Assembly (NCBI GenBank): GCA_017550655.1
Contig: JAFZOK010000013.1
Location: 496,001 to 560,000, forward strand
Length of the DNA stretch: 64,000 nt
Direction of reading: 5' to 3'
DNA from: Bacteroidales bacterium
Lineage (GTDB): Bacteria; Bacteroidota; Bacteroidia; Bacteroidales; UBA932
In this document: in pieces, positions 1 through 64,000 of the stretch
Layout of the letters: each line of letters begins with the position of its first letter
Numbering within the stretch: the first letter of the stretch is position 1
Made by a program: the position numbers and the translations under genes
Notes under the pieces: model-generated
The model's input: the letters and a program-made list of their open reading frames with translations, nothing else
Database searches by the model: none
Told to the model about the DNA's origin: nothing

Positions 1-389
1 TAGTCCAAATGATTACAAGTGATGAATCATTCAAGAGCATGCCAGTGTCGGAAAGGCAGACATTACAGATGTTTTTCTCTATTGCAGAAATGAACATGGC
101 AATTGTATTCAAGAGCAAGAACCGCTATGTCTCTACGGCAATGTTCAAGATCAACGACAAGATAGCCCAGGCCATTGGAGTGGGAAATGCAGAAATGGAT
201 AATGCAAGACAGGCTCTGGCCGAGATAAGCAATGATACCAAGATAATAGGAACTTACTCCATTGAAAACGGCATCCTGACCTTAATTTCAAAAGACGGAA
301 CAAAAGAAACATATAAACTTCTAGACAAAGACGGCAAGAGGATCCAGTCAGAACTTCCGGACAAATTGATCTACAAGCAGGCTAAATGA
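1..389 (+). CDS. Hypothetical protein, probably 5'-truncated by the window edge
   Basis: I do not recognise this protein. The frame is open from base 3, so the ATG at base 9 may be internal and the real start may lie outside the window. At least 126 residues are seen. There is no signal peptide in the visible part. The last 45 residues alternate short strands and turns around GTYSIENGILTLIS and YKLLDKDG, which resembles the closing strands of small lipocalin-like stress or lipoprotein domains common in Bacteroidota; this is a resemblance only. Its stop overlaps the start of the DUF3667 gene by 4 bases (ATGA), so the two are probably translated together. Confidence 0.6.
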   Translation, partial: VQMITSDESFKSMPVSERQTLQMFFSIAEMNMAIVFKSKNRYVSTAMFKINDKIAQAIGVGNAEMDNARQALAEISNDTKIIGTYSIENGILTLISKDGTKETYKLLDKDGKRIQSELPDKLIYKQAK

Positions 390-1447
390 ATTATTTCCGC
401 CGCACCGCACACAAGCTGAGAGAATACTTCATACTCCTTTGGCACGGCATAACCCATCCGAAGGAGAGCAAGCGGTACGACATGAAGGGTATGAACCAAA
501 CCCATACCTGCAAGAACTGCGGCCTGGAATACAAGGGAAAATTCTGCCCGAGATGCGGCCAGAAAGCCAACATCAGCAGGCTTACGCCAAGGAATCTCCT
601 TTCCAATACGCTGGAAGTCTGGGACTTCAACAACAAGAGTGTGCCGGGAACCATCCTGGAACTGTTCTACAGGCCAGGCCATTTCATCCGAGATTACCTT
701 AACGGCCACCGCGCACCGTACTATGCTCCGATTAAACTGCTGTTCCTCCTCTGCGTCATATTCGCGATAGAAATCGGGATAGGTCTTGTCAAGGATAAAA
801 ACGAGTCCCGCGACAAACTTGCCAAATACGAAAATCCCGCCAACAATAGAATTCCGGCAGACTCTCTGGAGTGGGCCTGGGCAGGCGATGACGACGAGGA
901 TGATGAGGAGGACTATGAGTTCAAGGGACCGGTAGAATCCATAACTGTTGACACGAGTCTTGATTCTCTTAAACTGAACGGCACGGTGCATACCATAGAT
1001 AGCGAAAAGGCTCAATACATCATCGCCGATTTCATCATATACGGAAAGAAGGCAAAAAAACTCAAAGATGATAACCAGGCCATCTATATCATTATTCTGA
1101 ACATTACCCTGGCCTTTATCTGCTGGCGGGTATTCAGGAAGGAAACAGTTATGGGGCATCTTTCCTACACAGAGCATTTCTTCATACAGATATACATCAG
1201 CTGCCAGATGCTGATTCTGTCAATACTGATTCTTCCGTTCCTGAAGCCAGGGGCAACGTTGCCGGGTTTCGTGCTTCCGGCTTTAATGGTATGGGATTTC
1301 AAGCAGCTGTTCCAGATATCCTGGTGGAGAAGTCTATGGAAAACCATCTGGGTTCTTGTCCTCAATACTTTTATGCTTATCCTTGCGGCAACCTTGCTAT
1401 TCGTGCTGGTGACATATATCCTGGCCGCAAAGTACGGTGCCCTGTAA
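386..1447 (+). CDS. DUF3667 family membrane protein with N-terminal zinc ribbon
   Basis: A 353-residue protein. Residues 42-57 carry a rubredoxin-like zinc ribbon, CKNCG and CPRCGQK (Cys 42, 45, 54, 57), the mark of the DUF3667 family. A short amphipathic part follows, then a hydrophobic segment near 112-130, a very acidic stretch around 165-180 (DDDEDDEEDYEF) and three or four membrane helices in the last 130 residues. The family is common in Bacteroidota and its function is not known. The start overlaps the previous stop as ATGA, suggesting coupling. Nothing in the sequence points to a catalytic role. Confidence 0.85.
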   Translation: MNYFRRTAHKLREYFILLWHGITHPKESKRYDMKGMNQTHTCKNCGLEYKGKFCPRCGQKANISRLTPRNLLSNTLEVWDFNNKSVPGTILELFYRPGHFIRDYLNGHRAPYYAPIKLLFLLCVIFAIEIGIGLVKDKNESRDKLAKYENPANNRIPADSLEWAWAGDDDEDDEEDYEFKGPVESITVDTSLDSLKLNGTVHTIDSEKAQYIIADFIIYGKKAKKLKDDNQAIYIIILNITLAFICWRVFRKETVMGHLSYTEHFFIQIYISCQMLILSILILPFLKPGATLPGFVLPALMVWDFKQLFQISWWRSLWKTIWVLVLNTFMLILAATLLFVLVTYILAAKYGAL

Positions 1448-1476
1448 GACCGGCCTGAATTTCGTATATTTGCAAT

Positions 1477-2934
1477 ATGGAACACAAAATCAGAATCAAA
1501 GAAGAGGCGGCAAGATGTCTTCTCTGCAACGACGCCCCTTGTACCAAGGTTTGTGTCAGGGGATTAGATCCGGCCCGCGGACTGCGTGCAATTAAGTTTG
1601 ACAATCTGGAATGTGCAGGACTGTACTTTTCCAGTGAAGGGTGCGGCGGATGTGACGCACCTTGTGAAAAGGGATGTATCCACTATGATTTCCCTATCCG
1701 CATAAAGGATGTGGCCGGGCAAGTTGTCAAGAGGGAGGAAAAACCTGAGGCAGACCTCTCCATTGATTTCTGCGGTATCCATTGCGAGAATCCTTTCTTC
1801 CTGGCTTCATCGGCGATCTGTACCAATTATGAAATGGTTGCAAACGCCTTTGAGATGGGATGGGGCGGTGTTGTCTACAAGACTATCTGCCTTGAGGAGA
1901 TAAACGAGGTCTCTCCAAGATTCGATTCAGTGGAGGATGAGAAGGGCGAATTCTGGGGATTCCGTAATATGGAGCAGCTCTCCGAGAACCCGCCCGAGGT
2001 TGATTTTGACATTCTTAAGAGACTTAAACAAAACTATCCGGACAAGGTTGTCATTGCCTCCATTATGGGAAAAAGTGAGGAAGAGTGGGTTAAACTTGCA
2101 AAGACCGCAGAAGCGGCCGGAGTGGATGCGGTTGAGTTAAACTACTCCTGTCCACAGATGAAATATGCGGGAATGGGCAGTGACGTAGGGCAGAACAGCG
2201 AGCTGGTAACCATTTACACTCACTTTGTCAAGCAGGCGGTGAAGATCCCGGTCATTCCGAAAATGACTCCGAATATCACCAACATAATGACTCCCGCGCA
2301 GGCGGCTTACTTCTCCGGTGCGGATGCCGTTGCCGCAATCAACACCATCAAGTCCATTACAATGAGTAACGACTCTGCCGTTTCAGGCAAAAAGACCACG
2401 TCCGGCTATTCCGGCAAGGCCATTAAACCAATTGCTCTCAGACACGTACTGGATATAACCAAGCACCCTCTTCTGAAAGGATTGCAGGTGAGCGGAATCG
2501 GAGGTATTGAAACTTGGCGGGACGCTTTGGAGTTCCTTCAGCTGGGCTGCAACAACACTCAGATCTGTACGGCAGTTATGCAATACGGCTACAGAATCAT
2601 AGATGATCTGATAGACGGTCTTTCCAATTATATGCAGACGCACAATATTGCACATCTGTCGGATATTGTGGGAAGTGAACTTCCTTCGTTTGTCCGTGCG
2701 GACTATCTGGACAGGGACACCTTTGTCATGCCTACTGTTGACAGGGAGAAATGTCTTGGTTGCGGACGCTGCTACATCTCCTGCAGAGACGGCGGACATC
2801 AGGCAATTGAGTTTGACGGGGAGCGTAAGCCGCACATCCTGGGAAAGAAATGCGTGGGTTGTCACCTCTGCCGCCTCGTCTGCCCGAGTGGGGCCATAGG
2901 AATAGCCAGGAGGGTTAATAAACGCAAGAATTAG
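1477..2934 (+). CDS. preA: PreA-like dihydropyrimidine dehydrogenase subunit with N-terminal Cys-rich domain
   Basis: A 485-residue iron-sulfur flavoprotein. Residues 1-85 contain CLLCNDAPCTKVC and CGGCDAPCEKGC, matching a shortened version of the N-terminal cluster domain of dihydropyrimidine dehydrogenase and PreT. Residues about 95-405 form a dihydroorotate-dehydrogenase-like FMN barrel; the NYSCPQM motif holds the cysteine used as general acid in dihydropyrimidine dehydrogenases. The C-terminus has two 4Fe-4S motifs (CLGCGRCYISC and CVGCHLCRLVC). The known reaction of PreTA is NADH-dependent reduction of uracil and thymine. No PreT flavoprotein lies next to it, so the electron donor is unclear. 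The start is the first ATG after the upstream stop and gives a full N-terminal cluster domain. Confidence 0.85.
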   Translation: MEHKIRIKEEAARCLLCNDAPCTKVCVRGLDPARGLRAIKFDNLECAGLYFSSEGCGGCDAPCEKGCIHYDFPIRIKDVAGQVVKREEKPEADLSIDFCGIHCENPFFLASSAICTNYEMVANAFEMGWGGVVYKTICLEEINEVSPRFDSVEDEKGEFWGFRNMEQLSENPPEVDFDILKRLKQNYPDKVVIASIMGKSEEEWVKLAKTAEAAGVDAVELNYSCPQMKYAGMGSDVGQNSELVTIYTHFVKQAVKIPVIPKMTPNITNIMTPAQAAYFSGADAVAAINTIKSITMSNDSAVSGKKTTSGYSGKAIKPIALRHVLDITKHPLLKGLQVSGIGGIETWRDALEFLQLGCNNTQICTAVMQYGYRIIDDLIDGLSNYMQTHNIAHLSDIVGSELPSFVRADYLDRDTFVMPTVDREKCLGCGRCYISCRDGGHQAIEFDGERKPHILGKKCVGCHLCRLVCPSGAIGIARRVNKRKN

Positions 2935-2951
2935 TTTAAAAATCAAATATC

Positions 2952-3653
2952 ATGAAGAAAGTATTTTTGACGCTTATGGCGGTTCTGGCCTTTGCGGGCC
3001 TTAGGGCACAGGAGGTTAATGTTGAAGTGAGCCCTATCAATGAAAGCACTCTGGAACAAGAGGGATTCAACGTATTCTTCCTTAACAGCATGAATTTCGG
3101 ATTTGTCTCTCCACTGAGCCAGCCGGAAGGAATGGGAGCAAAGCACTTTGGCTCCTATGAATTGGGTATCAACGTGTTTGAACTTTCCTACACTCCTGTT
3201 GTGGGCCAGAATGTTTCATTCGCGATGGGACTGGCAGACAGGTTCTTCAAGACCCGCCACAAATCTATCATTAACAATAGAGACGGTGTTTATTTCCTTG
3301 AACCGTTCCCTGCAGGGACAGAGGGTAACCGCAAGAGAAAATCCAGACTGGATGTTTACAGCCTTAACGCTTCTGTTGGCTACAAGGTCAAGGTTTCAGA
3401 CCAGTTAAACATCGGCTTTGATGTAATCGGCAACTACAACTTCGGGGCAAAGAGCGTGTCCAAGTACAAGATGGGAGGAGACAAGAAAAAAATCACCCAC
3501 AGGCATTTCAAGACACAGAAGTTCACTCCGGAATACAGGATAACCTTCGGGTTCGAGGATGTTGACTTTTATATAAAGTTTGCTCCGCATTCCCTCTTCC
3601 AGAAGGAATATGGTCCTAAGCTTACCTATATGTCCATAGGTTTCCTCTTCTAG
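2952..3653 (+). CDS. Secreted outer-membrane beta-barrel protein
   Basis: A 233-residue protein with a signal peptide (MKKVFLTLMAVLAFAGLRAQ, cleavage after RAQ). The mature part alternates polar and hydrophobic residues in strand-sized runs, and the last residues (LTYMSIGFLF) end in an aromatic, as outer-membrane barrels do for BAM recognition. It fits the PorT/OmpW-like small barrels common in Bacteroidales. The lysine-rich run KMGGDKKKITHRHFK is probably a surface loop. The ligand or role cannot be told. It lies 17 bases after the preA-like gene and may be co-transcribed with it. Confidence 0.75.
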   Translation: MKKVFLTLMAVLAFAGLRAQEVNVEVSPINESTLEQEGFNVFFLNSMNFGFVSPLSQPEGMGAKHFGSYELGINVFELSYTPVVGQNVSFAMGLADRFFKTRHKSIINNRDGVYFLEPFPAGTEGNRKRKSRLDVYSLNASVGYKVKVSDQLNIGFDVIGNYNFGAKSVSKYKMGGDKKKITHRHFKTQKFTPEYRITFGFEDVDFYIKFAPHSLFQKEYGPKLTYMSIGFLF

Positions 3654-3682
3654 AAATTATTCTATTACCCAAGCTTGTATCT

Positions 3683-4453
3683 ATGAAACACTGGAGTCTT
3701 TTGTTGCTTGCCTTCTTGTTCTCTCTGACGGTTAAGGCGCAATCATACGAATACGGGAAGCTTCGCTGCGCGGACGGCGATACCCTCCTTTACCGTTATC
3801 TCGTTCCGCAAAAGACGGATAATATCGAAAAGTATCCTCTTGTCCTTTATCTGCACACTTCCGGCGAAAGGGGCAACGACAATGAAAGAACCACCTTTGG
3901 AGCCCAGATGTTCCAAAATCCTTGTAATCGCGATGATTATCCGTGCTTTGTTATTGTGCCGCAGTGCCCGGAGGGCCGTACCTGGGCATTTGACAAGAGC
4001 CCGGGCTCCTACGATTTCCCGAAGGATTACCCCGAGAGCAAGATGATGAAACAGGTAATGGAACTCGTGCGTCTTTTCATGCAGCGTCCAGACGTAGATC
4101 CGGACAGGGTGTACATCTATGGAATGTCTATGGGCGGAATCGGCGCTTTTGATGCAGTGGCTCGTCATCCGGATATCTTTGCCGCTGCGGTTCCTATCTG
4201 TGGAGACATCAACCCTGACAGGCTTGGAAATTTCGAGGGCGTGTCCTGGAGTCTTTACCACGGTGACAGTGACCCAGCCGTTCCGGTTTCAGGTTCCAGG
4301 GATGCCTACCGTGCCCTGAAGGCCGCGGGAGCGGATGTCCGCTACCACGAGTTCCCGGGTTGCGGACACGTCTGCTGGTGGAAAGCCTTCGAGATGCCGG
4401 ATTTCATGTCATGGATGTTCTCCAAGAGCAAGAAGAAGGTCAAGACCCAATAA
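3683..4453 (+). CDS. Secreted alpha/beta hydrolase (esterase / prolyl-oligopeptidase-like)
   Basis: A 256-residue secreted hydrolase: signal peptide through KAQ (residue 20), then an alpha/beta hydrolase fold. The oxyanion region is YLHTSGERG (residues 56-64). The nucleophile elbow is GMSMGG with Ser149; the acid is probably Asp197 in HGDSDPAVP and the base His229 in GCGH. This pattern matches the PHB-depolymerase/CE1-like and dienelactone-type esterases that Bacteroidota export to the periplasm, often to deacylate polysaccharides. The substrate cannot be read from the sequence; no glycan-utilisation genes lie nearby. It follows the barrel gene by 29 bases. Confidence 0.8.
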   Translation: MKHWSLLLLAFLFSLTVKAQSYEYGKLRCADGDTLLYRYLVPQKTDNIEKYPLVLYLHTSGERGNDNERTTFGAQMFQNPCNRDDYPCFVIVPQCPEGRTWAFDKSPGSYDFPKDYPESKMMKQVMELVRLFMQRPDVDPDRVYIYGMSMGGIGAFDAVARHPDIFAAAVPICGDINPDRLGNFEGVSWSLYHGDSDPAVPVSGSRDAYRALKAAGADVRYHEFPGCGHVCWWKAFEMPDFMSWMFSKSKKKVKTQ

Positions 4454-4572
4454 CAATTGCTAGCAAAAACCACATTATTTCTGTCTGGCACTTTACTTTT
4501 GATTTTTCGCCGAGTCAAAAAGTATAGCAATTAATCAAGTGTTCATAGATTCGTTTTTTTCGATTAGTTGTC

Positions 4573-4609
4573 GCGGGAGTTGCTTTTGTGGCTCCCGCTT
4601 TCTATTTTT
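4573..4609 (+). terminator. Hairpin with T-rich tail upstream of dsbD
   Basis: A perfect 7-bp stem, GCGGGAG (4573-4579) with CTCCCGC (4592-4598), followed by a T-rich stretch. It fits a rho-independent terminator for the esterase gene, or an attenuator in the dsbD leader since it lies only 24 bases before the dsbD ATG. The rest of this 180-base gap is A+T-rich and holds a TTGCTAGCAA palindrome at 4457-4466 with no clear role. Confidence 0.55.
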
Positions 4610-4632
4610 GTCTGGCGTAGAAATCTAGTTTT

Positions 4633-6594
4633 ATGAATGTTTTGAGAAGATTGGCGCTGATGCTGGCCCTGTGTTTTTCCTTTGGGGCCTCTTATGCGCA
4701 GTTTGATATAGGGCAGCCGGTTAAATGGAAGGCTTCTCTGGAAGAGTTGTCTGACGGAGTGTTTGAGGTTCAGGTTGCTGCAGTGATTAACAAGGAGTGG
4801 CACACATACGGGCTGGGGCCATACGACGGAGGCCCTAATCCAACAATCCTGACTGTTGTGGGAGAGGGGGTTGAGCTTGTTGGGGAACCTTATGTGAAGC
4901 AGGGCGGAAAGAAGGTCTTTGACGATGTGTTCGGAATGGAAATAGACCTTCTGGAAGACGGGGATGTTATTGCCCAGAAGGTTAAGCTGGGGGCAGGGGC
5001 CGGAAAGATTGACGTGGGCGTGGAGTGGCAGGCCTGCACGGAAGGAAGCTGCGCCCCTCCGGATGAGGTTCACCTGACGCTTTCCGCTCCGGAGACCGTT
5101 GCCGCACCGGAAGGAAAGAAGGCAGGTTCCCTGTGGGGCTTCATTCTGGAAGCCATCGGATGGGGGCTGCTGGCTCTTCTGACTCCTTGCGTGTTCCCGA
5201 TGATTCCTATGACAGTTTCCTTCTTCCTGAAGCAGAACGAGAAGAATCCGGCAAAGGGAAAGTTCATGGCGCTGCTCTACGGAATCTGCATAGTGCTGAT
5301 TTACACCATCCCTATAGCGGTGATAATCCTCCTGACAAGGCTTATCAGCGGCAATATGGCCGCGGATATCTTCAACTGGATTGCCACCAGCTGGATCAAC
5401 GTGATCTTCTTCCTGATTTTTGTGCTGTTCGCACTTAGTTTCTTCGGGGCGTTCGAGTTGGTGCTTCCGAGTTCTGTGGTCAACAAGGCCGACAGCAAAT
5501 CCAATCGCGGAGGAATAATAGGGGTGTTCTTTATGGCGCTTACCCTGGTGCTGGTTTCATTCTCCTGCACAGGCCCTATTGTCGGCTCGGCGATAATCAA
5601 GAGCATGCAGGGAGAGATAATGACGCCGATTATCGTGATGCTGGTGTTCTCCATTGTTTTCGCCATTCCGTTCACGATATTCGCCTTTGCTCCGTCTTTG
5701 CTTAAAAAGTTGCCGAAGAGCGGAGGATGGCTCAACAGCGTTAAGGTGGTGCTGGGATTCATTGAGCTGGCTCTGGGCATGAAGTTCCTGAGCGTGGCGG
5801 ACCAGACCTACCACTGGGGAATTCTGGACAGGGAGGTTTATCTGGCGTTCTGGATTGTGATTGCCGGACTGCTGGGAATGTATCTTATCGGCAAGCTGAG
5901 GTTCAAATACGATTCTCCTAAGGAATATGTAGGTGTAGGAAGGCTTATTCTGGCAATAATCACCTTTGCGTTTATGGTGTATATGATTCCGGGTCTGTGG
6001 GGTGCGCCTCTGAAGGCCTTGAGCGGATATCTTCCTCCAATGCAGACGCAGGACTTTGTGGTGGTGCACACAAGCGGAGCGGAAATGGGAACCTTCGGAT
6101 TCTCCACAGAGGCGGAGAAAGCAGTGCTTGCAGACAGAAAGTACTCGGACAAGCTGCACCTTCCGCACGGCCTGGTGGGATACTTTACCTTTGACGAGGC
6201 CCTTAAAGCATCCAGGGAGCAGGGCAAGCCGATATTCTTCGACTTTACCGGGCACGGCTGCGTTAACTGCCGCGAGATGGAGGCCAGGGTCTGGAGCGAT
6301 CCGAAAGTTCTGGACATGCTCAGAAACGACTTTGTGATCTGCTCCCTCTACGGAGACGACAAGATGGAGGTGCTGCCGGAAGATTACCGCACGCTTGAAG
6401 ACGGTACTGTCCTCAAGGGAATGGGCAAGATAAACTCCCGCTTCGTGATGGAGAAGTTCAACGCCAATGCCCAGCCGTTCTACCTGGTGCTGGATTCAGA
6501 CGGAAATCCGCTGGTTGAGCCTATGGGCTACAACCTCAATGTGGACAATTACGTCGATTTTCTGAAGAAAGGCCTTTCCGCCTACGGCAAATAA
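4633..6594 (+). CDS. dsbD: Thiol:disulfide interchange protein DsbD
   Basis: A 653-residue membrane reductase that passes electrons from cytoplasmic thioredoxin to periplasmic thiols. Signal peptide to about residue 22 (SYAQ); periplasmic N-domain with the paired cysteines CTEGSC near 137-142; a CcdA-type membrane core with the transmembrane cysteines in LTPCVFPMIP and SFSCTGP; and a C-terminal thioredoxin domain with GCVNC (Cys543 and Cys546). All six working cysteines of DsbD are therefore present. The gene stands alone after a terminator-like hairpin and ends directly against the convergent purN stop. Confidence 0.93.
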   Translation: MNVLRRLALMLALCFSFGASYAQFDIGQPVKWKASLEELSDGVFEVQVAAVINKEWHTYGLGPYDGGPNPTILTVVGEGVELVGEPYVKQGGKKVFDDVFGMEIDLLEDGDVIAQKVKLGAGAGKIDVGVEWQACTEGSCAPPDEVHLTLSAPETVAAPEGKKAGSLWGFILEAIGWGLLALLTPCVFPMIPMTVSFFLKQNEKNPAKGKFMALLYGICIVLIYTIPIAVIILLTRLISGNMAADIFNWIATSWINVIFFLIFVLFALSFFGAFELVLPSSVVNKADSKSNRGGIIGVFFMALTLVLVSFSCTGPIVGSAIIKSMQGEIMTPIIVMLVFSIVFAIPFTIFAFAPSLLKKLPKSGGWLNSVKVVLGFIELALGMKFLSVADQTYHWGILDREVYLAFWIVIAGLLGMYLIGKLRFKYDSPKEYVGVGRLILAIITFAFMVYMIPGLWGAPLKALSGYLPPMQTQDFVVVHTSGAEMGTFGFSTEAEKAVLADRKYSDKLHLPHGLVGYFTFDEALKASREQGKPIFFDFTGHGCVNCREMEARVWSDPKVLDMLRNDFVICSLYGDDKMEVLPEDYRTLEDGTVLKGMGKINSRFVMEKFNANAQPFYLVLDSDGNPLVEPMGYNLNVDNYVDFLKKGLSAYGK

Positions 6595-7158
6595 TCAGAG
6601 AGTATTCAGATAAGCCTCTGCGATGCGCGGGTAGTCTGCCTGCTCGCGGATGTGGATTTTAGCCTCCAGGCTTTCCAGAGTCTCGTCATCGCTGAGGATG
6701 AAACTGGACTGGAAGAAGATTTTGCCGTGATCCATCTCCTCATCTACGAGGTGGATGGTGATGCCGCTGTATTTTTCCCTGTTTTCCAGCACGGCCTTGT
6801 GGACTCTCTCCCCGTACATTCCCTTGCCACCGTATTTTGGAAGCAGAGCGGGATGGATGTTGATGATCCTGTCCGGATAAAGGTCTATCAGTTCCTTCGG
6901 AACCTTGAGAAGGTAGCCGGCAAGAAGGATGAAGTTGATTTCCTTTTCCTTTAGTATCGCGATGATTTCATTTGTGTCTTTGGTCACGGCAGTGGGAACG
7001 TTGAGGTTCCTGGCCCTGGTCAGGACATAGGCTTCGGGTTTGTTGCAGACCACGAGCTCAACTCTGGCCTTCTGGCCTTTCAGTTCATAATTGAAGTGGC
7101 GGATAAGATTTTCTGCATTGGTTCCGCTGCCCGATGCAAACACTGCTATCTTAAACAT
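6595..7158 (-). CDS. purN: Phosphoribosylglycinamide formyltransferase (GART)
   Basis: A 187-residue enzyme of de novo purine synthesis that transfers the formyl group of 10-formyl-THF to GAR. The phosphate-binding loop SGSGTNAENLI is at residues 9-19. The catalytic Asn and His are in INIHPALLPKYGGKGMYG, and the catalytic Asp is in VDEEMDHG. Length is close to the usual 190-210. It reads towards dsbD, with its stop directly beside the dsbD stop. No signal for purine regulation is visible in the short leader. Confidence 0.95.
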   Translation of the reverse strand: MFKIAVFASGSGTNAENLIRHFNYELKGQKARVELVVCNKPEAYVLTRARNLNVPTAVTKDTNEIIAILKEKEINFILLAGYLLKVPKELIDLYPDRIINIHPALLPKYGGKGMYGERVHKAVLENREKYSGITIHLVDEEMDHGKIFFQSSFILSDDETLESLEAKIHIREQADYPRIAEAYLNTL

Positions 7159-7273
7159 TATTGTCTTTCCGGGGTATCTGGATTACACTTTTTAGGCTCT
7201 GGCACGCCTCTTGCTTGGAGAGCGTGGCGTAACGGCCTGCAATGGACAAATATACTCATTAAAAAATTTTGTT

Positions 7274-7281
7274 TATATTTG
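7274..7281 (+). promoter_or_regulatory. Putative -7 box of the acpP promoter
   Basis: TATATTTG matches the Bacteroidota -7 consensus TAnnTTTG and lies 48 bases before the acpP ATG, in an A+T-rich region. No matching TTTG is found 19-21 bases upstream, so only one of the two elements is convincing. Confidence 0.5.
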
Positions 7282-7329
7282 CAGCCTACTAAAATTATAA
7301 ACTTATTGTATTAACTAAAATTTTTGATC

Positions 7330-7566
7330 ATGGCAGACATTACTTCAAAAGTTAAGGAGATCATCGTTGAGAAGCTTGGTGTTGACGAGGCAGAGATTAC
7401 CCCTGAGGCAAACTTCACAAAGGATCTTGGTGCTGATTCTCTGGACACAGTTGAACTGATTATGGATTTCGAGAAGGCTTTCGAGATCACAATCCCTGAA
7501 GAGGAAGCTCAGAAAATAGCTACCGTAGGTGATGCTATCAAATATATTGAGGCTCAGAAGAAATAA
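7330..7566 (+). CDS. acpP: Acyl carrier protein (fatty-acid synthesis)
   Basis: A 78-residue acidic four-helix carrier. The phosphopantetheine site is Ser37 in GADSLD. The ATG at 7330 gives [10 protein letters not shown], the normal ACP start; an upstream in-frame TTG at 7324 is less likely. It is followed by fabF, the classic type II fatty-acid synthase pair, with a strong hairpin between them. A second, smaller and more divergent ACP is encoded near 60.6 kb; this one is clearly the housekeeping copy. Confidence 0.97.
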
Positions 7567-7584
7567 GCATCAATAACTGATTGA

Positions 7585-7629
7585 GGGGAAACCTTGAAGC
7601 GTAAAAACTGCAGGTTTCCCCCTTTTTTT
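7585..7629 (+). terminator. Terminator-like hairpin between acpP and fabF
   Basis: A perfect 10-bp stem, GGGGAAACCT (7585-7594) with AGGTTTCCCC (7612-7621), loop of 17 bases, followed by seven T. This has the form of a rho-independent terminator inside an otherwise continuous pair. It would allow much more acpP than fabF transcript, matching the high cellular demand for ACP (inference). Confidence 0.75.
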
Positions 7630-7653
7630 GATAATCCTAAAACAAAGATATTT

Positions 7654-8907
7654 ATGGAAAAGAGGAGAGTCGTCGTTACCGGACTCGGCACAGTCAACCC
7701 CCTTGGAAAGACCGTTGAGGAATATTTCAACTCTCTTGATGCCGGAGTAAGCGGGGCGGGCCCTATCACAAGGTTCGATGCAACCGAATTCAACACCAGA
7801 TTTGCCTGCGAGGTCAAGGACTTTGATCCGCTCCAGTACATAGAGAGGAAGGAAGCCCGCAAGATGGACCGCTACTGCCAGTTTGCGGTAGTTGCTGCAG
7901 ACCAGGCCGTTGCAGATGCTGCCATCAATCTTGAGACGATAGACAAGTCCAGGGTTGGCGTTATCATCGGATCCGGCGTGGGCGGCATAGAGACTATGAC
8001 CAACGACGTTACGGACTTTGTTGTTAACGGAAGCCATCCGAGATTCAGCCCTTTCCTCATTCCAAAAATGATTGCGGACATTGCAGCGGGATTCGTATCC
8101 ATCAAGTATGGTTTTATGGGTCCTAACTTTGCAACCGTTTCCGCTTGCGCTTCCTCATCCCACGCCATTCACTGCGCATACGACCTTATCCTTCTGGACG
8201 AGGCCGATATGATTGTGACCGGCGGTGCAGAGGCAGCAGTAACGATTCCGGGAGTGGGAGGCTTCAACTCCGCGAAGGCTCTCTCCACCCGCAACGACGA
8301 TCCCAAGACAGCCTCCCGTCCGTTTGACAAGGACAGGGACGGCTTTGTTCTGGGAGAAGGTGCCGGTATCCTGATACTTGAGGAATACGAGCACGCAAAA
8401 GCAAGAGGCGCAAAGATTTACGCAGAACTTAAGGGCTGCGGCATAAGCGCTGACGCTCATCACATTACAGCCCCTCATCCGGAGGGACTCGGCGCAAAGG
8501 CCGCAATGACCACCGCACTGAAGAGAGCCGGTGTAAAGCCTGAAGAGGTGGACTATATCAACGTTCACGGAACATCCACCCATCTTGGAGACATCGCTGA
8601 GCTTATAGCCATTAAGGAGGTATTCGGCGATGCGGCTTACAAGCTGAACATTTCTTCCACCAAGTCTATGACCGGCCATCTGCTGGGAGCAGCCGGAGCC
8701 GTTGAGGCAATGGCCTGCATCCACGCCATCAACAGTGGCATCATTCCTCCTACGATCAACCACTTTACGGATGATCCGGAGATTGACCCGAAACTGAACC
8801 TTACCTTCAATGTTCCTCAGAAGAGGGATGTAAAGGTAGCCCTCAGCAACACCTTCGGGTTCGGCGGCCACAACAGCACGATGATTTTCGGCAAAATGGA
8901 AGATTAG
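7654..8907 (+). CDS. fabF: 3-oxoacyl-ACP synthase II
   Basis: A 417-residue condensing enzyme that elongates acyl-ACP with malonyl-ACP. The catalytic Cys165 is in TVSACASSSHAIHCA, and the two histidines are in VHGTSTHLGD and MTGHLLGAAG. The C-terminal NTFGFGGHN glycine-rich loop is intact. The ATG at 7654 (MEKRRVVVTGLG) is the proper start; an in-frame TTG upstream falls in the terminator stem. The 3' end overlaps the convergent rodA end by 4 bases. Confidence 0.96.
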   Translation: MEKRRVVVTGLGTVNPLGKTVEEYFNSLDAGVSGAGPITRFDATEFNTRFACEVKDFDPLQYIERKEARKMDRYCQFAVVAADQAVADAAINLETIDKSRVGVIIGSGVGGIETMTNDVTDFVVNGSHPRFSPFLIPKMIADIAAGFVSIKYGFMGPNFATVSACASSSHAIHCAYDLILLDEADMIVTGGAEAAVTIPGVGGFNSAKALSTRNDDPKTASRPFDKDRDGFVLGEGAGILILEEYEHAKARGAKIYAELKGCGISADAHHITAPHPEGLGAKAAMTTALKRAGVKPEEVDYINVHGTSTHLGDIAELIAIKEVFGDAAYKLNISSTKSMTGHLLGAAGAVEAMACIHAINSGIIPPTINHFTDDPEIDPKLNLTFNVPQKRDVKVALSNTFGFGGHNSTMIFGKMED

Positions 8908-10358
8908 GCGTCTTTGTTCTGACGCTCCATATCCAGCCTTATGAAGATGAACAGCAGTATGGTGAAACTCACCATACCGCTGCCGCCGTAGCTTAAAAAC
9001 GGCAAAGGGATACCGATTACCGGCAGAAGTCCCATAGTCATTCCTATGTTGATGACCACATGCATGAGGAAGATGGACGCCACACAGTATCCGTAAATCC
9101 TGGTGAAGGCATCCGCGTTTTTGGATGCCAGGTGAATGATCCTGAGAATAAGGAAGATGTAAACGGCCAGCAGGGCTATGCTTCCCAGGAAACCCCATTC
9201 TTCACCAACCGTACAGAAGATGAAATCCGTGCTCTGCTCCGGCACGAAGTTGTACTTTGTCTGCGTTCCGTTAAGGAATCCCTTTCCGGTAAGGCCTCCG
9301 CTGCCGATGGCAATCTTGGACTGGTGCACATTGTAGCCGATACCCTGAAGGTCTTCAGTAATTCCAAAGAGGTTCTCTATTCTTGCCCTCTGGTGAGGCT
9401 GGAGCACCTTGTTGAAGATGAAATTCACGGAGAATACCATCGCGATGGCACAGAAAAGGCTCAGCATCAGCCGTCCGCTTCCCCGTTCGTCTCTTCTGGC
9501 AAGAAGGTCCCTGAGCCACAGCACAAAGTGAGGCACAAACAGAAGAACAGCCCAGACCTCGGGTTTCACCGCCTTGAGGAAAGAGAGGCTCTCAAGTGCG
9601 GAAAGCTTTGGAATAAAGCAGATAAGCACAATGACAAGTATTGCCGTCAGAAGCCATACCAGCCTGCGGCTAAGGAAAAACCTTATTATAACGGCGGCGC
9701 TGAGGGCGCACACTACGGCAGTAAGCGGACTTAGGGCTATCGTGATAACAAACATCGCGATAAGAGAAAGTCCCGCAACTATTACCCAGCCGGCAAGGCC
9801 TTCCATATAGAAAACCAGAATCAGGCCCACATAGACAAGGGCGCTGCCGGTTTCCTTTTCCAGCAGGATCAGCAGGATCGGAACGATAACCACAAGAGCG
9901 GCCTTAATGGCATCCCTGCGGTTGGAAAGCGAAAAGCCATAGCGGCTCATTATGTAGGCCAGCAGAAGGGAGGTGGTTATCTTGGAGAACTCTGCGGGCT
10001 GAAGTCCGAAACTTCCGATGTAGAACCAGCTTTTTGAGCCGTTGACCTCCTTTCCCAGGAAGATTACCGCGGCAAGCAGAGCCAGCATACCAAGGTAAAG
10101 CACAAGGGATAAGGGCTGGAAACTCCTCGGGTTGATTATATACAGAAGCAGGATGGCGATTCCCAGGGAAATCATCACCCAGATAAACTGCAGGCCGTAT
10201 CTCTGGCTGAAATCCAGAATGGAAGCGTGCTCCTCGGAATAGACGGCGGAATAAATGTTCAGCCATCCGTAGAAGGCAAGGAACAGGTAGGAAAGGAGGA
10301 GTCCGAAATCCACCTTCCTGGCCCTTGGCTGCTGACCGTATGACATTCCTTCCATCAT
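8904..10358 (-). CDS. rodA: Rod-shape peptidoglycan glycosyltransferase RodA
   Basis: A 484-residue SEDS-family membrane glycosyltransferase that polymerises lipid II for side-wall synthesis with PBP2. About ten hydrophobic segments are visible, including the conserved LPFLSYGGSGM near the C-terminus and HQSKIAIGSGGLTGKGFLNGTQTKYNF-type periplasmic loop (residues about 350-375) typical of RodA. The start ATG overlaps the PBP2 stop as ATGA. It is the last gene of purH-mreB-mreC-mreD-pbp2-rodA. The middle of the protein has extra hydrophobic residues, making it longer than the E. coli protein (370), as is usual in Bacteroidota. Confidence 0.93.
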   Translation of the reverse strand: MMEGMSYGQQPRARKVDFGLLLSYLFLAFYGWLNIYSAVYSEEHASILDFSQRYGLQFIWVMISLGIAILLLYIINPRSFQPLSLVLYLGMLALLAAVIFLGKEVNGSKSWFYIGSFGLQPAEFSKITTSLLLAYIMSRYGFSLSNRRDAIKAALVVIVPILLILLEKETGSALVYVGLILVFYMEGLAGWVIVAGLSLIAMFVITIALSPLTAVVCALSAAVIIRFFLSRRLVWLLTAILVIVLICFIPKLSALESLSFLKAVKPEVWAVLLFVPHFVLWLRDLLARRDERGSGRLMLSLFCAIAMVFSVNFIFNKVLQPHQRARIENLFGITEDLQGIGYNVHQSKIAIGSGGLTGKGFLNGTQTKYNFVPEQSTDFIFCTVGEEWGFLGSIALLAVYIFLILRIIHLASKNADAFTRIYGYCVASIFLMHVVINIGMTMGLLPVIGIPLPFLSYGGSGMVSFTILLFIFIRLDMERQNKDA

Positions 10359-12190
10359 TTTTTCCGTTTAACAGGTACGTTGGCCTTGAGGTTGGCTCCC
10401 TCCACATATTGCTCAAGCTCCTTTCGGGAGACTTCTCCCTTAAGGTATTTTTCAACGATCAAGGATGCGACCGGAGCGGCCCAGGTACCTCCCGCTCCGG
10501 CATTTTCCAGATAGACGCAGACTGCAATCTTGGGATTATCCTTTGGGGCAAAGCACATGAAGACGGAATTGTCTCTTCCGTGCGGATTCTGTGCTGTTCC
10601 CGTCTTGCCGCAGATGTCAATATCATCCATATGGGCTCTCCGCGATGTTCCACCGGTGCCCGCAGGTGCATTAACAGAAAGATACATACCTTCTATTACC
10701 GGTTCGAAATGCTGGAGGTCCACTCCCACCCAGTGTTTTTCGGTGTATTTGGCTCTGCGAAGGGAATCTGGAGCGTTCTTTATCAGGTGCGGGATTATGT
10801 AATAGCCGCGGTTTGCAATGATTGCGGCAACGTTTGCAATCTGGAGCGGAGTTGCCCCAACTTCTCCCTGGCCGATAGCCAGAGAAAGAATGTTGAAGGC
10901 GTTCCACTTTCCCTTGCCGTGAATCTTGTCGTAATTCTTGGTGGACGGCAGGTTGCCCTGAAGTTCAGACGGAAAATCGCTGCCGAGCTTGGTGCCTATG
11001 CCGAATTTCATAACCTGCTCCTTCCAGTAGTCGAATGCCTCTCCGATCGGCTGATGGTCCGGATTCTTCATCATTGCCCTGAACACGTTGGCGTAGTAGG
11101 CGTTGCAGCTCATCATAATGGACTCTTTCAGGTTCAGCGGGCTGCGGTGTCCGTGGCATCCCATTTTTCCTCCGGCATAGTAGAATCCCCTGGAGCAGGA
11201 GAAGCGGGTTTCCGGAGTGATTACGCCCATCTGCTGGGCAACCAGGGCGTTAACCGTCTTGAACACGCTGCCGGGAGGATAGGCGCTCATAACCGCGCGG
11301 TTGAACATAGGCTTGTAAGGGTCCGTTGCAAGCCGCCCGTATTCCTTGCGTATGTTGGAAAGGTCTTCCGTGGTAAGCCCCGGGGCGGAAACTATTGCAA
11401 GGATTTCTCCAGTGGAAGGTTCTATGGCCACTATGCTCCCGACCTTGTTGGCCATAAGGCGTTCTCCGTATTGCTGCAGCGGGCCGTCTATGGAAGCTAT
11501 AAGGTCTTTGCCCGGCTCGGCCTCAACGTCCATTTCTCCGTTACGGAAACTTTGGCGTATGCGGTTGTGGACATCGCGGACCATAATGTTGTAGCCCTTC
11601 TTTCCCCTCAGCACATCCTCGTAGGAACGCTCTATTCCGGTGATTCCCACATAGTCTCCCCTGCGGTATTCAGGATTGTTGGCCAGATAGGCAGAATCTG
11701 CCTCGTTTATATAGCCGTAAAGGCTGGCGCCCGCCTCGTAAGGATATACGCGGGCCGTCCTGCTTATGGCGTAGAACCCCGGGAACTTGTATGCCTTTTC
11801 CGCAAAGTGGCTGTAGTATTCGCTCGGAACCTGCTTTATGAAAGTGAAGGTCTGGTATCCGATCTTGCGGCGGTTCTCCCTGTAGTACTTGAGCTTCTTC
11901 CTGACATTGTCTATATCCACACGGAATGTGGCGCAGAAATCCACGGTGTCGAACTCCTGCAGGTCTATCGGGGTGACCATTATGTCGTAGGTGGTCTTGT
12001 TGCCCACCAGGGTGTTCCCGTTTCGGTCCTTGATTTCTCCCCTGGCCGGATATTTTGTCTGGTACAGCAGGGCGTTGTTGTTGGCGTTGACCTTGTAGCG
12101 CTCGTCTATGATCTGAAGATAGAAGAGCCTGGCTGCCAGGCACAATGCAACGATAACGATACCCGAGATCAGAAAAACCTTCTTATCCAT
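10355..12190 (-). CDS. mrdA: Penicillin-binding protein 2 (rod-shape transpeptidase)
   Basis: A 611-residue class B PBP that cross-links side-wall peptidoglycan. One N-terminal membrane anchor (residues 5-25), a pedestal domain, then the transpeptidase domain with SxxK in AYPPGSVFKT, SxN in MSCNAYY and KTG in GKTGTAQNPHGRDNS. All catalytic motifs are present. It overlaps mreD by 22 bases upstream and rodA by 4 bases downstream, forming a tightly coupled elongasome operon. The C-terminus is a basic KRKK tail. Confidence 0.95.
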   Translation of the reverse strand: MDKKVFLISGIVIVALCLAARLFYLQIIDERYKVNANNNALLYQTKYPARGEIKDRNGNTLVGNKTTYDIMVTPIDLQEFDTVDFCATFRVDIDNVRKKLKYYRENRRKIGYQTFTFIKQVPSEYYSHFAEKAYKFPGFYAISRTARVYPYEAGASLYGYINEADSAYLANNPEYRRGDYVGITGIERSYEDVLRGKKGYNIMVRDVHNRIRQSFRNGEMDVEAEPGKDLIASIDGPLQQYGERLMANKVGSIVAIEPSTGEILAIVSAPGLTTEDLSNIRKEYGRLATDPYKPMFNRAVMSAYPPGSVFKTVNALVAQQMGVITPETRFSCSRGFYYAGGKMGCHGHRSPLNLKESIMMSCNAYYANVFRAMMKNPDHQPIGEAFDYWKEQVMKFGIGTKLGSDFPSELQGNLPSTKNYDKIHGKGKWNAFNILSLAIGQGEVGATPLQIANVAAIIANRGYYIIPHLIKNAPDSLRRAKYTEKHWVGVDLQHFEPVIEGMYLSVNAPAGTGGTSRRAHMDDIDICGKTGTAQNPHGRDNSVFMCFAPKDNPKIAVCVYLENAGAGGTWAAPVASLIVEKYLKGEVSRKELEQYVEGANLKANVPVKRKK

Positions 12191-12678
12191 AGCCTGACCA
12201 GAAGATATGCGATAACCACGTTAACGGCTACATTGAGAATAATCCTCAGCGAAAGATACAGGACGCCTTTTCCCATAGGACCGTCTATGAGAACGTAAGG
12301 TATGAAGAATATCAGATAGCTTGCCAGAAGCAGCATCACCAGTTTTCCCGGGCGGAATTCCCCGTAGTTTAGGTCCATCTCTTCGGTCTGGATGTCATAC
12401 CTTCTCATCGGCCTGGTTATCAGGTTGCGGCATGCGGCAAGCAGGGTGCAGCAGGCGGCGTTGAGCCCCAGGATGCCGTCGCTGAGAGCATCCGTCAGAA
12501 GGCCGATGGCAAACCCGCACAGCATTACAAGATAGGTGCTGGTGTCCGGGGGCAGCAGAATCACCAGAAGGGGAATGACCGAAATGTACAGTATCGGCCA
12601 GAGGTTGATGAATTCCGAGCAGAGAAGCTGCAGGACTAGTATCACCACAAATCCGAATATGTACTTGAAGGTATTCAT
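12169..12678 (-). CDS. mreD: Rod-shape determining protein MreD
   Basis: A 169-residue integral membrane protein with five or six hydrophobic segments and almost no soluble parts. MreD sequences vary widely; the call rests on size, hydropathy, the LPPDTSTYLVMLCGFAIGLLTDALSDGILGLNAA segment typical of the family, and position between mreC and pbp2. It begins 1 base after the mreC stop and overlaps the pbp2 start. Confidence 0.9.
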   Translation of the reverse strand: MNTFKYIFGFVVILVLQLLCSEFINLWPILYISVIPLLVILLPPDTSTYLVMLCGFAIGLLTDALSDGILGLNAACCTLLAACRNLITRPMRRYDIQTEEMDLNYGEFRPGKLVMLLLASYLIFFIPYVLIDGPMGKGVLYLSLRIILNVAVNVVIAYLLVRLWIRRFF

Positions 12679-12679
12679 C

Positions 12680-13555
12680 CTACTTTTTCTCCAGGTAAGA
12701 ATTGTTAATCGCGGAGAGAGAATCTATCTCCCTCTTGTCTCCGTTTCTGATAACTATCACATAGTCCAGGCTGGAAAAGTCCTGAAGCAGTTCCACTTCC
12801 ACCCTTTTGTACATTCCGTCCTCGATGGTGTAGCCCAGGGCCCTGCCAACCGGAATGTCCGGAGGGAAGAAAGACGAGTTGCCGCTGGTGAAGACCGTGT
12901 CTCCCTTCTGCACCTCTGTGTTCAGGGCCACTTCCGTAAGACAGGCCCTACGGATGCTTCCGCCCTCCCACTTGAGGGTACCCAGACCGGCGCTTCTTCC
13001 AAGTTTTGCGCTTATGCTCTGGCGGAGGTTGAGAAGACTCATCACATAGCTGAAACGCGGACCGGCCCCGCGGATAATTCCAACCACTCCGCTTGGTGTC
13101 ATAACGCCCAGGTCTTCACCAACCCCGTCATTTGTTCCCTTGTCTATAATCAGGTAGTTATGAGTGGTGTTGAGAGTGTTCTTGATGACCTTGGCCAAGG
13201 TGAACGAGTAGTTTGCCAGGGCGGAGTCTCCGACATTTCCCTTTATCTGTTCTGAGATTTCCTCCAGTTTGCCTTCTCCTTGGGTGCGGATGATGAATTC
13301 CCTCAGCCTGGCGTTCTGCTCCGTAAGTCTGGCGTTTTCTTCAATGAGATCCTTGTTTGTGCCACGCAAGGCAGTGTAGCTTTTAACGGCTTCGCTCTTT
13401 TCCCAGAAGAAGGACTGGACAGTGCGTACTCCCTCCATGACTCTGGAACTCTGCACGGTGCTGTTCCTTACGATCAGCATCAGGCATACGGTTTCCAGAG
13501 CCGCGAAGACCAGGAACTTCCCTATGGAGTTGTAGATCAGCGGAGGAAGTTTCAT
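12680..13555 (-). CDS. mreC: Rod-shape determining protein MreC
   Basis: A 291-residue periplasmic scaffold with one N-terminal membrane helix (residues 12-30), a coiled coil around 55-95 (LIEENARLTEQNARLREF) and two beta domains with the family motifs DKGTNDGV and GVVGIIRGAGPRFSYV. It links MreB to PBP2 and RodA. It sits 12 bases downstream of mreB in the standard order. Confidence 0.95.
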   Translation of the reverse strand: MKLPPLIYNSIGKFLVFAALETVCLMLIVRNSTVQSSRVMEGVRTVQSFFWEKSEAVKSYTALRGTNKDLIEENARLTEQNARLREFIIRTQGEGKLEEISEQIKGNVGDSALANYSFTLAKVIKNTLNTTHNYLIIDKGTNDGVGEDLGVMTPSGVVGIIRGAGPRFSYVMSLLNLRQSISAKLGRSAGLGTLKWEGGSIRRACLTEVALNTEVQKGDTVFTSGNSSFFPPDIPVGRALGYTIEDGMYKRVEVELLQDFSSLDYVIVIRNGDKREIDSLSAINNSYLEKK

Positions 13556-13567
13556 CTGCCGGAGAGG

Positions 13568-14599
13568 TTATCTCATCAGGTATGGGAGGAAGCGCCTCTT
13601 TGCAAGATTCTTCAGCGCGGTGTTGGTTCCTCTTGCAACTGCTCTCAGAGGATCCTCGGCCACGTGGAACGGAATCTTCAGCTTGTCGGAAAGCCTCTTG
13701 TCCAGACCGCGGATAAGGGCTCCGCCGCCGCTGAGGTAGATGCCTTCCTTAACGATATCGGCATAAAGCTCAGGAGGGGTCTGCTCCAGAACCTTTATGA
13801 TGGTTACCTCGAGCTTTGCCAGGGACTTGTCGAGGCAATGGGCTATTTCCATGGAAGTTACAGGGACGTCCACAGGATAGGCGGTCATCAGGTTCGGGCC
13901 TCTTACCACAAATGGCTCCGGTGGAGTTTCCAGTTCAGGAATGGCAGCTCCAACAGCTATCTTTATCTGCTCTGCAGTAATTTCTCCGATTTTTATGTTG
14001 TATTGCTGGCGCATATACTGCTGGATGTCGGAGGTAAATACATCTCCGGCAACCTTGAGGCTCTCGTTCCATACGATGCCTCCAAGAGAAATAACGGCAC
14101 ACTCGGTGGTTCCGCCTCCTATATCCACAACCATGTGGCCGGAAGGTTTCTCCACATCCAGTCCGATACCGATGGCTGCTGCCATAGGCTCAAGGAGGAT
14201 GTACACGTCTCTTCCTCCGGAATGTTCGGCGGCATCCCTTACGGCTCTGGTTTCCACCTCGGTACTGCCGCTTGGAATTGCTATCACGATCCTCAGGTTA
14301 GGGGTGAACAGAGAGGTTCTCTTGCTGTTTATCATCTTGATGAATCCCCTGATCATGTGCTCGGCGGCCTGGAAGTCTGCAATTACTCCGTCCTTCATTG
14401 GCCTGATTGTCTTGATGTTAGGATTCGTTCTCCCGTGCATCAGCCTGGCCTGGTTACCAATGGCCATAGGCTTTTTCGTGTTCATGTCTATCGCGATGAT
14501 AGAAGGCTCATCGACCACAATCTTGTCTTTCATGAAGATGACGGTGTTGGCCGTTCCGAGGTCGATTGCAAGTTCCTGTGTTAAAAATGAAAATGCCAT
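13568..14599 (-). CDS. mreB: Rod-shape determining actin-like protein MreB
   Basis: A 343-residue actin homologue. The phosphate-1 motif is DLGTANT near residue 14, phosphate-2 is VDIGGGTTECAV, and the adenosine motif is LSGGGALIRGL. It polymerises under the membrane and guides side-wall synthesis. A hydrophobic N-terminus (MAFSFLTQ) fits membrane attachment. It follows purH with only 19 bases between, so the rod operon probably starts from a purH promoter. Confidence 0.97.
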   Translation of the reverse strand: MAFSFLTQELAIDLGTANTVIFMKDKIVVDEPSIIAIDMNTKKPMAIGNQARLMHGRTNPNIKTIRPMKDGVIADFQAAEHMIRGFIKMINSKRTSLFTPNLRIVIAIPSGSTEVETRAVRDAAEHSGGRDVYILLEPMAAAIGIGLDVEKPSGHMVVDIGGGTTECAVISLGGIVWNESLKVAGDVFTSDIQQYMRQQYNIKIGEITAEQIKIAVGAAIPELETPPEPFVVRGPNLMTAYPVDVPVTSMEIAHCLDKSLAKLEVTIIKVLEQTPPELYADIVKEGIYLSGGGALIRGLDKRLSDKLKIPFHVAEDPLRAVARGTNTALKNLAKRRFLPYLMR

Positions 14600-14618
14600 A
14601 TTATTCTTAACTTTTCTT

Positions 14619-16136
14619 TCAATGTTTGAAATGTCTTATGCCGGTCATTACCATAGCGACTCCGTGCTCATTGCAGAATTCCACGCTCTCGTTGTCACGG
14701 ATTGATCCGCCCGGCTGTATTACAGTTCTTATGCCGTTCTCAAACGCTATCTCGACACAATCCTTGAACGGGAAGAATGCGTCGGAAGCCATCACTGCGC
14801 CCTCGGTGCTGAAACCGAAACTGTGGGCTTTCTGGATTGCCTGCTTGAGGGCGTCCACTCTGGATGTTTGTCCCACTCCGCTGGCAATCAGCTGCTTGCC
14901 CTTTGCCAGAACTATGGCGTTGGACTTTGAATGCTTTACCAGTTTGTTGGCAAACAGAAGGTCTTCCACCTTGTCCTTTTCAGGAGCCAGAAGCGTTACC
15001 GTCTTAAGATCATCCGGTGTTTCCGTGTAGGTGTCCCTTTCCTGCTGCAGAACTCCTCCCAGAAGGCTGCGGAATTTTGTCTTTGGAAGAGCCACGCCCC
15101 TGTTTACCAGAATGATGCGGTTCTTCTTGGACTTGAGGATTTCCAGAGCCTCCCCGCTGTAGGAAGGAGCAATCACGACCTCGAAGAAAATCTTGTTCAT
15201 TTCCTCGGCGACATCCTTTTCCACAGGAGCGTTTGTCACTATTATGCCTCCGAAGGCGGACACCGGGTCTCCGGCCAGGGCCTTCGTCCAGGCCTCCAGT
15301 GGAGTAGGGGCGCTTGCGCATCCGCAGGCATTGTTGTGCTTTATGATAGCTACTGTGGTTTCCGGGAAATCGCTGATGAGTTCGATTGCGGCCTCAACAT
15401 CCAGCAGGTTGTTGTGTGAAAGTTCCTTGCCGTGAATCTGTTCAGGAAGACTGTCCTTCGCTCCGAAATATATGCCGGCCTGGTGAGGATTCTCTCCATA
15501 TCGCAGAGGACGGGATTCCTTTATGACCTTGTTGAAGGCAGGTGCCTTTATGCTCTCGTTAAACCAGTTGAAAATAGCGCTGTCGTATGAGGAAGAAACC
15601 TCAAACGCCTTGGCTGCAAGATATTCCCTCTGGCGCATGTTGGTGGAGCAGTCTTGCTCTTTCAGCAAGTTAAGCAGGTATCCGTACTGGGCCTTGGACG
15701 GAACAATCACCACATCGTTGTAGTTTTTTGCCGCGGCTCTGATCAGGGATATTCCGCCTATGTCAATCTTCTCGATTATTTCCTGGCGGGATGCCCCCTT
15801 TTCCACATATTCCTCAAACGGATACAGATCTACGATGACAAGGTCTATAGGCTCTATAGCGAATCTGGAAAATTCTTCCTGGTCCGAAGGGTTGTCCCTG
15901 CGGCCCAGAATTCCTCCGAAAACCGCCGGGTGAAGGGTCTTTACACGGCCTCCCAGAATGGAAGGGTAATGTGTCAGGTCCTCTACCCTGGAAACAGGAA
16001 TTCCGGCCTCTTCCAGAAAGGATGCGGTGCCTCCGGTGGACAGGATTTCCACGCCTTCCCTATGGAGCAAAGATGCTATCTCAATGATACCGTCCTTGTT
16101 ATAGACGGAGATAAGGGCTTTCTTGATCTGTTTCAC
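14619..16136 (-). CDS. purH: Bifunctional AICAR formyltransferase / IMP cyclohydrolase
   Basis: A 505-residue enzyme for the last two steps of IMP synthesis. The N-terminal cyclohydrolase domain (1-190) has STGGTASFLEEAGIPV and GGRVKTLHPAVFGGIL. The AICAR transformylase domain follows, with RYGENPHQAG and the KHNNACGCA motif. Length is normal for Bacteroidota (about 507). It is the first gene of the transcript that continues into mreBCD-pbp2-rodA, an arrangement common in Bacteroidales. Confidence 0.95.
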   Translation of the reverse strand: MKQIKKALISVYNKDGIIEIASLLHREGVEILSTGGTASFLEEAGIPVSRVEDLTHYPSILGGRVKTLHPAVFGGILGRRDNPSDQEEFSRFAIEPIDLVIVDLYPFEEYVEKGASRQEIIEKIDIGGISLIRAAAKNYNDVVIVPSKAQYGYLLNLLKEQDCSTNMRQREYLAAKAFEVSSSYDSAIFNWFNESIKAPAFNKVIKESRPLRYGENPHQAGIYFGAKDSLPEQIHGKELSHNNLLDVEAAIELISDFPETTVAIIKHNNACGCASAPTPLEAWTKALAGDPVSAFGGIIVTNAPVEKDVAEEMNKIFFEVVIAPSYSGEALEILKSKKNRIILVNRGVALPKTKFRSLLGGVLQQERDTYTETPDDLKTVTLLAPEKDKVEDLLFANKLVKHSKSNAIVLAKGKQLIASGVGQTSRVDALKQAIQKAHSFGFSTEGAVMASDAFFPFKDCVEIAFENGIRTVIQPGGSIRDNESVEFCNEHGVAMVMTGIRHFKH

Positions 16137-16161
16137 AATCCGAGACGTTTTTGGCTAACCA

Positions 16162-16198
16162 CAAAATTAAGAAAATCGGCCCAATTTTTATAATTTTG
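16162..16198. promoter_or_regulatory. Divergent -7 boxes for purH (minus) and ispD (plus)
   Basis: Minus strand TAATTTTG (16169 to 16162) precedes purH, and plus strand TAATTTTG (16191-16198) precedes ispD. Both match TAnnTTTG. The 21 bases between them leave too little room for independent -33 elements, and none with TTTG is seen at the right distance. Confidence 0.4.
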
Positions 16199-16217
16199 CC
16201 TTGTTAAAAATTTGCAA

Positions 16218-16910
16218 ATGGAATACTATGCGGTAATCACTGCCGGAGGGGTAGGGAAAAGGATGAAAGCCCGCGTTCCCAAACAGTTTCTCGACCTTGA
16301 CGGTAAACCCATACTTTTGAGGACACTAGAGCTTTTTTCCGGTCTGGATATCCCGGTGAAAATAGTGCTGGTGCTTCCGTCTTCCCATATCGAGGAGTGG
16401 AAAGAGACCTTTAACAGAAGCGGATCTGCAGTGCCTCACACAATAGTGGCCGGAGGCCTTACCCGCTTCCATTCCGTAAGGGCGGCTCTGGACATCATTC
16501 CGGACGGAGCCGTGGTTGCTGTTCACGACGGAGTCCGTCCGATAGTACCCGTGGATCTTATTAACAGGCTCTTGACTTATCCGCTTACGGACAAGTGCGC
16601 TGGCGTTATTCCGGTTCTGAATGTCGTTGAATCAATGCGCCGGAAGGCTTATTCTGAAGGAGGAGAAGCCACGGGCACAACTCCGGTAACCAGGGAAGAC
16701 TATCTTCTGGTCCAGACTCCGCAGGTTTTTGACTCCACCCGCCTTAAACTGGCATATAAAAAACCGTACTCCCCACTGTTCACGGATGACGCGAGCGTAA
16801 TGGAGAGTAGCGGTTACAGTTTCGATACGATAGAAGGAAGCAGGTTTAACATTAAAATCACAAATCCCGAGGATCTGTCTTTTGCCTCCCGCCTTCTTTC
16901 TTCAGTTTAG
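16218..16910 (+). CDS. ispD: 2-C-methyl-D-erythritol 4-phosphate cytidylyltransferase
   Basis: A 230-residue enzyme of the non-mevalonate isoprenoid pathway: CTP plus MEP gives CDP-ME. The CTP-binding motif ITAGGVGKRMKA is at residues 7-18, followed by VPKQFLDLDGKPIL. Other conserved parts are VAVHDGVRPIV and TDDASVMES. Start ATG 16218 is preferred over a TTG six bases earlier. It sits alone, divergent from purH and overlapping the Lrp-family gene end by 4 bases. Confidence 0.95.
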   Translation: MEYYAVITAGGVGKRMKARVPKQFLDLDGKPILLRTLELFSGLDIPVKIVLVLPSSHIEEWKETFNRSGSAVPHTIVAGGLTRFHSVRAALDIIPDGAVVAVHDGVRPIVPVDLINRLLTYPLTDKCAGVIPVLNVVESMRRKAYSEGGEATGTTPVTREDYLLVQTPQVFDSTRLKLAYKKPYSPLFTDDASVMESSGYSFDTIEGSRFNIKITNPEDLSFASRLLSSV

Positions 16911-17425
16911 GACTTTCTCCTTGATTTCTTGTCCTTGCGGTGATAGCCTTTCTCTTCAGGATGGTCTTTTACCCATACCTGGCGTTCAATTGCCTGATCC
17001 AGGGAAACGAGGGTTTCCGTATCCTGTACGCTAGGAATGTTCTGGATGGTGTTGATCAGGATATCCAGAAGGTGGTCGTGGTTGAAGCAGTACATCTTCA
17101 GAAGCAGAGTGTGCCTTCCGGTTACGAAATGACACTCGACAACCTCAGGTATCTTCCTAAGAGCCTCAATTACCTCAGGATACTTGTTAACCGGGGAGAG
17201 ATTGACCTCAACAAAAGCGCAAACGTCAAGACCAAGAGTAGCCGGCTTTACGAGCAGACGGGATCCGGTTATAATGCCTAGAGACTCCATCTTCTTGAAC
17301 CTCTGATGAATAGCAGCTCCTGACACTCCGCACTCGCGGGCGATTTCCAGGAACGGAGTCCTGGCGTTCTTTACCAGCGCAGAAAGGATTTTCTGGTCGG
17401 TTTCGTCGATTTGGTACTTTGCCAT
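16907..17425 (-). CDS. Lrp/AsnC family transcriptional regulator
   Basis: A 172-residue regulator: N-terminal helix-turn-helix (DETDQKILSALVKNARTPFLEIAREC, residues about 5-30, with recognition helix around VSGAAIHQRFKKMESLG) and C-terminal RAM/ligand-binding domain (CAFVEVNLSP, VVECHFVTGRHTLLLKMYC). The ATG at 17425 gives MAKYQIDETDQKIL; an in-frame TTG at 17434 is not needed. A basic C-terminal tail (DKKSRRKS) extends past the usual length. The ligand is probably an amino acid, but which one cannot be seen. It has its own well-formed promoter. Confidence 0.93.
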   Translation of the reverse strand: MAKYQIDETDQKILSALVKNARTPFLEIARECGVSGAAIHQRFKKMESLGIITGSRLLVKPATLGLDVCAFVEVNLSPVNKYPEVIEALRKIPEVVECHFVTGRHTLLLKMYCFNHDHLLDILINTIQNIPSVQDTETLVSLDQAIERQVWVKDHPEEKGYHRKDKKSRRKS

Positions 17426-17462
17426 ATAGTTCAAAATTTATTGTTTTGTCAACGCTATATTG

Positions 17463-17494
17463 CAAAAATATAATTTTTGAACAAAAACAGCAAA
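17463..17494 (-). promoter_or_regulatory. Promoter of the Lrp-family gene
   Basis: On the minus strand TTTG (17494-17491), a 20-base spacer, then TATTTTTG (17470-17463): an exact Bacteroidota -33/-7 promoter. It lies 38 bases before the ATG. The A+T-rich surroundings could allow autoregulation, as is usual for Lrp-type genes (inference). Confidence 0.7.
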
Positions 17495-17509
17495 TATTAT
17501 TAAGAAATG

Positions 17510-18418
17510 TTACAGAGTATTGTACTTGTTGTAATAAAACAGCCAGCGGATAGGCACCTGGGATTCGGTAGCAGCGTTATAATCTGAAAGGGAACAAGGG
17601 ACAAGTTCCGTGGTGTTCTTTTTTACAACCGGGACCTCCATCCACCATCTTCCTGTAACTGTGCTGTTTATGAAGGTAAGAGTATCTCCGTGAGACATAA
17701 AGTCCACGATTCTGTGTTCAAATTGTGAGGAAAGCTTGCCCTTTTTCTTTTCTGCGGCAGGATCTTCCTTGATGTTGTTTGCAACCGCATCCGCGATATG
17801 CCAGGCTGTCTGGGCGGCCATATTGGCGCAAACCTTAGGGCATCTCTTGCCGGGGATTCCGTACAGGAACACGGCCTTGAGGTCGCAGGAAAAGCCGATG
17901 TATCTTGCTATCTGGCAGATTTCATTGGAATAGAATCCGTTAGGATTTGAGTTCCCGCTCCACGGATAGTCCGCGTGCTTGATGCAGTTCATGTCCAGGA
18001 ACACATACTTGACATTGCGCAGCAGAGGCTCGCAGGCTGTCATATCGTCTCTGAGAGCCCCGAGATTCAGCGTTTCGAACCCGCAGCTGCTGAGGGCGAT
18101 GTCCATATCCGGCAGGAAGAGATATTTCTGCAATCCGATGACGCAGAAATTCTTTTGCTTTTTGATGGCGTCTATCAATTCCACCGGAATGTTTTCTCCG
18201 GAAGAAACGAGGGCGGAAGAAAAGCTTTTTCCCAGATGGAGGGAAGAGACATCCGGAAACTCTTCTCCGCACACTACAAGGTCTACCCTTTCTTTGGCTT
18301 TCTTCCTTGCGGAAGCGCTTTGAACATATTCTTCAAGGGTGGAAACCACGCAATTATCCATTCCCTTGGAAAGAGCGTAAAGCTTTTTGTAGGAGTCTTT
18401 TACCGGATTCTTTTCCAT
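17510..18418 (-). CDS. Arginase/formimidoylglutamase-fold protein lacking the metal-binding motifs
   Basis: A 302-residue protein. Residues 138-187 (VFLDMNCIKHADYP, then NPNGFYSNEICQIARYIG) align by eye with the final active-site region of Bacteroidota formimidoylglutamase, where an SxDxDxxxxxDAPG-like run binds Mn2+ and is followed by PNGFYGEE. Here the metal Asp residues are mostly gone. The GGDHS and DAHxD motifs expected near 95 and 120 are replaced by GLQKYL and LGALRDDM. It is therefore probably a ureohydrolase-fold pseudoenzyme. It begins 6 bases after topA and is likely co-transcribed. The role is unknown; a scaffold or sensor is possible but unsupported. Confidence 0.65.
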   Translation of the reverse strand: MEKNPVKDSYKKLYALSKGMDNCVVSTLEEYVQSASARKKAKERVDLVVCGEEFPDVSSLHLGKSFSSALVSSGENIPVELIDAIKKQKNFCVIGLQKYLFLPDMDIALSSCGFETLNLGALRDDMTACEPLLRNVKYVFLDMNCIKHADYPWSGNSNPNGFYSNEICQIARYIGFSCDLKAVFLYGIPGKRCPKVCANMAAQTAWHIADAVANNIKEDPAAEKKKGKLSSQFEHRIVDFMSHGDTLTFINSTVTGRWWMEVPVVKKNTTELVPCSLSDYNAATESQVPIRWLFYYNKYNTL

Positions 18419-18424
18419 AATCTG

Positions 18425-20755
18425 CTATTTCTTTGGCTTGGCGTTTTCTATCAGGGCCTTGCAGTCTTCCAGGGTAAGGTCTGCGGCCGGCTTGGCTCCT
18501 CTTCCCTTAGGGATCTTGTAGTTGTTTCCCTTGTGCTTGATGTAAGGTCCGTACCGTCCGTTCAGAACCTGGATGTCTTCTCCCGCAAACTCTTTTATCA
18601 GGCTCTTTTCCGCAGCTTGTTCCTTGGCCTGGATGAGTTCCTTGGCCTGCTCGATGTTTATTGTGTAAGGGTCCTGTCCCTTTGCAAGGGAAACGAACTT
18701 GCCGTCCCACTTTACATAAGCCCCGAATCTTCCAATGGCGGCGGTAACGTCCTTTCCGTCAATAGATCCCACAAGTCTCGGAAGCTCAAAAAGTTTCAGG
18801 GCCTGGTCAAGTGTGATGGTCTCGATGGACTGGTCTTTCCTCAGCGATGCAAACTGCTTGGCAGGATCGTCTGATGTTCCCTTCTGAGCCAGAGGACCGA
18901 ACTTGCCGAGCCTTACGGTAATCGGCTTTCCGTCCTTAGGGTCGTTGCCGAGAACTCTCTCTGCGGTAACGTGAGTCTTTTCCTGGTTCTGTGCCTGAAC
19001 CGTATTGTGGAAAGGAGCATAGAAAGAAGAGATCAGGTTTGTCCATTCGAGCTGCCCGTCAGCGATGCGGTCGAAATCTTCCTCTATCCTGGCGGTGAAG
19101 CCATAGTCCATAATCTCCTTGAAATTGTCTTCCAGATAATGGGTTACGACTGTTCCCATATCCTGAGGGAAGAGCTTGCTCTTCTCTGCTCCAACGCTTT
19201 CCGTTACCACGGTTTCCGTGATTGTTCCCCTCTGTGCGGTGTCTGACGGTCCATCGAGAGTGATCTTTACAATCTCTCTCTTGACGCCAGGTCTGGAGTC
19301 CTTTACCACATAGCCCCTCTTGCTGGTGATAGTGGTGATGGTAGGGGCGTAGGTGCTTGGTCTTCCAATACCGAGTTCCTCCATCTTCTTTACCAGAGTA
19401 GCCTCGGAATAGCGCGGCGGCCTCGGGGCGAACTTCTGCATCGCTTCGATTGAAAGCGCATCCATCTTCTGACCCTGTGCAAGGTCCGGAATGAGCTGGC
19501 TCAGAGTCTCTTCTTCAGGCTCGTCATCGCGGCCTTCAATATAAAGTTTCAGGAATCCGTCAAAGAGGATCTGCTCGCCTTCGCAGATGAACTTCTCCGG
19601 GAATTTGTCTGATGCGATAGTTATTGTTGTTCTCTCGACCTTTGCATCCGCCATCTGTGAGGCTACGGCTCTCTTCCAGATAAGGTCATAGAGTTTCTTT
19701 TCTGCCGGAGTGCCCTCGATGGTTCTGTCTGAAGCGTATGTAGGACGGATTGCCTCGTGAGCTTCCTGCGCTCCCTTTGCGTGTGTGTGGAACTGGCGGA
19801 CCTTTGAGTAGGTTTCTCCGTAGCTTTCAACGATTGCCTGCTTTATGGTGTTGATTGCCAGAGAGGACAGGTTTGTGGAGTCTGTTCTCATATAGGTAAT
19901 CTTTCCGCTCTCGTACAGAGCCTGCGCCACCCTCATTGTCTGGGATACGGAGAAACCCAGCTTGCGGCTTGCCTCCTGCTGAAGGCTGGATGTTGTAAAC
20001 GGAGGGGCCGGATATCTGAAGGCCTGTTTCTTCTCGATGGATTCTATTGAGAACCGGCATCCTGAGTTGCACTTCTGGAGGAATGCCATTGCCTCTTCCC
20101 TGGTGGAGAATTTTCCGTCGAGAGTTGCGCTGAGCTTCACCTTGCCGGCTGCAGTGTCAGGATGGAAAACTCCCGTTACCTTATAGAATGGTGCGGCCGA
20201 GAAATTCTGGATCTCCTTTTCCCTGTCCACGATCAGCCTTACGGCCACGCTTTGTACTCTTCCTGCGGAAAGTCCCTTTCCAACCTTTCTCCAGAGCACA
20301 GGAGAAAGCTCGAATCCCACGATACGGTCCAGAACCCTTCTTGCCTGCTGCGCGTTCACAAGATTCTCGTCTACCGAGCGCGGATTCTGCACGGCTTCCA
20401 GTATGGCGTTCTTGGTGATTTCGTGGAAAACTATTCTGCGGGTGTTTTCCGGCTTGAGGCCCAGACGGTGCTGGAGATGCCAGGCTATGGCTTCTCCCTC
20501 GCGGTCCTCATCGCTTGCAAGATAGACTACTTCTGCCTTGTCAGCCAGAGCCTTGAGTTCAGAAACAACTTTCTTCTTGTCTGCCGGAACCTGATAGGCG
20601 GGCTTGAATCCGTTTTCTATGTCAATGCCCAGGGCCGTCTTGGGCAAATCGCAAATGTGTCCGAAGCTTGATTTTACGGTGTATCCCTTTCCCAAAAATT
20701 TCTCGATAGTCTTGGCCTTGGCCGGAGACTCTACAATGACTAGTTTCTCTCCCAT
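18425..20755 (-). CDS. topA: DNA topoisomerase I
   Basis: A 776-residue type IA topoisomerase that relaxes negative supercoils. The TOPRIM domain begins at residue 4 (LVIVESPAKAKTIEKFLG) with the acidic DEDREGEAIAWH motif near 80. The catalytic tyrosine is in ITYMRTDSTNLS. The C-terminus lacks Cys4 zinc fingers and instead has two FGAYVKWDGKFVSL / YGPYIKHKGNNYKIPKG repeats, the topoisomerase C-terminal repeat form usual in Bacteroidota. It is divergent from pbp1A, and the ureohydrolase-like gene follows by 6 bases. Confidence 0.96.
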   Translation of the reverse strand: MGEKLVIVESPAKAKTIEKFLGKGYTVKSSFGHICDLPKTALGIDIENGFKPAYQVPADKKKVVSELKALADKAEVVYLASDEDREGEAIAWHLQHRLGLKPENTRRIVFHEITKNAILEAVQNPRSVDENLVNAQQARRVLDRIVGFELSPVLWRKVGKGLSAGRVQSVAVRLIVDREKEIQNFSAAPFYKVTGVFHPDTAAGKVKLSATLDGKFSTREEAMAFLQKCNSGCRFSIESIEKKQAFRYPAPPFTTSSLQQEASRKLGFSVSQTMRVAQALYESGKITYMRTDSTNLSSLAINTIKQAIVESYGETYSKVRQFHTHAKGAQEAHEAIRPTYASDRTIEGTPAEKKLYDLIWKRAVASQMADAKVERTTITIASDKFPEKFICEGEQILFDGFLKLYIEGRDDEPEEETLSQLIPDLAQGQKMDALSIEAMQKFAPRPPRYSEATLVKKMEELGIGRPSTYAPTITTITSKRGYVVKDSRPGVKREIVKITLDGPSDTAQRGTITETVVTESVGAEKSKLFPQDMGTVVTHYLEDNFKEIMDYGFTARIEEDFDRIADGQLEWTNLISSFYAPFHNTVQAQNQEKTHVTAERVLGNDPKDGKPITVRLGKFGPLAQKGTSDDPAKQFASLRKDQSIETITLDQALKLFELPRLVGSIDGKDVTAAIGRFGAYVKWDGKFVSLAKGQDPYTINIEQAKELIQAKEQAAEKSLIKEFAGEDIQVLNGRYGPYIKHKGNNYKIPKGRGAKPAADLTLEDCKALIENAKPKK

Positions 20756-20854
20756 GTTCCCTTCGTTTGGTTTATTGAGGGTGCAAAGTAAATCATTAAC
20801 TCCCGTTTATTCCAAATTTTTATTTGTATTTTTGTTTTTACAATTTTTTGAAAA

Positions 20855-23170
20855 ATGAAGATTAAAAACAGGAAACGGTTTCTTAAGTGGCTGTGGCTCA
20901 TTGTTTTCAGCCCGATAATCCTGGTGCTGCTCTTGCTGCTTATGGTCTGGATCTTTGCGGACATCCCTTCTTTCGAGGAGCTGGAAGACCCGCAGAGTAA
21001 CCTGGCCACCCAGATTATCGCCGATGACGGAACCCTTCTCAATACCTACCACGTTGAGAACAGATCCTACTCCAACTATGAAGAACTGTCGCAGAACCTT
21101 AAGGATGCCCTTGTGGCTACGGAAGACGCAAGATTCTACGACCATAGCGGTATAGACGGAAAGAGCCTTGTCAGGGTTGCGGTAAAGAGCCTTATGCTTG
21201 GCAACCGTGCTGAAGGCGGTGGAGGAAGTACCCTCAGCCAGCAGCTAGCGAAGAGCCTTTTCCCGAGAGGCGAAGGGAAGGGAAAGCTGAAGCTAATAAC
21301 CACCAAGCTCAAGGAGTGGATTACCGCCATCAAGCTCGAGAGGAGCTACACCAAGGAAGAAATAATGAGCATGTATCTGGATGCAGTTTTCTTTGGAAGA
21401 AACGCATACGGAATAAAAAGCGCATCGTCCACATTCTTCGGAAAGCTTCCAAAGGATCTGACGGTCGAGGAAGCAGCATTGCTCGTGGGAATGGTCAACA
21501 AGCCGACAAAGTACAATCCTGTCCGCAATCCGGAGCTTTCCCTCCAGAGGCGCAACCACGTGCTCAAGCAGATGAACAAATACGGCTATCTGACAGACGC
21601 TCAGTATGACAGCATAGTCAAGATACCTATCACGCTGGCATCCAGGGGAGATGTGGACGTGTCCAACGGACAGGCCCCTTATTTCAGGGATATGATCAAG
21701 AGGATAATGAGCGCGAGCGAGCCTAAGCGTTCCTCATATTCAAATCCTTACGACTACCGCCAGGATTCCATCAGATGGAAAGAGGATCCTCTGTACGGCT
21801 GGCTTAACAAGAACCGCAAGCCAGACGGAGAGAAATATGTTCTGGAGAAAGACGGTCTGAAGATAATCACTCCGCTCAACGCCAAGATGCAGCGCTATGC
21901 AGAGCAAGCCGCGGTGGAGCATCTTAAGTATCTTCAGCCTTTGTTCAAGGATGATCTGAAGTACCGCAAGAATTTCCCGTTTGCGGACAATACTCCAGAG
22001 AGCGTGATTGAAACCCTTATGAACCGGGCCCGCCGCTGGAGCGACCGCTACAAGAACATGAAGGAAGCCGGCTACAGCGAGTCCGAGATAGAAAAGAGCT
22101 TCAACGAGAAAACCAAGATGAGGGTATTTGCCTGGAATAACAAGGGTTACATAGACACCACGATGACTCCTAACGACAGTATCCTCTACTTCAAATCCTT
22201 CCTGCGTACAGGCCTTATGGCAATGGAGCCGGAAACCGGATATGTGAGGGCATACGTTGGAGGGGCAAACTACAACTATTTCAAGTACGACCAGGTTATG
22301 CAGGGCCAGAGGCAGGTGGGATCCACGTTCAAGCCTTTCCTCTACACCCTTGCGATGCAGGAGGGATTCACTCCTTGCGACGTTGCGGTTAACCTTCCTC
22401 AGTCTTTCGTGACGGGAAACAGCGTCTGGACTCCTAAGGGCGGTGGCAACGGGGCTACCGTTACCCTAAAGTGGGGACTTACGGTATCCAACAACAACAT
22501 ATCCGCCTATCTGATGAAGCAGTTCGGGCCTGACGCCCTTGTGCAGATGGCTCACAATATGGGTCTGAAGTGCTATCTGGAACCTGTATACTCCCTCTGC
22601 GTGGGCAGTGCGGATGTTCCTGTTTACCAGATGGTAAGCGCATATAACACATTCCCGAGCAAAGGTGTTTTCGTGGAGCCTGTATATGTGCTGAGGATAG
22701 AGGACAAGAACGGCAGGGTACTCACCAATTTCGCATCCAGGAAGAGAGAGGCCATCGGTGCCAACACGGCTTACACGATGATCGGAATGATGCGCAGTGT
22801 AGTTGATGCGGGTACCGGAGCAAGACTTCGCCGCTACATCCAGGGCGGAGAGATTGCCGGCAAGACCGGAACTACCAACGACAACTCGGACGGTTGGTTT
22901 ATCGGCTATGTGCCAAGGCTTACCGTAGGCGTTTGGGTTGGAGCCGAGGACCGTCAGGTTCACTTCCGCTGGACCGGTATGGGACAGGGAGCAAGCGTGG
23001 CTCTTCCTATCTGGGGTCTGTTCATGAAAAAAGTCCTTGACGATCCTTCCATCCCGATTAGCATAGACGATCACTTTACCAAGCCTCAGGGCTATAGCAT
23101 AGACTGTATTCCTGCACACATAACATCCGATCCGGATGTGGACGGAGATAACTTCATAGAAGAAAACTAG
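20855..23170 (+). CDS. mrcA: Bifunctional penicillin-binding protein 1A
   Basis: A 771-residue class A PBP with a membrane anchor at about 12-32. The glycosyltransferase domain (residues about 60-235) has the catalytic ATEDARFYDHSG and GGSTLSQQLAK motifs. The transpeptidase domain carries SxxK in GSTFKPFLYTL, SxN in SNNN and KTG in GKTGTTNDNSDGWFIG. An insertion of about 100 residues separates the two (around 290-440), as in other Bacteroidota PBP1A. It heads a plus-strand run with ddl 21 bases downstream: polymerase next to precursor ligase. Confidence 0.95.
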   Translation: MKIKNRKRFLKWLWLIVFSPIILVLLLLLMVWIFADIPSFEELEDPQSNLATQIIADDGTLLNTYHVENRSYSNYEELSQNLKDALVATEDARFYDHSGIDGKSLVRVAVKSLMLGNRAEGGGGSTLSQQLAKSLFPRGEGKGKLKLITTKLKEWITAIKLERSYTKEEIMSMYLDAVFFGRNAYGIKSASSTFFGKLPKDLTVEEAALLVGMVNKPTKYNPVRNPELSLQRRNHVLKQMNKYGYLTDAQYDSIVKIPITLASRGDVDVSNGQAPYFRDMIKRIMSASEPKRSSYSNPYDYRQDSIRWKEDPLYGWLNKNRKPDGEKYVLEKDGLKIITPLNAKMQRYAEQAAVEHLKYLQPLFKDDLKYRKNFPFADNTPESVIETLMNRARRWSDRYKNMKEAGYSESEIEKSFNEKTKMRVFAWNNKGYIDTTMTPNDSILYFKSFLRTGLMAMEPETGYVRAYVGGANYNYFKYDQVMQGQRQVGSTFKPFLYTLAMQEGFTPCDVAVNLPQSFVTGNSVWTPKGGGNGATVTLKWGLTVSNNNISAYLMKQFGPDALVQMAHNMGLKCYLEPVYSLCVGSADVPVYQMVSAYNTFPSKGVFVEPVYVLRIEDKNGRVLTNFASRKREAIGANTAYTMIGMMRSVVDAGTGARLRRYIQGGEIAGKTGTTNDNSDGWFIGYVPRLTVGVWVGAEDRQVHFRWTGMGQGASVALPIWGLFMKKVLDDPSIPISIDDHFTKPQGYSIDCIPAHITSDPDVDGDNFIEEN

Positions 23171-23191
23171 AAGGGCAAAAATTTATCGCCG

Positions 23192-24208
23192 ATGAAAACA
23201 ATAGCTGTGATTTGTGGCGGAGACTCATCTGAAAGGGAGGTGAGTGTCCTTTCCACGCTGAACACCCTAAAGCATATAGACAGGCAGAAATATTACCCTG
23301 TGATCGTCTTTATCGAGGGCACTCGCTGGTATGTGCTTCCCGCTGACGGACAGACTTCTGCCTCGGTTCTCAAACACGAAGGGGCAAGCCTTGTTGACAA
23401 GAACGATTTCTCTTTTGAGGATCCTCAGGGCAAGGAAAGAAAGAGATTTGACGCAGCCCTTATAATGATTCACGGAACACCTGGAGAAAACGGCTTGCTG
23501 CAGGGTTATCTGGAAATGCTGAAGGTGCCGTTTACATCCTGCTCTTCCTTTGTCTCCGCGATTACTTTCGACAAGCACAGCTGCAAGAGATTCCTGGATT
23601 TTGCGGGAGTGAAGATGGCTGCTGATACATTCATCAGCAAGAACCGTCCTTATTCTCTCCGCGAAATCATACGCCAGGTCGGCCTTCCTATGTTCGTCAA
23701 GCCTACAGTGGGCGGAAGCAGTTTCGGTGTCACCAAGGTCAAGACTGAAGGCGAGCTTCAGAGCGCTATAGACAAGGCCTTCTCGGAGTGCGGAACTATT
23801 CTGGCTGAGGCTGCAGTCAAAGGCAGGGAAATGACCTGCGGAGTGTTCATGTTCCACGGCAAGATCACGGCCCTTCCTGTCACCGAGATAGTTACCGAGA
23901 GGGAGTTCTTTGATTATGAGGCCAAGTACCTGGGAGAAAGCCAGGAAATCTGCCCGGCCAGGATCACTCCGGCCCTGAGCGCAAAGATCCAGAACCTTAC
24001 GGAACAGATATATTCCTATATGGGATGCCGCGGAGTTGTCAGGATGGACTATATCGTCACCGATAAAAATGACATCTATTTCCTTGAAACCAACACCGTT
24101 CCGGGAATGACAGAGATGAGCCTCGTGCCTAATATGCTCCGCGTTGCAGGCATAGACATAATGGATTTCATCACCAGCCTTATCGAAGAGGCTTTTGTTC
24201 CGAGATAG
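23192..24208 (+). CDS. ddl: D-alanine--D-alanine ligase
   Basis: A 338-residue ATP-grasp ligase making the D-Ala-D-Ala terminus of peptidoglycan precursors. N-terminal VICGGDSSEREVSVLS (residues 5-20), the ATP-grasp FVKPTVGGSSFGVTKVKT, and the Mg2+ site IYFLETNTVPGMTEMSLVP are intact. The last motif (TNTVPGMT) is the D-Ala-D-Ala type. It follows pbp1A and precedes tryptophanase by 32 bases. Confidence 0.96.
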   Translation: MKTIAVICGGDSSEREVSVLSTLNTLKHIDRQKYYPVIVFIEGTRWYVLPADGQTSASVLKHEGASLVDKNDFSFEDPQGKERKRFDAALIMIHGTPGENGLLQGYLEMLKVPFTSCSSFVSAITFDKHSCKRFLDFAGVKMAADTFISKNRPYSLREIIRQVGLPMFVKPTVGGSSFGVTKVKTEGELQSAIDKAFSECGTILAEAAVKGREMTCGVFMFHGKITALPVTEIVTEREFFDYEAKYLGESQEICPARITPALSAKIQNLTEQIYSYMGCRGVVRMDYIVTDKNDIYFLETNTVPGMTEMSLVPNMLRVAGIDIMDFITSLIEEAFVPR

Positions 24209-24240
24209 AAGAAACAACTTAAAACGAATCGATACAATAT

Positions 24241-25617
24241 ATGGAACTACCTTTTGCAGAATCGTGGAAAATAAAAATGATCGAGCCTATCCGCCGCTCC
24301 ACTCTCGAGGAGAGGAAGAAGTGGCTGGCCGAGGCTCATTACAATGTATTTCAGCTTAAAGCGGAACAGGTTTACATCGACCTTCTTACAGACAGTGGCA
24401 CCGGTGCGATGAGCGACCGCCAGTGGTCTGAGCTTATGCTCGGCGACGAGAGCTATGCGGGTGCCACTTCCTTCTACAAGTTCGAGGCTGTGGTAAAGAA
24501 GATCTTCGGAATGAACTATGTGATTCCTACTCACCAGGGAAGGGCCGCAGAAAACGTTCTTTTCTCCTACCTGGTTAAGGCCGGAAACGTGATTCCCGGC
24601 AATGCCCATTTCGATACCACCAAGGGCCATATCGAGAGCCGCAAGGCCAAGGCCATAGACGTAACCACAGACGACGCCAAGGATACCCAGAAAGAGGTTC
24701 CTTTCAAGGGTAATGTTTCCCTGGAAAAGCTTGAGAAAGTGTTGCTTGAGAATGTGGGCAATGTTCCGTTCATGGTGCTTACCGTAACCAACAATACCGT
24801 TGGCGGCCAGCCTGTATCGATGAAGAATATCAAGGAGACCTGCGCTTTGTGCCACAAGTACGGAGTGCCGGTTGTCATGGACTCCGCCCGCTTTGCCGAG
24901 AACGCCTACTTCATCAAGACAAGGGAGGAAGGCTATGCAGACAAGACCATAAAGGAAATCGCCCTTGAGATGTACACAGAGGCAGATGCAATGACAATGA
25001 GCGCCAAGAAAGACGGCGTAGTGAATATGGGCGGCTTCATCGGCACCAACAACAAGGACTGGTACGAGGGAGCAAAGCTCTTCTGCATACCGTTCGAGGG
25101 ATATGTTACCTACGGCGGAATGAACGGACGCGACCTTAACGCCTTGGCTCAGGGTCTGGAGGAGAACACCGAGTTCGACATGCTCCACACCCGCATCCAT
25201 CAGGTGCAGTATCTTGCATCTTTGCTGGACGAGTACGGCATTCCTTACCAGAGACCTGCCGGCGGACACGCCATCTTCGTTGATGCGGACAAGGTGCTCA
25301 CCGATGTTCCTAAGGAAGAGTTCCCTGCTCAAACCCTTACCTGCGAACTTTACTTAGAGGCCGGCATAAGGGCCTGCGAGATAGGCTATATGCTTGCAGA
25401 CCGTGATCCTGTAACACGCGAGAACCGCTTTGGAGGCCTGGACCTTCTCCGTATGGCCATCCCGAGAAGAGTCTACACGGACAACCACATGAAGGTTATC
25501 GCCGCTGCCCTCAAGAACGTCTATGACAGGCGCAAGACCATCACCCGCGGTGTTGCCATAGAATGGGAGGCCCCTCTGATGCGCCACTTCACCGTCCAGC
25601 TCAAGAGACTGGGATAA
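24241..25617 (+). CDS. tnaA: Tryptophanase (L-tryptophan indole-lyase)
   Basis: A 458-residue PLP enzyme converting tryptophan to indole, pyruvate and ammonia. The PLP lysine is in MSAKKDG. MDSARFAENAYFIK, THQGRAAEN and GGHAIFVDA are conserved in the beta-eliminating lyase family. The specificity positions favour tryptophanase over tyrosine phenol-lyase: AHFDTTKGH has Asp where the tyrosine enzyme has Thr, and ACEIGYM has Ile where the tyrosine enzyme has the substrate-binding Arg. No tnaC-like leader peptide fits in the 32-base gap after ddl. The stop is followed directly by the prmC ATG. Confidence 0.9.
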   Translation: MELPFAESWKIKMIEPIRRSTLEERKKWLAEAHYNVFQLKAEQVYIDLLTDSGTGAMSDRQWSELMLGDESYAGATSFYKFEAVVKKIFGMNYVIPTHQGRAAENVLFSYLVKAGNVIPGNAHFDTTKGHIESRKAKAIDVTTDDAKDTQKEVPFKGNVSLEKLEKVLLENVGNVPFMVLTVTNNTVGGQPVSMKNIKETCALCHKYGVPVVMDSARFAENAYFIKTREEGYADKTIKEIALEMYTEADAMTMSAKKDGVVNMGGFIGTNNKDWYEGAKLFCIPFEGYVTYGGMNGRDLNALAQGLEENTEFDMLHTRIHQVQYLASLLDEYGIPYQRPAGGHAIFVDADKVLTDVPKEEFPAQTLTCELYLEAGIRACEIGYMLADRDPVTRENRFGGLDLLRMAIPRRVYTDNHMKVIAAALKNVYDRRKTITRGVAIEWEAPLMRHFTVQLKRLG

Positions 25618-26652
25618 ATGAACATAAGGCAGTTCATAGAAGAATGCAAGAAAAGACTTTCTCCCCTGTATCCAGCAGGGGAGATTTCTTCTTTAGCCGC
25701 CAGGGCTCTTGAAGACATTTTCAATATTTCCCGCACTCATCAGCTCACATATCCCGAAGAAGAAATCTGTTCAAACACATCTGTTTCATCAGGGGGGCGA
25801 TGCTCTGACCCTGATGAGGTAATATCCCGTCTGGAAAGCGGGGAGCCGGTTCAGTACATCGCGGGCTTCGAGTACTTCTGCGGAGAGAAGTTCAAGGTAG
25901 GCCCGGGCGTCCTGATTCCAAGGCCGGAAACCGAGGAACTCGTCAACCTCATCGCCGAGGCTTTTGAAAGGGATTTCCTTCCGGGTGATGCCGGTGTCCC
26001 GAAATACGGGGGACCGGAATCAAAATACAGGGGAAAACGGTGCCAGTGTCCCGAAAATCAGGAGACCGGAATCACTTTCAATTCTCCTCAACCGTTCAAG
26101 ATCTTTGATGTCTGCACTGGCAGCGGGTGTATCGCCTGGAGTTTGCACAAATTACTTCAGGATGCTGTGGCAAAACGGAATACGGAAATCTCTCTGGAAA
26201 GCTACGGATGTGATATCTCGGAAACTGCTCTCAAATACGCCAAGAGCCAGAGGTTTCTCTATGGCAGGAGATGGCCGATGTTTTTCCGCTACGATGTGCT
26301 GAACGGGGATTTCCCGGCTCTGAAATCCTTCATCGGCAAGCTGGACATAATCGTTTCAAACCCTCCTTACATCGCTGAGAAAGAAAAGGAGATGATGCAC
26401 AAAAACGTGCTTGACTTTGAACCTGAGGAGGCGCTTTTTGTCAGCGATGATGACCCGCTTCTTTTCTACCGCAAAATCGCCGAGATGGCTCAGGAACTCC
26501 TGTATCCTGGAGGCAAACTCTACTTTGAAATCAACCCTCTCTTTGCAGAGGACCTTGAGCAGATGCTCAAAGAAAAGGGATTCTGCAACGTTCTTCTTGT
26601 CAAAGATATAAACGGAAGAATCAGGTTTGCCTCAGCAAGCTATTGTTCCTGA
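25618..26652 (+). CDS. prmC: Release factor glutamine methyltransferase PrmC, with a repeat-bearing insertion
   Basis: A 344-residue SAM-dependent enzyme that methylates the GGQ glutamine of release factors. The N-terminal helical domain has SGEPVQYIAGFEYFCGEKFKV and LIPRPETEEL; the SAM loop is FDVCTGSGCIAWSL; the catalytic motif is VSNPPYI. Between LIPRPETEEL and the SAM loop lie about 50 residues, where E. coli PrmC has about 15. This extra part contains YGGPESKYRGKRCQ and comes from two near-identical 29-base repeats. The frame stays open throughout. The gene starts the base after the tnaA stop and overlaps the convergent radA end by 13 bases. Confidence 0.92.
   Translation: MNIRQFIEECKKRLSPLYPAGEISSLAARALEDIFNISRTHQLTYPEEEICSNTSVSSGGRCSDPDEVISRLESGEPVQYIAGFEYFCGEKFKVGPGVLIPRPETEELVNLIAEAFERDFLPGDAGVPKYGGPESKYRGKRCQCPENQETGITFNSPQPFKIFDVCTGSGCIAWSLHKLLQDAVAKRNTEISLESYGCDISETALKYAKSQRFLYGRRWPMFFRYDVLNGDFPALKSFIGKLDIIVSNPPYIAEKEKEMMHKNVLDFEPEEALFVSDDDPLLFYRKIAEMAQELLYPGGKLYFEINPLFAEDLEQMLKEKGFCNVLLVKDINGRIRFASASYCS
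25660..25684 (+). repeat. Perfect 9-bp hairpin inside prmC
   Basis: TCTCCCCTG (25660-25668) and CAGGGGAGA (25676-25684) form a perfect inverted repeat around a 7-base loop. It lies in the 5' coding part of prmC and encodes normal-looking residues. Confidence 0.6.
25786..25817 (+). repeat. Second perfect 9-bp hairpin inside prmC
   Basis: TCATCAGGG (25786-25794) and CCCTGATGA (25809-25817) form a perfect inverted repeat with a 14-base loop, about 100 bases after the first hairpin. Confidence 0.55.
25994..26074 (+). repeat. 29-base near-identical direct repeat within prmC
   Basis: Two copies (25994-26022 and 26046-26074) share GTGTCCCGAAA at the left and GACCGGAATCA at the right, 25 of 29 bases identical. 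They are 52 bases apart, so they are read in different frames. They make up most of the extra residues of this PrmC. Confidence 0.75.
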
Positions 26653-28016
26653 AAGATATCCCGGACTATCTGAGGAATTGAAGCGGCACGGATGACCTTG
26701 ATCTTCTTGTGCTGCTTTTCTTCTTTCTGGCTGTAGGAGGAAATGTAGATTCTCTCGAAGCCGAGTTTTTCAGCCTCGGCGATGCGCCTTTCTATCTGGG
26801 AGACGGGGCGGATTTCTCCGCTGAGGCCAACTTCTGCAGCAAAGGTATATTTCTGGCTGACAGCAACATCGAAGTTGGATGACAGGATGCTCATTATGAT
26901 GGCAAGGTCGCAGGCCGGGTCTGCAACCTTGATGCCTCCGGCGATGTTGAGGAAGACGTCCTTTGCCCCGATCTTGAAGCCCACTCTTTTTTCCAGGACG
27001 GCAAGCAGCATGTTGAGCCTTCTTACATCAAAGCCTGTGGCGGATCGCTGAGGAGTGCCGTATGCGGCGGTTGATACAAGGGCCTGCACCTCAATAAGGA
27101 ACGGGCGGGTTCCGTCCAGCATTGCGGCAACGGCGCTTCCGCTCAAGGATTCCTCGTGGGTGGAGATGAACATCTCGCTTGGGTTGAGAACTTCCCTTAG
27201 ACCGGTTCCGGTCATCTCGTAAACGGCAAGTTCCGCGGATGCCCCGAAACGGTTCTTGATGCTTCTGAGGATGCGGAAGGAATGCCTTGTGTCGCCTTCA
27301 AACTGAAGGACTACATCCACAATGTGTTCCAGCACCTTAGGTCCGGCGATGGTTCCGTCCTTGGTGATGTGGCCGATGATGATTACCGGGGTGTTGGTTT
27401 CCTTTGCATAGCGCAGAAGGGAAACCGCGCATTCCTTAACCTGGGACACGCTTCCGGCAGAAGACTCCACAACCGTTGAGAAAATGGTCTGGATGGAATC
27501 TATTATCATCAGGTCAGGCTTGATAGCCTTTGCCTGCTCAAGGATGTTGTCCAGAGAAGTTTCAGGAAGGATGTAGCAGCCATCGTGGATTCCTCCAAGC
27601 CTTTCTGCCCTCATCTTGATCTGCCTTGCGCTTTCCTCGCCGGAAACATAGAGGGTCTTTAGACTAGGGTTTGAAAGCGGAATCTGCAGGCTGAGAGTGG
27701 ACTTTCCGATACCAGGTTCTCCGCCAATCAGCACCAGCGAGCCTTTTACCATTCCCCCGCCCAGAATCCTGTCGAGTTCCCCAAGGCTTCCGAAGGAAAT
27801 TCTTTCCTCATTCCCGCTGGCATCTATATCGCTGAGCCTCTGTGGTTTGGCATTCACTCCCGGAGCCGCATAGCTCTTTGAAGGCCCTCCTTCAGAGCGG
27901 CTTACAACCTCCTCCACCATAGTGTTCCACTGTCCGCAGGAAGGGCACTGACCCATCCACTTCGGACTCTCGTAACCGCAATTGTTGCAGAAAAACGCTT
28001 TCTTGACCTTTGCCAT
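26640..28016 (-). CDS. radA: DNA repair protein RadA
   Basis: A 458-residue RecA-like helicase that helps branch migration in recombination. N-terminal zinc finger CNNCGYESPKWMGQCPSCGQW (residues 10-30 region), Walker A GGEPGIGKSTLSLQ, the RadA-specific KNRFG motif in SIKNRFGA, and a C-terminal Lon-protease-like domain (DVFLNIAGGIKVADPACDLA). Every family motif is present. It is convergent with prmC, overlapping by 13 bases. Confidence 0.96.
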   Translation of the reverse strand: MAKVKKAFFCNNCGYESPKWMGQCPSCGQWNTMVEEVVSRSEGGPSKSYAAPGVNAKPQRLSDIDASGNEERISFGSLGELDRILGGGMVKGSLVLIGGEPGIGKSTLSLQIPLSNPSLKTLYVSGEESARQIKMRAERLGGIHDGCYILPETSLDNILEQAKAIKPDLMIIDSIQTIFSTVVESSAGSVSQVKECAVSLLRYAKETNTPVIIIGHITKDGTIAGPKVLEHIVDVVLQFEGDTRHSFRILRSIKNRFGASAELAVYEMTGTGLREVLNPSEMFISTHEESLSGSAVAAMLDGTRPFLIEVQALVSTAAYGTPQRSATGFDVRRLNMLLAVLEKRVGFKIGAKDVFLNIAGGIKVADPACDLAIIMSILSSNFDVAVSQKYTFAAEVGLSGEIRPVSQIERRIAEAEKLGFERIYISSYSQKEEKQHKKIKVIRAASIPQIVRDIFQEQ

Positions 28017-28069
28017 AAATACTCAAAATCTCTTTTAATCCCGTATCAAAGATACAACACTATCAATGA

Positions 28070-28978
28070 TTATTGATGACAAAAGAAGTGTTTCTGGAGT
28101 TTTTCTGCTTCTGCAATTAGTTTCTTGGGGTTGGATTTCTTGAGTTTAAGAAGGTTTTGTAATTTCCATCGGATTGACGGGTAGTCTTTGAAGTATCCGA
28201 ATTCAAAATGATTCCAGTCTGGATCGGCATTTTCAAAACTGACAAGGAAAGCCTTGTCATCATCTGTTAGCAGGTTATTAACATCGGCAATAAGTTTTGC
28301 TCTGGTTTCTTCAAAATCCTGATATGTGAAATCTATTTCTGTCATTCCCTCAAACTGGTTCATTAGTGTTGCTCTTTGATCCAGAAGGGTGGGAGAGAAA
28401 GATTCATAAAGAGGACGGTCGCTGCCCAAAATGCAGAAAAGAAAACCTTCTCTTGTCTTTTCCAGAGGGTATTCCATATAGCGGATGTCAAACAGGTCTC
28501 TTGGATGCTGGCGAGAGAGGGCTGCTGCCATTTTGCCACCGTATAATAATGTCAGGGGAACAATGTCTGCCTCACAATATAAACGGAATTTTTCCTGAGC
28601 CTTTTTGCAAAGTGGCATCCTTACTGCATCACATCCAACAATGCCACGCTTTGTAAGATTTACTTCAATCTTGATTTGATTTCTCTGATATTCACAGAGG
28701 AGTTTACAGGTGTCTGATTTGTGGATGATGTGAATGCCTGGAAATACCGATTTTGCTCTACGGGAAATGGATTCCAGATTCTCGTTGATGTGAAGCAGAC
28801 TTTCTTCGCGATTTTCTAAAGGTATATAAGTCAGGTCAATATCAATGGAACCGCGTGGCATATTGCGGACAAAGAGGTTAATGGCGGTTCCTCCGTGAAT
28901 GGCGAATACATTATTCTCTGCAACTAACGGAATCAGACGGATTAGAAGTTCAACCTTTTGTTTGTATTTCTCATTCAT
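28070..28978 (-). CDS. abiEii: AbiEii/AbiGii-type nucleotidyltransferase toxin
   Basis: A 302-residue toxin of a type IV-like abortive-infection system. The nucleotidyltransferase site GGTAINLFVRNMPRGSIDIDL (start near residue 29) holds the GG and DxD of the DNA polymerase beta superfamily, and the second conserved part LLYGGKMAAALSRQHPRDLFDI carries the Lys and Asp of the family. Such toxins transfer nucleotides to tRNA or bind GTP to stop growth. It overlaps the antitoxin gene by 8 bases, the usual AbiEi-AbiEii layout. The region is more A+T-rich than its neighbours, suggesting transfer. Confidence 0.9.
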   Translation of the reverse strand: MNEKYKQKVELLIRLIPLVAENNVFAIHGGTAINLFVRNMPRGSIDIDLTYIPLENREESLLHINENLESISRRAKSVFPGIHIIHKSDTCKLLCEYQRNQIKIEVNLTKRGIVGCDAVRMPLCKKAQEKFRLYCEADIVPLTLLYGGKMAAALSRQHPRDLFDIRYMEYPLEKTREGFLFCILGSDRPLYESFSPTLLDQRATLMNQFEGMTEIDFTYQDFEETRAKLIADVNNLLTDDDKAFLVSFENADPDWNHFEFGYFKDYPSIRWKLQNLLKLKKSNPKKLIAEAEKLQKHFFCHQ

Positions 28979-29729
28979 AATTGACGAGTTCGGCAGGAAT
29001 GGTTATCTGATATTTGCCGATGTATTTTCCGTTTTCACCAATGACGCGCTTTCCTCTGCCAAGAGAGATTTTTGTCTGGTCTATGGATTTGAACCAGAAG
29101 TGCGCCGCTTTCTCCGCCATATATAGGAAAAGCCGCTTTACCTTGACCGAAGAGCAGGATTCAAGAAGATCCTGAACAAGATTCGGACGCAGTGCGGTAA
29201 GCATTTCCATCAGGTAATATACATCCATCAGATTGTAGAGTTCCGGTGAGAGATGAAGACATTCCATAATGGCTCGCTCCGGACTTGATATCAGAAGTTC
29301 ACGGCCGTTATCCTCTATAGTTTCAAGTCCCATCTCTTTTGGGAATACACTCGTCGTGTAATAATGCACATCAATATCCCAATTACCCTTGGAGAGCCAT
29401 AAAGGGAGTCTGTTTTCCTTTTCTGTAAAAAGACAGGCGGCAGGTTTTCCCATTACTATGAAATGAGAAAATCCCCTTAGTTCCAATGCGGATGCCGCCC
29501 CTATATGGCATTGCTTTCCAAGCTGGCGGTTATAGGAAGCTATGGCTCCGTAAAGCGTAGGTTTACTGCCTTCGATTTTGTAAACGCCTTGAGCAATTCT
29601 CTCAAGCCATCCGCTATGAGTGTAAAGGGTTTGCTCTTTACGGTCTATTCCCTTTTTGGCCATCCAGGAAGAGAACAACAGGGAATCTCTTGGTATAATG
29701 TCTAGAAGTTTCTTAATTTTTGTTGCCAT
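28971..29729 (-). CDS. abiEi: AbiEi-family antitoxin
   Basis: A 252-residue antitoxin. The N-terminal winged helix (FSSWMAKKGIDRKEQTLYTHSGWLERIAQGVYKIEG) matches the AbiEi DNA-binding domain. The C-terminal antitoxin domain includes the family pattern LLISSPERAIMECL. AbiEi proteins block the toxin and repress their own promoter at repeated sites. The ATG at 29729 (MATKIKKLLDIIP) is chosen because it lies just 18 bases downstream of a perfect -7 box; a longer upstream open frame would include the promoter. Confidence 0.9.
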   Translation of the reverse strand: MATKIKKLLDIIPRDSLLFSSWMAKKGIDRKEQTLYTHSGWLERIAQGVYKIEGSKPTLYGAIASYNRQLGKQCHIGAASALELRGFSHFIVMGKPAACLFTEKENRLPLWLSKGNWDIDVHYYTTSVFPKEMGLETIEDNGRELLISSPERAIMECLHLSPELYNLMDVYYLMEMLTALRPNLVQDLLESCSSVKVKRLFLYMAEKAAHFWFKSIDQTKISLGRGKRVIGENGKYIGKYQITIPAELVNYE

Positions 29730-29746
29730 TGTATATAAATATACCG

Positions 29747-29778
29747 CAAATATAAACCAATATAAACCATTTTGCAAA
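29747..29778 (-). promoter_or_regulatory. abiE promoter
   Basis: On the minus strand TTTG (29778-29775), 20-base spacer, TATATTTG (29754-29747): an exact Bacteroidota promoter, giving a very short leader before the abiEi ATG at 29729. Confidence 0.75.
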
Positions 29779-29810
29779 AAAGACCGCAAGATGTTATTTC
29801 CAGATAACAT
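29749..29810 (-). promoter_or_regulatory. Candidate AbiEi operator: tandem 10-mer and upstream palindrome
   Basis: The 10-base unit AATATAAACC occurs twice in tandem (29749-29768, plus-strand reading), filling the promoter spacer and touching the -7 box. Upstream is a palindrome ATGTTAT (29791-29797) / ATAACAT (29804-29810), flanked by two copies of ATTTTGCAA (29769-29777 and 29811-29819). The arrangement suits an autorepressing AbiEi. Binding is inferred. Confidence 0.5.
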
Positions 29811-29970
29811 ATTTTGCAAGAATGTGTTAACCCCATCTATCATACGGGCAAATATAAAATGGAGCTTTTGCCTTTTCCAAACCAAACGGTAAAATTGACT
29901 ATGTCCGCCCTCCAAAATTCTAGCTTTTCGGTTATTATTACGAGCCTTTCTGTCTTTAGGAGAAATAAGT

Positions 29971-29978
29971 TATATTTG
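29971..29978 (+). promoter_or_regulatory. Putative -7 box of the serine hydrolase promoter
   Basis: TATATTTG matches TAnnTTTG, 25 bases before the ATG at 30003. At the expected -33 distance is TTTC (29947-29950), three of four bases. Confidence 0.5.
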
Positions 29979-30002
29979 TAAGAAGGATTCATTTTTATTC
30001 TT

Positions 30003-31655
30003 ATGAAACGCTTATTTCTTTTCTCGGCGATGATGCTGGGCCTTCTGGCTCCGCTTTCCGCACAGGACTCTGATTTTGCAAAGAAGGTTGACGATTATGT
30101 TCTTCAGGTGATGGACACCTGGCAGCTGCCTGGTGCGGCTGTTGCGATTTCCGTGGACAACAAGGTTGTATTCATGAAGGCTTACGGAGTGAAGGAGCTC
30201 AGGCCTGCGGACGGTGTAGGATTTGCAGGAGTGAAATATGACGAATGCAAGTTTGCCCAGGCTGGAGTGAAGCCGGTTGTTAACAAGCCGGGAGATCTGG
30301 TAAACACTTCTTCACTTTTCCAGATAGCCTCTGTGTCAAAGTCCTTTACGGCAACCGTTATGGCGCAGCTGGTTAACGAGGGGAAGTTCAAGTGGACGGA
30401 TACCGTTAAGAACCTGTTGCCTGATTTCAGGATGTTCCCGGGAGACGATTACGTGACAAACAACATGCTGGTAAGGGATGCGCTTCTGCACTCCACCGGA
30501 CTTGTGAACGAAGCCGGAACATACTTTGGAAACCTGGGCTATGACAGGGACGAGACCTACACTATGCTCGGTCTTCTGAAGCCTGGATTCAGTTTCCGAA
30601 GCGGATATGACTACAACAACATAACCTTTGTGGTATGCTCCAAGCTCATAGAGAAATACACGGGAAAGAGCTGGGAGGAAAACATCCGGGAAAGAGTTTT
30701 CAAGCCACTGGGAATGACATCCTCCACAATGAATGCGGACGGATTTGCCGCAGCCAAGGATGTGGTTACTCCTCACGACTGGACATATTCCGGAGAAGGC
30801 AAGGCAACGGTCCTTCCTTTGTACGGAGACGAGCAGGCCCTGAACTGGCTGACGGTGATTGGACCGGCAGGAAGCCTCTGCTCAACTGTGGAAGACCTGA
30901 TAAAGTATGCGCAGTTCCACTGCAACAACGGCTATGTTGTTAATCGCGACAAGGCCGGGAATGTTGTGGACACCACGTTCATTATGCCAAGGAAGGCAAT
31001 GCTTCCGCTGCACAGGGGATATACGGTTACAAGCCAGGACTCAACGATGATGCGCCTTTACGGAATGTGCTGGTTTATAGAGCAGAACAATAGATACAAG
31101 CTGTATTTCCACACGGGAACTTCCTGGGGAGTTACAGCCATCTGCTACTTTGTTCCGGAGCTGAAACTGGCAGGCTGCGTGCTGCTTAACTGCGAGGTCG
31201 GGTCGAATCCTCGCTATGCTATAATGAGGAGAGTTATAGATCTTGTAAGGGGAGAAAAGGAACCTCTCCGCGATTACAGTGCAGAATACTGGAAAGACTA
31301 CACATCCTATAGAGACAAAGCCATCGCCGAAGAAAAGGCAAAACCAAAACCAGATGTGTTCCCAGAAGTTGCGGACAAGAGCATATTTGCCGGAACATAT
31401 ACAAAAGAGGCTCCGTTCGGAGACATAATCATCACCTGTGAGAAAGGAAAGCTGTACAGGATGCCAGCCAAGTTTGCGGGAAAGAAAGAGTGGAAGAAAG
31501 AGCTCAAGCACAAGAGCGGAACAACATACGTCTTCCGCAGCGACGGACACGGCTTTGAGCTGACTTTCAATATGGATAACGGCAAGGTAACCGGCTTCGA
31601 CCAGGAATTCGGAGAGGGCGAGGAAAAAGCCTTCGGAGGATGGACAAAGAAATAA
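30003..31655 (+). CDS. Secreted class C beta-lactamase-like serine hydrolase with C-terminal DUF3471
   Basis: A 550-residue periplasmic protein: signal peptide ending at SAQ (residue 20), a class C beta-lactamase/D-alanyl carboxypeptidase-type domain (about 25-420) with the SxxK nucleophile in ASVSKSFTA, YxN in YDYNNI, and a histidine-containing third motif HTGTSWG. A beta-rich DUF3471 domain occupies the last 100 residues. The family includes peptidases, esterases and true beta-lactamases; the function here cannot be fixed. The next gene begins 15 bases on and is also exported, so the two probably work together. Confidence 0.85.
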   Translation: MKRLFLFSAMMLGLLAPLSAQDSDFAKKVDDYVLQVMDTWQLPGAAVAISVDNKVVFMKAYGVKELRPADGVGFAGVKYDECKFAQAGVKPVVNKPGDLVNTSSLFQIASVSKSFTATVMAQLVNEGKFKWTDTVKNLLPDFRMFPGDDYVTNNMLVRDALLHSTGLVNEAGTYFGNLGYDRDETYTMLGLLKPGFSFRSGYDYNNITFVVCSKLIEKYTGKSWEENIRERVFKPLGMTSSTMNADGFAAAKDVVTPHDWTYSGEGKATVLPLYGDEQALNWLTVIGPAGSLCSTVEDLIKYAQFHCNNGYVVNRDKAGNVVDTTFIMPRKAMLPLHRGYTVTSQDSTMMRLYGMCWFIEQNNRYKLYFHTGTSWGVTAICYFVPELKLAGCVLLNCEVGSNPRYAIMRRVIDLVRGEKEPLRDYSAEYWKDYTSYRDKAIAEEKAKPKPDVFPEVADKSIFAGTYTKEAPFGDIIITCEKGKLYRMPAKFAGKKEWKKELKHKSGTTYVFRSDGHGFELTFNMDNGKVTGFDQEFGEGEEKAFGGWTKK

Positions 31656-31670
31656 AAAACACAGACAGAT

Positions 31671-32450
31671 ATGAAAAGATTCTTTTTTGCTGTAGCAGTT
31701 TTGATGCTGCTCGTTCCACTGGGAGTCAGCGCCCAGAAGAAACCGGTTATCGGAGTGTCCTGCTCCATAGACGGAAGCACCGTTGAGGCGGGAATGACCT
31801 ACATTGTCAGCGTAAGGAAGGCCGGAGGAATTCCGTTTATAATTCCGCTTACTACTTCCGAGGCTGAGATAGACGAGTATCTGGACAAGATAGACGGTCT
31901 GCTTATGACGGGAGGAGAAGATGTCAGTCCTCTTCTGTTCGGGCAGGAGCCGAGCCCGTTCCTTGGAACTGTGGTGCCGGACAGGGATACATACGATTTG
32001 ACTTTGATAAGAAAGGCTGTTTTAAAAGGCATTCCTATTCTTGGAATCTGCCGCGGAATCCAGTGCCTTAACATCGCTATGGGAGGAGACCTGATCCAGG
32101 ACATTCCGTCAGAGGTGGAAGACGCTATCCAGCACCGCCAGACGGGCCCCCGCTCTTACGGCAGCCATACGATTACCATAGAGAAAGGCTCCCTGATGGC
32201 AAAGCTTCTCGGTGAAAAAGAGGTTGCAGTAAACTCGTTCCACCATCAGGCCTGCGGCAAGGTGGCTCCTTGCTTCAAAGTCACGGCAAAGGCTCCGGAC
32301 GGAATAATAGAAGCCATCGAGAGCGCGGACGGAAAGTTTTTCGGCGTGCAGTTCCATCCGGAAGGATTCGTGTATTCCGGAAAGAAGGCATTTCTGCCGA
32401 TATTCCAGCATCTGGTTAAGATGGCCGGAGAATATGCAGCGTCCAAGTAG
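31671..32450 (+). CDS. Exported class I glutamine amidotransferase-like peptidase (C26 / PuuD family)
   Basis: A 259-residue protein with signal peptide (MKRFFFAVAVLMLLVPLGVSA). The catalytic Cys is in LGICRGIQCLNIA, and the His in VQFHPEG with a following Glu. LMTGGEDVSPLLF is the PuuD-type motif. Family members cleave gamma-glutamyl bonds, as in gamma-glutamyl-GABA. The signal peptide moves the activity to the periplasm, where gamma-D-glutamyl bonds of peptidoglycan are a possible target (inference). It is paired with the serine hydrolase upstream. Confidence 0.87.
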   Translation: MKRFFFAVAVLMLLVPLGVSAQKKPVIGVSCSIDGSTVEAGMTYIVSVRKAGGIPFIIPLTTSEAEIDEYLDKIDGLLMTGGEDVSPLLFGQEPSPFLGTVVPDRDTYDLTLIRKAVLKGIPILGICRGIQCLNIAMGGDLIQDIPSEVEDAIQHRQTGPRSYGSHTITIEKGSLMAKLLGEKEVAVNSFHHQACGKVAPCFKVTAKAPDGIIEAIESADGKFFGVQFHPEGFVYSGKKAFLPIFQHLVKMAGEYAASK

Positions 32451-32451
32451 A

Positions 32452-34635
32452 TTATCCCAAGCGGTTTGAATCGCTGAGGATCTGATATATGAGTTTGTTG
32501 AGAGAGTCTGATTTCATCAGGCTCTCCATCGTTATGTGGCAGCGGTATTTCCAGACGTGGTCCTTGTCTTCGGGGTCGTTGATTCTCTCGGAATAAGGGA
32601 AGCGGGTGCGGGTCTTTGAGTCAAGGCTCAGCCAGTCCTGGAAGGTAACCATCGCGAACATGCTGTCTTTCCCGAGAGCATTTTTCATCTCGTCGAGGCA
32701 TTCCTCCTTTGTGGAATCGAAGAATGTTTTCTTCTTGTCTTCAGACTTGAAAGATATGGTCTGGAGCCTTTCCCCAAGCCAGGTGCGGAGAGTCCTTCCG
32801 TCTGAAGATGAGGTATATATGGTGCTGAGGTAGGAAGGCTCTTCATTTTCTTTCTCCGCGATGGCGTGAGGCAGGATTCTGAGGCTCTCCCAGCCGTCTC
32901 CCCAAACCATCATGTTGGAAGCGGCCACAATCTGCGGAATCATCTTGTCATAGATTGGGCGGTCCTCCTTTGTGCAGATGTCCGTATCCGGGATGCTGAA
33001 AATGTCCAGATAGGAACTCATTACCCTGATACGCTTTTTCCACCACATGAAATTCTCCTTTGCCAGACCCTCCCAGTTGAAGGCTGCAAAGCCGTCCTTG
33101 TCCACTCCGCTGAAAAGATGAGGAAATTTCCAGCAGTCCACGCTATGCGGAACAACTCTCATCTGGAGCTCTCCCTTGAGGGCAATTCCCTTTGAGTGGG
33201 CGTATGAAATGACTCCGCCCAGCTGACGGAAGAGGTGATACTGGATCCAGATGTAAAGCTGGGTGCGGAAATGGATTTTCCGGATATCCTCCTCCTTAAA
33301 CCCGGAAAGAACCTTGTGGGCTGCAACGTATGTCTTGGAAAGAACCTTTCCGCCAAACGCCACTGCGATGTCTTCCGAATATGTGCTGAACGCTTCCCAC
33401 CGGGAGAAATCAGCGGTCTTGTAAAAGTCTCTGAGAGAGCAGAAAAGGGCATAGCCGCAAAGCCAGTCCTTGTGCTCGTTCATGAACTTGTAGAAATCCG
33501 GATGGGCCTCGTCTGTCTTTCCGTTCTGGGCGAAGAGATCTTCCAGGTACTTCATCTTGAAAGCATAAAGGTCTTCCCAGTCTACAGTGGCCCTTCTGCT
33601 CAGCGATTTCATTTCCCTTGCGGCATCCTTTGCCTTGCGGGAATCCGAAAGCGTGCCGAGGGAATTCAGGCTCACGAACATCGGGTTGATGCCAAGGGAC
33701 GTGATGCATTTGTAAGGAGAAGAATCCTTGCCTGTAAAAGTTTGAGTTGTATCGTTGACAGGAAGAATTTCCAGAACTCTCATTCCGGTTTTCTGAGCCC
33801 AGTCTGCAAGACTCTTCAGATTCTCTATGGTTCCGCATCCGTCAGGGTTCTCGTCGCGGAGAGAAAACAAAGGCACGCAGCAGCCAGCAAATTTCTTCTG
33901 CACCGGAGGAAATTTAACCTGGGAGTGCTCTATGATTACGGTCTCGTTTTTCTTGATTTCCGGTATCGGGAGATGCCTTTCGGTATCTGTCGGAAGTTCT
34001 TCAAAGACAGATACGCCACTCTTGTCGTTGACCATAGCCAGGCGGTATTTCCATTCCTGTCCGCCGCAACCTTCCGCATCAAAGCTCGCTATCCATTTCA
34101 GACCTTTCAGGCGGGCCATTTTCACCCCGTCTTCCGGCCTCCAGTTGCCCAGGGCCTTTCCCTCTCCGCAGATAACTATGCGGCAGTCTGCGGGAACATT
34201 CGGGACAACGGCCCGGATTATAAGTTCGTGGCTTTTCTTGTGAGTCTGGGTATATGGGCTGTAGTTTGTTCCGTAGAACACGTGCGCAAACGGATCTGTA
34301 AGGAAAGGTGCCTCTTCCGTGTATTCCTGCCAGTGGTCTATGCTCTCGATTCTTGCCGTGGCTGAATTCAGGGCCACTCTTCGTCCTCCGCCAACCTCAT
34401 ATCTCAAAGTTCCGTCTGTCCGCTTTACAAAATATTTGTATCGCAAGACTCTCTCTTTCAGGGAGTCGAACTGAAGTCGCGCTTCCCATACGGTTTCTCC
34501 CTTTGGATTCTTGCCCGCGGCCTTCATCTTGAAGGCGTTGTCCGGATAGTACTTGCCCAAAAGGGGAGAGGACCCGGTGATATAGACCTCTTCACCCGGC
34601 AGGGTATCTACTCTGACTCTCAAGTGTATGATCAT
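32452..34635 (-). CDS. GH77 4-alpha-glucanotransferase-like protein with two CBM20 modules, catalytic motifs missing
   Basis: A 727-residue cytoplasmic protein. Residues 1-105 and about 130-245 are two starch-binding CBM20 modules; 265-727 align by eye with Bacteroidota MalQ (ILPVNDT, SSPYKCITSLGINPMFV, ALKGELQM, FQDWLSLDSKTR, SERINDP). The catalytic core is damaged. After MSSYLDIF (539-546) the RIDHxLGFFRIW nucleophile motif and more than 100 following residues are absent; the GEDLG acid/base motif reads GDGWES; the THD stabiliser reads TIYTSSSD; the GQNWG loop is also missing. Frame and flanking homology are kept, so this looks like a real in-frame loss. It probably binds glycogen without transferase activity. 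Confidence 0.8.
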   Translation of the reverse strand: MIIHLRVRVDTLPGEEVYITGSSPLLGKYYPDNAFKMKAAGKNPKGETVWEARLQFDSLKERVLRYKYFVKRTDGTLRYEVGGGRRVALNSATARIESIDHWQEYTEEAPFLTDPFAHVFYGTNYSPYTQTHKKSHELIIRAVVPNVPADCRIVICGEGKALGNWRPEDGVKMARLKGLKWIASFDAEGCGGQEWKYRLAMVNDKSGVSVFEELPTDTERHLPIPEIKKNETVIIEHSQVKFPPVQKKFAGCCVPLFSLRDENPDGCGTIENLKSLADWAQKTGMRVLEILPVNDTTQTFTGKDSSPYKCITSLGINPMFVSLNSLGTLSDSRKAKDAAREMKSLSRRATVDWEDLYAFKMKYLEDLFAQNGKTDEAHPDFYKFMNEHKDWLCGYALFCSLRDFYKTADFSRWEAFSTYSEDIAVAFGGKVLSKTYVAAHKVLSGFKEEDIRKIHFRTQLYIWIQYHLFRQLGGVISYAHSKGIALKGELQMRVVPHSVDCWKFPHLFSGVDKDGFAAFNWEGLAKENFMWWKKRIRVMSSYLDIFSIPDTDICTKEDRPIYDKMIPQIVAASNMMVWGDGWESLRILPHAIAEKENEEPSYLSTIYTSSSDGRTLRTWLGERLQTISFKSEDKKKTFFDSTKEECLDEMKNALGKDSMFAMVTFQDWLSLDSKTRTRFPYSERINDPEDKDHVWKYRCHITMESLMKSDSLNKLIYQILSDSNRLG

Positions 34636-35657
34636 TGTCTGGCTATTTTTCTTTTAAGGATGGTGTACACTACCAACGATATGGCTCCTGTCAGTATCAT
34701 TATGACAGCCTGGGATTCGTGACTGATAAAAGCGAAAGTCGCCGCTTCTCCCTTTGTCGTAGAGTAGATCTGAGTGGCGGCCAATATTATAATTCCATGA
34801 TATGCGCCAATGCCTCCCTGAACCGGTATAACCCATCCCAGACTTCCCACAACCATCAGAAACATTGCGTCTTTCCATCCCAGGGCGTCCAGCACCGGGA
34901 ATGCCCTGATGGTACAGAAACTGGTTGCCAGGAAACTGCCCCAAAGAAGGATTGTCAGCAGGAAAAACAGCCATTTTCTCTTCATTCCGAAGACCGATTT
35001 CATGCCTTGCCACATGTTGGACATGAAACCAGAAACTTTCTTCCCGAACTTTGTTTTTGCGATTCGCTTTCGGAAGACGTAACCCAGGACACAGAGAATA
35101 ACAATAGCCAGCAATACTATGGCAGTTATCATTAGCGATGAGGATGACATTTTGCCGGAATTCGGGTCTATCATGCTTGACTTGAAGAAACTTCCGAATT
35201 CGCTCCAGCAGGATGCGGCAAATATGAATGTAATGGATATCAGGCAGATAAGATCCCATGCCCTTTCGGCAACCACTGTTCCGACCGCACCTTCGAAAGT
35301 TGTATTTTTCTTCAGGGTGGATACCACTCCGCATCTGACAAACTCACCGATTCTCGGGAAGGCGAAGTTAGCCAGGTTGCCTATGGTTACTCCGTGATAG
35401 GAAGCTCCGAAAGAAGATTCAGGGTCAATCCTGGAGAGCATCATCTGCCATCTGGCACCCCTTATTGAAAATTCTGCCACTCCCACCAGCATAGCCATTA
35501 TTATCCACTCCCAACGGCAGGTGGATAATTTTTCCATGAAATCTTTCCAGGTAATTCCCCTAAAACTGAAATACAGTAACACAATCGCCACCGCAAGCAT
35601 CAGAACATACTGGATTATGTTTTTAGTAGAAAACCGTTTGCCTTTTTCGGCCTGCAT
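34632..35657 (-). CDS. Lysylphosphatidylglycerol synthase/flippase-like (UPF0104) membrane protein
   Basis: A 341-residue protein with about eight membrane helices. GARWQMMLSR, GVTIGNLANFAFPRIGEFVRCG and AERAWDL match the lysylphosphatidylglycerol synthase membrane domain (UPF0104/AglD-type), which moves lipid-linked groups across the membrane. There is no C-terminal synthetase domain, so it is the flippase-like half only. Its 3' end overlaps the GH77-like start by 4 bases, suggesting coupling. The substrate is unknown. Confidence 0.85.
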   Translation of the reverse strand: MQAEKGKRFSTKNIIQYVLMLAVAIVLLYFSFRGITWKDFMEKLSTCRWEWIIMAMLVGVAEFSIRGARWQMMLSRIDPESSFGASYHGVTIGNLANFAFPRIGEFVRCGVVSTLKKNTTFEGAVGTVVAERAWDLICLISITFIFAASCWSEFGSFFKSSMIDPNSGKMSSSSLMITAIVLLAIVILCVLGYVFRKRIAKTKFGKKVSGFMSNMWQGMKSVFGMKRKWLFFLLTILLWGSFLATSFCTIRAFPVLDALGWKDAMFLMVVGSLGWVIPVQGGIGAYHGIIILAATQIYSTTKGEAATFAFISHESQAVIMILTGAISLVVYTILKRKIARQ

Positions 35658-35679
35658 ATACTCTTTTTTAGATTAAAAA

Positions 35680-35709
35680 CAAATTTACGCAAAATAAATG
35701 ATACCTTTG
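35680..35709. promoter_or_regulatory. Back-to-back -7 boxes between the flippase-like gene and the PfkB kinase gene
   Basis: Minus strand TAAATTTG (35687 to 35680) and plus strand TACCTTTG (35702-35709) both match TAnnTTTG and lie 14 bases apart. Neither has a clear TTTG at -33; each -33 zone would fall on the other's -7 zone. Confidence 0.45.
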
Positions 35710-35732
35710 TAAATGAGCAAATATTCGGAAGA

Positions 35733-36722
35733 ATGAAATCTATCATAGGAATCGGCAACGCGCTTACGGATGTGCTGGCAGTGATGCCGGACACTAGCCT
35801 TCTGGCCAAATACAACCTTCCGGCGGGCAGCATGCAGTGGGTGGACAGCAAAACCGCGCAGACAATCTGGGAAGAACTCAAGGTCCACGACCTTCAGATA
35901 GTTCCGGGCGGAAGCTGTGCCAATACCATAACAGGTACGGCTCTCCTGGGAATGAAGAGCGGATTCGTTGGAAAGGTCGGTGACGATGACCTTGGCTTTC
36001 TTTTCCGCCAGGGCCAGGTGAAAAACGGCATAACCCCGCATCTTCTCACCGGAGAGAAGCGAAGCGGAAGGGCGATGGTTTTCATCACTCCCCCGAATGC
36101 CGAACGCACCTTTGCAGATTATATGGGAGCGGCGCTGGAATTGTCTGCGGATGACCTGAAAGAAGAGTTCTTCCAGGGATACGACATGCTGCACATAGAG
36201 GGTTACCTGGTTCAGAGTCAGGAACTTGTCCGCCGTGCCGCAGAGATTGGGAAGAAGCTGGGAATGACCATTTCCATAGACCTTGCCAGCTATAATGTGG
36301 TGGAGAGCAACTACGATTTCCTTCACGATATCGTGGAAAATTATGTGGACATTGTCTTTGCAAACGAGAGCGAGGCCAAGGCCTTTACCCACAAGGCTCC
36401 TGAGGATGCTCTGGATGATATTGCAAAGGTTTGCGAAATCGCTGTGGTCAAGATAGGAGCGCAGGGATCTTACGTCAAGAGCGGAGACGAAAAGTTCAGA
36501 ATCGCCCCGTTCCCGGCAAAAGCCATTGACGCAACCGGAGCCGGAGACCTTTTCGCCGCCGGATTCCTGTATGGATATGCAAGGGGGCTTGAGCTGGAGA
36601 TCTGCGGGGAAATCGGGTCCTACATTTCTTCCAGGATTGTGGAGGTGATAGGCTCCAAGCTCAGCGACACCGCCTGGGAGGAAGTAACCGCAAAAGTTGC
36701 TGAAATCATAAGCGAGGGATAA
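35733..36722 (+). CDS. PfkB-family sugar/nucleoside kinase
   Basis: A 329-residue ribokinase-fold kinase. The N-terminal IGIGNALTDVLAVMPD, substrate region VPGGSCANTITGTALLG and C-terminal DATGAGDLFAAGFLYG signature (with the catalytic Asp) are all present. The pattern is closest to adenosine/inosine-type or 5-dehydrogluconate-type kinases annotated in Bacteroidota; substrate cannot be told. Its stop and the sensor kinase start share one base (TAATG), so the kinase and two-component genes are one unit. Confidence 0.9.
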   Translation: MKSIIGIGNALTDVLAVMPDTSLLAKYNLPAGSMQWVDSKTAQTIWEELKVHDLQIVPGGSCANTITGTALLGMKSGFVGKVGDDDLGFLFRQGQVKNGITPHLLTGEKRSGRAMVFITPPNAERTFADYMGAALELSADDLKEEFFQGYDMLHIEGYLVQSQELVRRAAEIGKKLGMTISIDLASYNVVESNYDFLHDIVENYVDIVFANESEAKAFTHKAPEDALDDIAKVCEIAVVKIGAQGSYVKSGDEKFRIAPFPAKAIDATGAGDLFAAGFLYGYARGLELEICGEIGSYISSRIVEVIGSKLSDTAWEEVTAKVAEIISEG

Positions 36723-38008
36723 TGAAACTCTACTTCAAGATACTTGCCATTGCCGCAGCGGTAGCCCTGCTTCCGCTGCAGTGGATTTTGCTCTTGAAGG
36801 TTTACAACTCCCTGGAAAAGAACCTTTACATTACGGTGGACGAATGCTTCCGCAATGCCGTGGAGCAGGAGTCGATGTCCCGTTTTGTAAAACTGGATAC
36901 AACAGGAGCCCTGGTCGGGATAAGGGACTATCTGGAGATTAGCGGCAGCGAGATAAACCTGGACAGCATCAGCGCCGCCTTTGCCGAGAACCTGGCGGAG
37001 AAGGACCTGCAGAATCTGAGTTTCCGGGTGTATGAAATCCGGAACGACACCAGCATATTCCGCACGGCTGACGATTTCCTCAGCGATCCGGTTATGGAGA
37101 GGACCACATTCTCTTCCCTGACAACGCATACCGTTCCGGTTTCTTCAGACCTTTCAAGGGGAGTTGCGGCTGAAATAACCAACCCTTACAGCGCGATTCT
37201 CCCATCGCTGAAGATGCTGATAATCTTCTCGCTGCTTATAGCTCTGTTTGTTATCTGGTGTCTGTGGAAAATGATCCGCACACTTGGCAAGGTCACTTTC
37301 ATAAACAACTTGAGAAAGGACCATACCTACGCGATGATCCACGATATGAAGACTCCGCTGTCTTCAATAATGATAATCGCAGAGGATTTCAAGGATAACC
37401 CTGCAATCGCATCGGATCCGGAGACGGCCGAGCAGCTGAAGATTCTGGATGACGAGTGCGGCCACCTGAACCGCATCTGCGAGAAGGTCATCAACGTGGC
37501 CAAGGTGGACAACAAGAAACTGAAATTCGTCTATGAGAAGATAGACCTGGAGGAATTCTTCTCCGGCATAAATTCCAGGCTGCAGGCTCTTTATCCGACA
37601 GCGCAGAAGGAGGTTGAGTTCTCCGCAGATCTTAGCCAGGAGAAATGGCTTATCGCAGACCGTCTCTACCTTACGGAGATAATTGACAACCTGATAGACA
37701 ATTCCATCAAGTATTCCGGAAAGAGCGTTAGCATAACTGCCCGGAGCGTAAGGAAGGGAAAGATTACGGAACTCCGGCTGAAGGACAACGGTTCCGGCTT
37801 TTCAAAGGAAGCCTCCAAGCGGCTGTTCAAAAAGTTTGAAAGGGGAGAAAACACCGTAGGCATTTCCGGTCACGGAATAGGCCTTAATTATGTCTATCAG
37901 CTGATGAAATTCTTTGGAGGCTATGTGAAGATAGACAGCCAGGCCGGCCTTTTTACCGAGGTTATACTTGGATTCCCATCCAAACGGCAATATGATATAA
38001 CAGACTGA
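36722..38008 (+). CDS. Membrane sensor histidine kinase
   Basis: A 428-residue kinase with membrane helices at about 5-24 and 158-176 enclosing a periplasmic sensor of about 130 residues with no recognised domain. The cytoplasmic part has the phospho-acceptor His207 in HDMKTPLSS, the N box DNLIDNSIKYS, G1 KDNGSGFS and G2 GHGIGLNY. No HAMP or PAS domain is evident. The response regulator gene follows after 2 bases. The pair resembles RprX/RprY of Bacteroides in layout; that identity is not proved. Confidence 0.92.
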   Translation: MKLYFKILAIAAAVALLPLQWILLLKVYNSLEKNLYITVDECFRNAVEQESMSRFVKLDTTGALVGIRDYLEISGSEINLDSISAAFAENLAEKDLQNLSFRVYEIRNDTSIFRTADDFLSDPVMERTTFSSLTTHTVPVSSDLSRGVAAEITNPYSAILPSLKMLIIFSLLIALFVIWCLWKMIRTLGKVTFINNLRKDHTYAMIHDMKTPLSSIMIIAEDFKDNPAIASDPETAEQLKILDDECGHLNRICEKVINVAKVDNKKLKFVYEKIDLEEFFSGINSRLQALYPTAQKEVEFSADLSQEKWLIADRLYLTEIIDNLIDNSIKYSGKSVSITARSVRKGKITELRLKDNGSGFSKEASKRLFKKFERGENTVGISGHGIGLNYVYQLMKFFGGYVKIDSQAGLFTEVILGFPSKRQYDITD

Positions 38009-38010
38009 TT

Positions 38011-38679
38011 ATGATAAGACTGCTGATTGTAGAAGACGACACCAACCTGAGTTTCCTGATCAAGAGGAAGCTGGAAAAGCAGGGAGACTACACCGTGGAA
38101 ACCTCTGTGGACGGAAAGGAAGGCCTCAAGGCCATTGCCTCTTTCCGCCCGGACATAATTGTCTCCGATCTTGAAATGGGAGACGGAATGGACGGCAACA
38201 CTATGATAGAGAAGATCCGCACTGCCAATAACGACATCCCTATCATTGTGCTTACCGGCAAGATGGAATTCCTCAAGCAGAGCGGCGCCAACATGTATCT
38301 GAAAAAGCCGTTCAACGTTCAGCAGCTGGACCTTAACATCAAGTCTCTGCTTCAGCAGAAAGGCATTGGAACCCAATCGGAGAACACATACAAAATAGGA
38401 AAGTTCACCTTTGACACCTCCGCCAGAAGGCTCATTCTCGGCGATGAGGAAATCCGCGTGACTCCGACAGGGGCCAAAGTGCTGGAAATGCTCTGCCGCG
38501 AGATGGGCAAATGCGTGGACCGCAAGAAAATCCAGGGGACCATCTGGGGAGACTACGACAACGACAGCATCTCCCACAACCTGGACGTCCAGATAGACAA
38601 GCTCCGCGGCGCACTCAAGGCAGACCCTGATGTCTCCATCGAGATAATAAAGAAAACCGGCATCATCCTCAAAGGCTGA
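38011..38679 (+). CDS. OmpR-family response regulator
   Basis: A 222-residue regulator. The receiver domain (1-118) has the acidic pocket EDD near residue 9, the phospho-acceptor Asp53 in VSDLEMGDG, and a Lys in YLKKPF. The C-terminal winged helix (about 130-222) has the OmpR/PhoB pattern with TPTGAKVLEMLCREMGKCVDRKKI and ISHNLDVQIDKLRGAL. It is the partner of the upstream histidine kinase. Targets are unknown. Confidence 0.95.
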   Translation: MIRLLIVEDDTNLSFLIKRKLEKQGDYTVETSVDGKEGLKAIASFRPDIIVSDLEMGDGMDGNTMIEKIRTANNDIPIIVLTGKMEFLKQSGANMYLKKPFNVQQLDLNIKSLLQQKGIGTQSENTYKIGKFTFDTSARRLILGDEEIRVTPTGAKVLEMLCREMGKCVDRKKIQGTIWGDYDNDSISHNLDVQIDKLRGALKADPDVSIEIIKKTGIILKG

Positions 38680-38708
38680 CACCGGCTTTTTCAATTATTT
38701 CTTCCTGA

Positions 38709-39329
38709 TTACTTGTACATCTCAAATCCCAAGCGGACTCCGTCGTAGTTCTTGCTGAGGTCTGTGATTGTCTGGAGGTTGGCGTTGCCGCTCATTGCTC
38801 CTGCAACCTGGAGGATGTTCAGCAGTTTCTTGCTCTCGAAGTTGAGGTTGAGGCCTCTGGTGGAGCGGGTGATGAATGCCGTGCTTGAAAGCAGGAGGCT
38901 CTTCATTTTCAGCGTTCCTGTATCAGGGTCGTAAGTGTAGGTTCCGTTCCAAGGGATTCCGTTGATCTTTGCCTGGAACTGGTTGTCCTGTGTAAAGGTG
39001 AAGTAGGTGTTGTTGGCGTTTACTCCAACCTGCTGGAAAGTAGGCTCCAGCTTGGTCTTGATCTGTGCTGCCACGGCTGCACCGCCGGCCTTTGCAAGAA
39101 GGTTCTCGCTTGTGAAGGCGCAGGAAGGTGAATGATACTTCCAGGTGCCGATGAGCTGGCTCTGGTCTATCCTGACTTTTCCGATAACAAGGTCTGCCAG
39201 AGAGGTTATGGTGTTCTCGTTGCCGAGAGCCCCGAGGATGGATCCCAGAACATTTCCGGTATCCCCGCCCATTGCGCCGCATCCTGCCAGCAGGAATACG
39301 GAAGCTACGATAGAAAGGATCTTTTTCAT
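38709..39329 (-). CDS. DUF4923 family lipoprotein
   Basis: A 206-residue lipoprotein with lipobox LLAGC (Cys17) after a lysine-rich start. The body matches the DUF4923 pattern: LIGTWKYHSPSCAFTSENLLAKAGGAAVA, then a small lipocalin-like barrel (FTFTQDNQFQAKINGIPWNGTYTYDPDTGTLKM). It is widespread in Bacteroidales with no known function; lipid or small-ligand binding is a guess from the fold. It follows the nucleoside kinase by 22 bases at the end of a minus-strand run. Confidence 0.88.
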   Translation of the reverse strand: MKKILSIVASVFLLAGCGAMGGDTGNVLGSILGALGNENTITSLADLVIGKVRIDQSQLIGTWKYHSPSCAFTSENLLAKAGGAAVAAQIKTKLEPTFQQVGVNANNTYFTFTQDNQFQAKINGIPWNGTYTYDPDTGTLKMKSLLLSSTAFITRSTRGLNLNFESKKLLNILQVAGAMSGNANLQTITDLSKNYDGVRLGFEMYK

Positions 39330-39351
39330 ATTGTTTGTTTTTAAAGAGTTG

Positions 39352-41043
39352 TCAATACTTGAACACGCTGCCGCCTATGAATTCTCTCATGACGGATGTT
39401 GGAGGGATGGCTTTCTGCTCTTCCGGTCCGAGGGAAATGATTCTGCTGAGGAAGTTTATCAGCCTCAGGCTTTCAGCATAAGCCTTGCTCATCGGGGTGA
39501 TTCTTCTCAGGAGAGGTTCCACATAATACTTCAGCATAGGGAGCTCGTACAGCAGGAAGGAGTTGAACATAATGTCCGCGTTTTCCTGGTACGGGAAAAT
39601 GTTTTTCCTTTCTCCGGCAATCACGCTCGGCCAGCGGTTGATGGTATCCTCTGCGCTGTATCCTCGGAAGTAGTTGTCCCTTACCATCCTGCGGAGCATG
39701 CGGTTGTCAGTCGTGGAGATATAGTTGTTCTCGTCGATGGAAAGGGAAGTCAGCGTGGAAGCGTAAACCTTGAACTTCCTTTCATCCGCGATTTTTTCCG
39801 TCAGGACAGGATTCAGGGCGTGGATGCCTTCCATAATCAGCACGTCATCCTTGTGCATCCTTATGGTCTGGCCGTCCAGAGTGCACTTGCCGGTGGTGAA
39901 GTTGAAGGTCGGAAGCGTAACTTCCTCTCCATTCATCAGTTTGTTCAGATGATCGTTGAGCATATCCAGGTTAAGGGCGTAAACGCTCTCGAAGTCGTAG
40001 TCTCCCTTCTCGTCCCTCGGGGTGAGTTCCCTGTCCACGAAATAGTTGTCCATTGCCACCACCACAGGATTGAATCCAAGCACCTTCATCTGCATTGCAA
40101 TTCTCTTGGAGGTGGTGGTTTTGCCGCTTGAAGAAGGGCCGGCGATGAGCACCAGTTTAACGTCTGGGCTCCTTTCCTTGATCTTGTCCGCTATCAGGGA
40201 ATACTTCCTCTCGTGAAGGGCTTCCGCAAGAGAGATTCCAAGAGGACCCTGGCCATTTTCTATAGCCTGGTTGACGGATGCGATATCCCGCGCCCCGATG
40301 ACGTTGCACCAGTTGCTGTATTCCTCGAAGATTTCCGCCAGCTTTTTTTGGTAGAACTGCGGAGGAAGGTCGTAAGGCGGTTTCGGTTCAGGAGACTGAA
40401 GGCAGAATCCCTCGCTGTAGAGCTTTATGCTCCAGCGGTCCAGTTGACCTGTGGAATATACCAGCGGTCCATAGAAATAATCCCCGTAACCATCGAGATA
40501 ATAAAGAGTTACAAAATATTCTCCCATATTCTCCACGAGCTGGGCCTTGGATTCCTGCCCGTGTGAGCGGAAAAGTGCGGAGGCTGAGGAATTGGTCCTT
40601 TTGGACTTTACGAAAGGAAGGTCTTGCTTTACAAGTTCCCACATCCTCTTCTTTACGGCGCCGAGTTCTTCTTCCGTCATCGGAACTGTCTTGGTGAAGT
40701 CGGCTCTTGTCCTGAGTTCTCCGTACTGCCCGTTAGGAAGGTGATAGTCCATACACAGGGTGCGGTCCGGGAAGAGTTCTCCTATTACCTTTTGGCACAG
40801 GAAGTTGAGAGAACGGCTATAGCACCGTCTTCCGTCAGCATCCCTATAAGTTACAAAATGTACCGTTGAGGCAAACAGAAGCTCGAAGCCAAGTTCCTTA
40901 AGGTCGTGGTTCACGTATGCGGCCAGCACCTCCATCCCCTCCCAGTCGTTATCCACCATTTGGAGCAGCTGCTTGAGGGTAGTGCGCGGCTCCACCTCAT
41001 AGTATTGCTTGTTGTTGGTGCAGTATATTCTTATCTTTTCCAT
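39352..41043 (-). CDS. Nucleoside kinase with N-terminal TGS-like and ThrRS-like domains
   Basis: A 563-residue protein. Residues 1-60 look like a TGS/ubiquitin-like domain; 60-190 resemble the second additional domain of threonyl-tRNA synthetase; 285-500 are a uridine-kinase-like phosphoribulokinase domain with Walker A GPSSSGKTTTSKR and DNYFVDRE. The three-part form is standard for the Bacteroidota/Clostridia nucleoside kinase often named as a uridine kinase homologue. Substrate and the role of the tRNA-synthetase-like part are not settled. It starts 4 bases after uvrA. Confidence 0.88.
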   Translation of the reverse strand: MEKIRIYCTNNKQYYEVEPRTTLKQLLQMVDNDWEGMEVLAAYVNHDLKELGFELLFASTVHFVTYRDADGRRCYSRSLNFLCQKVIGELFPDRTLCMDYHLPNGQYGELRTRADFTKTVPMTEEELGAVKKRMWELVKQDLPFVKSKRTNSSASALFRSHGQESKAQLVENMGEYFVTLYYLDGYGDYFYGPLVYSTGQLDRWSIKLYSEGFCLQSPEPKPPYDLPPQFYQKKLAEIFEEYSNWCNVIGARDIASVNQAIENGQGPLGISLAEALHERKYSLIADKIKERSPDVKLVLIAGPSSSGKTTTSKRIAMQMKVLGFNPVVVAMDNYFVDRELTPRDEKGDYDFESVYALNLDMLNDHLNKLMNGEEVTLPTFNFTTGKCTLDGQTIRMHKDDVLIMEGIHALNPVLTEKIADERKFKVYASTLTSLSIDENNYISTTDNRMLRRMVRDNYFRGYSAEDTINRWPSVIAGERKNIFPYQENADIMFNSFLLYELPMLKYYVEPLLRRITPMSKAYAESLRLINFLSRIISLGPEEQKAIPPTSVMREFIGGSVFKY

Positions 41044-41047
41044 AATT

Positions 41048-43876
41048 TCAAAGTACTAATTTAAGATATTTTCCGGTTACGCTGCCACTGTCTTCCGATA
41101 CTTTTTCCGGAGTTCCCTCGGCGATTATCCTGCCTCCGCCCTGTCCTCCGTCCGGTCCCATGTCGATGAGATGGTCCACACTCTTGAGTACATCCAGGTT
41201 GTGTTCTATTATCACCACGGTGTTGCCCTTGTCCACGATTTTTTGGAGAACTCCAAGCAGCACCTTGATGTCCTCGAAGTGGAGGCCGGTGGTAGGCTCG
41301 TCCAGGAGGAAGATGGAATTGCCGGTATCTTTCCTTGAAAGTTCGGCGGCGAGCTTCACTCTCTGGCTTTCTCCTCCGCTGAGGGTGGTGGAAGGCTGGC
41401 CGAGTTTGACGTAGCCCAGGCCCACGTCTTCCATCGCCTTGAGCCTCTGGTAAATGGAAGGGATATGGGAGAAAAATTCCGCGGCTTCGGAAATGGTCAT
41501 TTCCAGCACATCGTTGATGCTTTTTCCCTTGTATTTGACTTCCAGGGTTTCCGCGTTGTAGCGCTTGCCGCGGCACTCCTTGCAGGTTACATAGACGCTC
41601 GGAAGATAGTGCATCTCTATGGTCTCCACGCCGGCTCCCTTGCAGACCTCGCATCTTCCGCCCTTTATGTTGAAGGAGAACCTTCCGGCCTTGAAGCCCC
41701 TGATCTGGGCGTCCGGAGTTTTCTCGAAGAGTTTCCTTATGTCCGAGAACACGTTTACGTAGGTTGCCGGATTGGACCTCGGAGTGCGGCCGATAGGGGC
41801 CTGGTCCACCACGATCACCTTGTCTATGTTCTGGAGACCTTCTATGCCGGAGTATGGAAGCGCCCTTTCAGAAGACCTGTAGAAATGGTTTGTAAGGACT
41901 GGTTTCAGCGTCTGGTTTATCAGGGATGATTTTCCGCTTCCGCTGACTCCGCTGATTCCAACCAGGCATCCCAGAGGAATCTTCAGGGTTACATTCTTGA
42001 GGTTGTTTCCCTTTGCTCCGTTGAGAATAAGGAACTTGCCGTTGCCTTTTCTTCTGGTGGCCGGGGTTTCTATCTTGCGGATGCCCCTTAAGTATTCGGC
42101 AGTGAGGCTTCTCAGTTTCCTGACCTTTGCCAGCGGCATTTTCTTCAGTTCTTCCACCGTGGTGTTAAGAAGAAGTTCTCCACCCTTGCTTCCCGCTCCC
42201 GGGCCAAGGTCTATCAGGCGGTCGCAGCTGAGCATTGTTTCAAGGTCGTGCTCTACAACCATAACGGAATTGCCCTCGTCGCGGAGCTTCTTGAGGGAAT
42301 TGATTAGCTTTATGTTGTCTCTCTGGTGGAGGCCGATGCTCGGCTCGTCCAGAATGTAAAGCACGTTCACAAGACGGCTTCCGATCTGGGTGGCGAGCCT
42401 GATTCTCTGGCTTTCCCCGCCGCTTAGGGTTGCGGTTGCCCTGTCAAGAGACAGGTAGTCCAGACCAACTGCGCTGAGGAATCCGACCCTGTCCGTGAGT
42501 TCTTTTATGATATCTCTCGCTATGAGTTTCTGCCTGTTGTCCAGCTTTTCAGGAAGGGAGGCAATCCATTCCTTGAGGGAAGAAACATCCATGGCGGCAA
42601 CCTCAGCGATATTCTTTCCGTCTATCTTGAAGTACAGGGCTTCTTTCTTGAGCCTTGTTCCGCCGCATTCCGGACACGGGATTTCCTCTATGAACCTTTC
42701 CTTGAGAGTCTTCTTGCCGTGCGGCTCGTCCTCCTCTTCCCCGTCCTTGAGCTTGGCGGCGGCTCCGGGGAATGAAGCCAGAAGGGTTCCGTCCGCAAGG
42801 CTCACGCGGAACAGTTCCTGCGTTCCGTAGAGAATCATGTTAAGAACGTCTTCCGGAAGGCTGCTTATAGGGGTGTTGAGGGAGAACGCATATTTCCTGG
42901 CCATCGCTTCCAGAATGCGGAAAGTGTCTGAATCCTTGTACTTTCCGATAGGAACGATTCCACCGCCGTTTATTGTTTTGGAAGGATCCGGTATGATCCT
43001 GTCCATATCTATTTGGGTAATGTATCCCAGTCCCTTGCACTTTGGGCAGGCTCCCTGCGGGGAGTTGAAGGAGAAGGTAAACGGTGCCGGTTCCGGCAGG
43101 GATTCCCCGCTGTCCTCGTCCATAAGGTGCATGGAGAAAAATCGAAGGGCTTCGTCTTCCTTCCCCTGACGGATTATCGCGATGGTCCCCTTGCCCCTTT
43201 CAAGGGCTGTGTTGATAGAAGCGTAAATCCTCTTGCTGTCTTTCTGGGCCGGGATAATCTTGTCCACCACCAGTTCTATGAAGTGGATCTTGTACCTGTC
43301 CAATGGCTTTACATCCGCCAGTTCCTGGATTTCCCCGTCTATCCTGACTTGCGTGAATCCCTTTTTCAACAGGCTGTCCATCAGATCTTTGTAATGGCCC
43401 TTGCGTCCGATTACAAGAGGGGCGAGCAGGTAGCATTTTTCATTTTCATACTCGGAGATCACAAGCTGGCAAATCTGCTCCGCGGTATATTTGACAAGTT
43501 TCTTTCCCGTGACGGGAGAATATGCGTCCGAAGCCCTGGCGTAAAGAAGGCGGAGGAAGTCGTAGATTTCCGTGATGGTTCCCACGGTCGAGCGGGGATT
43601 GCTGCCCGTGGTTTTCTGTTCGATCGCGATTATAGGGCTGAGGCCCGTAATGCTCTCTACAGCCGGGCGTTCCAGTATGCCGATAAACTGCCGGGCGTAT
43701 GCGGAAAGGGTTTCCATATAGCGCCTCTGCCCCTCGGCGTAGATGGTGTCGAAGGCCAGAGTGGACTTGCCGCTTCCGCTAAGTCCGGTTATGACCACGA
43801 ACTTGCCCCGCGGAATCGATACGTCGATACCCTTAAGGTTGTGTTCCCTTGCGCCTATGACCTTAATCTCGTCCAT
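41048..43876 (-). CDS. uvrA: Excinuclease ABC subunit A
   Basis: A 942-residue damage-recognition ATPase of nucleotide excision repair. Two ABC modules: Walker A GLSGSGKSTLAFDT near residue 31 and GVSGSGKSSLINQT near 640, with LSGGESQRIRLA and LSGGESQRVKLA signatures. Zinc-binding CxxC pairs are in FSFNSPQGACPKCKGLGY, CPECGGTRLK and CEVCKGAG...CKECRG. Length is usual. Start overlaps the metallo-hydrolase stop by one base (TAATG). Confidence 0.97.
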   Translation of the reverse strand: MDEIKVIGAREHNLKGIDVSIPRGKFVVITGLSGSGKSTLAFDTIYAEGQRRYMETLSAYARQFIGILERPAVESITGLSPIIAIEQKTTGSNPRSTVGTITEIYDFLRLLYARASDAYSPVTGKKLVKYTAEQICQLVISEYENEKCYLLAPLVIGRKGHYKDLMDSLLKKGFTQVRIDGEIQELADVKPLDRYKIHFIELVVDKIIPAQKDSKRIYASINTALERGKGTIAIIRQGKEDEALRFFSMHLMDEDSGESLPEPAPFTFSFNSPQGACPKCKGLGYITQIDMDRIIPDPSKTINGGGIVPIGKYKDSDTFRILEAMARKYAFSLNTPISSLPEDVLNMILYGTQELFRVSLADGTLLASFPGAAAKLKDGEEEDEPHGKKTLKERFIEEIPCPECGGTRLKKEALYFKIDGKNIAEVAAMDVSSLKEWIASLPEKLDNRQKLIARDIIKELTDRVGFLSAVGLDYLSLDRATATLSGGESQRIRLATQIGSRLVNVLYILDEPSIGLHQRDNIKLINSLKKLRDEGNSVMVVEHDLETMLSCDRLIDLGPGAGSKGGELLLNTTVEELKKMPLAKVRKLRSLTAEYLRGIRKIETPATRRKGNGKFLILNGAKGNNLKNVTLKIPLGCLVGISGVSGSGKSSLINQTLKPVLTNHFYRSSERALPYSGIEGLQNIDKVIVVDQAPIGRTPRSNPATYVNVFSDIRKLFEKTPDAQIRGFKAGRFSFNIKGGRCEVCKGAGVETIEMHYLPSVYVTCKECRGKRYNAETLEVKYKGKSINDVLEMTISEAAEFFSHIPSIYQRLKAMEDVGLGYVKLGQPSTTLSGGESQRVKLAAELSRKDTGNSIFLLDEPTTGLHFEDIKVLLGVLQKIVDKGNTVVIIEHNLDVLKSVDHLIDMGPDGGQGGGRIIAEGTPEKVSEDSGSVTGKYLKLVL

Positions 43877-44544
43877 TAAACGTCAAATCTCAGCCAGGTG
43901 GATTTTCTAAGATAAGGGTTGTGGGCCAGCTCTTCCACCATTGTGGATTCTGGGCCGTGTCCCGGGTAGATTTTGGTGTCGTGCGGTATCTGCCGGACAA
44001 TTATGTCTACAAGAGAGGAGCACATTGCCTTGCTGTCTCCCTCCGGAAGGTCCGTCCTTCCGCAACTGCCTGCAAACAAGGTGTCTCCGGTGATGCATAT
44101 CTTGTCCGGAGAGCTGTAGAACAGCACGCTTCCCCAGGTGTGTCCCGGGGTGGAGATTACCTTCAGGGAAGAGTTTCCGAACTTGATCTCATCCCCGCCA
44201 TTAATGTCCACGGTTTCCAGAGACGGATCCTCTATGTGAATGTCGAACAGCTGGCTGGTTGCCTTGGCCATTTTCAGAATATTCTTGTCCGCTGGATGAA
44301 TGTATGTCGGGATGTTCCAGGTATCCGTAACAAAGCGGTTGCCCATCACGTGGTCGAAATGCCCGTGCGTGCAAAGCAGTTTGACAGGCTTGAGGTTGTT
44401 CTCAGCGATATACTGCTGCAGCCTTTCCCCCTCTCTTTTGGTGCTGATGCCGGGATCCACGATTACACACTCCCCGCTTTCGTCTGAGAGCACATAGCAG
44501 CACTCTCTCAAATCGTTGAAATAAAACTGTTTTACCGTTATCAT
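43876..44544 (-). CDS. MBL-fold metallo-hydrolase (glyoxalase II-like)
   Basis: A 222-residue protein with the metallo-beta-lactamase signature THGHFDHV, further metal ligands in PGHTWGS, TGDTLFAG and PGHGPEST. It fits the short hydroxyacylglutathione-hydrolase-like group in Bacteroidota, which may act on thioesters or persulfides; the exact substrate is open. It sits between pcm (9 bases upstream) and uvrA (1-base overlap) in a repair-related run. Confidence 0.92.
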   Translation of the reverse strand: MITVKQFYFNDLRECCYVLSDESGECVIVDPGISTKREGERLQQYIAENNLKPVKLLCTHGHFDHVMGNRFVTDTWNIPTYIHPADKNILKMAKATSQLFDIHIEDPSLETVDINGGDEIKFGNSSLKVISTPGHTWGSVLFYSSPDKICITGDTLFAGSCGRTDLPEGDSKAMCSSLVDIIVRQIPHDTKIYPGHGPESTMVEELAHNPYLRKSTWLRFDV

Positions 44545-44553
44545 ATCAAATCT

Positions 44554-45264
44554 TTATTTCTGTATTTCCACTCCCTTGAGCATCGGGACGAAACTCATGC
44601 GGGAGACATCCCTTCCGGTGAATTTTCCGTCCGGTTTTCTTGTAATCACCTTAAGTATCTGCTTCTTTTCGGAGGCATTTTCCTGGCCGGGCTCGTCTAC
44701 CGGAATCACCATCTTTCCGCCCGGGGCAAGCTGGCGCATAAGGGCTTCCGGAAGTGACGGTGCTCCGCAGGTTACAATGATTCCGTCAAAGGGAGCCAGA
44801 TCCTTAAGGCCCTCAAACCCGTCGCCGAGAAAAAGATGGATTTTGGAGACGGAACAGTCCTCTTCCGGAAAGAGATATCCGGCATTGGTCAGGTTTTCCC
44901 TGGCTTTGCGGAAAAGTTCTTCCTGCCTTTCTATGGAGAACACTTCCGCTCCCAGATAAAAGAGCACGGCGGTCTGGTAGCCGCATCCCGTGCCGATTTC
45001 CAGAATTCTGTCTCCCGGCTTAAAGTCCAGAAGCTGAGTCTGAAAGGCGACTGTGGAAGGCTGGGAGATTGTCTGTCCGGCTTCTATGGCAACTGGCATG
45101 TCCTTGTATGCCAGTTCTTCCAGCCCCTCCTGCACAAACAGGTGGCGTGGAACAGCTCCTATGGCCTTGAGTACCCTTTCGGAGAACAGCCCGGTTGCGG
45201 ATAGTTCATCCACGAGAAGTCTTCTTCGGCCCTGAAAAACCAATGTGTCTTTTTTCTCTGTCAT
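44554..45264 (-). CDS. pcm: Protein-L-isoaspartate O-methyltransferase
   Basis: A 236-residue SAM enzyme that starts repair of isoaspartyl residues in aged proteins. VPRHLFV, the substrate region AGQTISQPSTVAFQTQLL and the SAM motif ILEIGTGCGYQTAVL are typical. The C-terminal part contains an insertion (DEPGQENASEKKQ) but otherwise matches. It heads the pcm-MBL-uvrA-nucleoside kinase-DUF4923 run and has a -7 box right before its start, implying a very short leader. Confidence 0.93.
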   Translation of the reverse strand: MTEKKDTLVFQGRRRLLVDELSATGLFSERVLKAIGAVPRHLFVQEGLEELAYKDMPVAIEAGQTISQPSTVAFQTQLLDFKPGDRILEIGTGCGYQTAVLFYLGAEVFSIERQEELFRKARENLTNAGYLFPEEDCSVSKIHLFLGDGFEGLKDLAPFDGIIVTCGAPSLPEALMRQLAPGGKMVIPVDEPGQENASEKKQILKVITRKPDGKFTGRDVSRMSFVPMLKGVEIQK

Positions 45265-45272
45265 CTGTCTAG

Positions 45273-45300
45273 CAAATTTACAAGATTATTGTTAAATTTG
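45273..45300. promoter_or_regulatory. Symmetric divergent -7 boxes between pcm and the deoxynucleoside kinase
   Basis: GCAAATTTA (45272-45280) and TAAATTTGC (45293-45301) form a perfect inverted repeat. Each arm holds a TAAATTTG -7 box, one per direction, 12 bases apart. No TTTG is seen at -33 for either. Confidence 0.5.
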
Positions 45301-45321
45301 CTTGAACTTCATTCAACAGCT

Positions 45322-45942
45322 ATGCATATCGGAATCGCAGGAAACATAGGCAGCGGGAAAACAACCCTTACCGGGCTGCTTGCAAAGAATCTGGGATGGA
45401 CCCCAAAGTATGAACCGGTTGAAAATAACCCTTATCTGGAAGACTTTTACAACGACATGCCGCGTTGGTCTTTCAACCTTCAGATATATTTTCTGAACAA
45501 GAGGTTCCAAGAAGTGGTAAACATCCGCAACTCCAAGGACAATGTAATCCAGGACAGGACAATCTACGAGGATTCCTGCGTGTTTGCGCCGAACCTCCAC
45601 AAGATGGGCCTGATGCCTACCAGAGACTATGACAATTACAAGGACCTGTTCTCACTGATGATTTCCTTGGTGCAACCGCCTGACCTGATGATTTATCTGC
45701 GCTCTTCCATAGAGCATCTGGTATCCAACATCCAGAAGAGGGGACGCAAGTACGAGGAGGGAATCCGTCTGGACTATCTGAAAGGCCTCAACGACCTTTA
45801 CGAGGAATGGGCCGCAACATACAAGGACGGAAAGCTTCTCATCATCGATGTGGACAAGCTGGATTTCCAGAATAACCCTAAGGATTTGAGTACCATCATA
45901 GACGCCATCCAGGCAGAACTGGGCGGACTCTTTACGGTATAG
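45322..45942 (+). CDS. Deoxynucleoside kinase
   Basis: A 206-residue kinase of the deoxyadenosine/deoxyguanosine/thymidine-kinase-2 family. The P-loop GNIGSGKTTLTGLLA is at residues 6-20; QDRTIYEDSCVFA carries the DR(S/T) substrate motif; and the lid arginines are in IQKRGRKYEEGI. It salvages purine deoxynucleosides. The ATG at 45322 (MHIGIAGNIGSGKTT) is chosen over an earlier in-frame start because it puts the P-loop at the usual place. It is convergent with the EnvC-like gene, with 2 bases between. Confidence 0.93.
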   Translation: MHIGIAGNIGSGKTTLTGLLAKNLGWTPKYEPVENNPYLEDFYNDMPRWSFNLQIYFLNKRFQEVVNIRNSKDNVIQDRTIYEDSCVFAPNLHKMGLMPTRDYDNYKDLFSLMISLVQPPDLMIYLRSSIEHLVSNIQKRGRKYEEGIRLDYLKGLNDLYEEWAATYKDGKLLIIDVDKLDFQNNPKDLSTIIDAIQAELGGLFTV

Positions 45943-45944
45943 AT

Positions 45945-47201
45945 CTATTTCTTCAGCCAGTTTTCAGGATTCTGCTTCTGGGTTCCCATCCAGAGCTCGA
46001 AGTGTATTTCGCTGCTTTCCTGATTTGAGTCAACGGTTCCGATCACGGAGCCCTGGGTGACCTTTTGCCCGTTCTTGACGCTGACCTTTCCGAGTTTGCA
46101 GTAGAAGGTGAAGAACTTGCCGTGCTCCACAAGCACGCAGTTGCTGTATCCCGGAATGACAAGAATCTGCTTTACAACGCCCTCGAACACGCAGAGAACC
46201 TGGCTTCCCTTCGGGGCCGCGATGTTGACTCCGTTGTTAAACGGGAGTTTCACGCCCTTGATTGTAGGATGCGGATGCTCTCCGAATCCCTCCACGATCA
46301 TCCCTCTTTTTACCGGCCACGGCAGATTACCCTTGTTGCTCTCGAAAGAACCGCTCAGCTTGGCGCTTTCCGGAGTTTCCGCGTAAGTCTTGCCGGATGA
46401 AGGAGTTTTGCCTCCGCTCTTTTTCGCAGAGGATTCAGCCTTTTTCCTTTCAGCGGCGATTGCCTGGGAGATGAGCTTTTCTATCTCCTTGTTCAGGCGG
46501 TCTGCCTGCTGCTTTTTCTTCTGGAGTTCCTGGGTGTATTTTTTCTGCTGCCTGGCAAGGGTGTTGGCGTATGCCTTGGACTTGTCCTGGTCTTGCTTGA
46601 GCCGGTTGTACTCTTCGGTCTTCTCGTGCTGGTCCTTTATCTTTTCTGCCTGGAGATGGGAGAGTTCGCTGCGTTCAGCTTCTATCTTTTTGCTTTCCTC
46701 CTTTATCGCCGAGGCAAGGGAAGAAAGGGAAGACGAGTACTTTTTCAGATAGCTCCACCTGCGGTATCCCTGTTCCACGTTTTCGGAAGCTATGATGTAC
46801 ATGAACCATTTGCGGGAATCGCGGTTGCGGTAGGCCTTGATGACCATTCTCCGGTAGGAAGCCTTGAGGCTGTCCAGCTTGGCGGTCAATATCTCCAGGG
46901 CCTTGGTCTTGTCCGAAATCTGCATTCCCTGGCGGTTAATGTCTTCCTCAAGGCGGTCGATGAGCCTCTTTCTTGTCTCCACCTTTTTGTTCAGAAGCTT
47001 GAGTTCGGTAAGGGTGTTCTGCCTCTGCTTCTTGGTCTCCGATATCTGCTTGTCCAGGAACTTGATATCGTCCTGGAGCTTGCCGGCTTCCTTTTTCTTG
47101 CTCTCGATGGTCTTGTTCTGGGCTATGGCATTCTGAGGTGAGGCAAGCAGGAGGAACCCCGCCGTCAAAACGCATAAATATGTGGTCAGTCTTGAAGCCA
47201 T
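45945..47201 (-). CDS. EnvC-like murein hydrolase activator (degenerate M23 domain)
   Basis: A 418-residue periplasmic protein: signal peptide (cleavage near AIAQ), a long coiled coil (about 30-265, rich in K, E, Q, with LDKQISETKKQRQNTLTELK), and a C-terminal LytM/M23 domain. The zinc ligands are largely lost: the usual HxGxDI reads NNGVNIAAPKG, and the usual HxH before the end reads FYCKL, while EIHFELW keeps one His. That matches the EnvC/NlpD type, which activates amidases instead of cutting peptidoglycan. It follows the TPR gene by 9 bases. Confidence 0.9.
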   Translation of the reverse strand: MASRLTTYLCVLTAGFLLLASPQNAIAQNKTIESKKKEAGKLQDDIKFLDKQISETKKQRQNTLTELKLLNKKVETRKRLIDRLEEDINRQGMQISDKTKALEILTAKLDSLKASYRRMVIKAYRNRDSRKWFMYIIASENVEQGYRRWSYLKKYSSSLSSLASAIKEESKKIEAERSELSHLQAEKIKDQHEKTEEYNRLKQDQDKSKAYANTLARQQKKYTQELQKKKQQADRLNKEIEKLISQAIAAERKKAESSAKKSGGKTPSSGKTYAETPESAKLSGSFESNKGNLPWPVKRGMIVEGFGEHPHPTIKGVKLPFNNGVNIAAPKGSQVLCVFEGVVKQILVIPGYSNCVLVEHGKFFTFYCKLGKVSVKNGQKVTQGSVIGTVDSNQESSEIHFELWMGTQKQNPENWLKK

Positions 47202-47210
47202 TGCAGAGTA

Positions 47211-48974
47211 TCAATTGTATTTTTTGTCTTCTCCAAGCAGCGCTGCTGCCTGCAGCCTTTGCGTGAGTTTGTCCACCTCTGCCTGGTCTCCGCTTTCGGC
47301 GGCTTTCAGTAGGGCTTTCTTGTAGTAGATTATTGCTATGTCAAACTCGCCGAGGGATGCCAGCACATCCGCATAGCGGGTAAGGATTCCGATGTCGTCG
47401 CTTCCTCCGTACGCCACGGCCTGCTGCAGATATTTCTTGGCCTGCTCCTTGTCTCCGGCGAGGAAGAGAACCCAGCCGTAGGTATCCAGATAATGGTATT
47501 CTCCGGAACTGTTCTCAATGGCGGCCTTTGCCATCCGGACAGCTCTCTGGAGATCCTTTTTTCCGGGCATCTGTCCAGGGGTACCGGTTGCAAGATACCA
47601 GGCGTAGTTGTTCAGTACTCCCGGTTCTTTCGGGTTCAGTTTCAGAGCCTTGTCGTAATATTTATAGGCGGTCTTGTCATCCTTTTTGCTGTGGTACATG
47701 TCTCCCACAAGGGAGTAGATCTGAAGCAGAAGAGCGGTATCTTTCTGTTTCCTGACGGCCTTCTCCTGGGAAAGGAAGGTCTGTATGGCGTCGTCATACT
47801 TATTCAGGTTGTGCTGGGCCATTCCCTTGAACTGGAAAAGGTCAGCGGCCTGGTCAGGGAATAATGTCATCGACGAGTCCACAAAACTTTCCAGCCTCTC
47901 CCAGTTCTGGGCACTGTAGAGGAAACTGAGCATATTGCCCCTTAGATAACGGTCTTCCGGGTAGTATTTGAGAATATTGTTGAGCACCTTGCCGGCCTTT
48001 TCCGTCTCCCCGGAGCGAGAAAGGTAGATGGCGCTGGTAATGGCGGCGGCGCTGTCGGCCGGGTCTGCCTGGGCAAATTCCAGAAGACAGTCCGCCATCC
48101 CTTCCCTGTACTGCTGGTAGAAGACAGGGTTTTTCATTGCCTCCTCCAGATGGGCTTTCTTGATATCGTAATCCGCATCGCGGTTTCCGAGGAAAGATTT
48201 CAGGTATATAAGGTACATTCCGTAGTTTTTCTGGCGGCGGTATGTCTGCATCTTTCCGTAGATGGCGGGAACATAATCCTGTTCAGCCGCCAGGGCCTTG
48301 TTGTACCATACCAAAGCCAGCGAGTCCTTCCCGCTTCCGGCATAAATGTCAGCGATGTAACCCTCATACAAAGGATTCGGTATCTTGTTGTCCGCGTCTA
48401 TCAGAGCCTGGAGGGCTTTTCCCGATTCTCCCTGTGAGGAGTAAATGCGGAAGCGTGTCATTACGGAGGCTTCGTTAGGGCCCGTCTTCTGCTCCAGCTT
48501 GTCGGCCAGGGCAAGGGCCTTGTCCTGCATTCCCCTCGGAACATAAAGGTTGATAAGGCTGAGGTAAGGCTCGCTCTTGGACGGGAACCTGTCCACCAGT
48601 TTCTCGAATAGCTTCATTGCCGCCGGGGTGTCGTTGTTCTGCATATAGACGGCTCCAAGAGTTGCCAGATAGTAATAGTTGGTTGAATCAATCCCTACGG
48701 CTGCGGTCAAGTCTTTTTCCGCTTCCTCCAGATCCATTTCCACCAAAGCCACCTTTGCCAGCATATAGTATGCGGCATCGTTATTAGGGTTGAAGGCGAT
48801 GGCCTGGCGGCAAAGGCTCTTTACGCTGTCCGCCTGGTGGTTGTTGTAAGCCATCTGGGCGGAAATCATGCAGGAGTCGCTCTTGGATACGGATAAAACA
48901 TCCTGCGCCCTAAGGGCCGGAGCTAAAAGCGCAGATACCAGGCACAAAAGAAATATGGCACTCGGACGTCTCAT
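47211..48974 (-). CDS. Secreted tetratricopeptide-repeat protein
   Basis: A 587-residue protein with signal peptide (cleavage near LRAQ, residue 24) and TPR units across almost the whole length, e.g. AYYMLAKVALVEMDLEEAEKDL (region 55-80) and AYKYYDKALKLNPKEPGVLNNYAWYLA (region 430-460). It is the usual upstream neighbour of the EnvC-like gene in Bacteroidales and probably scaffolds a periplasmic complex. The C-terminal two TPRs are followed by DKLTQRLQAAALLGEDKKYN. Specific partners are unknown. Confidence 0.88.
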   Translation of the reverse strand: MRRPSAIFLLCLVSALLAPALRAQDVLSVSKSDSCMISAQMAYNNHQADSVKSLCRQAIAFNPNNDAAYYMLAKVALVEMDLEEAEKDLTAAVGIDSTNYYYLATLGAVYMQNNDTPAAMKLFEKLVDRFPSKSEPYLSLINLYVPRGMQDKALALADKLEQKTGPNEASVMTRFRIYSSQGESGKALQALIDADNKIPNPLYEGYIADIYAGSGKDSLALVWYNKALAAEQDYVPAIYGKMQTYRRQKNYGMYLIYLKSFLGNRDADYDIKKAHLEEAMKNPVFYQQYREGMADCLLEFAQADPADSAAAITSAIYLSRSGETEKAGKVLNNILKYYPEDRYLRGNMLSFLYSAQNWERLESFVDSSMTLFPDQAADLFQFKGMAQHNLNKYDDAIQTFLSQEKAVRKQKDTALLLQIYSLVGDMYHSKKDDKTAYKYYDKALKLNPKEPGVLNNYAWYLATGTPGQMPGKKDLQRAVRMAKAAIENSSGEYHYLDTYGWVLFLAGDKEQAKKYLQQAVAYGGSDDIGILTRYADVLASLGEFDIAIIYYKKALLKAAESGDQAEVDKLTQRLQAAALLGEDKKYN

Positions 48975-48984
48975 ATCATCATGA

Positions 48985-49013
48985 CAAAAATAGCAAATAA
49001 TGTGCTAAATTTG
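48985..49013. promoter_or_regulatory. Back-to-back -7 boxes between the TPR gene and the ECF sigma gene
   Basis: Minus strand TATTTTTG (48992 to 48985) lies 10 bases before the TPR start. Plus strand TAAATTTG (49006-49013) lies 39 bases before the sigma factor start. They are 13 bases apart with no clear -33 elements. Confidence 0.45.
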
Positions 49014-49052
49014 TTTTTCCATTGCAACCTTCGGGCGGTAATTTGCATCTTA

Positions 49053-49625
49053 ATGACAGACAACAAGAAGACACGGGAACAGCCGGATCCTTATTCCGAT
49101 CTTGTAGCACGCTGCAAGAAGCTGGAAAAGAAGGCGCAGAGGGAGCTTTACGACAAGCTCTCCTTGAGGATGTTCCCCGTTTGTCTGCGCTATATGGGGG
49201 AGAGGGAGAAGGCCAAGGACGTGCTTCACGACGGCTTCATAACCCTTTTCTCCAAGTTGGGAGACTACCGCGGAGAAGGTATGTTTGAAGGCTGGGCGAG
49301 AAGAATATTCGTTACCGCCTGCCTGATGCAGATCCGCAAGACAGATATCCTCAAACAGACGGTGCAGATAGACGGTGAGACTCCAACGGCGGAATCTTCC
49401 CTGGAGCTTGACCCGCAGGAGACGTCAAAACTGGACGCAGACAAGCTGATGGAACTTATCGTCTCCATGCCGGAAGGGTTCAGGACGGTGTTCAACCTCT
49501 ATGCGATAGAGGGTTATTCGCATAAGGAAATAGCGCAAATGCTAGGTCTCAGCGAAGGAGGATGCCGCTCACAGCTCAGCCGCGCGAGGGTCTGGCTTCA
49601 GGAAAGACTGAAGAAAATAAAGTGA
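49053..49625 (+). CDS. ECF-type RNA polymerase sigma factor
   Basis: A 190-residue sigma-70 factor of the extracytoplasmic-function group. Region 2 (about 20-90) has CLRYMGEREKAKDVLHDGFITLFSKLGDYRGEGMFEGWARRIF. Region 4 (about 130-185) has MPEGFRTVFNLYAIEGYSHKEIAQMLGLSEGGCRSQLSRAR. The ATG at 49053 (MTDNKKTREQPD) is favoured; an earlier in-frame start would put a hydrophobic run in front of region 2. The next gene, 21 bases on, encodes a protein with a cytoplasmic N-terminus, one membrane helix and an outer-membrane-like barrel. Confidence 0.93.
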   Translation: MTDNKKTREQPDPYSDLVARCKKLEKKAQRELYDKLSLRMFPVCLRYMGEREKAKDVLHDGFITLFSKLGDYRGEGMFEGWARRIFVTACLMQIRKTDILKQTVQIDGETPTAESSLELDPQETSKLDADKLMELIVSMPEGFRTVFNLYAIEGYSHKEIAQMLGLSEGGCRSQLSRARVWLQERLKKIK

Positions 49626-49646
49626 CGTGTCTAAAATTATAGAGAT

Positions 49647-50945
49647 TTGAAACAGTTCAAAGACATATTGGAAAAGGGCCTTGGCAAGAAATGGTCTCTG
49701 ACAGAGGAGGAAAAATCTTCCCTGTGGGAGTCCGTTTCCAGTCAGTTGCCGTCTGCCGAGCCTAAGAGGGGAGGATTCCTCTGGTGGGCCGTTCCGGCAG
49801 CGGTTGCTGCGGCCGTGGCAGCCTTTTTCCTTCTCAGATCGCCTTCCTCTTCACCAACCCCATTCCAGCCTGAAATTAAACCTATTGAAAAAACTACAAC
49901 TCTTGCAGACGGGAACGGGGCAATAGAAAGTGCAGAGTCCCCAACCAGGGAGAAGGAGGCTCAGATGCCTGTGCTGGCTTATTCGGGCACTCAAAAAGTG
50001 TCCGGCCAGCAAGGGTATTCTGGGGAGGAAACAATCCAGAGCGCAGTTGAGAATGCCGAGCTCAAAGACATAATCGCTGAGAATAAAACAGAGGTTATAC
50101 CAGAAGAAAAGATTCAGAATCAGGATATTCCTCAGACGGAACTGAAAGAGCAGAAACAGGAAACAGCCTCTCAGACTCAGGAATCTTCAGAAAAGAATGT
50201 TTCTCCGGAGAAATCTTCAACGCAAAAGAATTCCTCTGCGGTAAAACCTTCTGCCTCAAGAAAGCAGTTAAAGGAATACTACAAGGAACCTTCATCCGGC
50301 AAGAGGCTGGCTTTCTCCGCTTCCTCAAACTTCTCCGGTAGGGGAAAGGTGGAGGGCCCTTCCAACAGCATGATCAAGGCTGTGGCCTCCCAGTTCGGAT
50401 ATATAACCTATTCCATGGCCCCTTCAGTTCAGCAGATTTCACAGACCAAATACGCTTTGCCTCTGAATTTCGCCATCGGAGTAAGCTACAAGGTCAATGA
50501 TGTGCTTACCGTTGGATCTGGCGTAAGCTACTCCTTCCTTCACAGCAAATACAACGGCCTCATCAACGGGCAGTTCTATGATATAAAGCAGGGCGTTCAC
50601 TATATCGGGGTGCCTGTCAAACTGTACTTCAACCTCGGATCAGCGGGCAACGTAGATTTCTACGCAGCAGCCGGAGGTGCAGTGGAGAAGGGCGTGAAGG
50701 TTACCTATCGTATGAAATCCGCCACGGGAAGCGGCAAGACCAGCGACTCCCACGTCAAGGGACTGCAGTTCTCCACCAAGGCCGTTACCGGTCTGGAATA
50801 CCGCTTCGGCAAGAGCAAGAATGTAGGTCTCTATCTTGAGCCTGGAGTTACCTATTACTTTGACTCAGACCTTCCAGCAAGCATCCGCACCGACCATCCT
50901 CTCCAGTTCGAGGCCCAGGCCGGCGTGCGTTTCCATTTGAAATAA
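49647..50945 (+). CDS. Single-pass membrane protein with C-terminal beta-barrel domain, downstream of ECF sigma factor
   Basis: A 432-residue protein that starts at TTG; a stop codon lies 15 bases upstream in frame and no ATG is available until far inside the protein. Residues 1-45 are charged and short like an anti-sigma N-terminus; 47-64 form a membrane helix (WWAVPAAVAAAVAAFFLL); 70-210 are low-complexity, rich in E, Q, K, S, P; and about 230-432 form a barrel of alternating strands ending in FEAQAGVRFHLK. This layout is known next to ECF sigma genes in Bacteroidales, suggesting a combined anti-sigma/envelope sensor. How a barrel with a signal-anchor is placed is unclear. Confidence 0.82.
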   Translation: MKQFKDILEKGLGKKWSLTEEEKSSLWESVSSQLPSAEPKRGGFLWWAVPAAVAAAVAAFFLLRSPSSSPTPFQPEIKPIEKTTTLADGNGAIESAESPTREKEAQMPVLAYSGTQKVSGQQGYSGEETIQSAVENAELKDIIAENKTEVIPEEKIQNQDIPQTELKEQKQETASQTQESSEKNVSPEKSSTQKNSSAVKPSASRKQLKEYYKEPSSGKRLAFSASSNFSGRGKVEGPSNSMIKAVASQFGYITYSMAPSVQQISQTKYALPLNFAIGVSYKVNDVLTVGSGVSYSFLHSKYNGLINGQFYDIKQGVHYIGVPVKLYFNLGSAGNVDFYAAAGGAVEKGVKVTYRMKSATGSGKTSDSHVKGLQFSTKAVTGLEYRFGKSKNVGLYLEPGVTYYFDSDLPASIRTDHPLQFEAQAGVRFHLK

Positions 50946-50953
50946 CGATATTT

Positions 50954-51140
50954 GCGCCCTCTAGCACAAAGAACGGGACAGAGGGAGCATTTTAGGCGGT
51001 TTTTGTTCCCTCTGACACACAGAATGGGACAGAAGGGGCATTTTATGCTTTTTTTGCTCCCTCTAGCACATAGAACGGGACAGAAGGAGCATTTTAGGCG
51101 GTTTTTGCTCCCTCTGACACAGAAACAGGACGGAAGGAGC
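50954..51140 (+). repeat. REP-like array 1: four 51-bp hairpin units
   Basis: Four head-to-tail units with hairpins at 50954-50988, 51005-51039, 51056-51090 and 51107-51140, period exactly 51 bases. Each has arms close to GCTCCCTCT and AGAGGGAGC, a loop holding AGAACGGGAC, and a spacer near ATTTTAGGCGGTTTTT. Units alternate between an AGCACA and a GACACA loop start. Arms have zero to three mismatches. The array begins 9 bases after the barrel gene stop. The following 112 bases up to the transposase promoter hold nothing recognisable. Confidence 0.9.
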
Positions 51141-51252
51141 GCTTTCAGGGAATAACGGCCTCCGCTTCAAGGTGGAAAGCCGCCATAATTCGAATCGAGA
51201 ACTATGTCACACATGAATTCTATCCTAGATTCATTATTCCAATTCATAATTA

Positions 51253-51284
51253 TTTGCAAGACAAGCGAATAATCAATACCTTTG
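51253..51284 (+). promoter_or_regulatory. Promoter of the RAYT transposase gene
   Basis: TTTG (51253-51256), a 20-base spacer and TACCTTTG (51277-51284) form an exact Bacteroidota promoter. The leader would be about 100 bases to the ATG at 51389 and contains a 13-codon out-of-frame open frame from 51334. Confidence 0.7.
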
Positions 51285-51388
51285 AACCTGCTGCAAAAGA
51301 AATAGATGTTGAGGTTTGATGGTTGAGAGTTTTATGGGGGAAGATAAGAGAGGGGCTCGGTATTGTAAAACTTAAAGACTGTCAAACT

Positions 51389-52249
51389 ATGAGCGAAAAA
51401 TTTTGGCTGGTGACCACAGAGCATCTGAAAGACGGATTGTGGTTCCAGGATGAAGAGGATTTCAAGACGGGAATGAGCTATGTTGCTGTCACAAACATCC
51501 TGTCTGGAGTGGGAGTTATGGCATTTGTGCTGATGTCCAACCACGTGCATTTTGTGTTGGGAGGCTCTGAAGATGAAGCACAATTTTTCATAAATCATTT
51601 CAAGCGATTTTATTCCAGATACTTTCACTTCAAGTATTCCTCAACGGAACTATTGCGCAACAACAGCATTAATTTAAGGGAACTGAATATCGGTGACGAA
51701 TCCTTTGAAAAGGCGGTTGCCTATGTTCATATGAATCCCGTGGCGGCAAATATTTGCTCTCACCCTATTGGATATCCTTGGGGTACTGGAGCTTTATTCT
51801 TCAGCGGTTCCTCTATCGCAGGAAAGAGGGTGGATGCTTTTAGCAAGCGCTCCCTATACAAAATTACTCACAGCAAAGTGGCGTTTCCTCCTGAATACAT
51901 CGTTGATGAAAGAGGATTTGTTTCCCCAGTTTCTTATGTTCAGAAAAATTTCGTTGAATCTGTGTTCAGAAGTCCAAAAAGAATGAACTTTTTTCTCAAT
52001 AATTCTTCAAAGGCTAAGTATGATGCCATCTTGCCGACTTTCAAAGATCAGTCTGCTCTGGCAGGAATGTATGATCTATGCAATTCTCTTTTTCGCAAAT
52101 CTTCTATCTGCGATTTAACACAGGAACAAAAGGCGGAACTTCTGAAACAAATGCGTTACAGATTTTCTGCAGATCCAAAACAGCTTTCGCGTATTACGGG
52201 ATTGTCTCAAGACTCGGTGATGGAACTTCTGGATACTTTCAACGCCTGA
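51389..52249 (+). CDS. REP-associated tyrosine transposase (RAYT, Y1/HUH superfamily)
   Basis: A 286-residue single-strand transposase relative. The metal-binding HxH is in AFVLMSNHVHFVLGG (His52, His54). YVHMNPVAANI (residues 112-122) is the conserved helix that should carry the nucleophile Tyr112. The C-terminus (SRITGLSQDSVMELL) looks like a helix-turn-helix. RAYTs are known in proteobacteria to act on REP palindromes; here the gene is bracketed by 51-bp hairpin arrays, which supports the call. The ATG at 51389 gives MSEKFWLVTTEHLKDG, a normal RAYT N-terminus; a TTG at 51323 would add 22 residues without family resemblance. All key residues are present. Confidence 0.9.
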   Translation: MSEKFWLVTTEHLKDGLWFQDEEDFKTGMSYVAVTNILSGVGVMAFVLMSNHVHFVLGGSEDEAQFFINHFKRFYSRYFHFKYSSTELLRNNSINLRELNIGDESFEKAVAYVHMNPVAANICSHPIGYPWGTGALFFSGSSIAGKRVDAFSKRSLYKITHSKVAFPPEYIVDERGFVSPVSYVQKNFVESVFRSPKRMNFFLNNSSKAKYDAILPTFKDQSALAGMYDLCNSLFRKSSICDLTQEQKAELLKQMRYRFSADPKQLSRITGLSQDSVMELLDTFNA

Positions 52250-52255
52250 GTTTTT

Positions 52256-52392
52256 GCTCCCTCTAGCACACAGAACGGGACAGAGGGAGCGTTTTAGGCG
52301 GTTTTTGCGCCCTTTGACACATAGAACGGGACAGAGGGAGCATTTTAGGCGGTTTTTGCTCTCTCTGACACACAGAACGGGACAGAAGGAGC
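52256..52392 (+). repeat. REP-like array 2: three 51-bp hairpin units
   Basis: Hairpins at 52256-52290, 52307-52341 and 52358-52392, again with a 51-base period and the same orientation as array 1. The first has a perfect 9-bp stem (GCTCCCTCT/AGAGGGAGC) with a 17-base loop. The array begins 7 bases after the transposase stop and ends 2 bases before the convergent mlaF stop, so it separates the two 3' ends and may act as a bidirectional terminator. Confidence 0.9.
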
Positions 52393-52394
52393 GT

Positions 52395-53147
52395 TTACCG
52401 GTTGCGCTTGAGTTGTCGGGCCAGATTGTTGGCGAAGACGAAGTCGTTGAGAGGCTGGCAGTCCGTATCCATTATCTCCTTGTTGGAACCCTCCCAGAGA
52501 AGATGCCCCTTGTGGATGAAACCAATATGGTCTCCGATTTCCATAACGGAGTTCATGTCGTGCGTGTTGACGACGGTGGTAATCTTATACTCCTGCGTGA
52601 TTTCCTGAATCAGACGGTCAATGACAATTGCAGTGGTCGGATCCAGGCCTGAATTAGGCTCGTCGCAGAAGAGGTACTTGGGGTTCAGTGCGATGGCTCT
52701 TGCGATGCCCACCCTTTTCTGCATACCTCCGGAAAGTTGGGCTGGATAGAGTTTGTTGGAGTTCTCCAGGTTCACTCTCTTGAGGCAGAAGTTTACCCTG
52801 TCGAGTTTCTGCTCCAGGCTCCAGTCCGTGAAGAAATCCATCGGGAACATGATATTCTCCTCCACGGTGGCAAAGTCGAACAGGGCGCTTTCCTGGAAGA
52901 GCATTCCCATTTCCTTGCGGAAGAGCTTCCTTTCCCCGAACTTCATCCTGGTAAAGTTCCTGTCTCCGTAGAGAATGTCTCCCTTGTCAGGCTCGTACAG
53001 GCCTACAAGGTTTTTCAGCAGGACCGTCTTTCCGCTTCCGCTGGCTCCGATGATCAGGGAACACTCCCCATCCCGGAACTGGATGTTGATGTCCTCCAGT
53101 ACCGGCCGGCCGTCGAATTCCTTGTATAGTCCCTTGACTTCTATCAT
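52395..53147 (-). CDS. mlaF: MlaF-like ABC transporter ATP-binding protein
   Basis: A 250-residue ATPase: Walker A GASGSGKTVLLKNL near residue 32, Q-loop MGMLFQESALFD, signature LSGGMQKRVGIARAIA, Walker B YLFCDEPNSGLDP. The SALFD and GMQKRV features are those of the Mla/Mkl lipid-transport ATPases. It works with the MlaE permease encoded 3 bases upstream to move phospholipids between membranes. The usual MCE-domain gene (mlaD) is not found after it; the RAYT repeat array begins there instead. Confidence 0.93.
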   Translation of the reverse strand: MIEVKGLYKEFDGRPVLEDINIQFRDGECSLIIGASGSGKTVLLKNLVGLYEPDKGDILYGDRNFTRMKFGERKLFRKEMGMLFQESALFDFATVEENIMFPMDFFTDWSLEQKLDRVNFCLKRVNLENSNKLYPAQLSGGMQKRVGIARAIALNPKYLFCDEPNSGLDPTTAIVIDRLIQEITQEYKITTVVNTHDMNSVMEIGDHIGFIHKGHLLWEGSNKEIMDTDCQPLNDFVFANNLARQLKRNR

Positions 53148-53150
53148 CGT

Positions 53151-53891
53151 TTAGAGCAGGAGTTTTGTGAGTATCAGGTCGAAAATCAGTATGAGCATGC
53201 TGCTAACCACGATGGCCTGGGTGCTGGACTTTCCGACTCCCAGAGATCCTCCCTTGGCGTAGTAGCCGTAATATGAGGAAATGCTCGTTATCAGGAAGCA
53301 GAACACGGCCATCTTTATCATACTGTAGAAAATGTACCACTGGTTGAAGGCATACTGCAGGCCTTCGATATATTGGGCGAGGGTGATAATGCCTGTCAAG
53401 GCAATAAGCACTCCCCCTCCGGCAAGTCCGATGAGAAAGCTCATGAGCATCAGAAGCGGGCTGAAAATAGTCGCCGATACGATTTTCGGGAGGATGAGGA
53501 AATTGGCGGAATTCACTCCCATTATTTCCATCGCGTCAATCTGCTCGGTGATCCTCATGCTTCCGATTTCGGATGCGATGTTGCTTCCCATCTTGCCGGC
53601 AAGAATCAAGGCAATCATCGTTGAACAGAATTCCAGCACGAGGCTTTCCCTTGCCATCACTCCGACATAATATTTTGGAATGAACGGGCTTTCCAGGTTG
53701 TTGGCCGTCTGAAGGCAGATAACACCTCCAACAGCTACGGAAACAATGAAAACCAGGACAAGGGAACCGATGATAAGTTTCTGGGATTCCTTCCAGAACT
53801 GCTTCCAGAACACGCTCCACTTCTCGGGTTTGCGGAAAACCCTGAGCATCAGCTGCCAGTATTCGCCTGTTGTCTGGAACGTGCCTTTCAT
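53151..53891 (-). CDS. mlaE: MlaE-family ABC transporter permease
   Basis: A 246-residue permease with five or six membrane helices. VGVMARESLVLEFCSTMIALILAGKMGSNIASEIGSMRITEQIDAMEIMGVNS covers the family's core region (about 85-140). The ATG at 53891 (MKGTFQTTGEYWQLMLRVF) is chosen; a longer upstream frame runs antisense into the divergent waaA. It is co-transcribed with mlaF. Confidence 0.93.
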   Translation of the reverse strand: MKGTFQTTGEYWQLMLRVFRKPEKWSVFWKQFWKESQKLIIGSLVLVFIVSVAVGGVICLQTANNLESPFIPKYYVGVMARESLVLEFCSTMIALILAGKMGSNIASEIGSMRITEQIDAMEIMGVNSANFLILPKIVSATIFSPLLMLMSFLIGLAGGGVLIALTGIITLAQYIEGLQYAFNQWYIFYSMIKMAVFCFLITSISSYYGYYAKGGSLGVGKSSTQAIVVSSMLILIFDLILTKLLL

Positions 53892-53947
53892 TTGTTTTGG
53901 AGCGTCTTGTCTGAGGGTGCAATTTACTGAAATTTGGAAAAAATCAC

Positions 53948-53955
53948 TAATTTTG
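53948..53955 (+). promoter_or_regulatory. Putative -7 box of waaA
   Basis: TAATTTTG matches TAnnTTTG, 18 bases before the waaA ATG. TTTA lies at the expected -33 position, three of four bases. Confidence 0.4.
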
Positions 53956-53973
53956 AAAGTTACAACAGATTCA

Positions 53974-55245
53974 ATGAGCTTTTTATACAGTATAGGAATG
54001 TGGCTGGCTTTCCCGGGTATCTGGGTAGCCTCCCTTTTCAGCAAAAAGATACGGAAGTTCCTTAACGGAAGAAAAGGACTGGTAAAGACTATAGAGAACA
54101 CCTTTGCCACGGTGACGGATGATGTTGTCTGGTTCCACTGCTCTTCTGTCGGAGAGTTTGAGCAGGCCCGCCCGCTCATAGAGTGGTACAAGGGCAGCCG
54201 TCCGCAGACCAGGATTCTTCTTACTTTCTTCTCACCGAGCGGCTATGAGCTGAGGAAGAACTATTCTCTGGCAGACTGGGTGTTCTACCTTCCGCTGGAC
54301 ACAAATTCCAACGCCCGCAGAATGGTAAGGGCCGTAAAACCGAAGAAACTGATATTCACCAAATACGACCTCTGGAACAACTATATCCGCCAGGCCCGAA
54401 AGGCCGGGGCCGGTATATATCTTGTCTCCGCGATCTTCCGCCGCTTCCAGCCTTTCTTCAAATGGTGGGGAGGCTTCTTCCGCGGAATGCTCAGGTGCAT
54501 CAACGTTATCTTCGTGCAGGACGAAGAATCCCAAAGGCTTCTTTCCACAATCGGAATCAGGGACAATGTAATCGTATGCGGAGACACCCGCTTCGACAGG
54601 GTGGACAAGATCGCTTCCGAAAGCAAGCACTTCCCGGTAATCGAGAACTTTGCCAAGGACTGTTTCACGATTGTTGCCGGAAGTACCTGGCAGCCTGACG
54701 ACGAACTGATTGCACAGGTGATGAAGAATTTCTCAAAGGTACGTTTGGTGGTTGCTCCGCACGAAATCCACAAGGAAAGGATAGAAAAGCTTCTGCAGAT
54801 TTACGAACCGTACGGCACTGTAAGATACTCTGAAGTGGAAGAAGATGCGGACCGCGAGATGGTCAGCGAAAATCCCCAGTCCATCGCCGAGGGAAAGAGA
54901 GTCCTGGTAATAGACTGCATCGGAATACTTTCCTCCCTGTACCGCTATGCGGACTTTGCCTACATAGGCGGCGGATTCGGCGTGGGCATACACAACACTC
55001 TGGAAGCCGCTGTATACGGAGTTCCGCTGGCGTTCGGCCCGAATTACCGCAAATTCCAGGAAGCCATAGACCTTATAGAGTGCAACGGCGCAACCAGCGT
55101 AGGCAGCGCATCGGAACTTTACCAGGTTATAGACAACTGCGTCAAGGACAAGGAGCTCCGCGATTTCAGGGGACGCAGCTGCCGCAATTACGTAGAGAAA
55201 ATGCTCGGCGCAACGGACAAGATCGTGTCCGTTCTCGAGAAGTGA
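53974..55245 (+). CDS. waaA: 3-deoxy-D-manno-octulosonic acid (Kdo) transferase
   Basis: A 423-residue glycosyltransferase attaching Kdo to lipid A precursor. One N-terminal membrane anchor (residues 4-20); WFHCSSVGEFEQARPLIE contains the catalytic acidic residue; the GT-B C-terminal half has AGSTWQPDDELI, VVAPHEIHKER and the sugar-nucleotide region IGGGFGVGIHNTLEAAVYGVPLAFGPNY. Start ATG 53974 gives MSFLYSIGMWLAFPGI, the proper membrane anchor. It is divergent from mlaE and followed by namZ after 20 bases. Confidence 0.94.
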   Translation: MSFLYSIGMWLAFPGIWVASLFSKKIRKFLNGRKGLVKTIENTFATVTDDVVWFHCSSVGEFEQARPLIEWYKGSRPQTRILLTFFSPSGYELRKNYSLADWVFYLPLDTNSNARRMVRAVKPKKLIFTKYDLWNNYIRQARKAGAGIYLVSAIFRRFQPFFKWWGGFFRGMLRCINVIFVQDEESQRLLSTIGIRDNVIVCGDTRFDRVDKIASESKHFPVIENFAKDCFTIVAGSTWQPDDELIAQVMKNFSKVRLVVAPHEIHKERIEKLLQIYEPYGTVRYSEVEEDADREMVSENPQSIAEGKRVLVIDCIGILSSLYRYADFAYIGGGFGVGIHNTLEAAVYGVPLAFGPNYRKFQEAIDLIECNGATSVGSASELYQVIDNCVKDKELRDFRGRSCRNYVEKMLGATDKIVSVLEK

Positions 55246-55265
55246 TAACCCTTCACAATCCCGTT

Positions 55266-56699
55266 ATGAAACTGAAGAGATTTTTATGCACGGTTCTGCC
55301 GCTGGCCCTTCTGGCGGCCATACTTGTTTCCATGATTTTCTGCTGCTCCGCCATCAAGGGAACCCCGCAGTCGCAGACAAGGGACCCGTTCCGTCCTGAC
55401 TACCTTTGGGCATACGACGGAACCATCCTGCCAGGTGCCGCCTCAATCGACGAATATCTTCCGTTGCTGGAGGGCAAGAGAGTCTGCCTTCTTTCCAACC
55501 AGACCGGCATAATGCTCAAGAAGGGTAAGGAAATCCCTATGGAACTTCTGGTCAGCGACGGGAACGACGCCATGGACAAGATGCCGATGAACCTTTACAC
55601 TCACGTTCTGGATACTCTTCTTGTACAGGGCATTAACGTTGTCTGCCTGATGAGCCCGGAGCACGGATTCAGGGGAACCGCCGATGCCGGAGAAAAAGTT
55701 TCCAGCAGCGTGGATATCCGCACCGGAATTCCTATCCGTTCCCTTTACGGCGCAAAGATGACGGATGCTGAACTTATGGAAGGGTTCGACATAATGCTCT
55801 TTGACCTTCAAGATGTGGGGGTAAGGTTTTACACCTACTATGTGACGATGGTGAAGATGATGGCCAAGTGCGCTGAGTTCAACATCCCGTTCATCGTACT
55901 TGACAGGCCGAATCCAATAGGCTGGGTTACAGACGGACCTCTGCTGGACCGCAAGTTCAAGAGCGGAGTCGGCGGACTTCCGATTCCTGCCGCCCACGGA
56001 ATGACAATGGGTGAGCTTGCCTATATGGCCAACGAGAAGGGATGGCTCCGCTTCAACTCCAAGGACACCTGGGAGCCGGACAAGAGCCTGAAGTGCGACC
56101 TGACTGTAATCAAGTGCCGAAACTACACCCGTAAATCCCATTACCGCCTTCCTGTAAAGCCATCGCCGAACCTTCCAAATATGCGCAGCGTATATCTCTA
56201 TCCTTCAACCTGTTACTTTGAGGGGACGAGAATCAGCCTTGGAAGGGGAACGACAGTTCCGTTCCAGATTTACGGAGCTCCGGATATGAGTACCACATCT
56301 TTCCAGGGAAGAAGTCCATACGGTTCTGATGCAAGGGTTGCTGCCGAGTACAAGTTCACCCCAAGAAGCGTTGCGGGAGCCAAGAACCCTCCGCTTCTGG
56401 ACAAGGAGTGTACAGGCGTAAACCTTGCTGAGATTCCGATTAACCGCATCAGCGATGGCTATGTAAACCTGACCTATATCATAGACGCTTACATCGGCTG
56501 CGGCAGTCCTGGAGACGAATTCTTCAACCGCGCGTTTGAACTTGAGATCGGACAGTCCTGGGTACGGAATACCATAAAGGAAAAAGCATCCAACCAGGGA
56601 TGCAACGCAGGAAAGCTGGCAAAGGAACTTCAGACGGCCTGGCAGAAAGACGTAAAGGCCTTCAAGAAAGAAAGAGCCTCGTACCTGCTCTACAAATAG
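55266..56699 (+). CDS. namZ: Exo-beta-N-acetylmuramidase NamZ (DUF1343)
   Basis: A 477-residue exported protein of the DUF1343 family, shown in other Bacteroidota to be an exo-beta-N-acetylmuramidase that frees MurNAc from peptidoglycan fragments. The N-terminal hydrophobic run ends in SMIFCCSA, a possible lipobox. Family motifs include RVCLLSNQTG, MSPEHGFRGTADAGEKV, MLFDLQDVGVRFYTY and VLDRPNPIG. The start ATG at 55266 gives the signal sequence. The 3' end abuts the convergent phosphoesterase gene. Confidence 0.92.
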   Translation: MKLKRFLCTVLPLALLAAILVSMIFCCSAIKGTPQSQTRDPFRPDYLWAYDGTILPGAASIDEYLPLLEGKRVCLLSNQTGIMLKKGKEIPMELLVSDGNDAMDKMPMNLYTHVLDTLLVQGINVVCLMSPEHGFRGTADAGEKVSSSVDIRTGIPIRSLYGAKMTDAELMEGFDIMLFDLQDVGVRFYTYYVTMVKMMAKCAEFNIPFIVLDRPNPIGWVTDGPLLDRKFKSGVGGLPIPAAHGMTMGELAYMANEKGWLRFNSKDTWEPDKSLKCDLTVIKCRNYTRKSHYRLPVKPSPNLPNMRSVYLYPSTCYFEGTRISLGRGTTVPFQIYGAPDMSTTSFQGRSPYGSDARVAAEYKFTPRSVAGAKNPPLLDKECTGVNLAEIPINRISDGYVNLTYIIDAYIGCGSPGDEFFNRAFELEIGQSWVRNTIKEKASNQGCNAGKLAKELQTAWQKDVKAFKKERASYLLYK

Positions 56700-57215
56700 C
56701 TAGCGGGGCCACTGGCCCAGTTCAAGATCTGAGATTTGGCGGCCTTCCACTTTGAAACGGAGGGCCGTCCTTACGTTGTGGAAGCCCATAATGCCGCAGG
56801 CGCCGGGATTCATTGTCATCATCATCCTTTCCGGCTCCGTCTTTGAGAAATTGTGCGGGTCGTTCATCACCCTGAGAATGTGGGAATGACCGCAGAAGAA
56901 AATATCCGGCTTATATTGGTTGATCTGCTGGAGAGCCCTGTAATCGTACCGTGCCGGATAGCCGCCGATGTGTATCATCAGGCAGTCCAGGTCCTCCAGT
57001 TTGAAGGTCTGCACCCAAGGGACTTCCATACGTATGTCCTGGTCGTCGCAGTTGCCGTAAACGCCTATTACGGGCTTGAATGCCCTTACCTCCTCAAGAG
57101 TGTGGATGCTGCCCCAGTCACCGCAGTGAAGGACAACATCCACATCGCTGAGAAAGTCTCTGATCTCGGCAGAGAAAGTGCCGTGAGTATCTGATATGAG
57201 TCCCACTTTTTTCAT
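56700..57215 (-). CDS. YfcE/MJ0936-family metallophosphoesterase
   Basis: A 171-residue phosphodiesterase. The metal-binding motifs appear in order: GLISDTHGTF (residue 4), VLHCGDWG, GVYGNCDDQD, and FFCGHSH with the preceding IHIGGYP. It fits the small bacterial phosphodiesterases with broad activity; no natural substrate is known. It begins 16 bases after the M13 peptidase gene and may be the last member of the ketoacyl-synthase transcript. Confidence 0.92.
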   Translation of the reverse strand: MKKVGLISDTHGTFSAEIRDFLSDVDVVLHCGDWGSIHTLEEVRAFKPVIGVYGNCDDQDIRMEVPWVQTFKLEDLDCLMIHIGGYPARYDYRALQQINQYKPDIFFCGHSHILRVMNDPHNFSKTEPERMMMTMNPGACGIMGFHNVRTALRFKVEGRQISDLELGQWPR

Positions 57216-57231
57216 CGCCGAGAAAAATAAA

Positions 57232-59265
57232 CTACCAGATTCTGGCTCTCTTTTCAGGAGCGAGGTAAAGCTTGTCTCCCTCCTTGATGCCGAAGGCCTC
57301 GTACCACTCGTCTATCTGAGGCAGGGCGGCGTTAACTCTGAACTTGGCATTGGAGTGAGGGTCGTTCAGAACCTGGTTGCGGATATACTCGTCTCTGAAG
57401 TTTGACGCCCAGATGAAACCAAAGGAGATGAAGAATCTCTGCCCAGGAGTGAAGCCGTCCTTCTCTCCGAGAGGGTTCTGCTTCATTGCGTTCTGGAATG
57501 CCTGGTAAGCAATGTGCAGGCCACCGTTGTCGCCGATGTTTTCTCCGAGGGTAAGCTGTCCGTTGATGAACACTCCAGGGAGAACTTCCTGAGTGGAGAA
57601 GAAATCTCTGAGAACGGCAGTTCTCTCGTCGAACTTGGCCTTGTCCTCAGCGGTCCACCAGTTGTGCATGTTGCCGTCCTTGTCGAACAGGCAGCCCTGG
57701 TCGTCAAAGCCGTGGCTCATCTCGTGGCCGATTACAACTCCGATGGCTCCGTAGTTTGCTGCATCGTCAGCAGCCGGGTTGAAGAACGGCGGCTGGAGGA
57801 TTCCTGCAGGGAAGCAGATCTCGTTGGTGGTAGGGTTGTAGTAGGCGTTGATGGTCTGAGGAGTCATAAGCCACTCGGTCTTGTCAACAGGCTTTCCGAC
57901 CTTGCGCTCAATCATATCTGCAATGTAGAATTCTGAAGCGTTGCACATGTTCTCGTAGTAGGAGAGAGTGTCGTCTATCTGGAGTTTTGAGAAATCTCTC
58001 CAGGTATCAGGATAACCAATCTTCACCATAAAGTTGGAAAGCTTGTCATAAGCCTGCTGCTTGGTTGAGTCACTCATCCAGTCAAGCTGCTCAATTCTCT
58101 GGTGCAGAGCATCCTTGAGGTTGTTGACCAGGGTAAGCATTCTCTGCTTGCTGCTCTCAGGGAAATATTTCTCCACATAGAGTTTTCCGACAGGCATTCC
58201 GAGCACTCCGTTAACAGCTCCGACGGCTCTCTTCCACCTTGGCTTGTCTTCCTGGGCTCCGCTCATTACCTGGCTCATTTCGAAGGCCACTGCACGGAAA
58301 TCATCGCTGAGCATGCTGGTGGCGCCATAAACGACTCCCAGTTCAGCATAGTCCTTCAGGGCCTGGAGAGGAACTTCGTTCAGGATTCTTTCAACTTCCT
58401 TGAGCTGGTCCGGCTGTCCTACGGAGATAGAATCTATAGCCGGGTATCCGACACCGCTGAGAATTTCATCCCACATAATGCCAGGATAATACTTCTTGAG
58501 ATCCGCGTAGCTCATCTTGTGGAAGTTGTTAGGAATGTCGCGGAGCTCGGTCCTGGACTTGGAAGCCCTGGCTATCCTGTACTCGATGGAAAGGATGTTC
58601 TCCATCTTGGCCTTAGCCTCTTCCTCCGTATAGCCAACCATGGTGAACAGTTTGCATATAAGAGTCTTATAAGCTTCCATAATTTTCTTTGAAGCTTCGT
58701 CATCGTTCAGATAGTAGTCTTTGTTTCCGAGTCCAAGACCACCCTGATATGTCTGGACAAGATTCTGGGATGCGTCTGAAAGGTCTGCATCGCAGTAAAT
58801 GCTGAACATTGCAATGTCAACGCCCTTCTTTCCCAGGACTGCATTCGCTATCTGGTATTCTTCCCTGTTAGAGATATTGCGAACATATTCCAGATCCTTC
58901 ATTATAGGCTTGTAGCCATCCTCGTTCCTCTTGACGGAGTCCATAGCCATACGGTAGATGCTTCCGATTTTCTGGCCGAGGGTTCCCTTCTCCTGAGGAT
59001 TGTTGGCGTATTCCTCAAACATTTCCTTGAGCTGGAGCTCGTTGTTGTCCGCAAGGACATTGAACTGTCCGAAGCTGGAATACTCAGGCTTCAGAGGATT
59101 GGCTTTCATCCAGCCGCCACCGGCAAATTCGTAGAAATCATCACCCGGGGCAATGGAATCGTTCATATTGGCTTTGTCAAGGCCGGAAGTGAGCTTCCCG
59201 CCTCCTGTGCATCCTGCGGTCATAGCCGCTAAACAGATCGCTGAGATCATAATTCTGATTTTCAT
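57232..59265 (-). CDS. M13 family (neprilysin-like) zinc metallopeptidase lipoprotein
   Basis: A 677-residue lipoprotein with lipobox MTAGC (Cys19). The zinc site HExxH is in VIGHEMSHGFDDQG, the third ligand in GENIGDNGGL (Glu, with Asp), and the substrate-binding NAYYNP motif precedes it. Length matches bacterial PepO. It degrades short peptides, presumably in the periplasm. The ATG overlaps the AMP-ligase stop (ATGA), so it is translationally tied to the ketoacyl synthase-ACP-ligase genes, an unexpected partner. Confidence 0.93.
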   Translation of the reverse strand: MKIRIMISAICLAAMTAGCTGGGKLTSGLDKANMNDSIAPGDDFYEFAGGGWMKANPLKPEYSSFGQFNVLADNNELQLKEMFEEYANNPQEKGTLGQKIGSIYRMAMDSVKRNEDGYKPIMKDLEYVRNISNREEYQIANAVLGKKGVDIAMFSIYCDADLSDASQNLVQTYQGGLGLGNKDYYLNDDEASKKIMEAYKTLICKLFTMVGYTEEEAKAKMENILSIEYRIARASKSRTELRDIPNNFHKMSYADLKKYYPGIMWDEILSGVGYPAIDSISVGQPDQLKEVERILNEVPLQALKDYAELGVVYGATSMLSDDFRAVAFEMSQVMSGAQEDKPRWKRAVGAVNGVLGMPVGKLYVEKYFPESSKQRMLTLVNNLKDALHQRIEQLDWMSDSTKQQAYDKLSNFMVKIGYPDTWRDFSKLQIDDTLSYYENMCNASEFYIADMIERKVGKPVDKTEWLMTPQTINAYYNPTTNEICFPAGILQPPFFNPAADDAANYGAIGVVIGHEMSHGFDDQGCLFDKDGNMHNWWTAEDKAKFDERTAVLRDFFSTQEVLPGVFINGQLTLGENIGDNGGLHIAYQAFQNAMKQNPLGEKDGFTPGQRFFISFGFIWASNFRDEYIRNQVLNDPHSNAKFRVNAALPQIDEWYEAFGIKEGDKLYLAPEKRARIW

Positions 59266-60575
59266 ATTTTTTGTGAGTTATAATATTTCCGGTCAAGTTT
59301 ACCGTTGTATGTTCTTTTTATTTCTTCCTCCTGCTTATACTGCAAAGGGACCTTAAATATTTCAAGCTTTCCTTTCAGAAACTTCGCGAGAGCCTGCTTG
59401 TCAAGCGTTGCCCCAGCCTCCATCATCACAAGAAGCTTAAGCGCCGTTCCGGTTATCGGATGCGGCGTGCCAATGCAAATGCAGTCCTTCACACCCGGAA
59501 ATGCCATTGCGGCATCCTCCACCTCGGCCGGAGAAACCTTGAAGCCTCCCACATTGATGACATCGCTTTCCCTTCCCTTGAGATGAAGCCTGCCATACTG
59601 GTCCAGCTCACCGATGTCGGAAGTGTATATCGTGTTGTCTTTCAGAATAGTGGCTGTCAGATCCGGATCGTTGACATATCCGCTCATGAGAGTGTCTCCC
59701 TGACAGGAAATCTTGCCTTCTTCAGTGATGATAATCCTGGAATGGCTCATCGGCCGTCCAAGGCAGCCGGGGATGCATTCCCCATCGTTGAAATTGTAGG
59801 TTGAAATGATACCCGTTTCTGTGGAGGCGTAGGTGTTGTAGAGCCTTGTCTTCGGAAGAACTTCGCAGAGCCTCAGCATATCCGAATGTGCCAGAGGAGC
59901 GGCTCCGGACTCTATGAAATCTATCTTTTCCGTATACTTGGGCAACCTTTCCCCGCTGAACATCAGCAGCATGCGGGTGGTTGCCGGAACAAAGAACGTG
60001 GCAACTTTCTTTGCCGGATAATCCAGAGCCTCAAAGAATTTCTCCAGGTCTTTCATCCCTTCCAGAATATAGAGAGTAGCCCCCTGCATAGTAACCGGGA
60101 AAATCTTTGAGAGGCTTCCTATATGATTCAGCGGTCCGCTGATGATAAACAGCAGGTCGTGTGAAAAACCCTGCCCTTCTATAAGGTTTTCCGCATCGGC
60201 GATGATGGTCCTGTGGCTTATCATCACTCCCTTGGACTTTCCGGTAGTGCCGGTGGTGTAGAGAATGTCCGCCGTTCCTTCGGGAACAATGCTGGAAGTT
60301 AGAATGCCGGAAATCTCCTGAAAGCGGTTTTCCGGAATGTCCTTTTCCAGAGGAGCCGCCACCGCCCCGGCCTGGTGAATGGCAAAGTAAGTTACCAGAA
60401 AATCAATGCTCTGCGACGATCTGAACGGAACCACCTGCCCTTTCCTGAAAGAAGCAGACCGTTCGAGAACCTTTTCAGACAGTTCCCGCCAGGTAATCTT
60501 CTCCCCGCCGCAGATTGCCGCGGCTTTCTCCGGATAGAGCTCAGCGTTCCGATGCAGATAATCAACCAGCCTCAT
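59262..60575 (-). CDS. AMP-binding acyl-CoA/acyl-ACP ligase
   Basis: A 437-residue ANL-superfamily enzyme. It has the A3 motif YTTGTTGKSKGVMISH, A5 NTYASTETG, A7 TSDIGELDQYGRL, the hinge region LKGRESDVINVGGFKVSPAEVE and the catalytic Lys in RTYNGKLDRKYY. At 437 residues it is shorter than usual (500 or more), mainly in the N-domain. Because the ACP start overlaps its start region as ATGA, its likely job is to activate an acid and load it on that ACP. The acid is unknown. Confidence 0.9.
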   Translation of the reverse strand: MRLVDYLHRNAELYPEKAAAICGGEKITWRELSEKVLERSASFRKGQVVPFRSSQSIDFLVTYFAIHQAGAVAAPLEKDIPENRFQEISGILTSSIVPEGTADILYTTGTTGKSKGVMISHRTIIADAENLIEGQGFSHDLLFIISGPLNHIGSLSKIFPVTMQGATLYILEGMKDLEKFFEALDYPAKKVATFFVPATTRMLLMFSGERLPKYTEKIDFIESGAAPLAHSDMLRLCEVLPKTRLYNTYASTETGIISTYNFNDGECIPGCLGRPMSHSRIIITEEGKISCQGDTLMSGYVNDPDLTATILKDNTIYTSDIGELDQYGRLHLKGRESDVINVGGFKVSPAEVEDAAMAFPGVKDCICIGTPHPITGTALKLLVMMEAGATLDKQALAKFLKGKLEIFKVPLQYKQEEEIKRTYNGKLDRKYYNSQKI

Positions 60576-60793
60576 TTCTCAAGCTTGCTTTTTACCATAG
60601 CCTCCAGCGAATCCAGGGATTTCAGGTTCTTTGGAGTTGCGTCCTTGGCGTCAAGTTTTATGGAATATTCCTCTGAAAGCTTAAGCAAAATCGTGGCGAC
60701 ACCAAGGGAGTCCAGTTCCTTGAAAAGGAAATCGGAATCCAGGTCCACCAGTGGAAGGGCTTCTTCCAGAATCTCTCTAATTCTCTCTTTCAT
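60572..60793 (-). CDS. Dedicated acyl carrier protein
   Basis: A 73-residue carrier protein with the phosphopantetheine site Ser29 in ELDSLGV. It differs from the housekeeping AcpP at 7.3 kb (GADSLD), being more basic at the C-terminus (MVKSKLEK). It lies 6 bases after the ketoacyl synthase and overlaps the ligase by 4 bases. A role as the carrier of this small pathway is inferred from context. Confidence 0.9.
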   Translation of the reverse strand: MKERIREILEEALPLVDLDSDFLFKELDSLGVATILLKLSEEYSIKLDAKDATPKNLKSLDSLEAMVKSKLEK

Positions 60794-60799
60794 AGTCTT

Positions 60800-62503
60800 T
60801 TACTTTTTCTCTGCGATGAACATGTCCGCCTCAAAACAATTATCGGCCGTGCAGTCTATCCATCCGGAAATTACACTCTGTGTCTTCTTGTCCAGAAACG
60901 CCGCTTCCAGCACGTTTTCCATAACCCCGCCGTTTCTTTCCGGAAGTATATAGAATGACGTTTCTCCGTTGTATTTGTTGCGGATTGCAATTTCTCCGGT
61001 TATGATGTTCGGAAGCGTGTACACAAACAGCGCAGGACTCGGGTAATAGTTATCCTCCGCGATGGTTGACAGATACTTGCGGTCTGTCATAAGGGAAGAT
61101 GACCGGTTGAAAAGAACAACTGCCCTGGAGTCCGTTCCAGCAAATCTTTCCCCTCCTTCCTCATCCAGAAGCAGTTCGGAAGCAACAAAACCCAGTCGGC
61201 TCAAAAGGTCCATCTTGTAGAACTGCGGATAGTTTCCAACTTTCTCCTTGTACAGGAATGTCAGAAGATCCTTGCCGGATATGCCTTCCGGCAGAGTCAC
61301 GGCCTTCCCGTCCACAACAACCTCAGAAGGAGATATTATAACTCTATGTGTTTCCCTAAAACCGGGAACAACAACGTTTCTATCCGAATTATCCGCATCG
61401 CAACTTGCAAGAATTGCGGCATTTGCGCCACCGAAGCCGGAAACGGTCTTTACAAAGCATTTCTTTCCGCCTGCGGAAACAGGATTGGGACTTACCCTTA
61501 TCGGTGAGCTTACTCCAAGCTCTTCAAACCCCTTCGTTCCCAGGACAAGATCTTCCTCCAGAGACTTCATCGTGATGATTGTCTCCAGTATTCCGGCAGC
61601 TCCAAGAGTGTGTCCGAAATAACCCTTCAGGCTGTTTGCGGGAATCTCGCTAAGGCCCGCACGTTCGAGAGCCACGCTTTCCATCTGGTCCATGAAAAGG
61701 GAAGACGTCCCGTGGGCGCTGACCATCGCCAATCGCTGAGGATCGCATCCTTCAATAACCTGGGAAATCGCAAGATACGCCCCCTCTCCCTTTGGCGATG
61801 GAGCCGTTACGTTATGGGCGTCGTTTCTTACGGCACCCGCTTCTATGCTCCAGCATTTTCCTTCTGCTGGAACAGACGAAAGAATCACGGTTGCGGCCGC
61901 CTCTCCCAGGTTCATTCCGCAGCGCTCGATGTCAAATGGCCGGCAGGCTTCTTCGCTCAAAGTCTTCAGAGCCTGGAATCCGGAAATGATGAACTTCCCC
62001 AGAACATCCGCTCCGCAGACCACTGCATATCTGTAAGCCCCGCTTTCCAGCAGCCTGGAAGCCAGGATAATGGAACTAAGCCCTGAAATGCAGGCATTGC
62101 AGACAACGATAGGGGTAGTTGTGATTCCAAGACGAGTGCAAATCCTTTCGGCGCATCTGCCCGGAAGTAGACGATCATCCTCACCCTCTCCAAGCACTTC
62201 CACGTTTGCCTTGGTTGTTCCAAGCACAAACACCACGTCCTTTCCCGAAATATCAAACTTCCCGTCAACCTCTTCCAGTGCCTGCCTTGCAGACTGATAC
62301 ACCAGAGATTCAAACCGGCTGAGCCCTTCAGTCTGCAGACTCTGCCAATTCCCCTCGCTGAACAAAGAGGCAAATACCCTCTCTTCAAGCCCGGGCATTT
62401 CATACGGAGCCAAAGCGCTAACGCCCGACTTTACAGCCAGGTAATTCCGCTCCGAGGTCCTTCCCAAAGGAGAAATGATATTGTCCGCAATCTTGAAAAC
62501 CAT
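60800..62503 (-). CDS. Ketoacyl synthase fused to a C-terminal partial ketoacyl-synthase-like domain
   Basis: A 567-residue protein. Residues 1-385 are a ketoacyl synthase with the full catalytic triad: Cys138 in VVCNACISG, His264 in SAHGTSS, His298 in YFGHTLGAAG. Residues about 390-567 resemble a half ketoacyl-synthase of the PF13723 kind (FNRSSSLMTDRKYL, then SPALFVYTLPNIITGEIAIR), seen in flexirubin and aryl-polyene clusters. With the ACP and ligase it forms a minimal condensing module. No reductase, dehydratase or aromatase genes are nearby, so the product cannot be stated. It begins the operon; no consensus promoter was found in the 43-base gap to hicB. Confidence 0.85.
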   Translation of the reverse strand: MVFKIADNIISPLGRTSERNYLAVKSGVSALAPYEMPGLEERVFASLFSEGNWQSLQTEGLSRFESLVYQSARQALEEVDGKFDISGKDVVFVLGTTKANVEVLGEGEDDRLLPGRCAERICTRLGITTTPIVVCNACISGLSSIILASRLLESGAYRYAVVCGADVLGKFIISGFQALKTLSEEACRPFDIERCGMNLGEAAATVILSSVPAEGKCWSIEAGAVRNDAHNVTAPSPKGEGAYLAISQVIEGCDPQRLAMVSAHGTSSLFMDQMESVALERAGLSEIPANSLKGYFGHTLGAAGILETIITMKSLEEDLVLGTKGFEELGVSSPIRVSPNPVSAGGKKCFVKTVSGFGGANAAILASCDADNSDRNVVVPGFRETHRVIISPSEVVVDGKAVTLPEGISGKDLLTFLYKEKVGNYPQFYKMDLLSRLGFVASELLLDEEGGERFAGTDSRAVVLFNRSSSLMTDRKYLSTIAEDNYYPSPALFVYTLPNIITGEIAIRNKYNGETSFYILPERNGGVMENVLEAAFLDKKTQSVISGWIDCTADNCFEADMFIAEKK

Positions 62504-62546
62504 AGAGATTGCGAAAATACAAAAAATAACCCAACACAGTTGCCGG

Positions 62547-62954
62547 TTAGAGCAGGGACGCCGCCAAAAGCTGCCGTCCTATTTTGTGGAGAGCCTCCTC
62601 GATTCTCATCACCTGTTTTTTTGAAATGTAGTAATCTCCTTTCTTGTAATGCCTCAGAAGAGACGCGTTAATGCCCGAGACCTTTGCGAATTTCGAGATG
62701 TTGATATAGTCCAGCTCATTGAAAATGGAAGCCACATCGTACTTGTATTCAAACGTTGGATTTATCAGTTCTTTCGGCACTTCCTCATTGTCGTCAACAT
62801 AACTTTCAATAGTCTCTTTAAAGGTATTGTCAAAGTCTTCCTTTGCTTCTTCAACCGTATTTCCATCTCCCCAAATGAGCATTTTTTTCAGGTTGTGGGT
62901 AAACAAAACAAATGTTCCATCCTTACCCTTTTCAATAATAACTACAATTTTCAT
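62547..62954 (-). CDS. hicB: HicB-family antitoxin
   Basis: A 135-residue antitoxin. The N-terminal partial RNase-H-like fold (residues 1-60) includes IWGDGNTVEEAKEDFDNTFKETIE. The C-terminal helix-turn-helix is ISKFAKVSGINASLLRHYKKGDYYISKKQVMRIEEAL. It binds HicA and represses the pair. It starts 5 bases after hicA on the same strand. Confidence 0.9.
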   Translation of the reverse strand: MKIVVIIEKGKDGTFVLFTHNLKKMLIWGDGNTVEEAKEDFDNTFKETIESYVDDNEEVPKELINPTFEYKYDVASIFNELDYINISKFAKVSGINASLLRHYKKGDYYISKKQVMRIEEALHKIGRQLLAASLL

Positions 62955-62959
62955 TTCCT

Positions 62960-63142
62960 TCAGAAACCGATTATTTTTTTCAAATCCTTCAGCAAAGACG
63001 GTTTAACTTCTTGGCTGAAATGCCTTTCAAGCCATACAGTTTTTCCTGTCTTTTCATTCTTGTACTGATCGTGCCTTTTGCCGTGTTTTGCCAGAACGAA
63101 TCCTTTTTCTTTAGCTTTTTTTACCAACTCACTCCACTTCAT
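62960..63142 (-). CDS. hicA: HicA-family mRNA interferase toxin
   Basis: A 60-residue double-stranded-RNA-binding-fold toxin. The core AKHGKRHDQYKNEKTGKTVWLERH corresponds to the HicA motif with the catalytic His (here in AKHGKRH), and KPSLLKDLKKIIGF is the usual C-terminal helix. HicA cuts mRNA when HicB is lost. Placement before hicB is standard. It has no clear consensus promoter. Confidence 0.88.
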   Translation of the reverse strand: MKWSELVKKAKEKGFVLAKHGKRHDQYKNEKTGKTVWLERHFSQEVKPSLLKDLKKIIGF

Positions 63143-63193
63143 CTCTTTCGGCGTTCAAATATGTTACAAAAATGTGATATACGCAAATCTTTT

Positions 63194-64000
63194 TTACAGC
63201 AGCATTTCGTTTTTATCCGGGCAGCGGAGGTTGAAGGCCTCGGAGAGGTGAGCGGAGTTTATCCTTTCCTCCCCGTCCAGATCCGCAACTGTCCTGGCTA
63301 TCTTGAGGATTCTGGTGTAGCCCCTGGCACTCACGCCATGCCGGCTGACAAACGCCTCCACAAGTTTACGGTCCATGGTGGAAAGCCGGCAGTAATCCTC
63401 CAGCCTCGATGGCGTTATGGCGGCGTTGGTGAAAAAGCTTTCGCCATTTGCCATATATCTTTCCATCTGGATCCGGCGAGCCTTCCTTACACGCTCCGCA
63501 ATCATCCGGCTGGGTTCTTCCTTTCTGCCATCTGAAAAGACGAGGTCTCCTGATTTTACGCTCCGCACAACGAGCTGAATGTCAATTCTGTCAAGCAAGG
63601 GACCCGATATTCTTCCGCGATATTTCATCAATGCGGAAGATGAACATTTGCACTTGCCGCCTTCCTCGTAAAGGTTTCCGCACGGGCAGGGATTCATCGC
63701 AGCAACCAGCATGAAACGGGCTGGATAGAAGTGTTTCCCCTTGACACGGCTGATCTGGACAACTCCGTCCTCCAGCGGCTGGCGCAGGACCTCGATGCAC
63801 CGCCTGTCAAACTCAGCGAACTCGTCCAGAAACAGCACTCCGTTGTGTGACAGGGAGATTTCTCCCGGAAGGCCTTTGCTACCGCCTCCTATAAGAGCCT
63901 GTGGAGTGATGGAATGGTGCGGGGACCGGAAGGGACGGTTACGCAGCAGTCCTCCGCTATGATGCTCCCGTGCGGATTCTGCAGCCAGAAGTCCGGCTAC
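63194..64000 (-). CDS. ComM/YifB-like Mg-chelatase AAA ATPase, 5' end outside the window
   Basis: The last 268 residues are visible and the frame is open to base 64000. Going downstream, LLRNRPFRSPHHS is the ComM motif, then ALIGGGSKGLPGEISLSHNGVLFLDEF with Walker B, VLRQPLEDG, a zinc-binding NPCPCG...CKCSS stretch, GPLLDRID arginine-finger region and the C-terminal Mg-chelatase domain (SARGYTRILKIARTVADL). ComM is a helicase for branch migration in natural transformation. The internal GTG at 63836-63838 is not a start. Confidence 0.93.
   Translation of the reverse strand, partial: VAGLLAAESAREHHSGGLLRNRPFRSPHHSITPQALIGGGSKGLPGEISLSHNGVLFLDEFAEFDRRCIEVLRQPLEDGVVQISRVKGKHFYPARFMLVAAMNPCPCGNLYEEGGKCKCSSSALMKYRGRISGPLLDRIDIQLVVRSVKSGDLVFSDGRKEEPSRMIAERVRKARRIQMERYMANGESFFTNAAITPSRLEDYCRLSTMDRKLVEAFVSRHGVSARGYTRILKIARTVADLDGEERINSAHLSEAFNLRCPDKNEMLL

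Follow-up and report, generated by a model that had tools for sequence, protein, structure and literature searches.

A transposase gene of the RAYT type in a rumen-type Bacteroidales genome lies between two tandem arrays of short palindromes, and the same arrangement recurs across its bacterial family. These loci probably constitute a RAYT/REP-type system in which each RAYT lineage carries private palindromes of ~35–37 nt, repeated every 51–52 bp. We analysed a 64,000-nt stretch of contig JAFZOK010000013.1 (assembly GCA_017550655.1), hereafter the window, together with the rest of its genome and with related genomes. Positions refer to the window unless a contig (C) or locus (L) is named, and G numbers denote genomes.

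The loci bear on the way in which RAYTs spread their repeats and on the joint evolution of the two partners; the available part of PMC8266576 compares three enzyme–repeat pairs, from E. coli, S. maltophilia and Marinomonas. The single bacterial family described here forms a natural panel, with dozens of RAYT lineages, often several per genome. As each of the many lineages has its own candidate substrate, specificity could be tested by swapping. The common 51–52-bp spacing offers, in addition, a reaction step that can be measured.

Table 1. Coordinates of the RAYT-A block and of the array-bearing prmC-like gene in the window
Feature	Position	Strand	Basis or remark
Whole block (arrays and RAYT-A)	50946..52394	.	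Between convergent gene ends
Hairpin unit 1, upstream array	50954..50988	+	
Hairpin unit 2, upstream array	51005..51039	+	
Hairpin unit 3, upstream array	51056..51090	+	
Hairpin unit 4, upstream array	51107..51140	+	Degenerate, minus one base
Promoter-like TTTG-N20-TACCTTTG	51253..51284	+	Pattern match to Bacteroidetes promoter consensus
RAYT-A, HUH/Y1 transposase	51389..52249	+	286 aa; H52-V-H54, Y112
Hairpin unit 5, downstream array	52256..52290	+	Folding compared with shuffles
Hairpin unit 6, downstream array	52307..52341	+	
Hairpin unit 7, downstream array	52358..52392	+	
prmC-like methyltransferase gene	25618..26652	+	ORF open through C-type array; Pfam PrmC_N, N6_Mtase; 27-locus alignment
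C-type unit inside prmC	25986..26022	-	R3, 53.2 bits
Second C-type unit inside prmC	26038..26074	-	R3, 33.2 bits

The RAYT-A transposase

The RAYT-A reading frame is intact, giving 286 residues from the ATG at 51389 or 308 from a TTG at 51323. Neither the three paralogues of the window genome nor a 46-sequence alignment containing the window protein shows any variation at H52, H54 or Y112, in keeping with the original prediction of a complete HUH/Y1 enzyme. The protein has the features that define RAYT/TnpAREP transposases, an HUH motif and a catalytic tyrosine in a YxxxNP context. Its tyrosine motif reads YVHMNP, with S or C replacing the proline in many of the aligned relatives. Against the NCBIfam model NF047646 (REP_Tyr_transpos) RAYT-A scores 40 bits (E 3e-10), the curated cut-off being 80, and all 46 aligned members match the model at E ≤ 0.01. 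The C-terminal half is conserved among relatives and has no Pfam match at E ≤ 0.01. Apart from one ribosomal protein, a profile search of the PDB turned up IS200-type matches alone, at E ~0.1 or worse. Those relatives that were measured span 279–301 residues, the shortest being truncated by a contig end. A phage collection gave no match, and plasmids gave two weak, partial ones; an Rfam search of 50900–52450 returned one match only, to a human lncRNA family and far under the gathering score.

Upstream of the gene lies the predicted promoter, present as the promoter-like sequence TTTG-N20-TACCTTTG, which we take to be the Bacteroidetes promoter consensus. Among 93 RAYT genes, 17 have the same pattern in the 300 nt preceding them, where letter shuffles would yield 0.2.

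Hairpin arrays around RAYT-A

Seven 35-nt units, here called type A, surround the gene, four upstream and three downstream, with a spacing of 51 bp on each side. A unit comprises GCTCCCTCT, a 17-nt loop (mostly GACACACAGAACGGGAC) and AGAGGGAGC, and is followed by a 16-nt spacer (ATTTTAGGCGGTTTTT); the arms are 9 bp long. The number of units, their period, their single orientation and their internal dimensions had all been predicted, and we reproduced them, with the fourth unit degenerate and lacking one base. A model trained on plus-strand units matched all seven on the plus strand and four, at far lower scores, on the minus strand. Folded as single-stranded DNA, unit 5 reached −7.8 kcal/mol (z −3.8), a value equalled by none of 200 shuffles. 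Compensatory change within the type-A pairing is weak, with six cells changed on both sides of a pair and as many found in 70 of 500 shuffles. The spacers are near constant, whereas those of a CRISPR array differ from one another. By eye, neither strand of any of the seven units has a GTAG or GTGG foot, which sets them apart from GTAG-marked REPs as predicted, and both ends of the units lack an unpaired CGTC tag.

The block is an insertion at the junction of two convergent genes, an outer-membrane beta-barrel-like gene (stop codon at 50943–50945) and an MlaF-like ABC gene (stop codon at 52395–52397). Among the 39 genomes searched within the genus, 35 yielded the MlaF gene; we retrieved the loci of 29 relatives and examined the junction in the ten nearest by MlaF identity (L221–L230). 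Transposase and arrays are absent at the junction in all ten, and the two stop codons lie −4 to 57 nt apart.

RAYT genes with arrays across the family

Within the family, relatives (E ≤ 1e-10) occur in 174 of 299 genomes. An order-wide sample, searched with a single sequence at the looser limit of 1e-5, gave matches in 7 of 149 genomes, two belonging to the family itself and five being weak. A scan of named genomes found 287 relatives, of which 80 were kept; their titles read Bacteroidales or Bacteroidia (one Prevotellaceae) and denote MAGs or uncultured isolates, many from rumen or forestomach samples.

For the comparison of flanks, 130 retrieved loci were reduced to 95 distinct RAYTs by removing 14 without a recognisable HUH ORF and 21 identical-protein duplicates; near-identical copies of a locus from two assemblies may persist in this set. 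Tandem repeats with a lag of 49–54 bp lie within 600 bp of the gene in 65 of the 95, the best lag being 51 in 31 and 52 in 23, and four other lag bands gave tandem repeats at 3–6 of the 95. As controls we used the flanks of whole ORFs from the genus, excluding the window genome, and found repeats of this lag beside MlaF in 0/29, PrmC in 1/26 and GH3 in 4/29 cases (5/84 in total). With the window genome included, the GH3 ORF flanks gave 5/30, and controls taken beside the tblastn match, where many GH3 and PrmC stretches are intragenic, gave 0/25, 1/23 and 1/28. A control value above zero is expected, since arrays are dispersed in these genomes. The same lag test detects no array at 30 of the 95 RAYTs; a looser cut finds arrays at 74, downstream only in 33, on both sides in 29 and upstream only in 12.

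The divergent RAYT at L058 (G374) has long arrays on both sides, with 11 hairpin units within 500 bp on either side and more beyond. At G374:C40, G374:C31 and G213:C54 the RAYT match is split near residue 140 inside one longer open frame, which may reflect in-frame insertion of repeats into the RAYT.

Link between enzyme lineage and repeat family

Where arrays occur on both sides of a RAYT, they belong to the same family at 28 of 29 loci, in direct orientation at 24, inverted at 3 and tied at 1. We scored arrays of different loci as shared when at least 24 of 30 bases agreed on the same strand. By this measure, RAYT pairs at least 70% identical have arrays in common in 26 of 30 cases, and pairs below 60% identity in ~1–2% of 2,625. 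Some of this agreement reflects no more than common ancestry of the loci, since close RAYT pairs keep their flanking genes (on both sides in four of seven pairs, on one side in three), and ancestry alone could yield the ≥70%-identity half of the correlation. The stronger evidence for a link is the two-sided family match, together with the different families found beside paralogues of one genome.

The window genome (2.26 Mb in 42 contigs, 88% complete) illustrates the latter. It has RAYT matches at just four places, including two further full-length genes, 56% and 51% identical to RAYT-A. The first (L014) is flanked by six units of the CTGTCAGGTCCCCTCGGAAAACATGGGACCTAGCAG type with a period of 52, four of them upstream and two downstream, and the second (L015, RAYT-C) has two downstream units of the TGATGCCGGTCTTTTAAAATTCGGGACACCGGCATCA type with a period of 51. 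The three paralogues thus go with three array families (A, B and C) whose sequences are unrelated. The fourth match (L016, C30:327425) is a distant Y1 transposase of 25% identity, with two B-type units ~1.6 kb upstream.

Within the genus, the type-A model (E ≤ 0.001) matches 7 of 39 genomes, with 37 copies in the window genome (G000), 11 in G413, 5 in G304, 3 in G410 and one each in G265, G336 and G254. Five or more copies occur only in G000, G413 and G304, all carrying a close-clade RAYT; the 12 genomes with such a RAYT divide into five with type-A copies and seven without. Copy number does not follow identity to RAYT-A, the nearest relative (G254a, 64%) going with one copy and those of G304 (60%) and G413 (52%) with 5 and 11; in G410 only a RAYT-C orthologue was detected, yet three type-A copies are present. 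The repeat is not common in RAYT-free genomes of the genus: among the 14 of 39 without a RAYT match (E ≤ 1e-10), only G265 and G336 have type-A copies, a single one each. The predicted partnership of RAYT and cognate repeat is well supported by association, through the two-sided family match and the private arrays of each lineage, and the link between repeat type and RAYT is loose, not one to one.

Dispersed copies in the window genome

With covariance models we located at least 39 type-A (E ≤ 0.1), 23 type-B and 9 type-C unit positions in the window genome, matches to both strands at one place being counted once; these are lower bounds, because 150 of 947, 485 and 614 first-look candidates, respectively, were scored. 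Most of the positions fall in arrays stepping 51–52 bp. Such copies elsewhere in the genome had not been predicted, nor had the paralogues with arrays of their own or the second array type inside prmC. The type-A positions are spread over 12–13 sites, and no RAYT match lies beside those away from the window. Among eight type-A sites inspected, one is intragenic and several follow closely 3′ of a stop codon (L182, L190, L201). At L201 (1501–1800; C30:421813–422129), B-type units stand between two pairs of A-type units, and B units also occur at the end of an A-bearing GH3 gene (C15:234966–235157), as if arrays gather.

These observations bear on whether the RAYT and its arrays form one transposon of the IS200/IS605 kind with multi-hairpin ends, the dispersed arrays being internally deleted relics. 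IS200/IS605 ends are in direct orientation, like the arrays at 24 of 28 loci, and the whole 1.45-kb block is what the ten nearest relatives lack at the junction. However, the genome has no near-identical second copy, the paralogues being 51–56% identical; none of its four RAYT places is beside a type-A site outside the window. The flanking genes shared by close RAYT pairs, moreover, indicate that the loci are mostly inherited in place. We regard a single transposon of this kind as unlikely.

Arrays inside coding genes

The two C-type units within the prmC-like gene of the window (25986–26074) are in frame, between the segments PRPETEELV and CTGSG. A two-unit array occupies the same position in 4 of 27 ORFs, from the window genome, G243, G413 and G254. 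A division of these arrays into four unlike families proved wrong, as pairwise matches give two: G243 and G413 agree at 28 of 30 bases and the window genome and G254 at 24, with cross pairs at 19–22. The array of the window genome is closest to that of its own RAYT-C (27/30), the orthologous array of G410 scoring 26, and the array of G243 is closest, among all RAYT-flanking arrays, to that of its own RAYT (26/30). For G413 the own RAYT array scores 22 and the best 23, and for G254 the best match (25) comes from other genomes. In the N-terminal part of prmC, G413 (L271) and G254 (L272) also have a second, low-complexity insertion that differs between the two.

Two further genes carry units in frame. 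A GH3-family gene of the window genome (613 aa) contains three type-A-like units 17 codons apart, and its G413 orthologue has two units of differing sequence at the same place; among 30 GH3 ORFs scanned, just these two have such a repeat. In both species the GH3 array has its best match in G304 or at a score level with it (28); the own arrays score 27 in the window genome and 24 in G413. At that place the GH3 genes of L077, L085 and L087 have Ser/Gly-rich inserts of another kind. An oxidoreductase gene with a DHODB-type iron-sulphur domain (L204, 808–1854; C30:127071–127208) holds three type-A units in frame. Taking the best matches at prmC and GH3 together, a strict link between the array family at an inserted site and the resident RAYT held in part only. 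The in-frame arrays of prmC and GH3 point to a route by which repeats can turn into protein sequence.

Arrays within reading frames also weigh on a role for the host, in which the palindromes would serve regulation as transcript ends, mRNA protection or nucleoid sites and the RAYT would be a domesticated partner. Several of the inspected type-A sites do closely follow a stop codon, and the loci of close RAYTs have stayed put in different species. Neither the in-frame copies in prmC, GH3 and the oxidoreductase gene nor the replacement of array sequences from one RAYT lineage to the next sits well with a fixed host function, and we consider this reading very unlikely.

A model for array growth and spread

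In the RAYT/REP-type system that we favour, the enzyme would recognise the hairpin into which an exposed single strand folds, cut it with the tyrosine Y112 and join the ends, so that whole units, singly or several at a time, would be released or inserted on one strand. Insertion beside an existing unit would build arrays and insertion at new sites would give dispersed copies, the common period being the length of the piece moved. Palindrome and enzyme would drift together, which would leave paralogues with unrelated arrays. Enzyme type, hairpins, directly oriented flanks and dispersed copies all agree with TnpAREP/RAYT systems. We infer that recognition would be strand-specific, that cutting and joining would follow, and that units would move, not whole loci.

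The main rival for array growth is slippage or unequal crossing-over, by which arrays would expand and shrink once one unit is in place, with the RAYT only seeding or binding them and not building tandem arrays. Head-to-tail repeats with constant spacing commonly result from slippage; adjacent units are in many cases almost identical (L014, L025), and arrays differ between species. On its own, slippage leaves unexplained why a 51–52-bp period is common to arrays of unrelated sequence, and why both sides of a gene have the same family. We hold this explanation to be possible, if doubtful.

A narrower form of the RAYT-driven scheme, which we put forward tentatively and think improbable, is that the enzyme extends, trims and overwrites a hairpin satellite one 51–52-nt unit at a time. 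A fixed site would then keep its array, unit number and frame while the family of the resident RAYT replaced the sequence. It is prompted by prmC, where the arrays of four species share position and a unit number of two and fall into two families, and where the array is nearest to the species' own RAYT-flanking array in two of the four.

Comparison with known systems

RAYTs were initially thought to be described mostly in gammaproteobacteria. That view is incomplete: according to the available part of PMC6006769, TnpAREP subclass 2.6 (RAYT group 5) is found mostly in Bacteroidetes, with atypical flanking structures that lack GT[AG]G and have copies elsewhere. RAYT-A resembles this subclass in its host group, in its HUH motif (NH[LIV]H, here NHVH) and in flanking structures without GT[AG]G that recur elsewhere. 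The subclass is further characterised in that source by the motifs WQ and YIH[QN]NP and a length of 179 aa. Unlike it, the consensus of our 46 sequences has no W at positions 20–130; the tyrosine motif is YVHMNP in RAYT-A and YVQMNxV in the consensus; and the proteins are longer, 286 aa for RAYT-A and 279–301 aa for the measured relatives. RAYT-A thus lacks three of the four subclass 2.6 features examined, the flanking structures being compared with the description in PMC6006769 only. Its tyrosine motif also differs from those given for the other class 2 subclasses in the available part of that paper. The RAYT-A arrays are tandem, a word absent from the main text of PMC6006769.

As a gene flanked by genome-dispersed palindromes, RAYT-A has the organisation of a REPtron. 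Compared with the E. coli type, as far as PMC8266576 was available, it shares the HUH motif with a single tyrosine, palindromes in many copies and co-evolution of enzyme and palindrome. It differs in having no GTAG 5′ of the hairpins, a long loop, head-to-tail units at 51–52-bp spacing and a 286-aa protein with a conserved C-terminal half. TIRtrons, in the available part of PMC3733652, consist of a RAYT-like gene between TIRs, and a genome contains several such genes with different repeats. Our loci share the RAYT-like gene, the family-forming flanking repeats and the presence of several genes per genome; unlike TIRs, the flanks are direct in the window and at 24 of 28 loci, and inverted at three. 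The same part of PMC3733652 reports REPs in frame in genes, with different REPs at approximately the same recB site in two species. The in-frame arrays described here resemble such intragenic REPs and Rickettsia RPEs as short palindromes that preserve the reading frame of the genes they occupy. They differ in that two of the inserted arrays come from families that also flank RAYTs of the same genome, and in the 17-codon step in GH3. With IS200/IS605 elements the system shares a Y1 HUH enzyme and hairpins at the ends. It departs from them in the motif YVHMNP with no Y...Q, in the lack of near-identical copies and in having arrays in place of single end hairpins.

The ingredients therefore have precedents, as PMC6006769 and PMC3733652, in their available parts, report parts of the system separately. 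Their combination, namely a separate RAYT group, head-to-tail arrays stepping 51–52 bp, families private to a lineage and arrays that differ at a single site within a gene, was not met in the open-access literature searched. The suggestion of an undescribed class of repeat is plausible, given that the W and Y motifs and the length of subclass 2.6 (PMC6006769, as available) are missing and that the literature searched had no 51–52-bp arrays. Judged from sequence, the RAYT-A system looks like an undescribed branch of REP/RAYT selfish-DNA systems.

Features shared among repeat units

To compare units between lineages, one was chosen per array by palindrome strength, within a preset length range of 33–38 nt. 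In 52 of 74 arrays the palindrome is stronger than in Markov-resampled sequence (p ≤ 0.05); in the other 22 it is not. An inner GGAC occurs in 40 of the 74 units and GTCC in 37, where shuffled units would give ~3; this enrichment calls for caution, since choosing by palindrome strength favours such pairs. The inner GTCC/GGAC may nonetheless be regarded as a candidate recognition motif, though not a universal one. GGGAC as a universal tag was ruled out by its absence from the units of L042, L049 and L058. The spacer 3′ of the chosen units is AT-rich with a G/C-rich middle. Lastly, between the orthologous C arrays of L015 and L024, the two arms of each of the two units differ on the same strand as CCGG against CCAG, a change that breaks the pairing.
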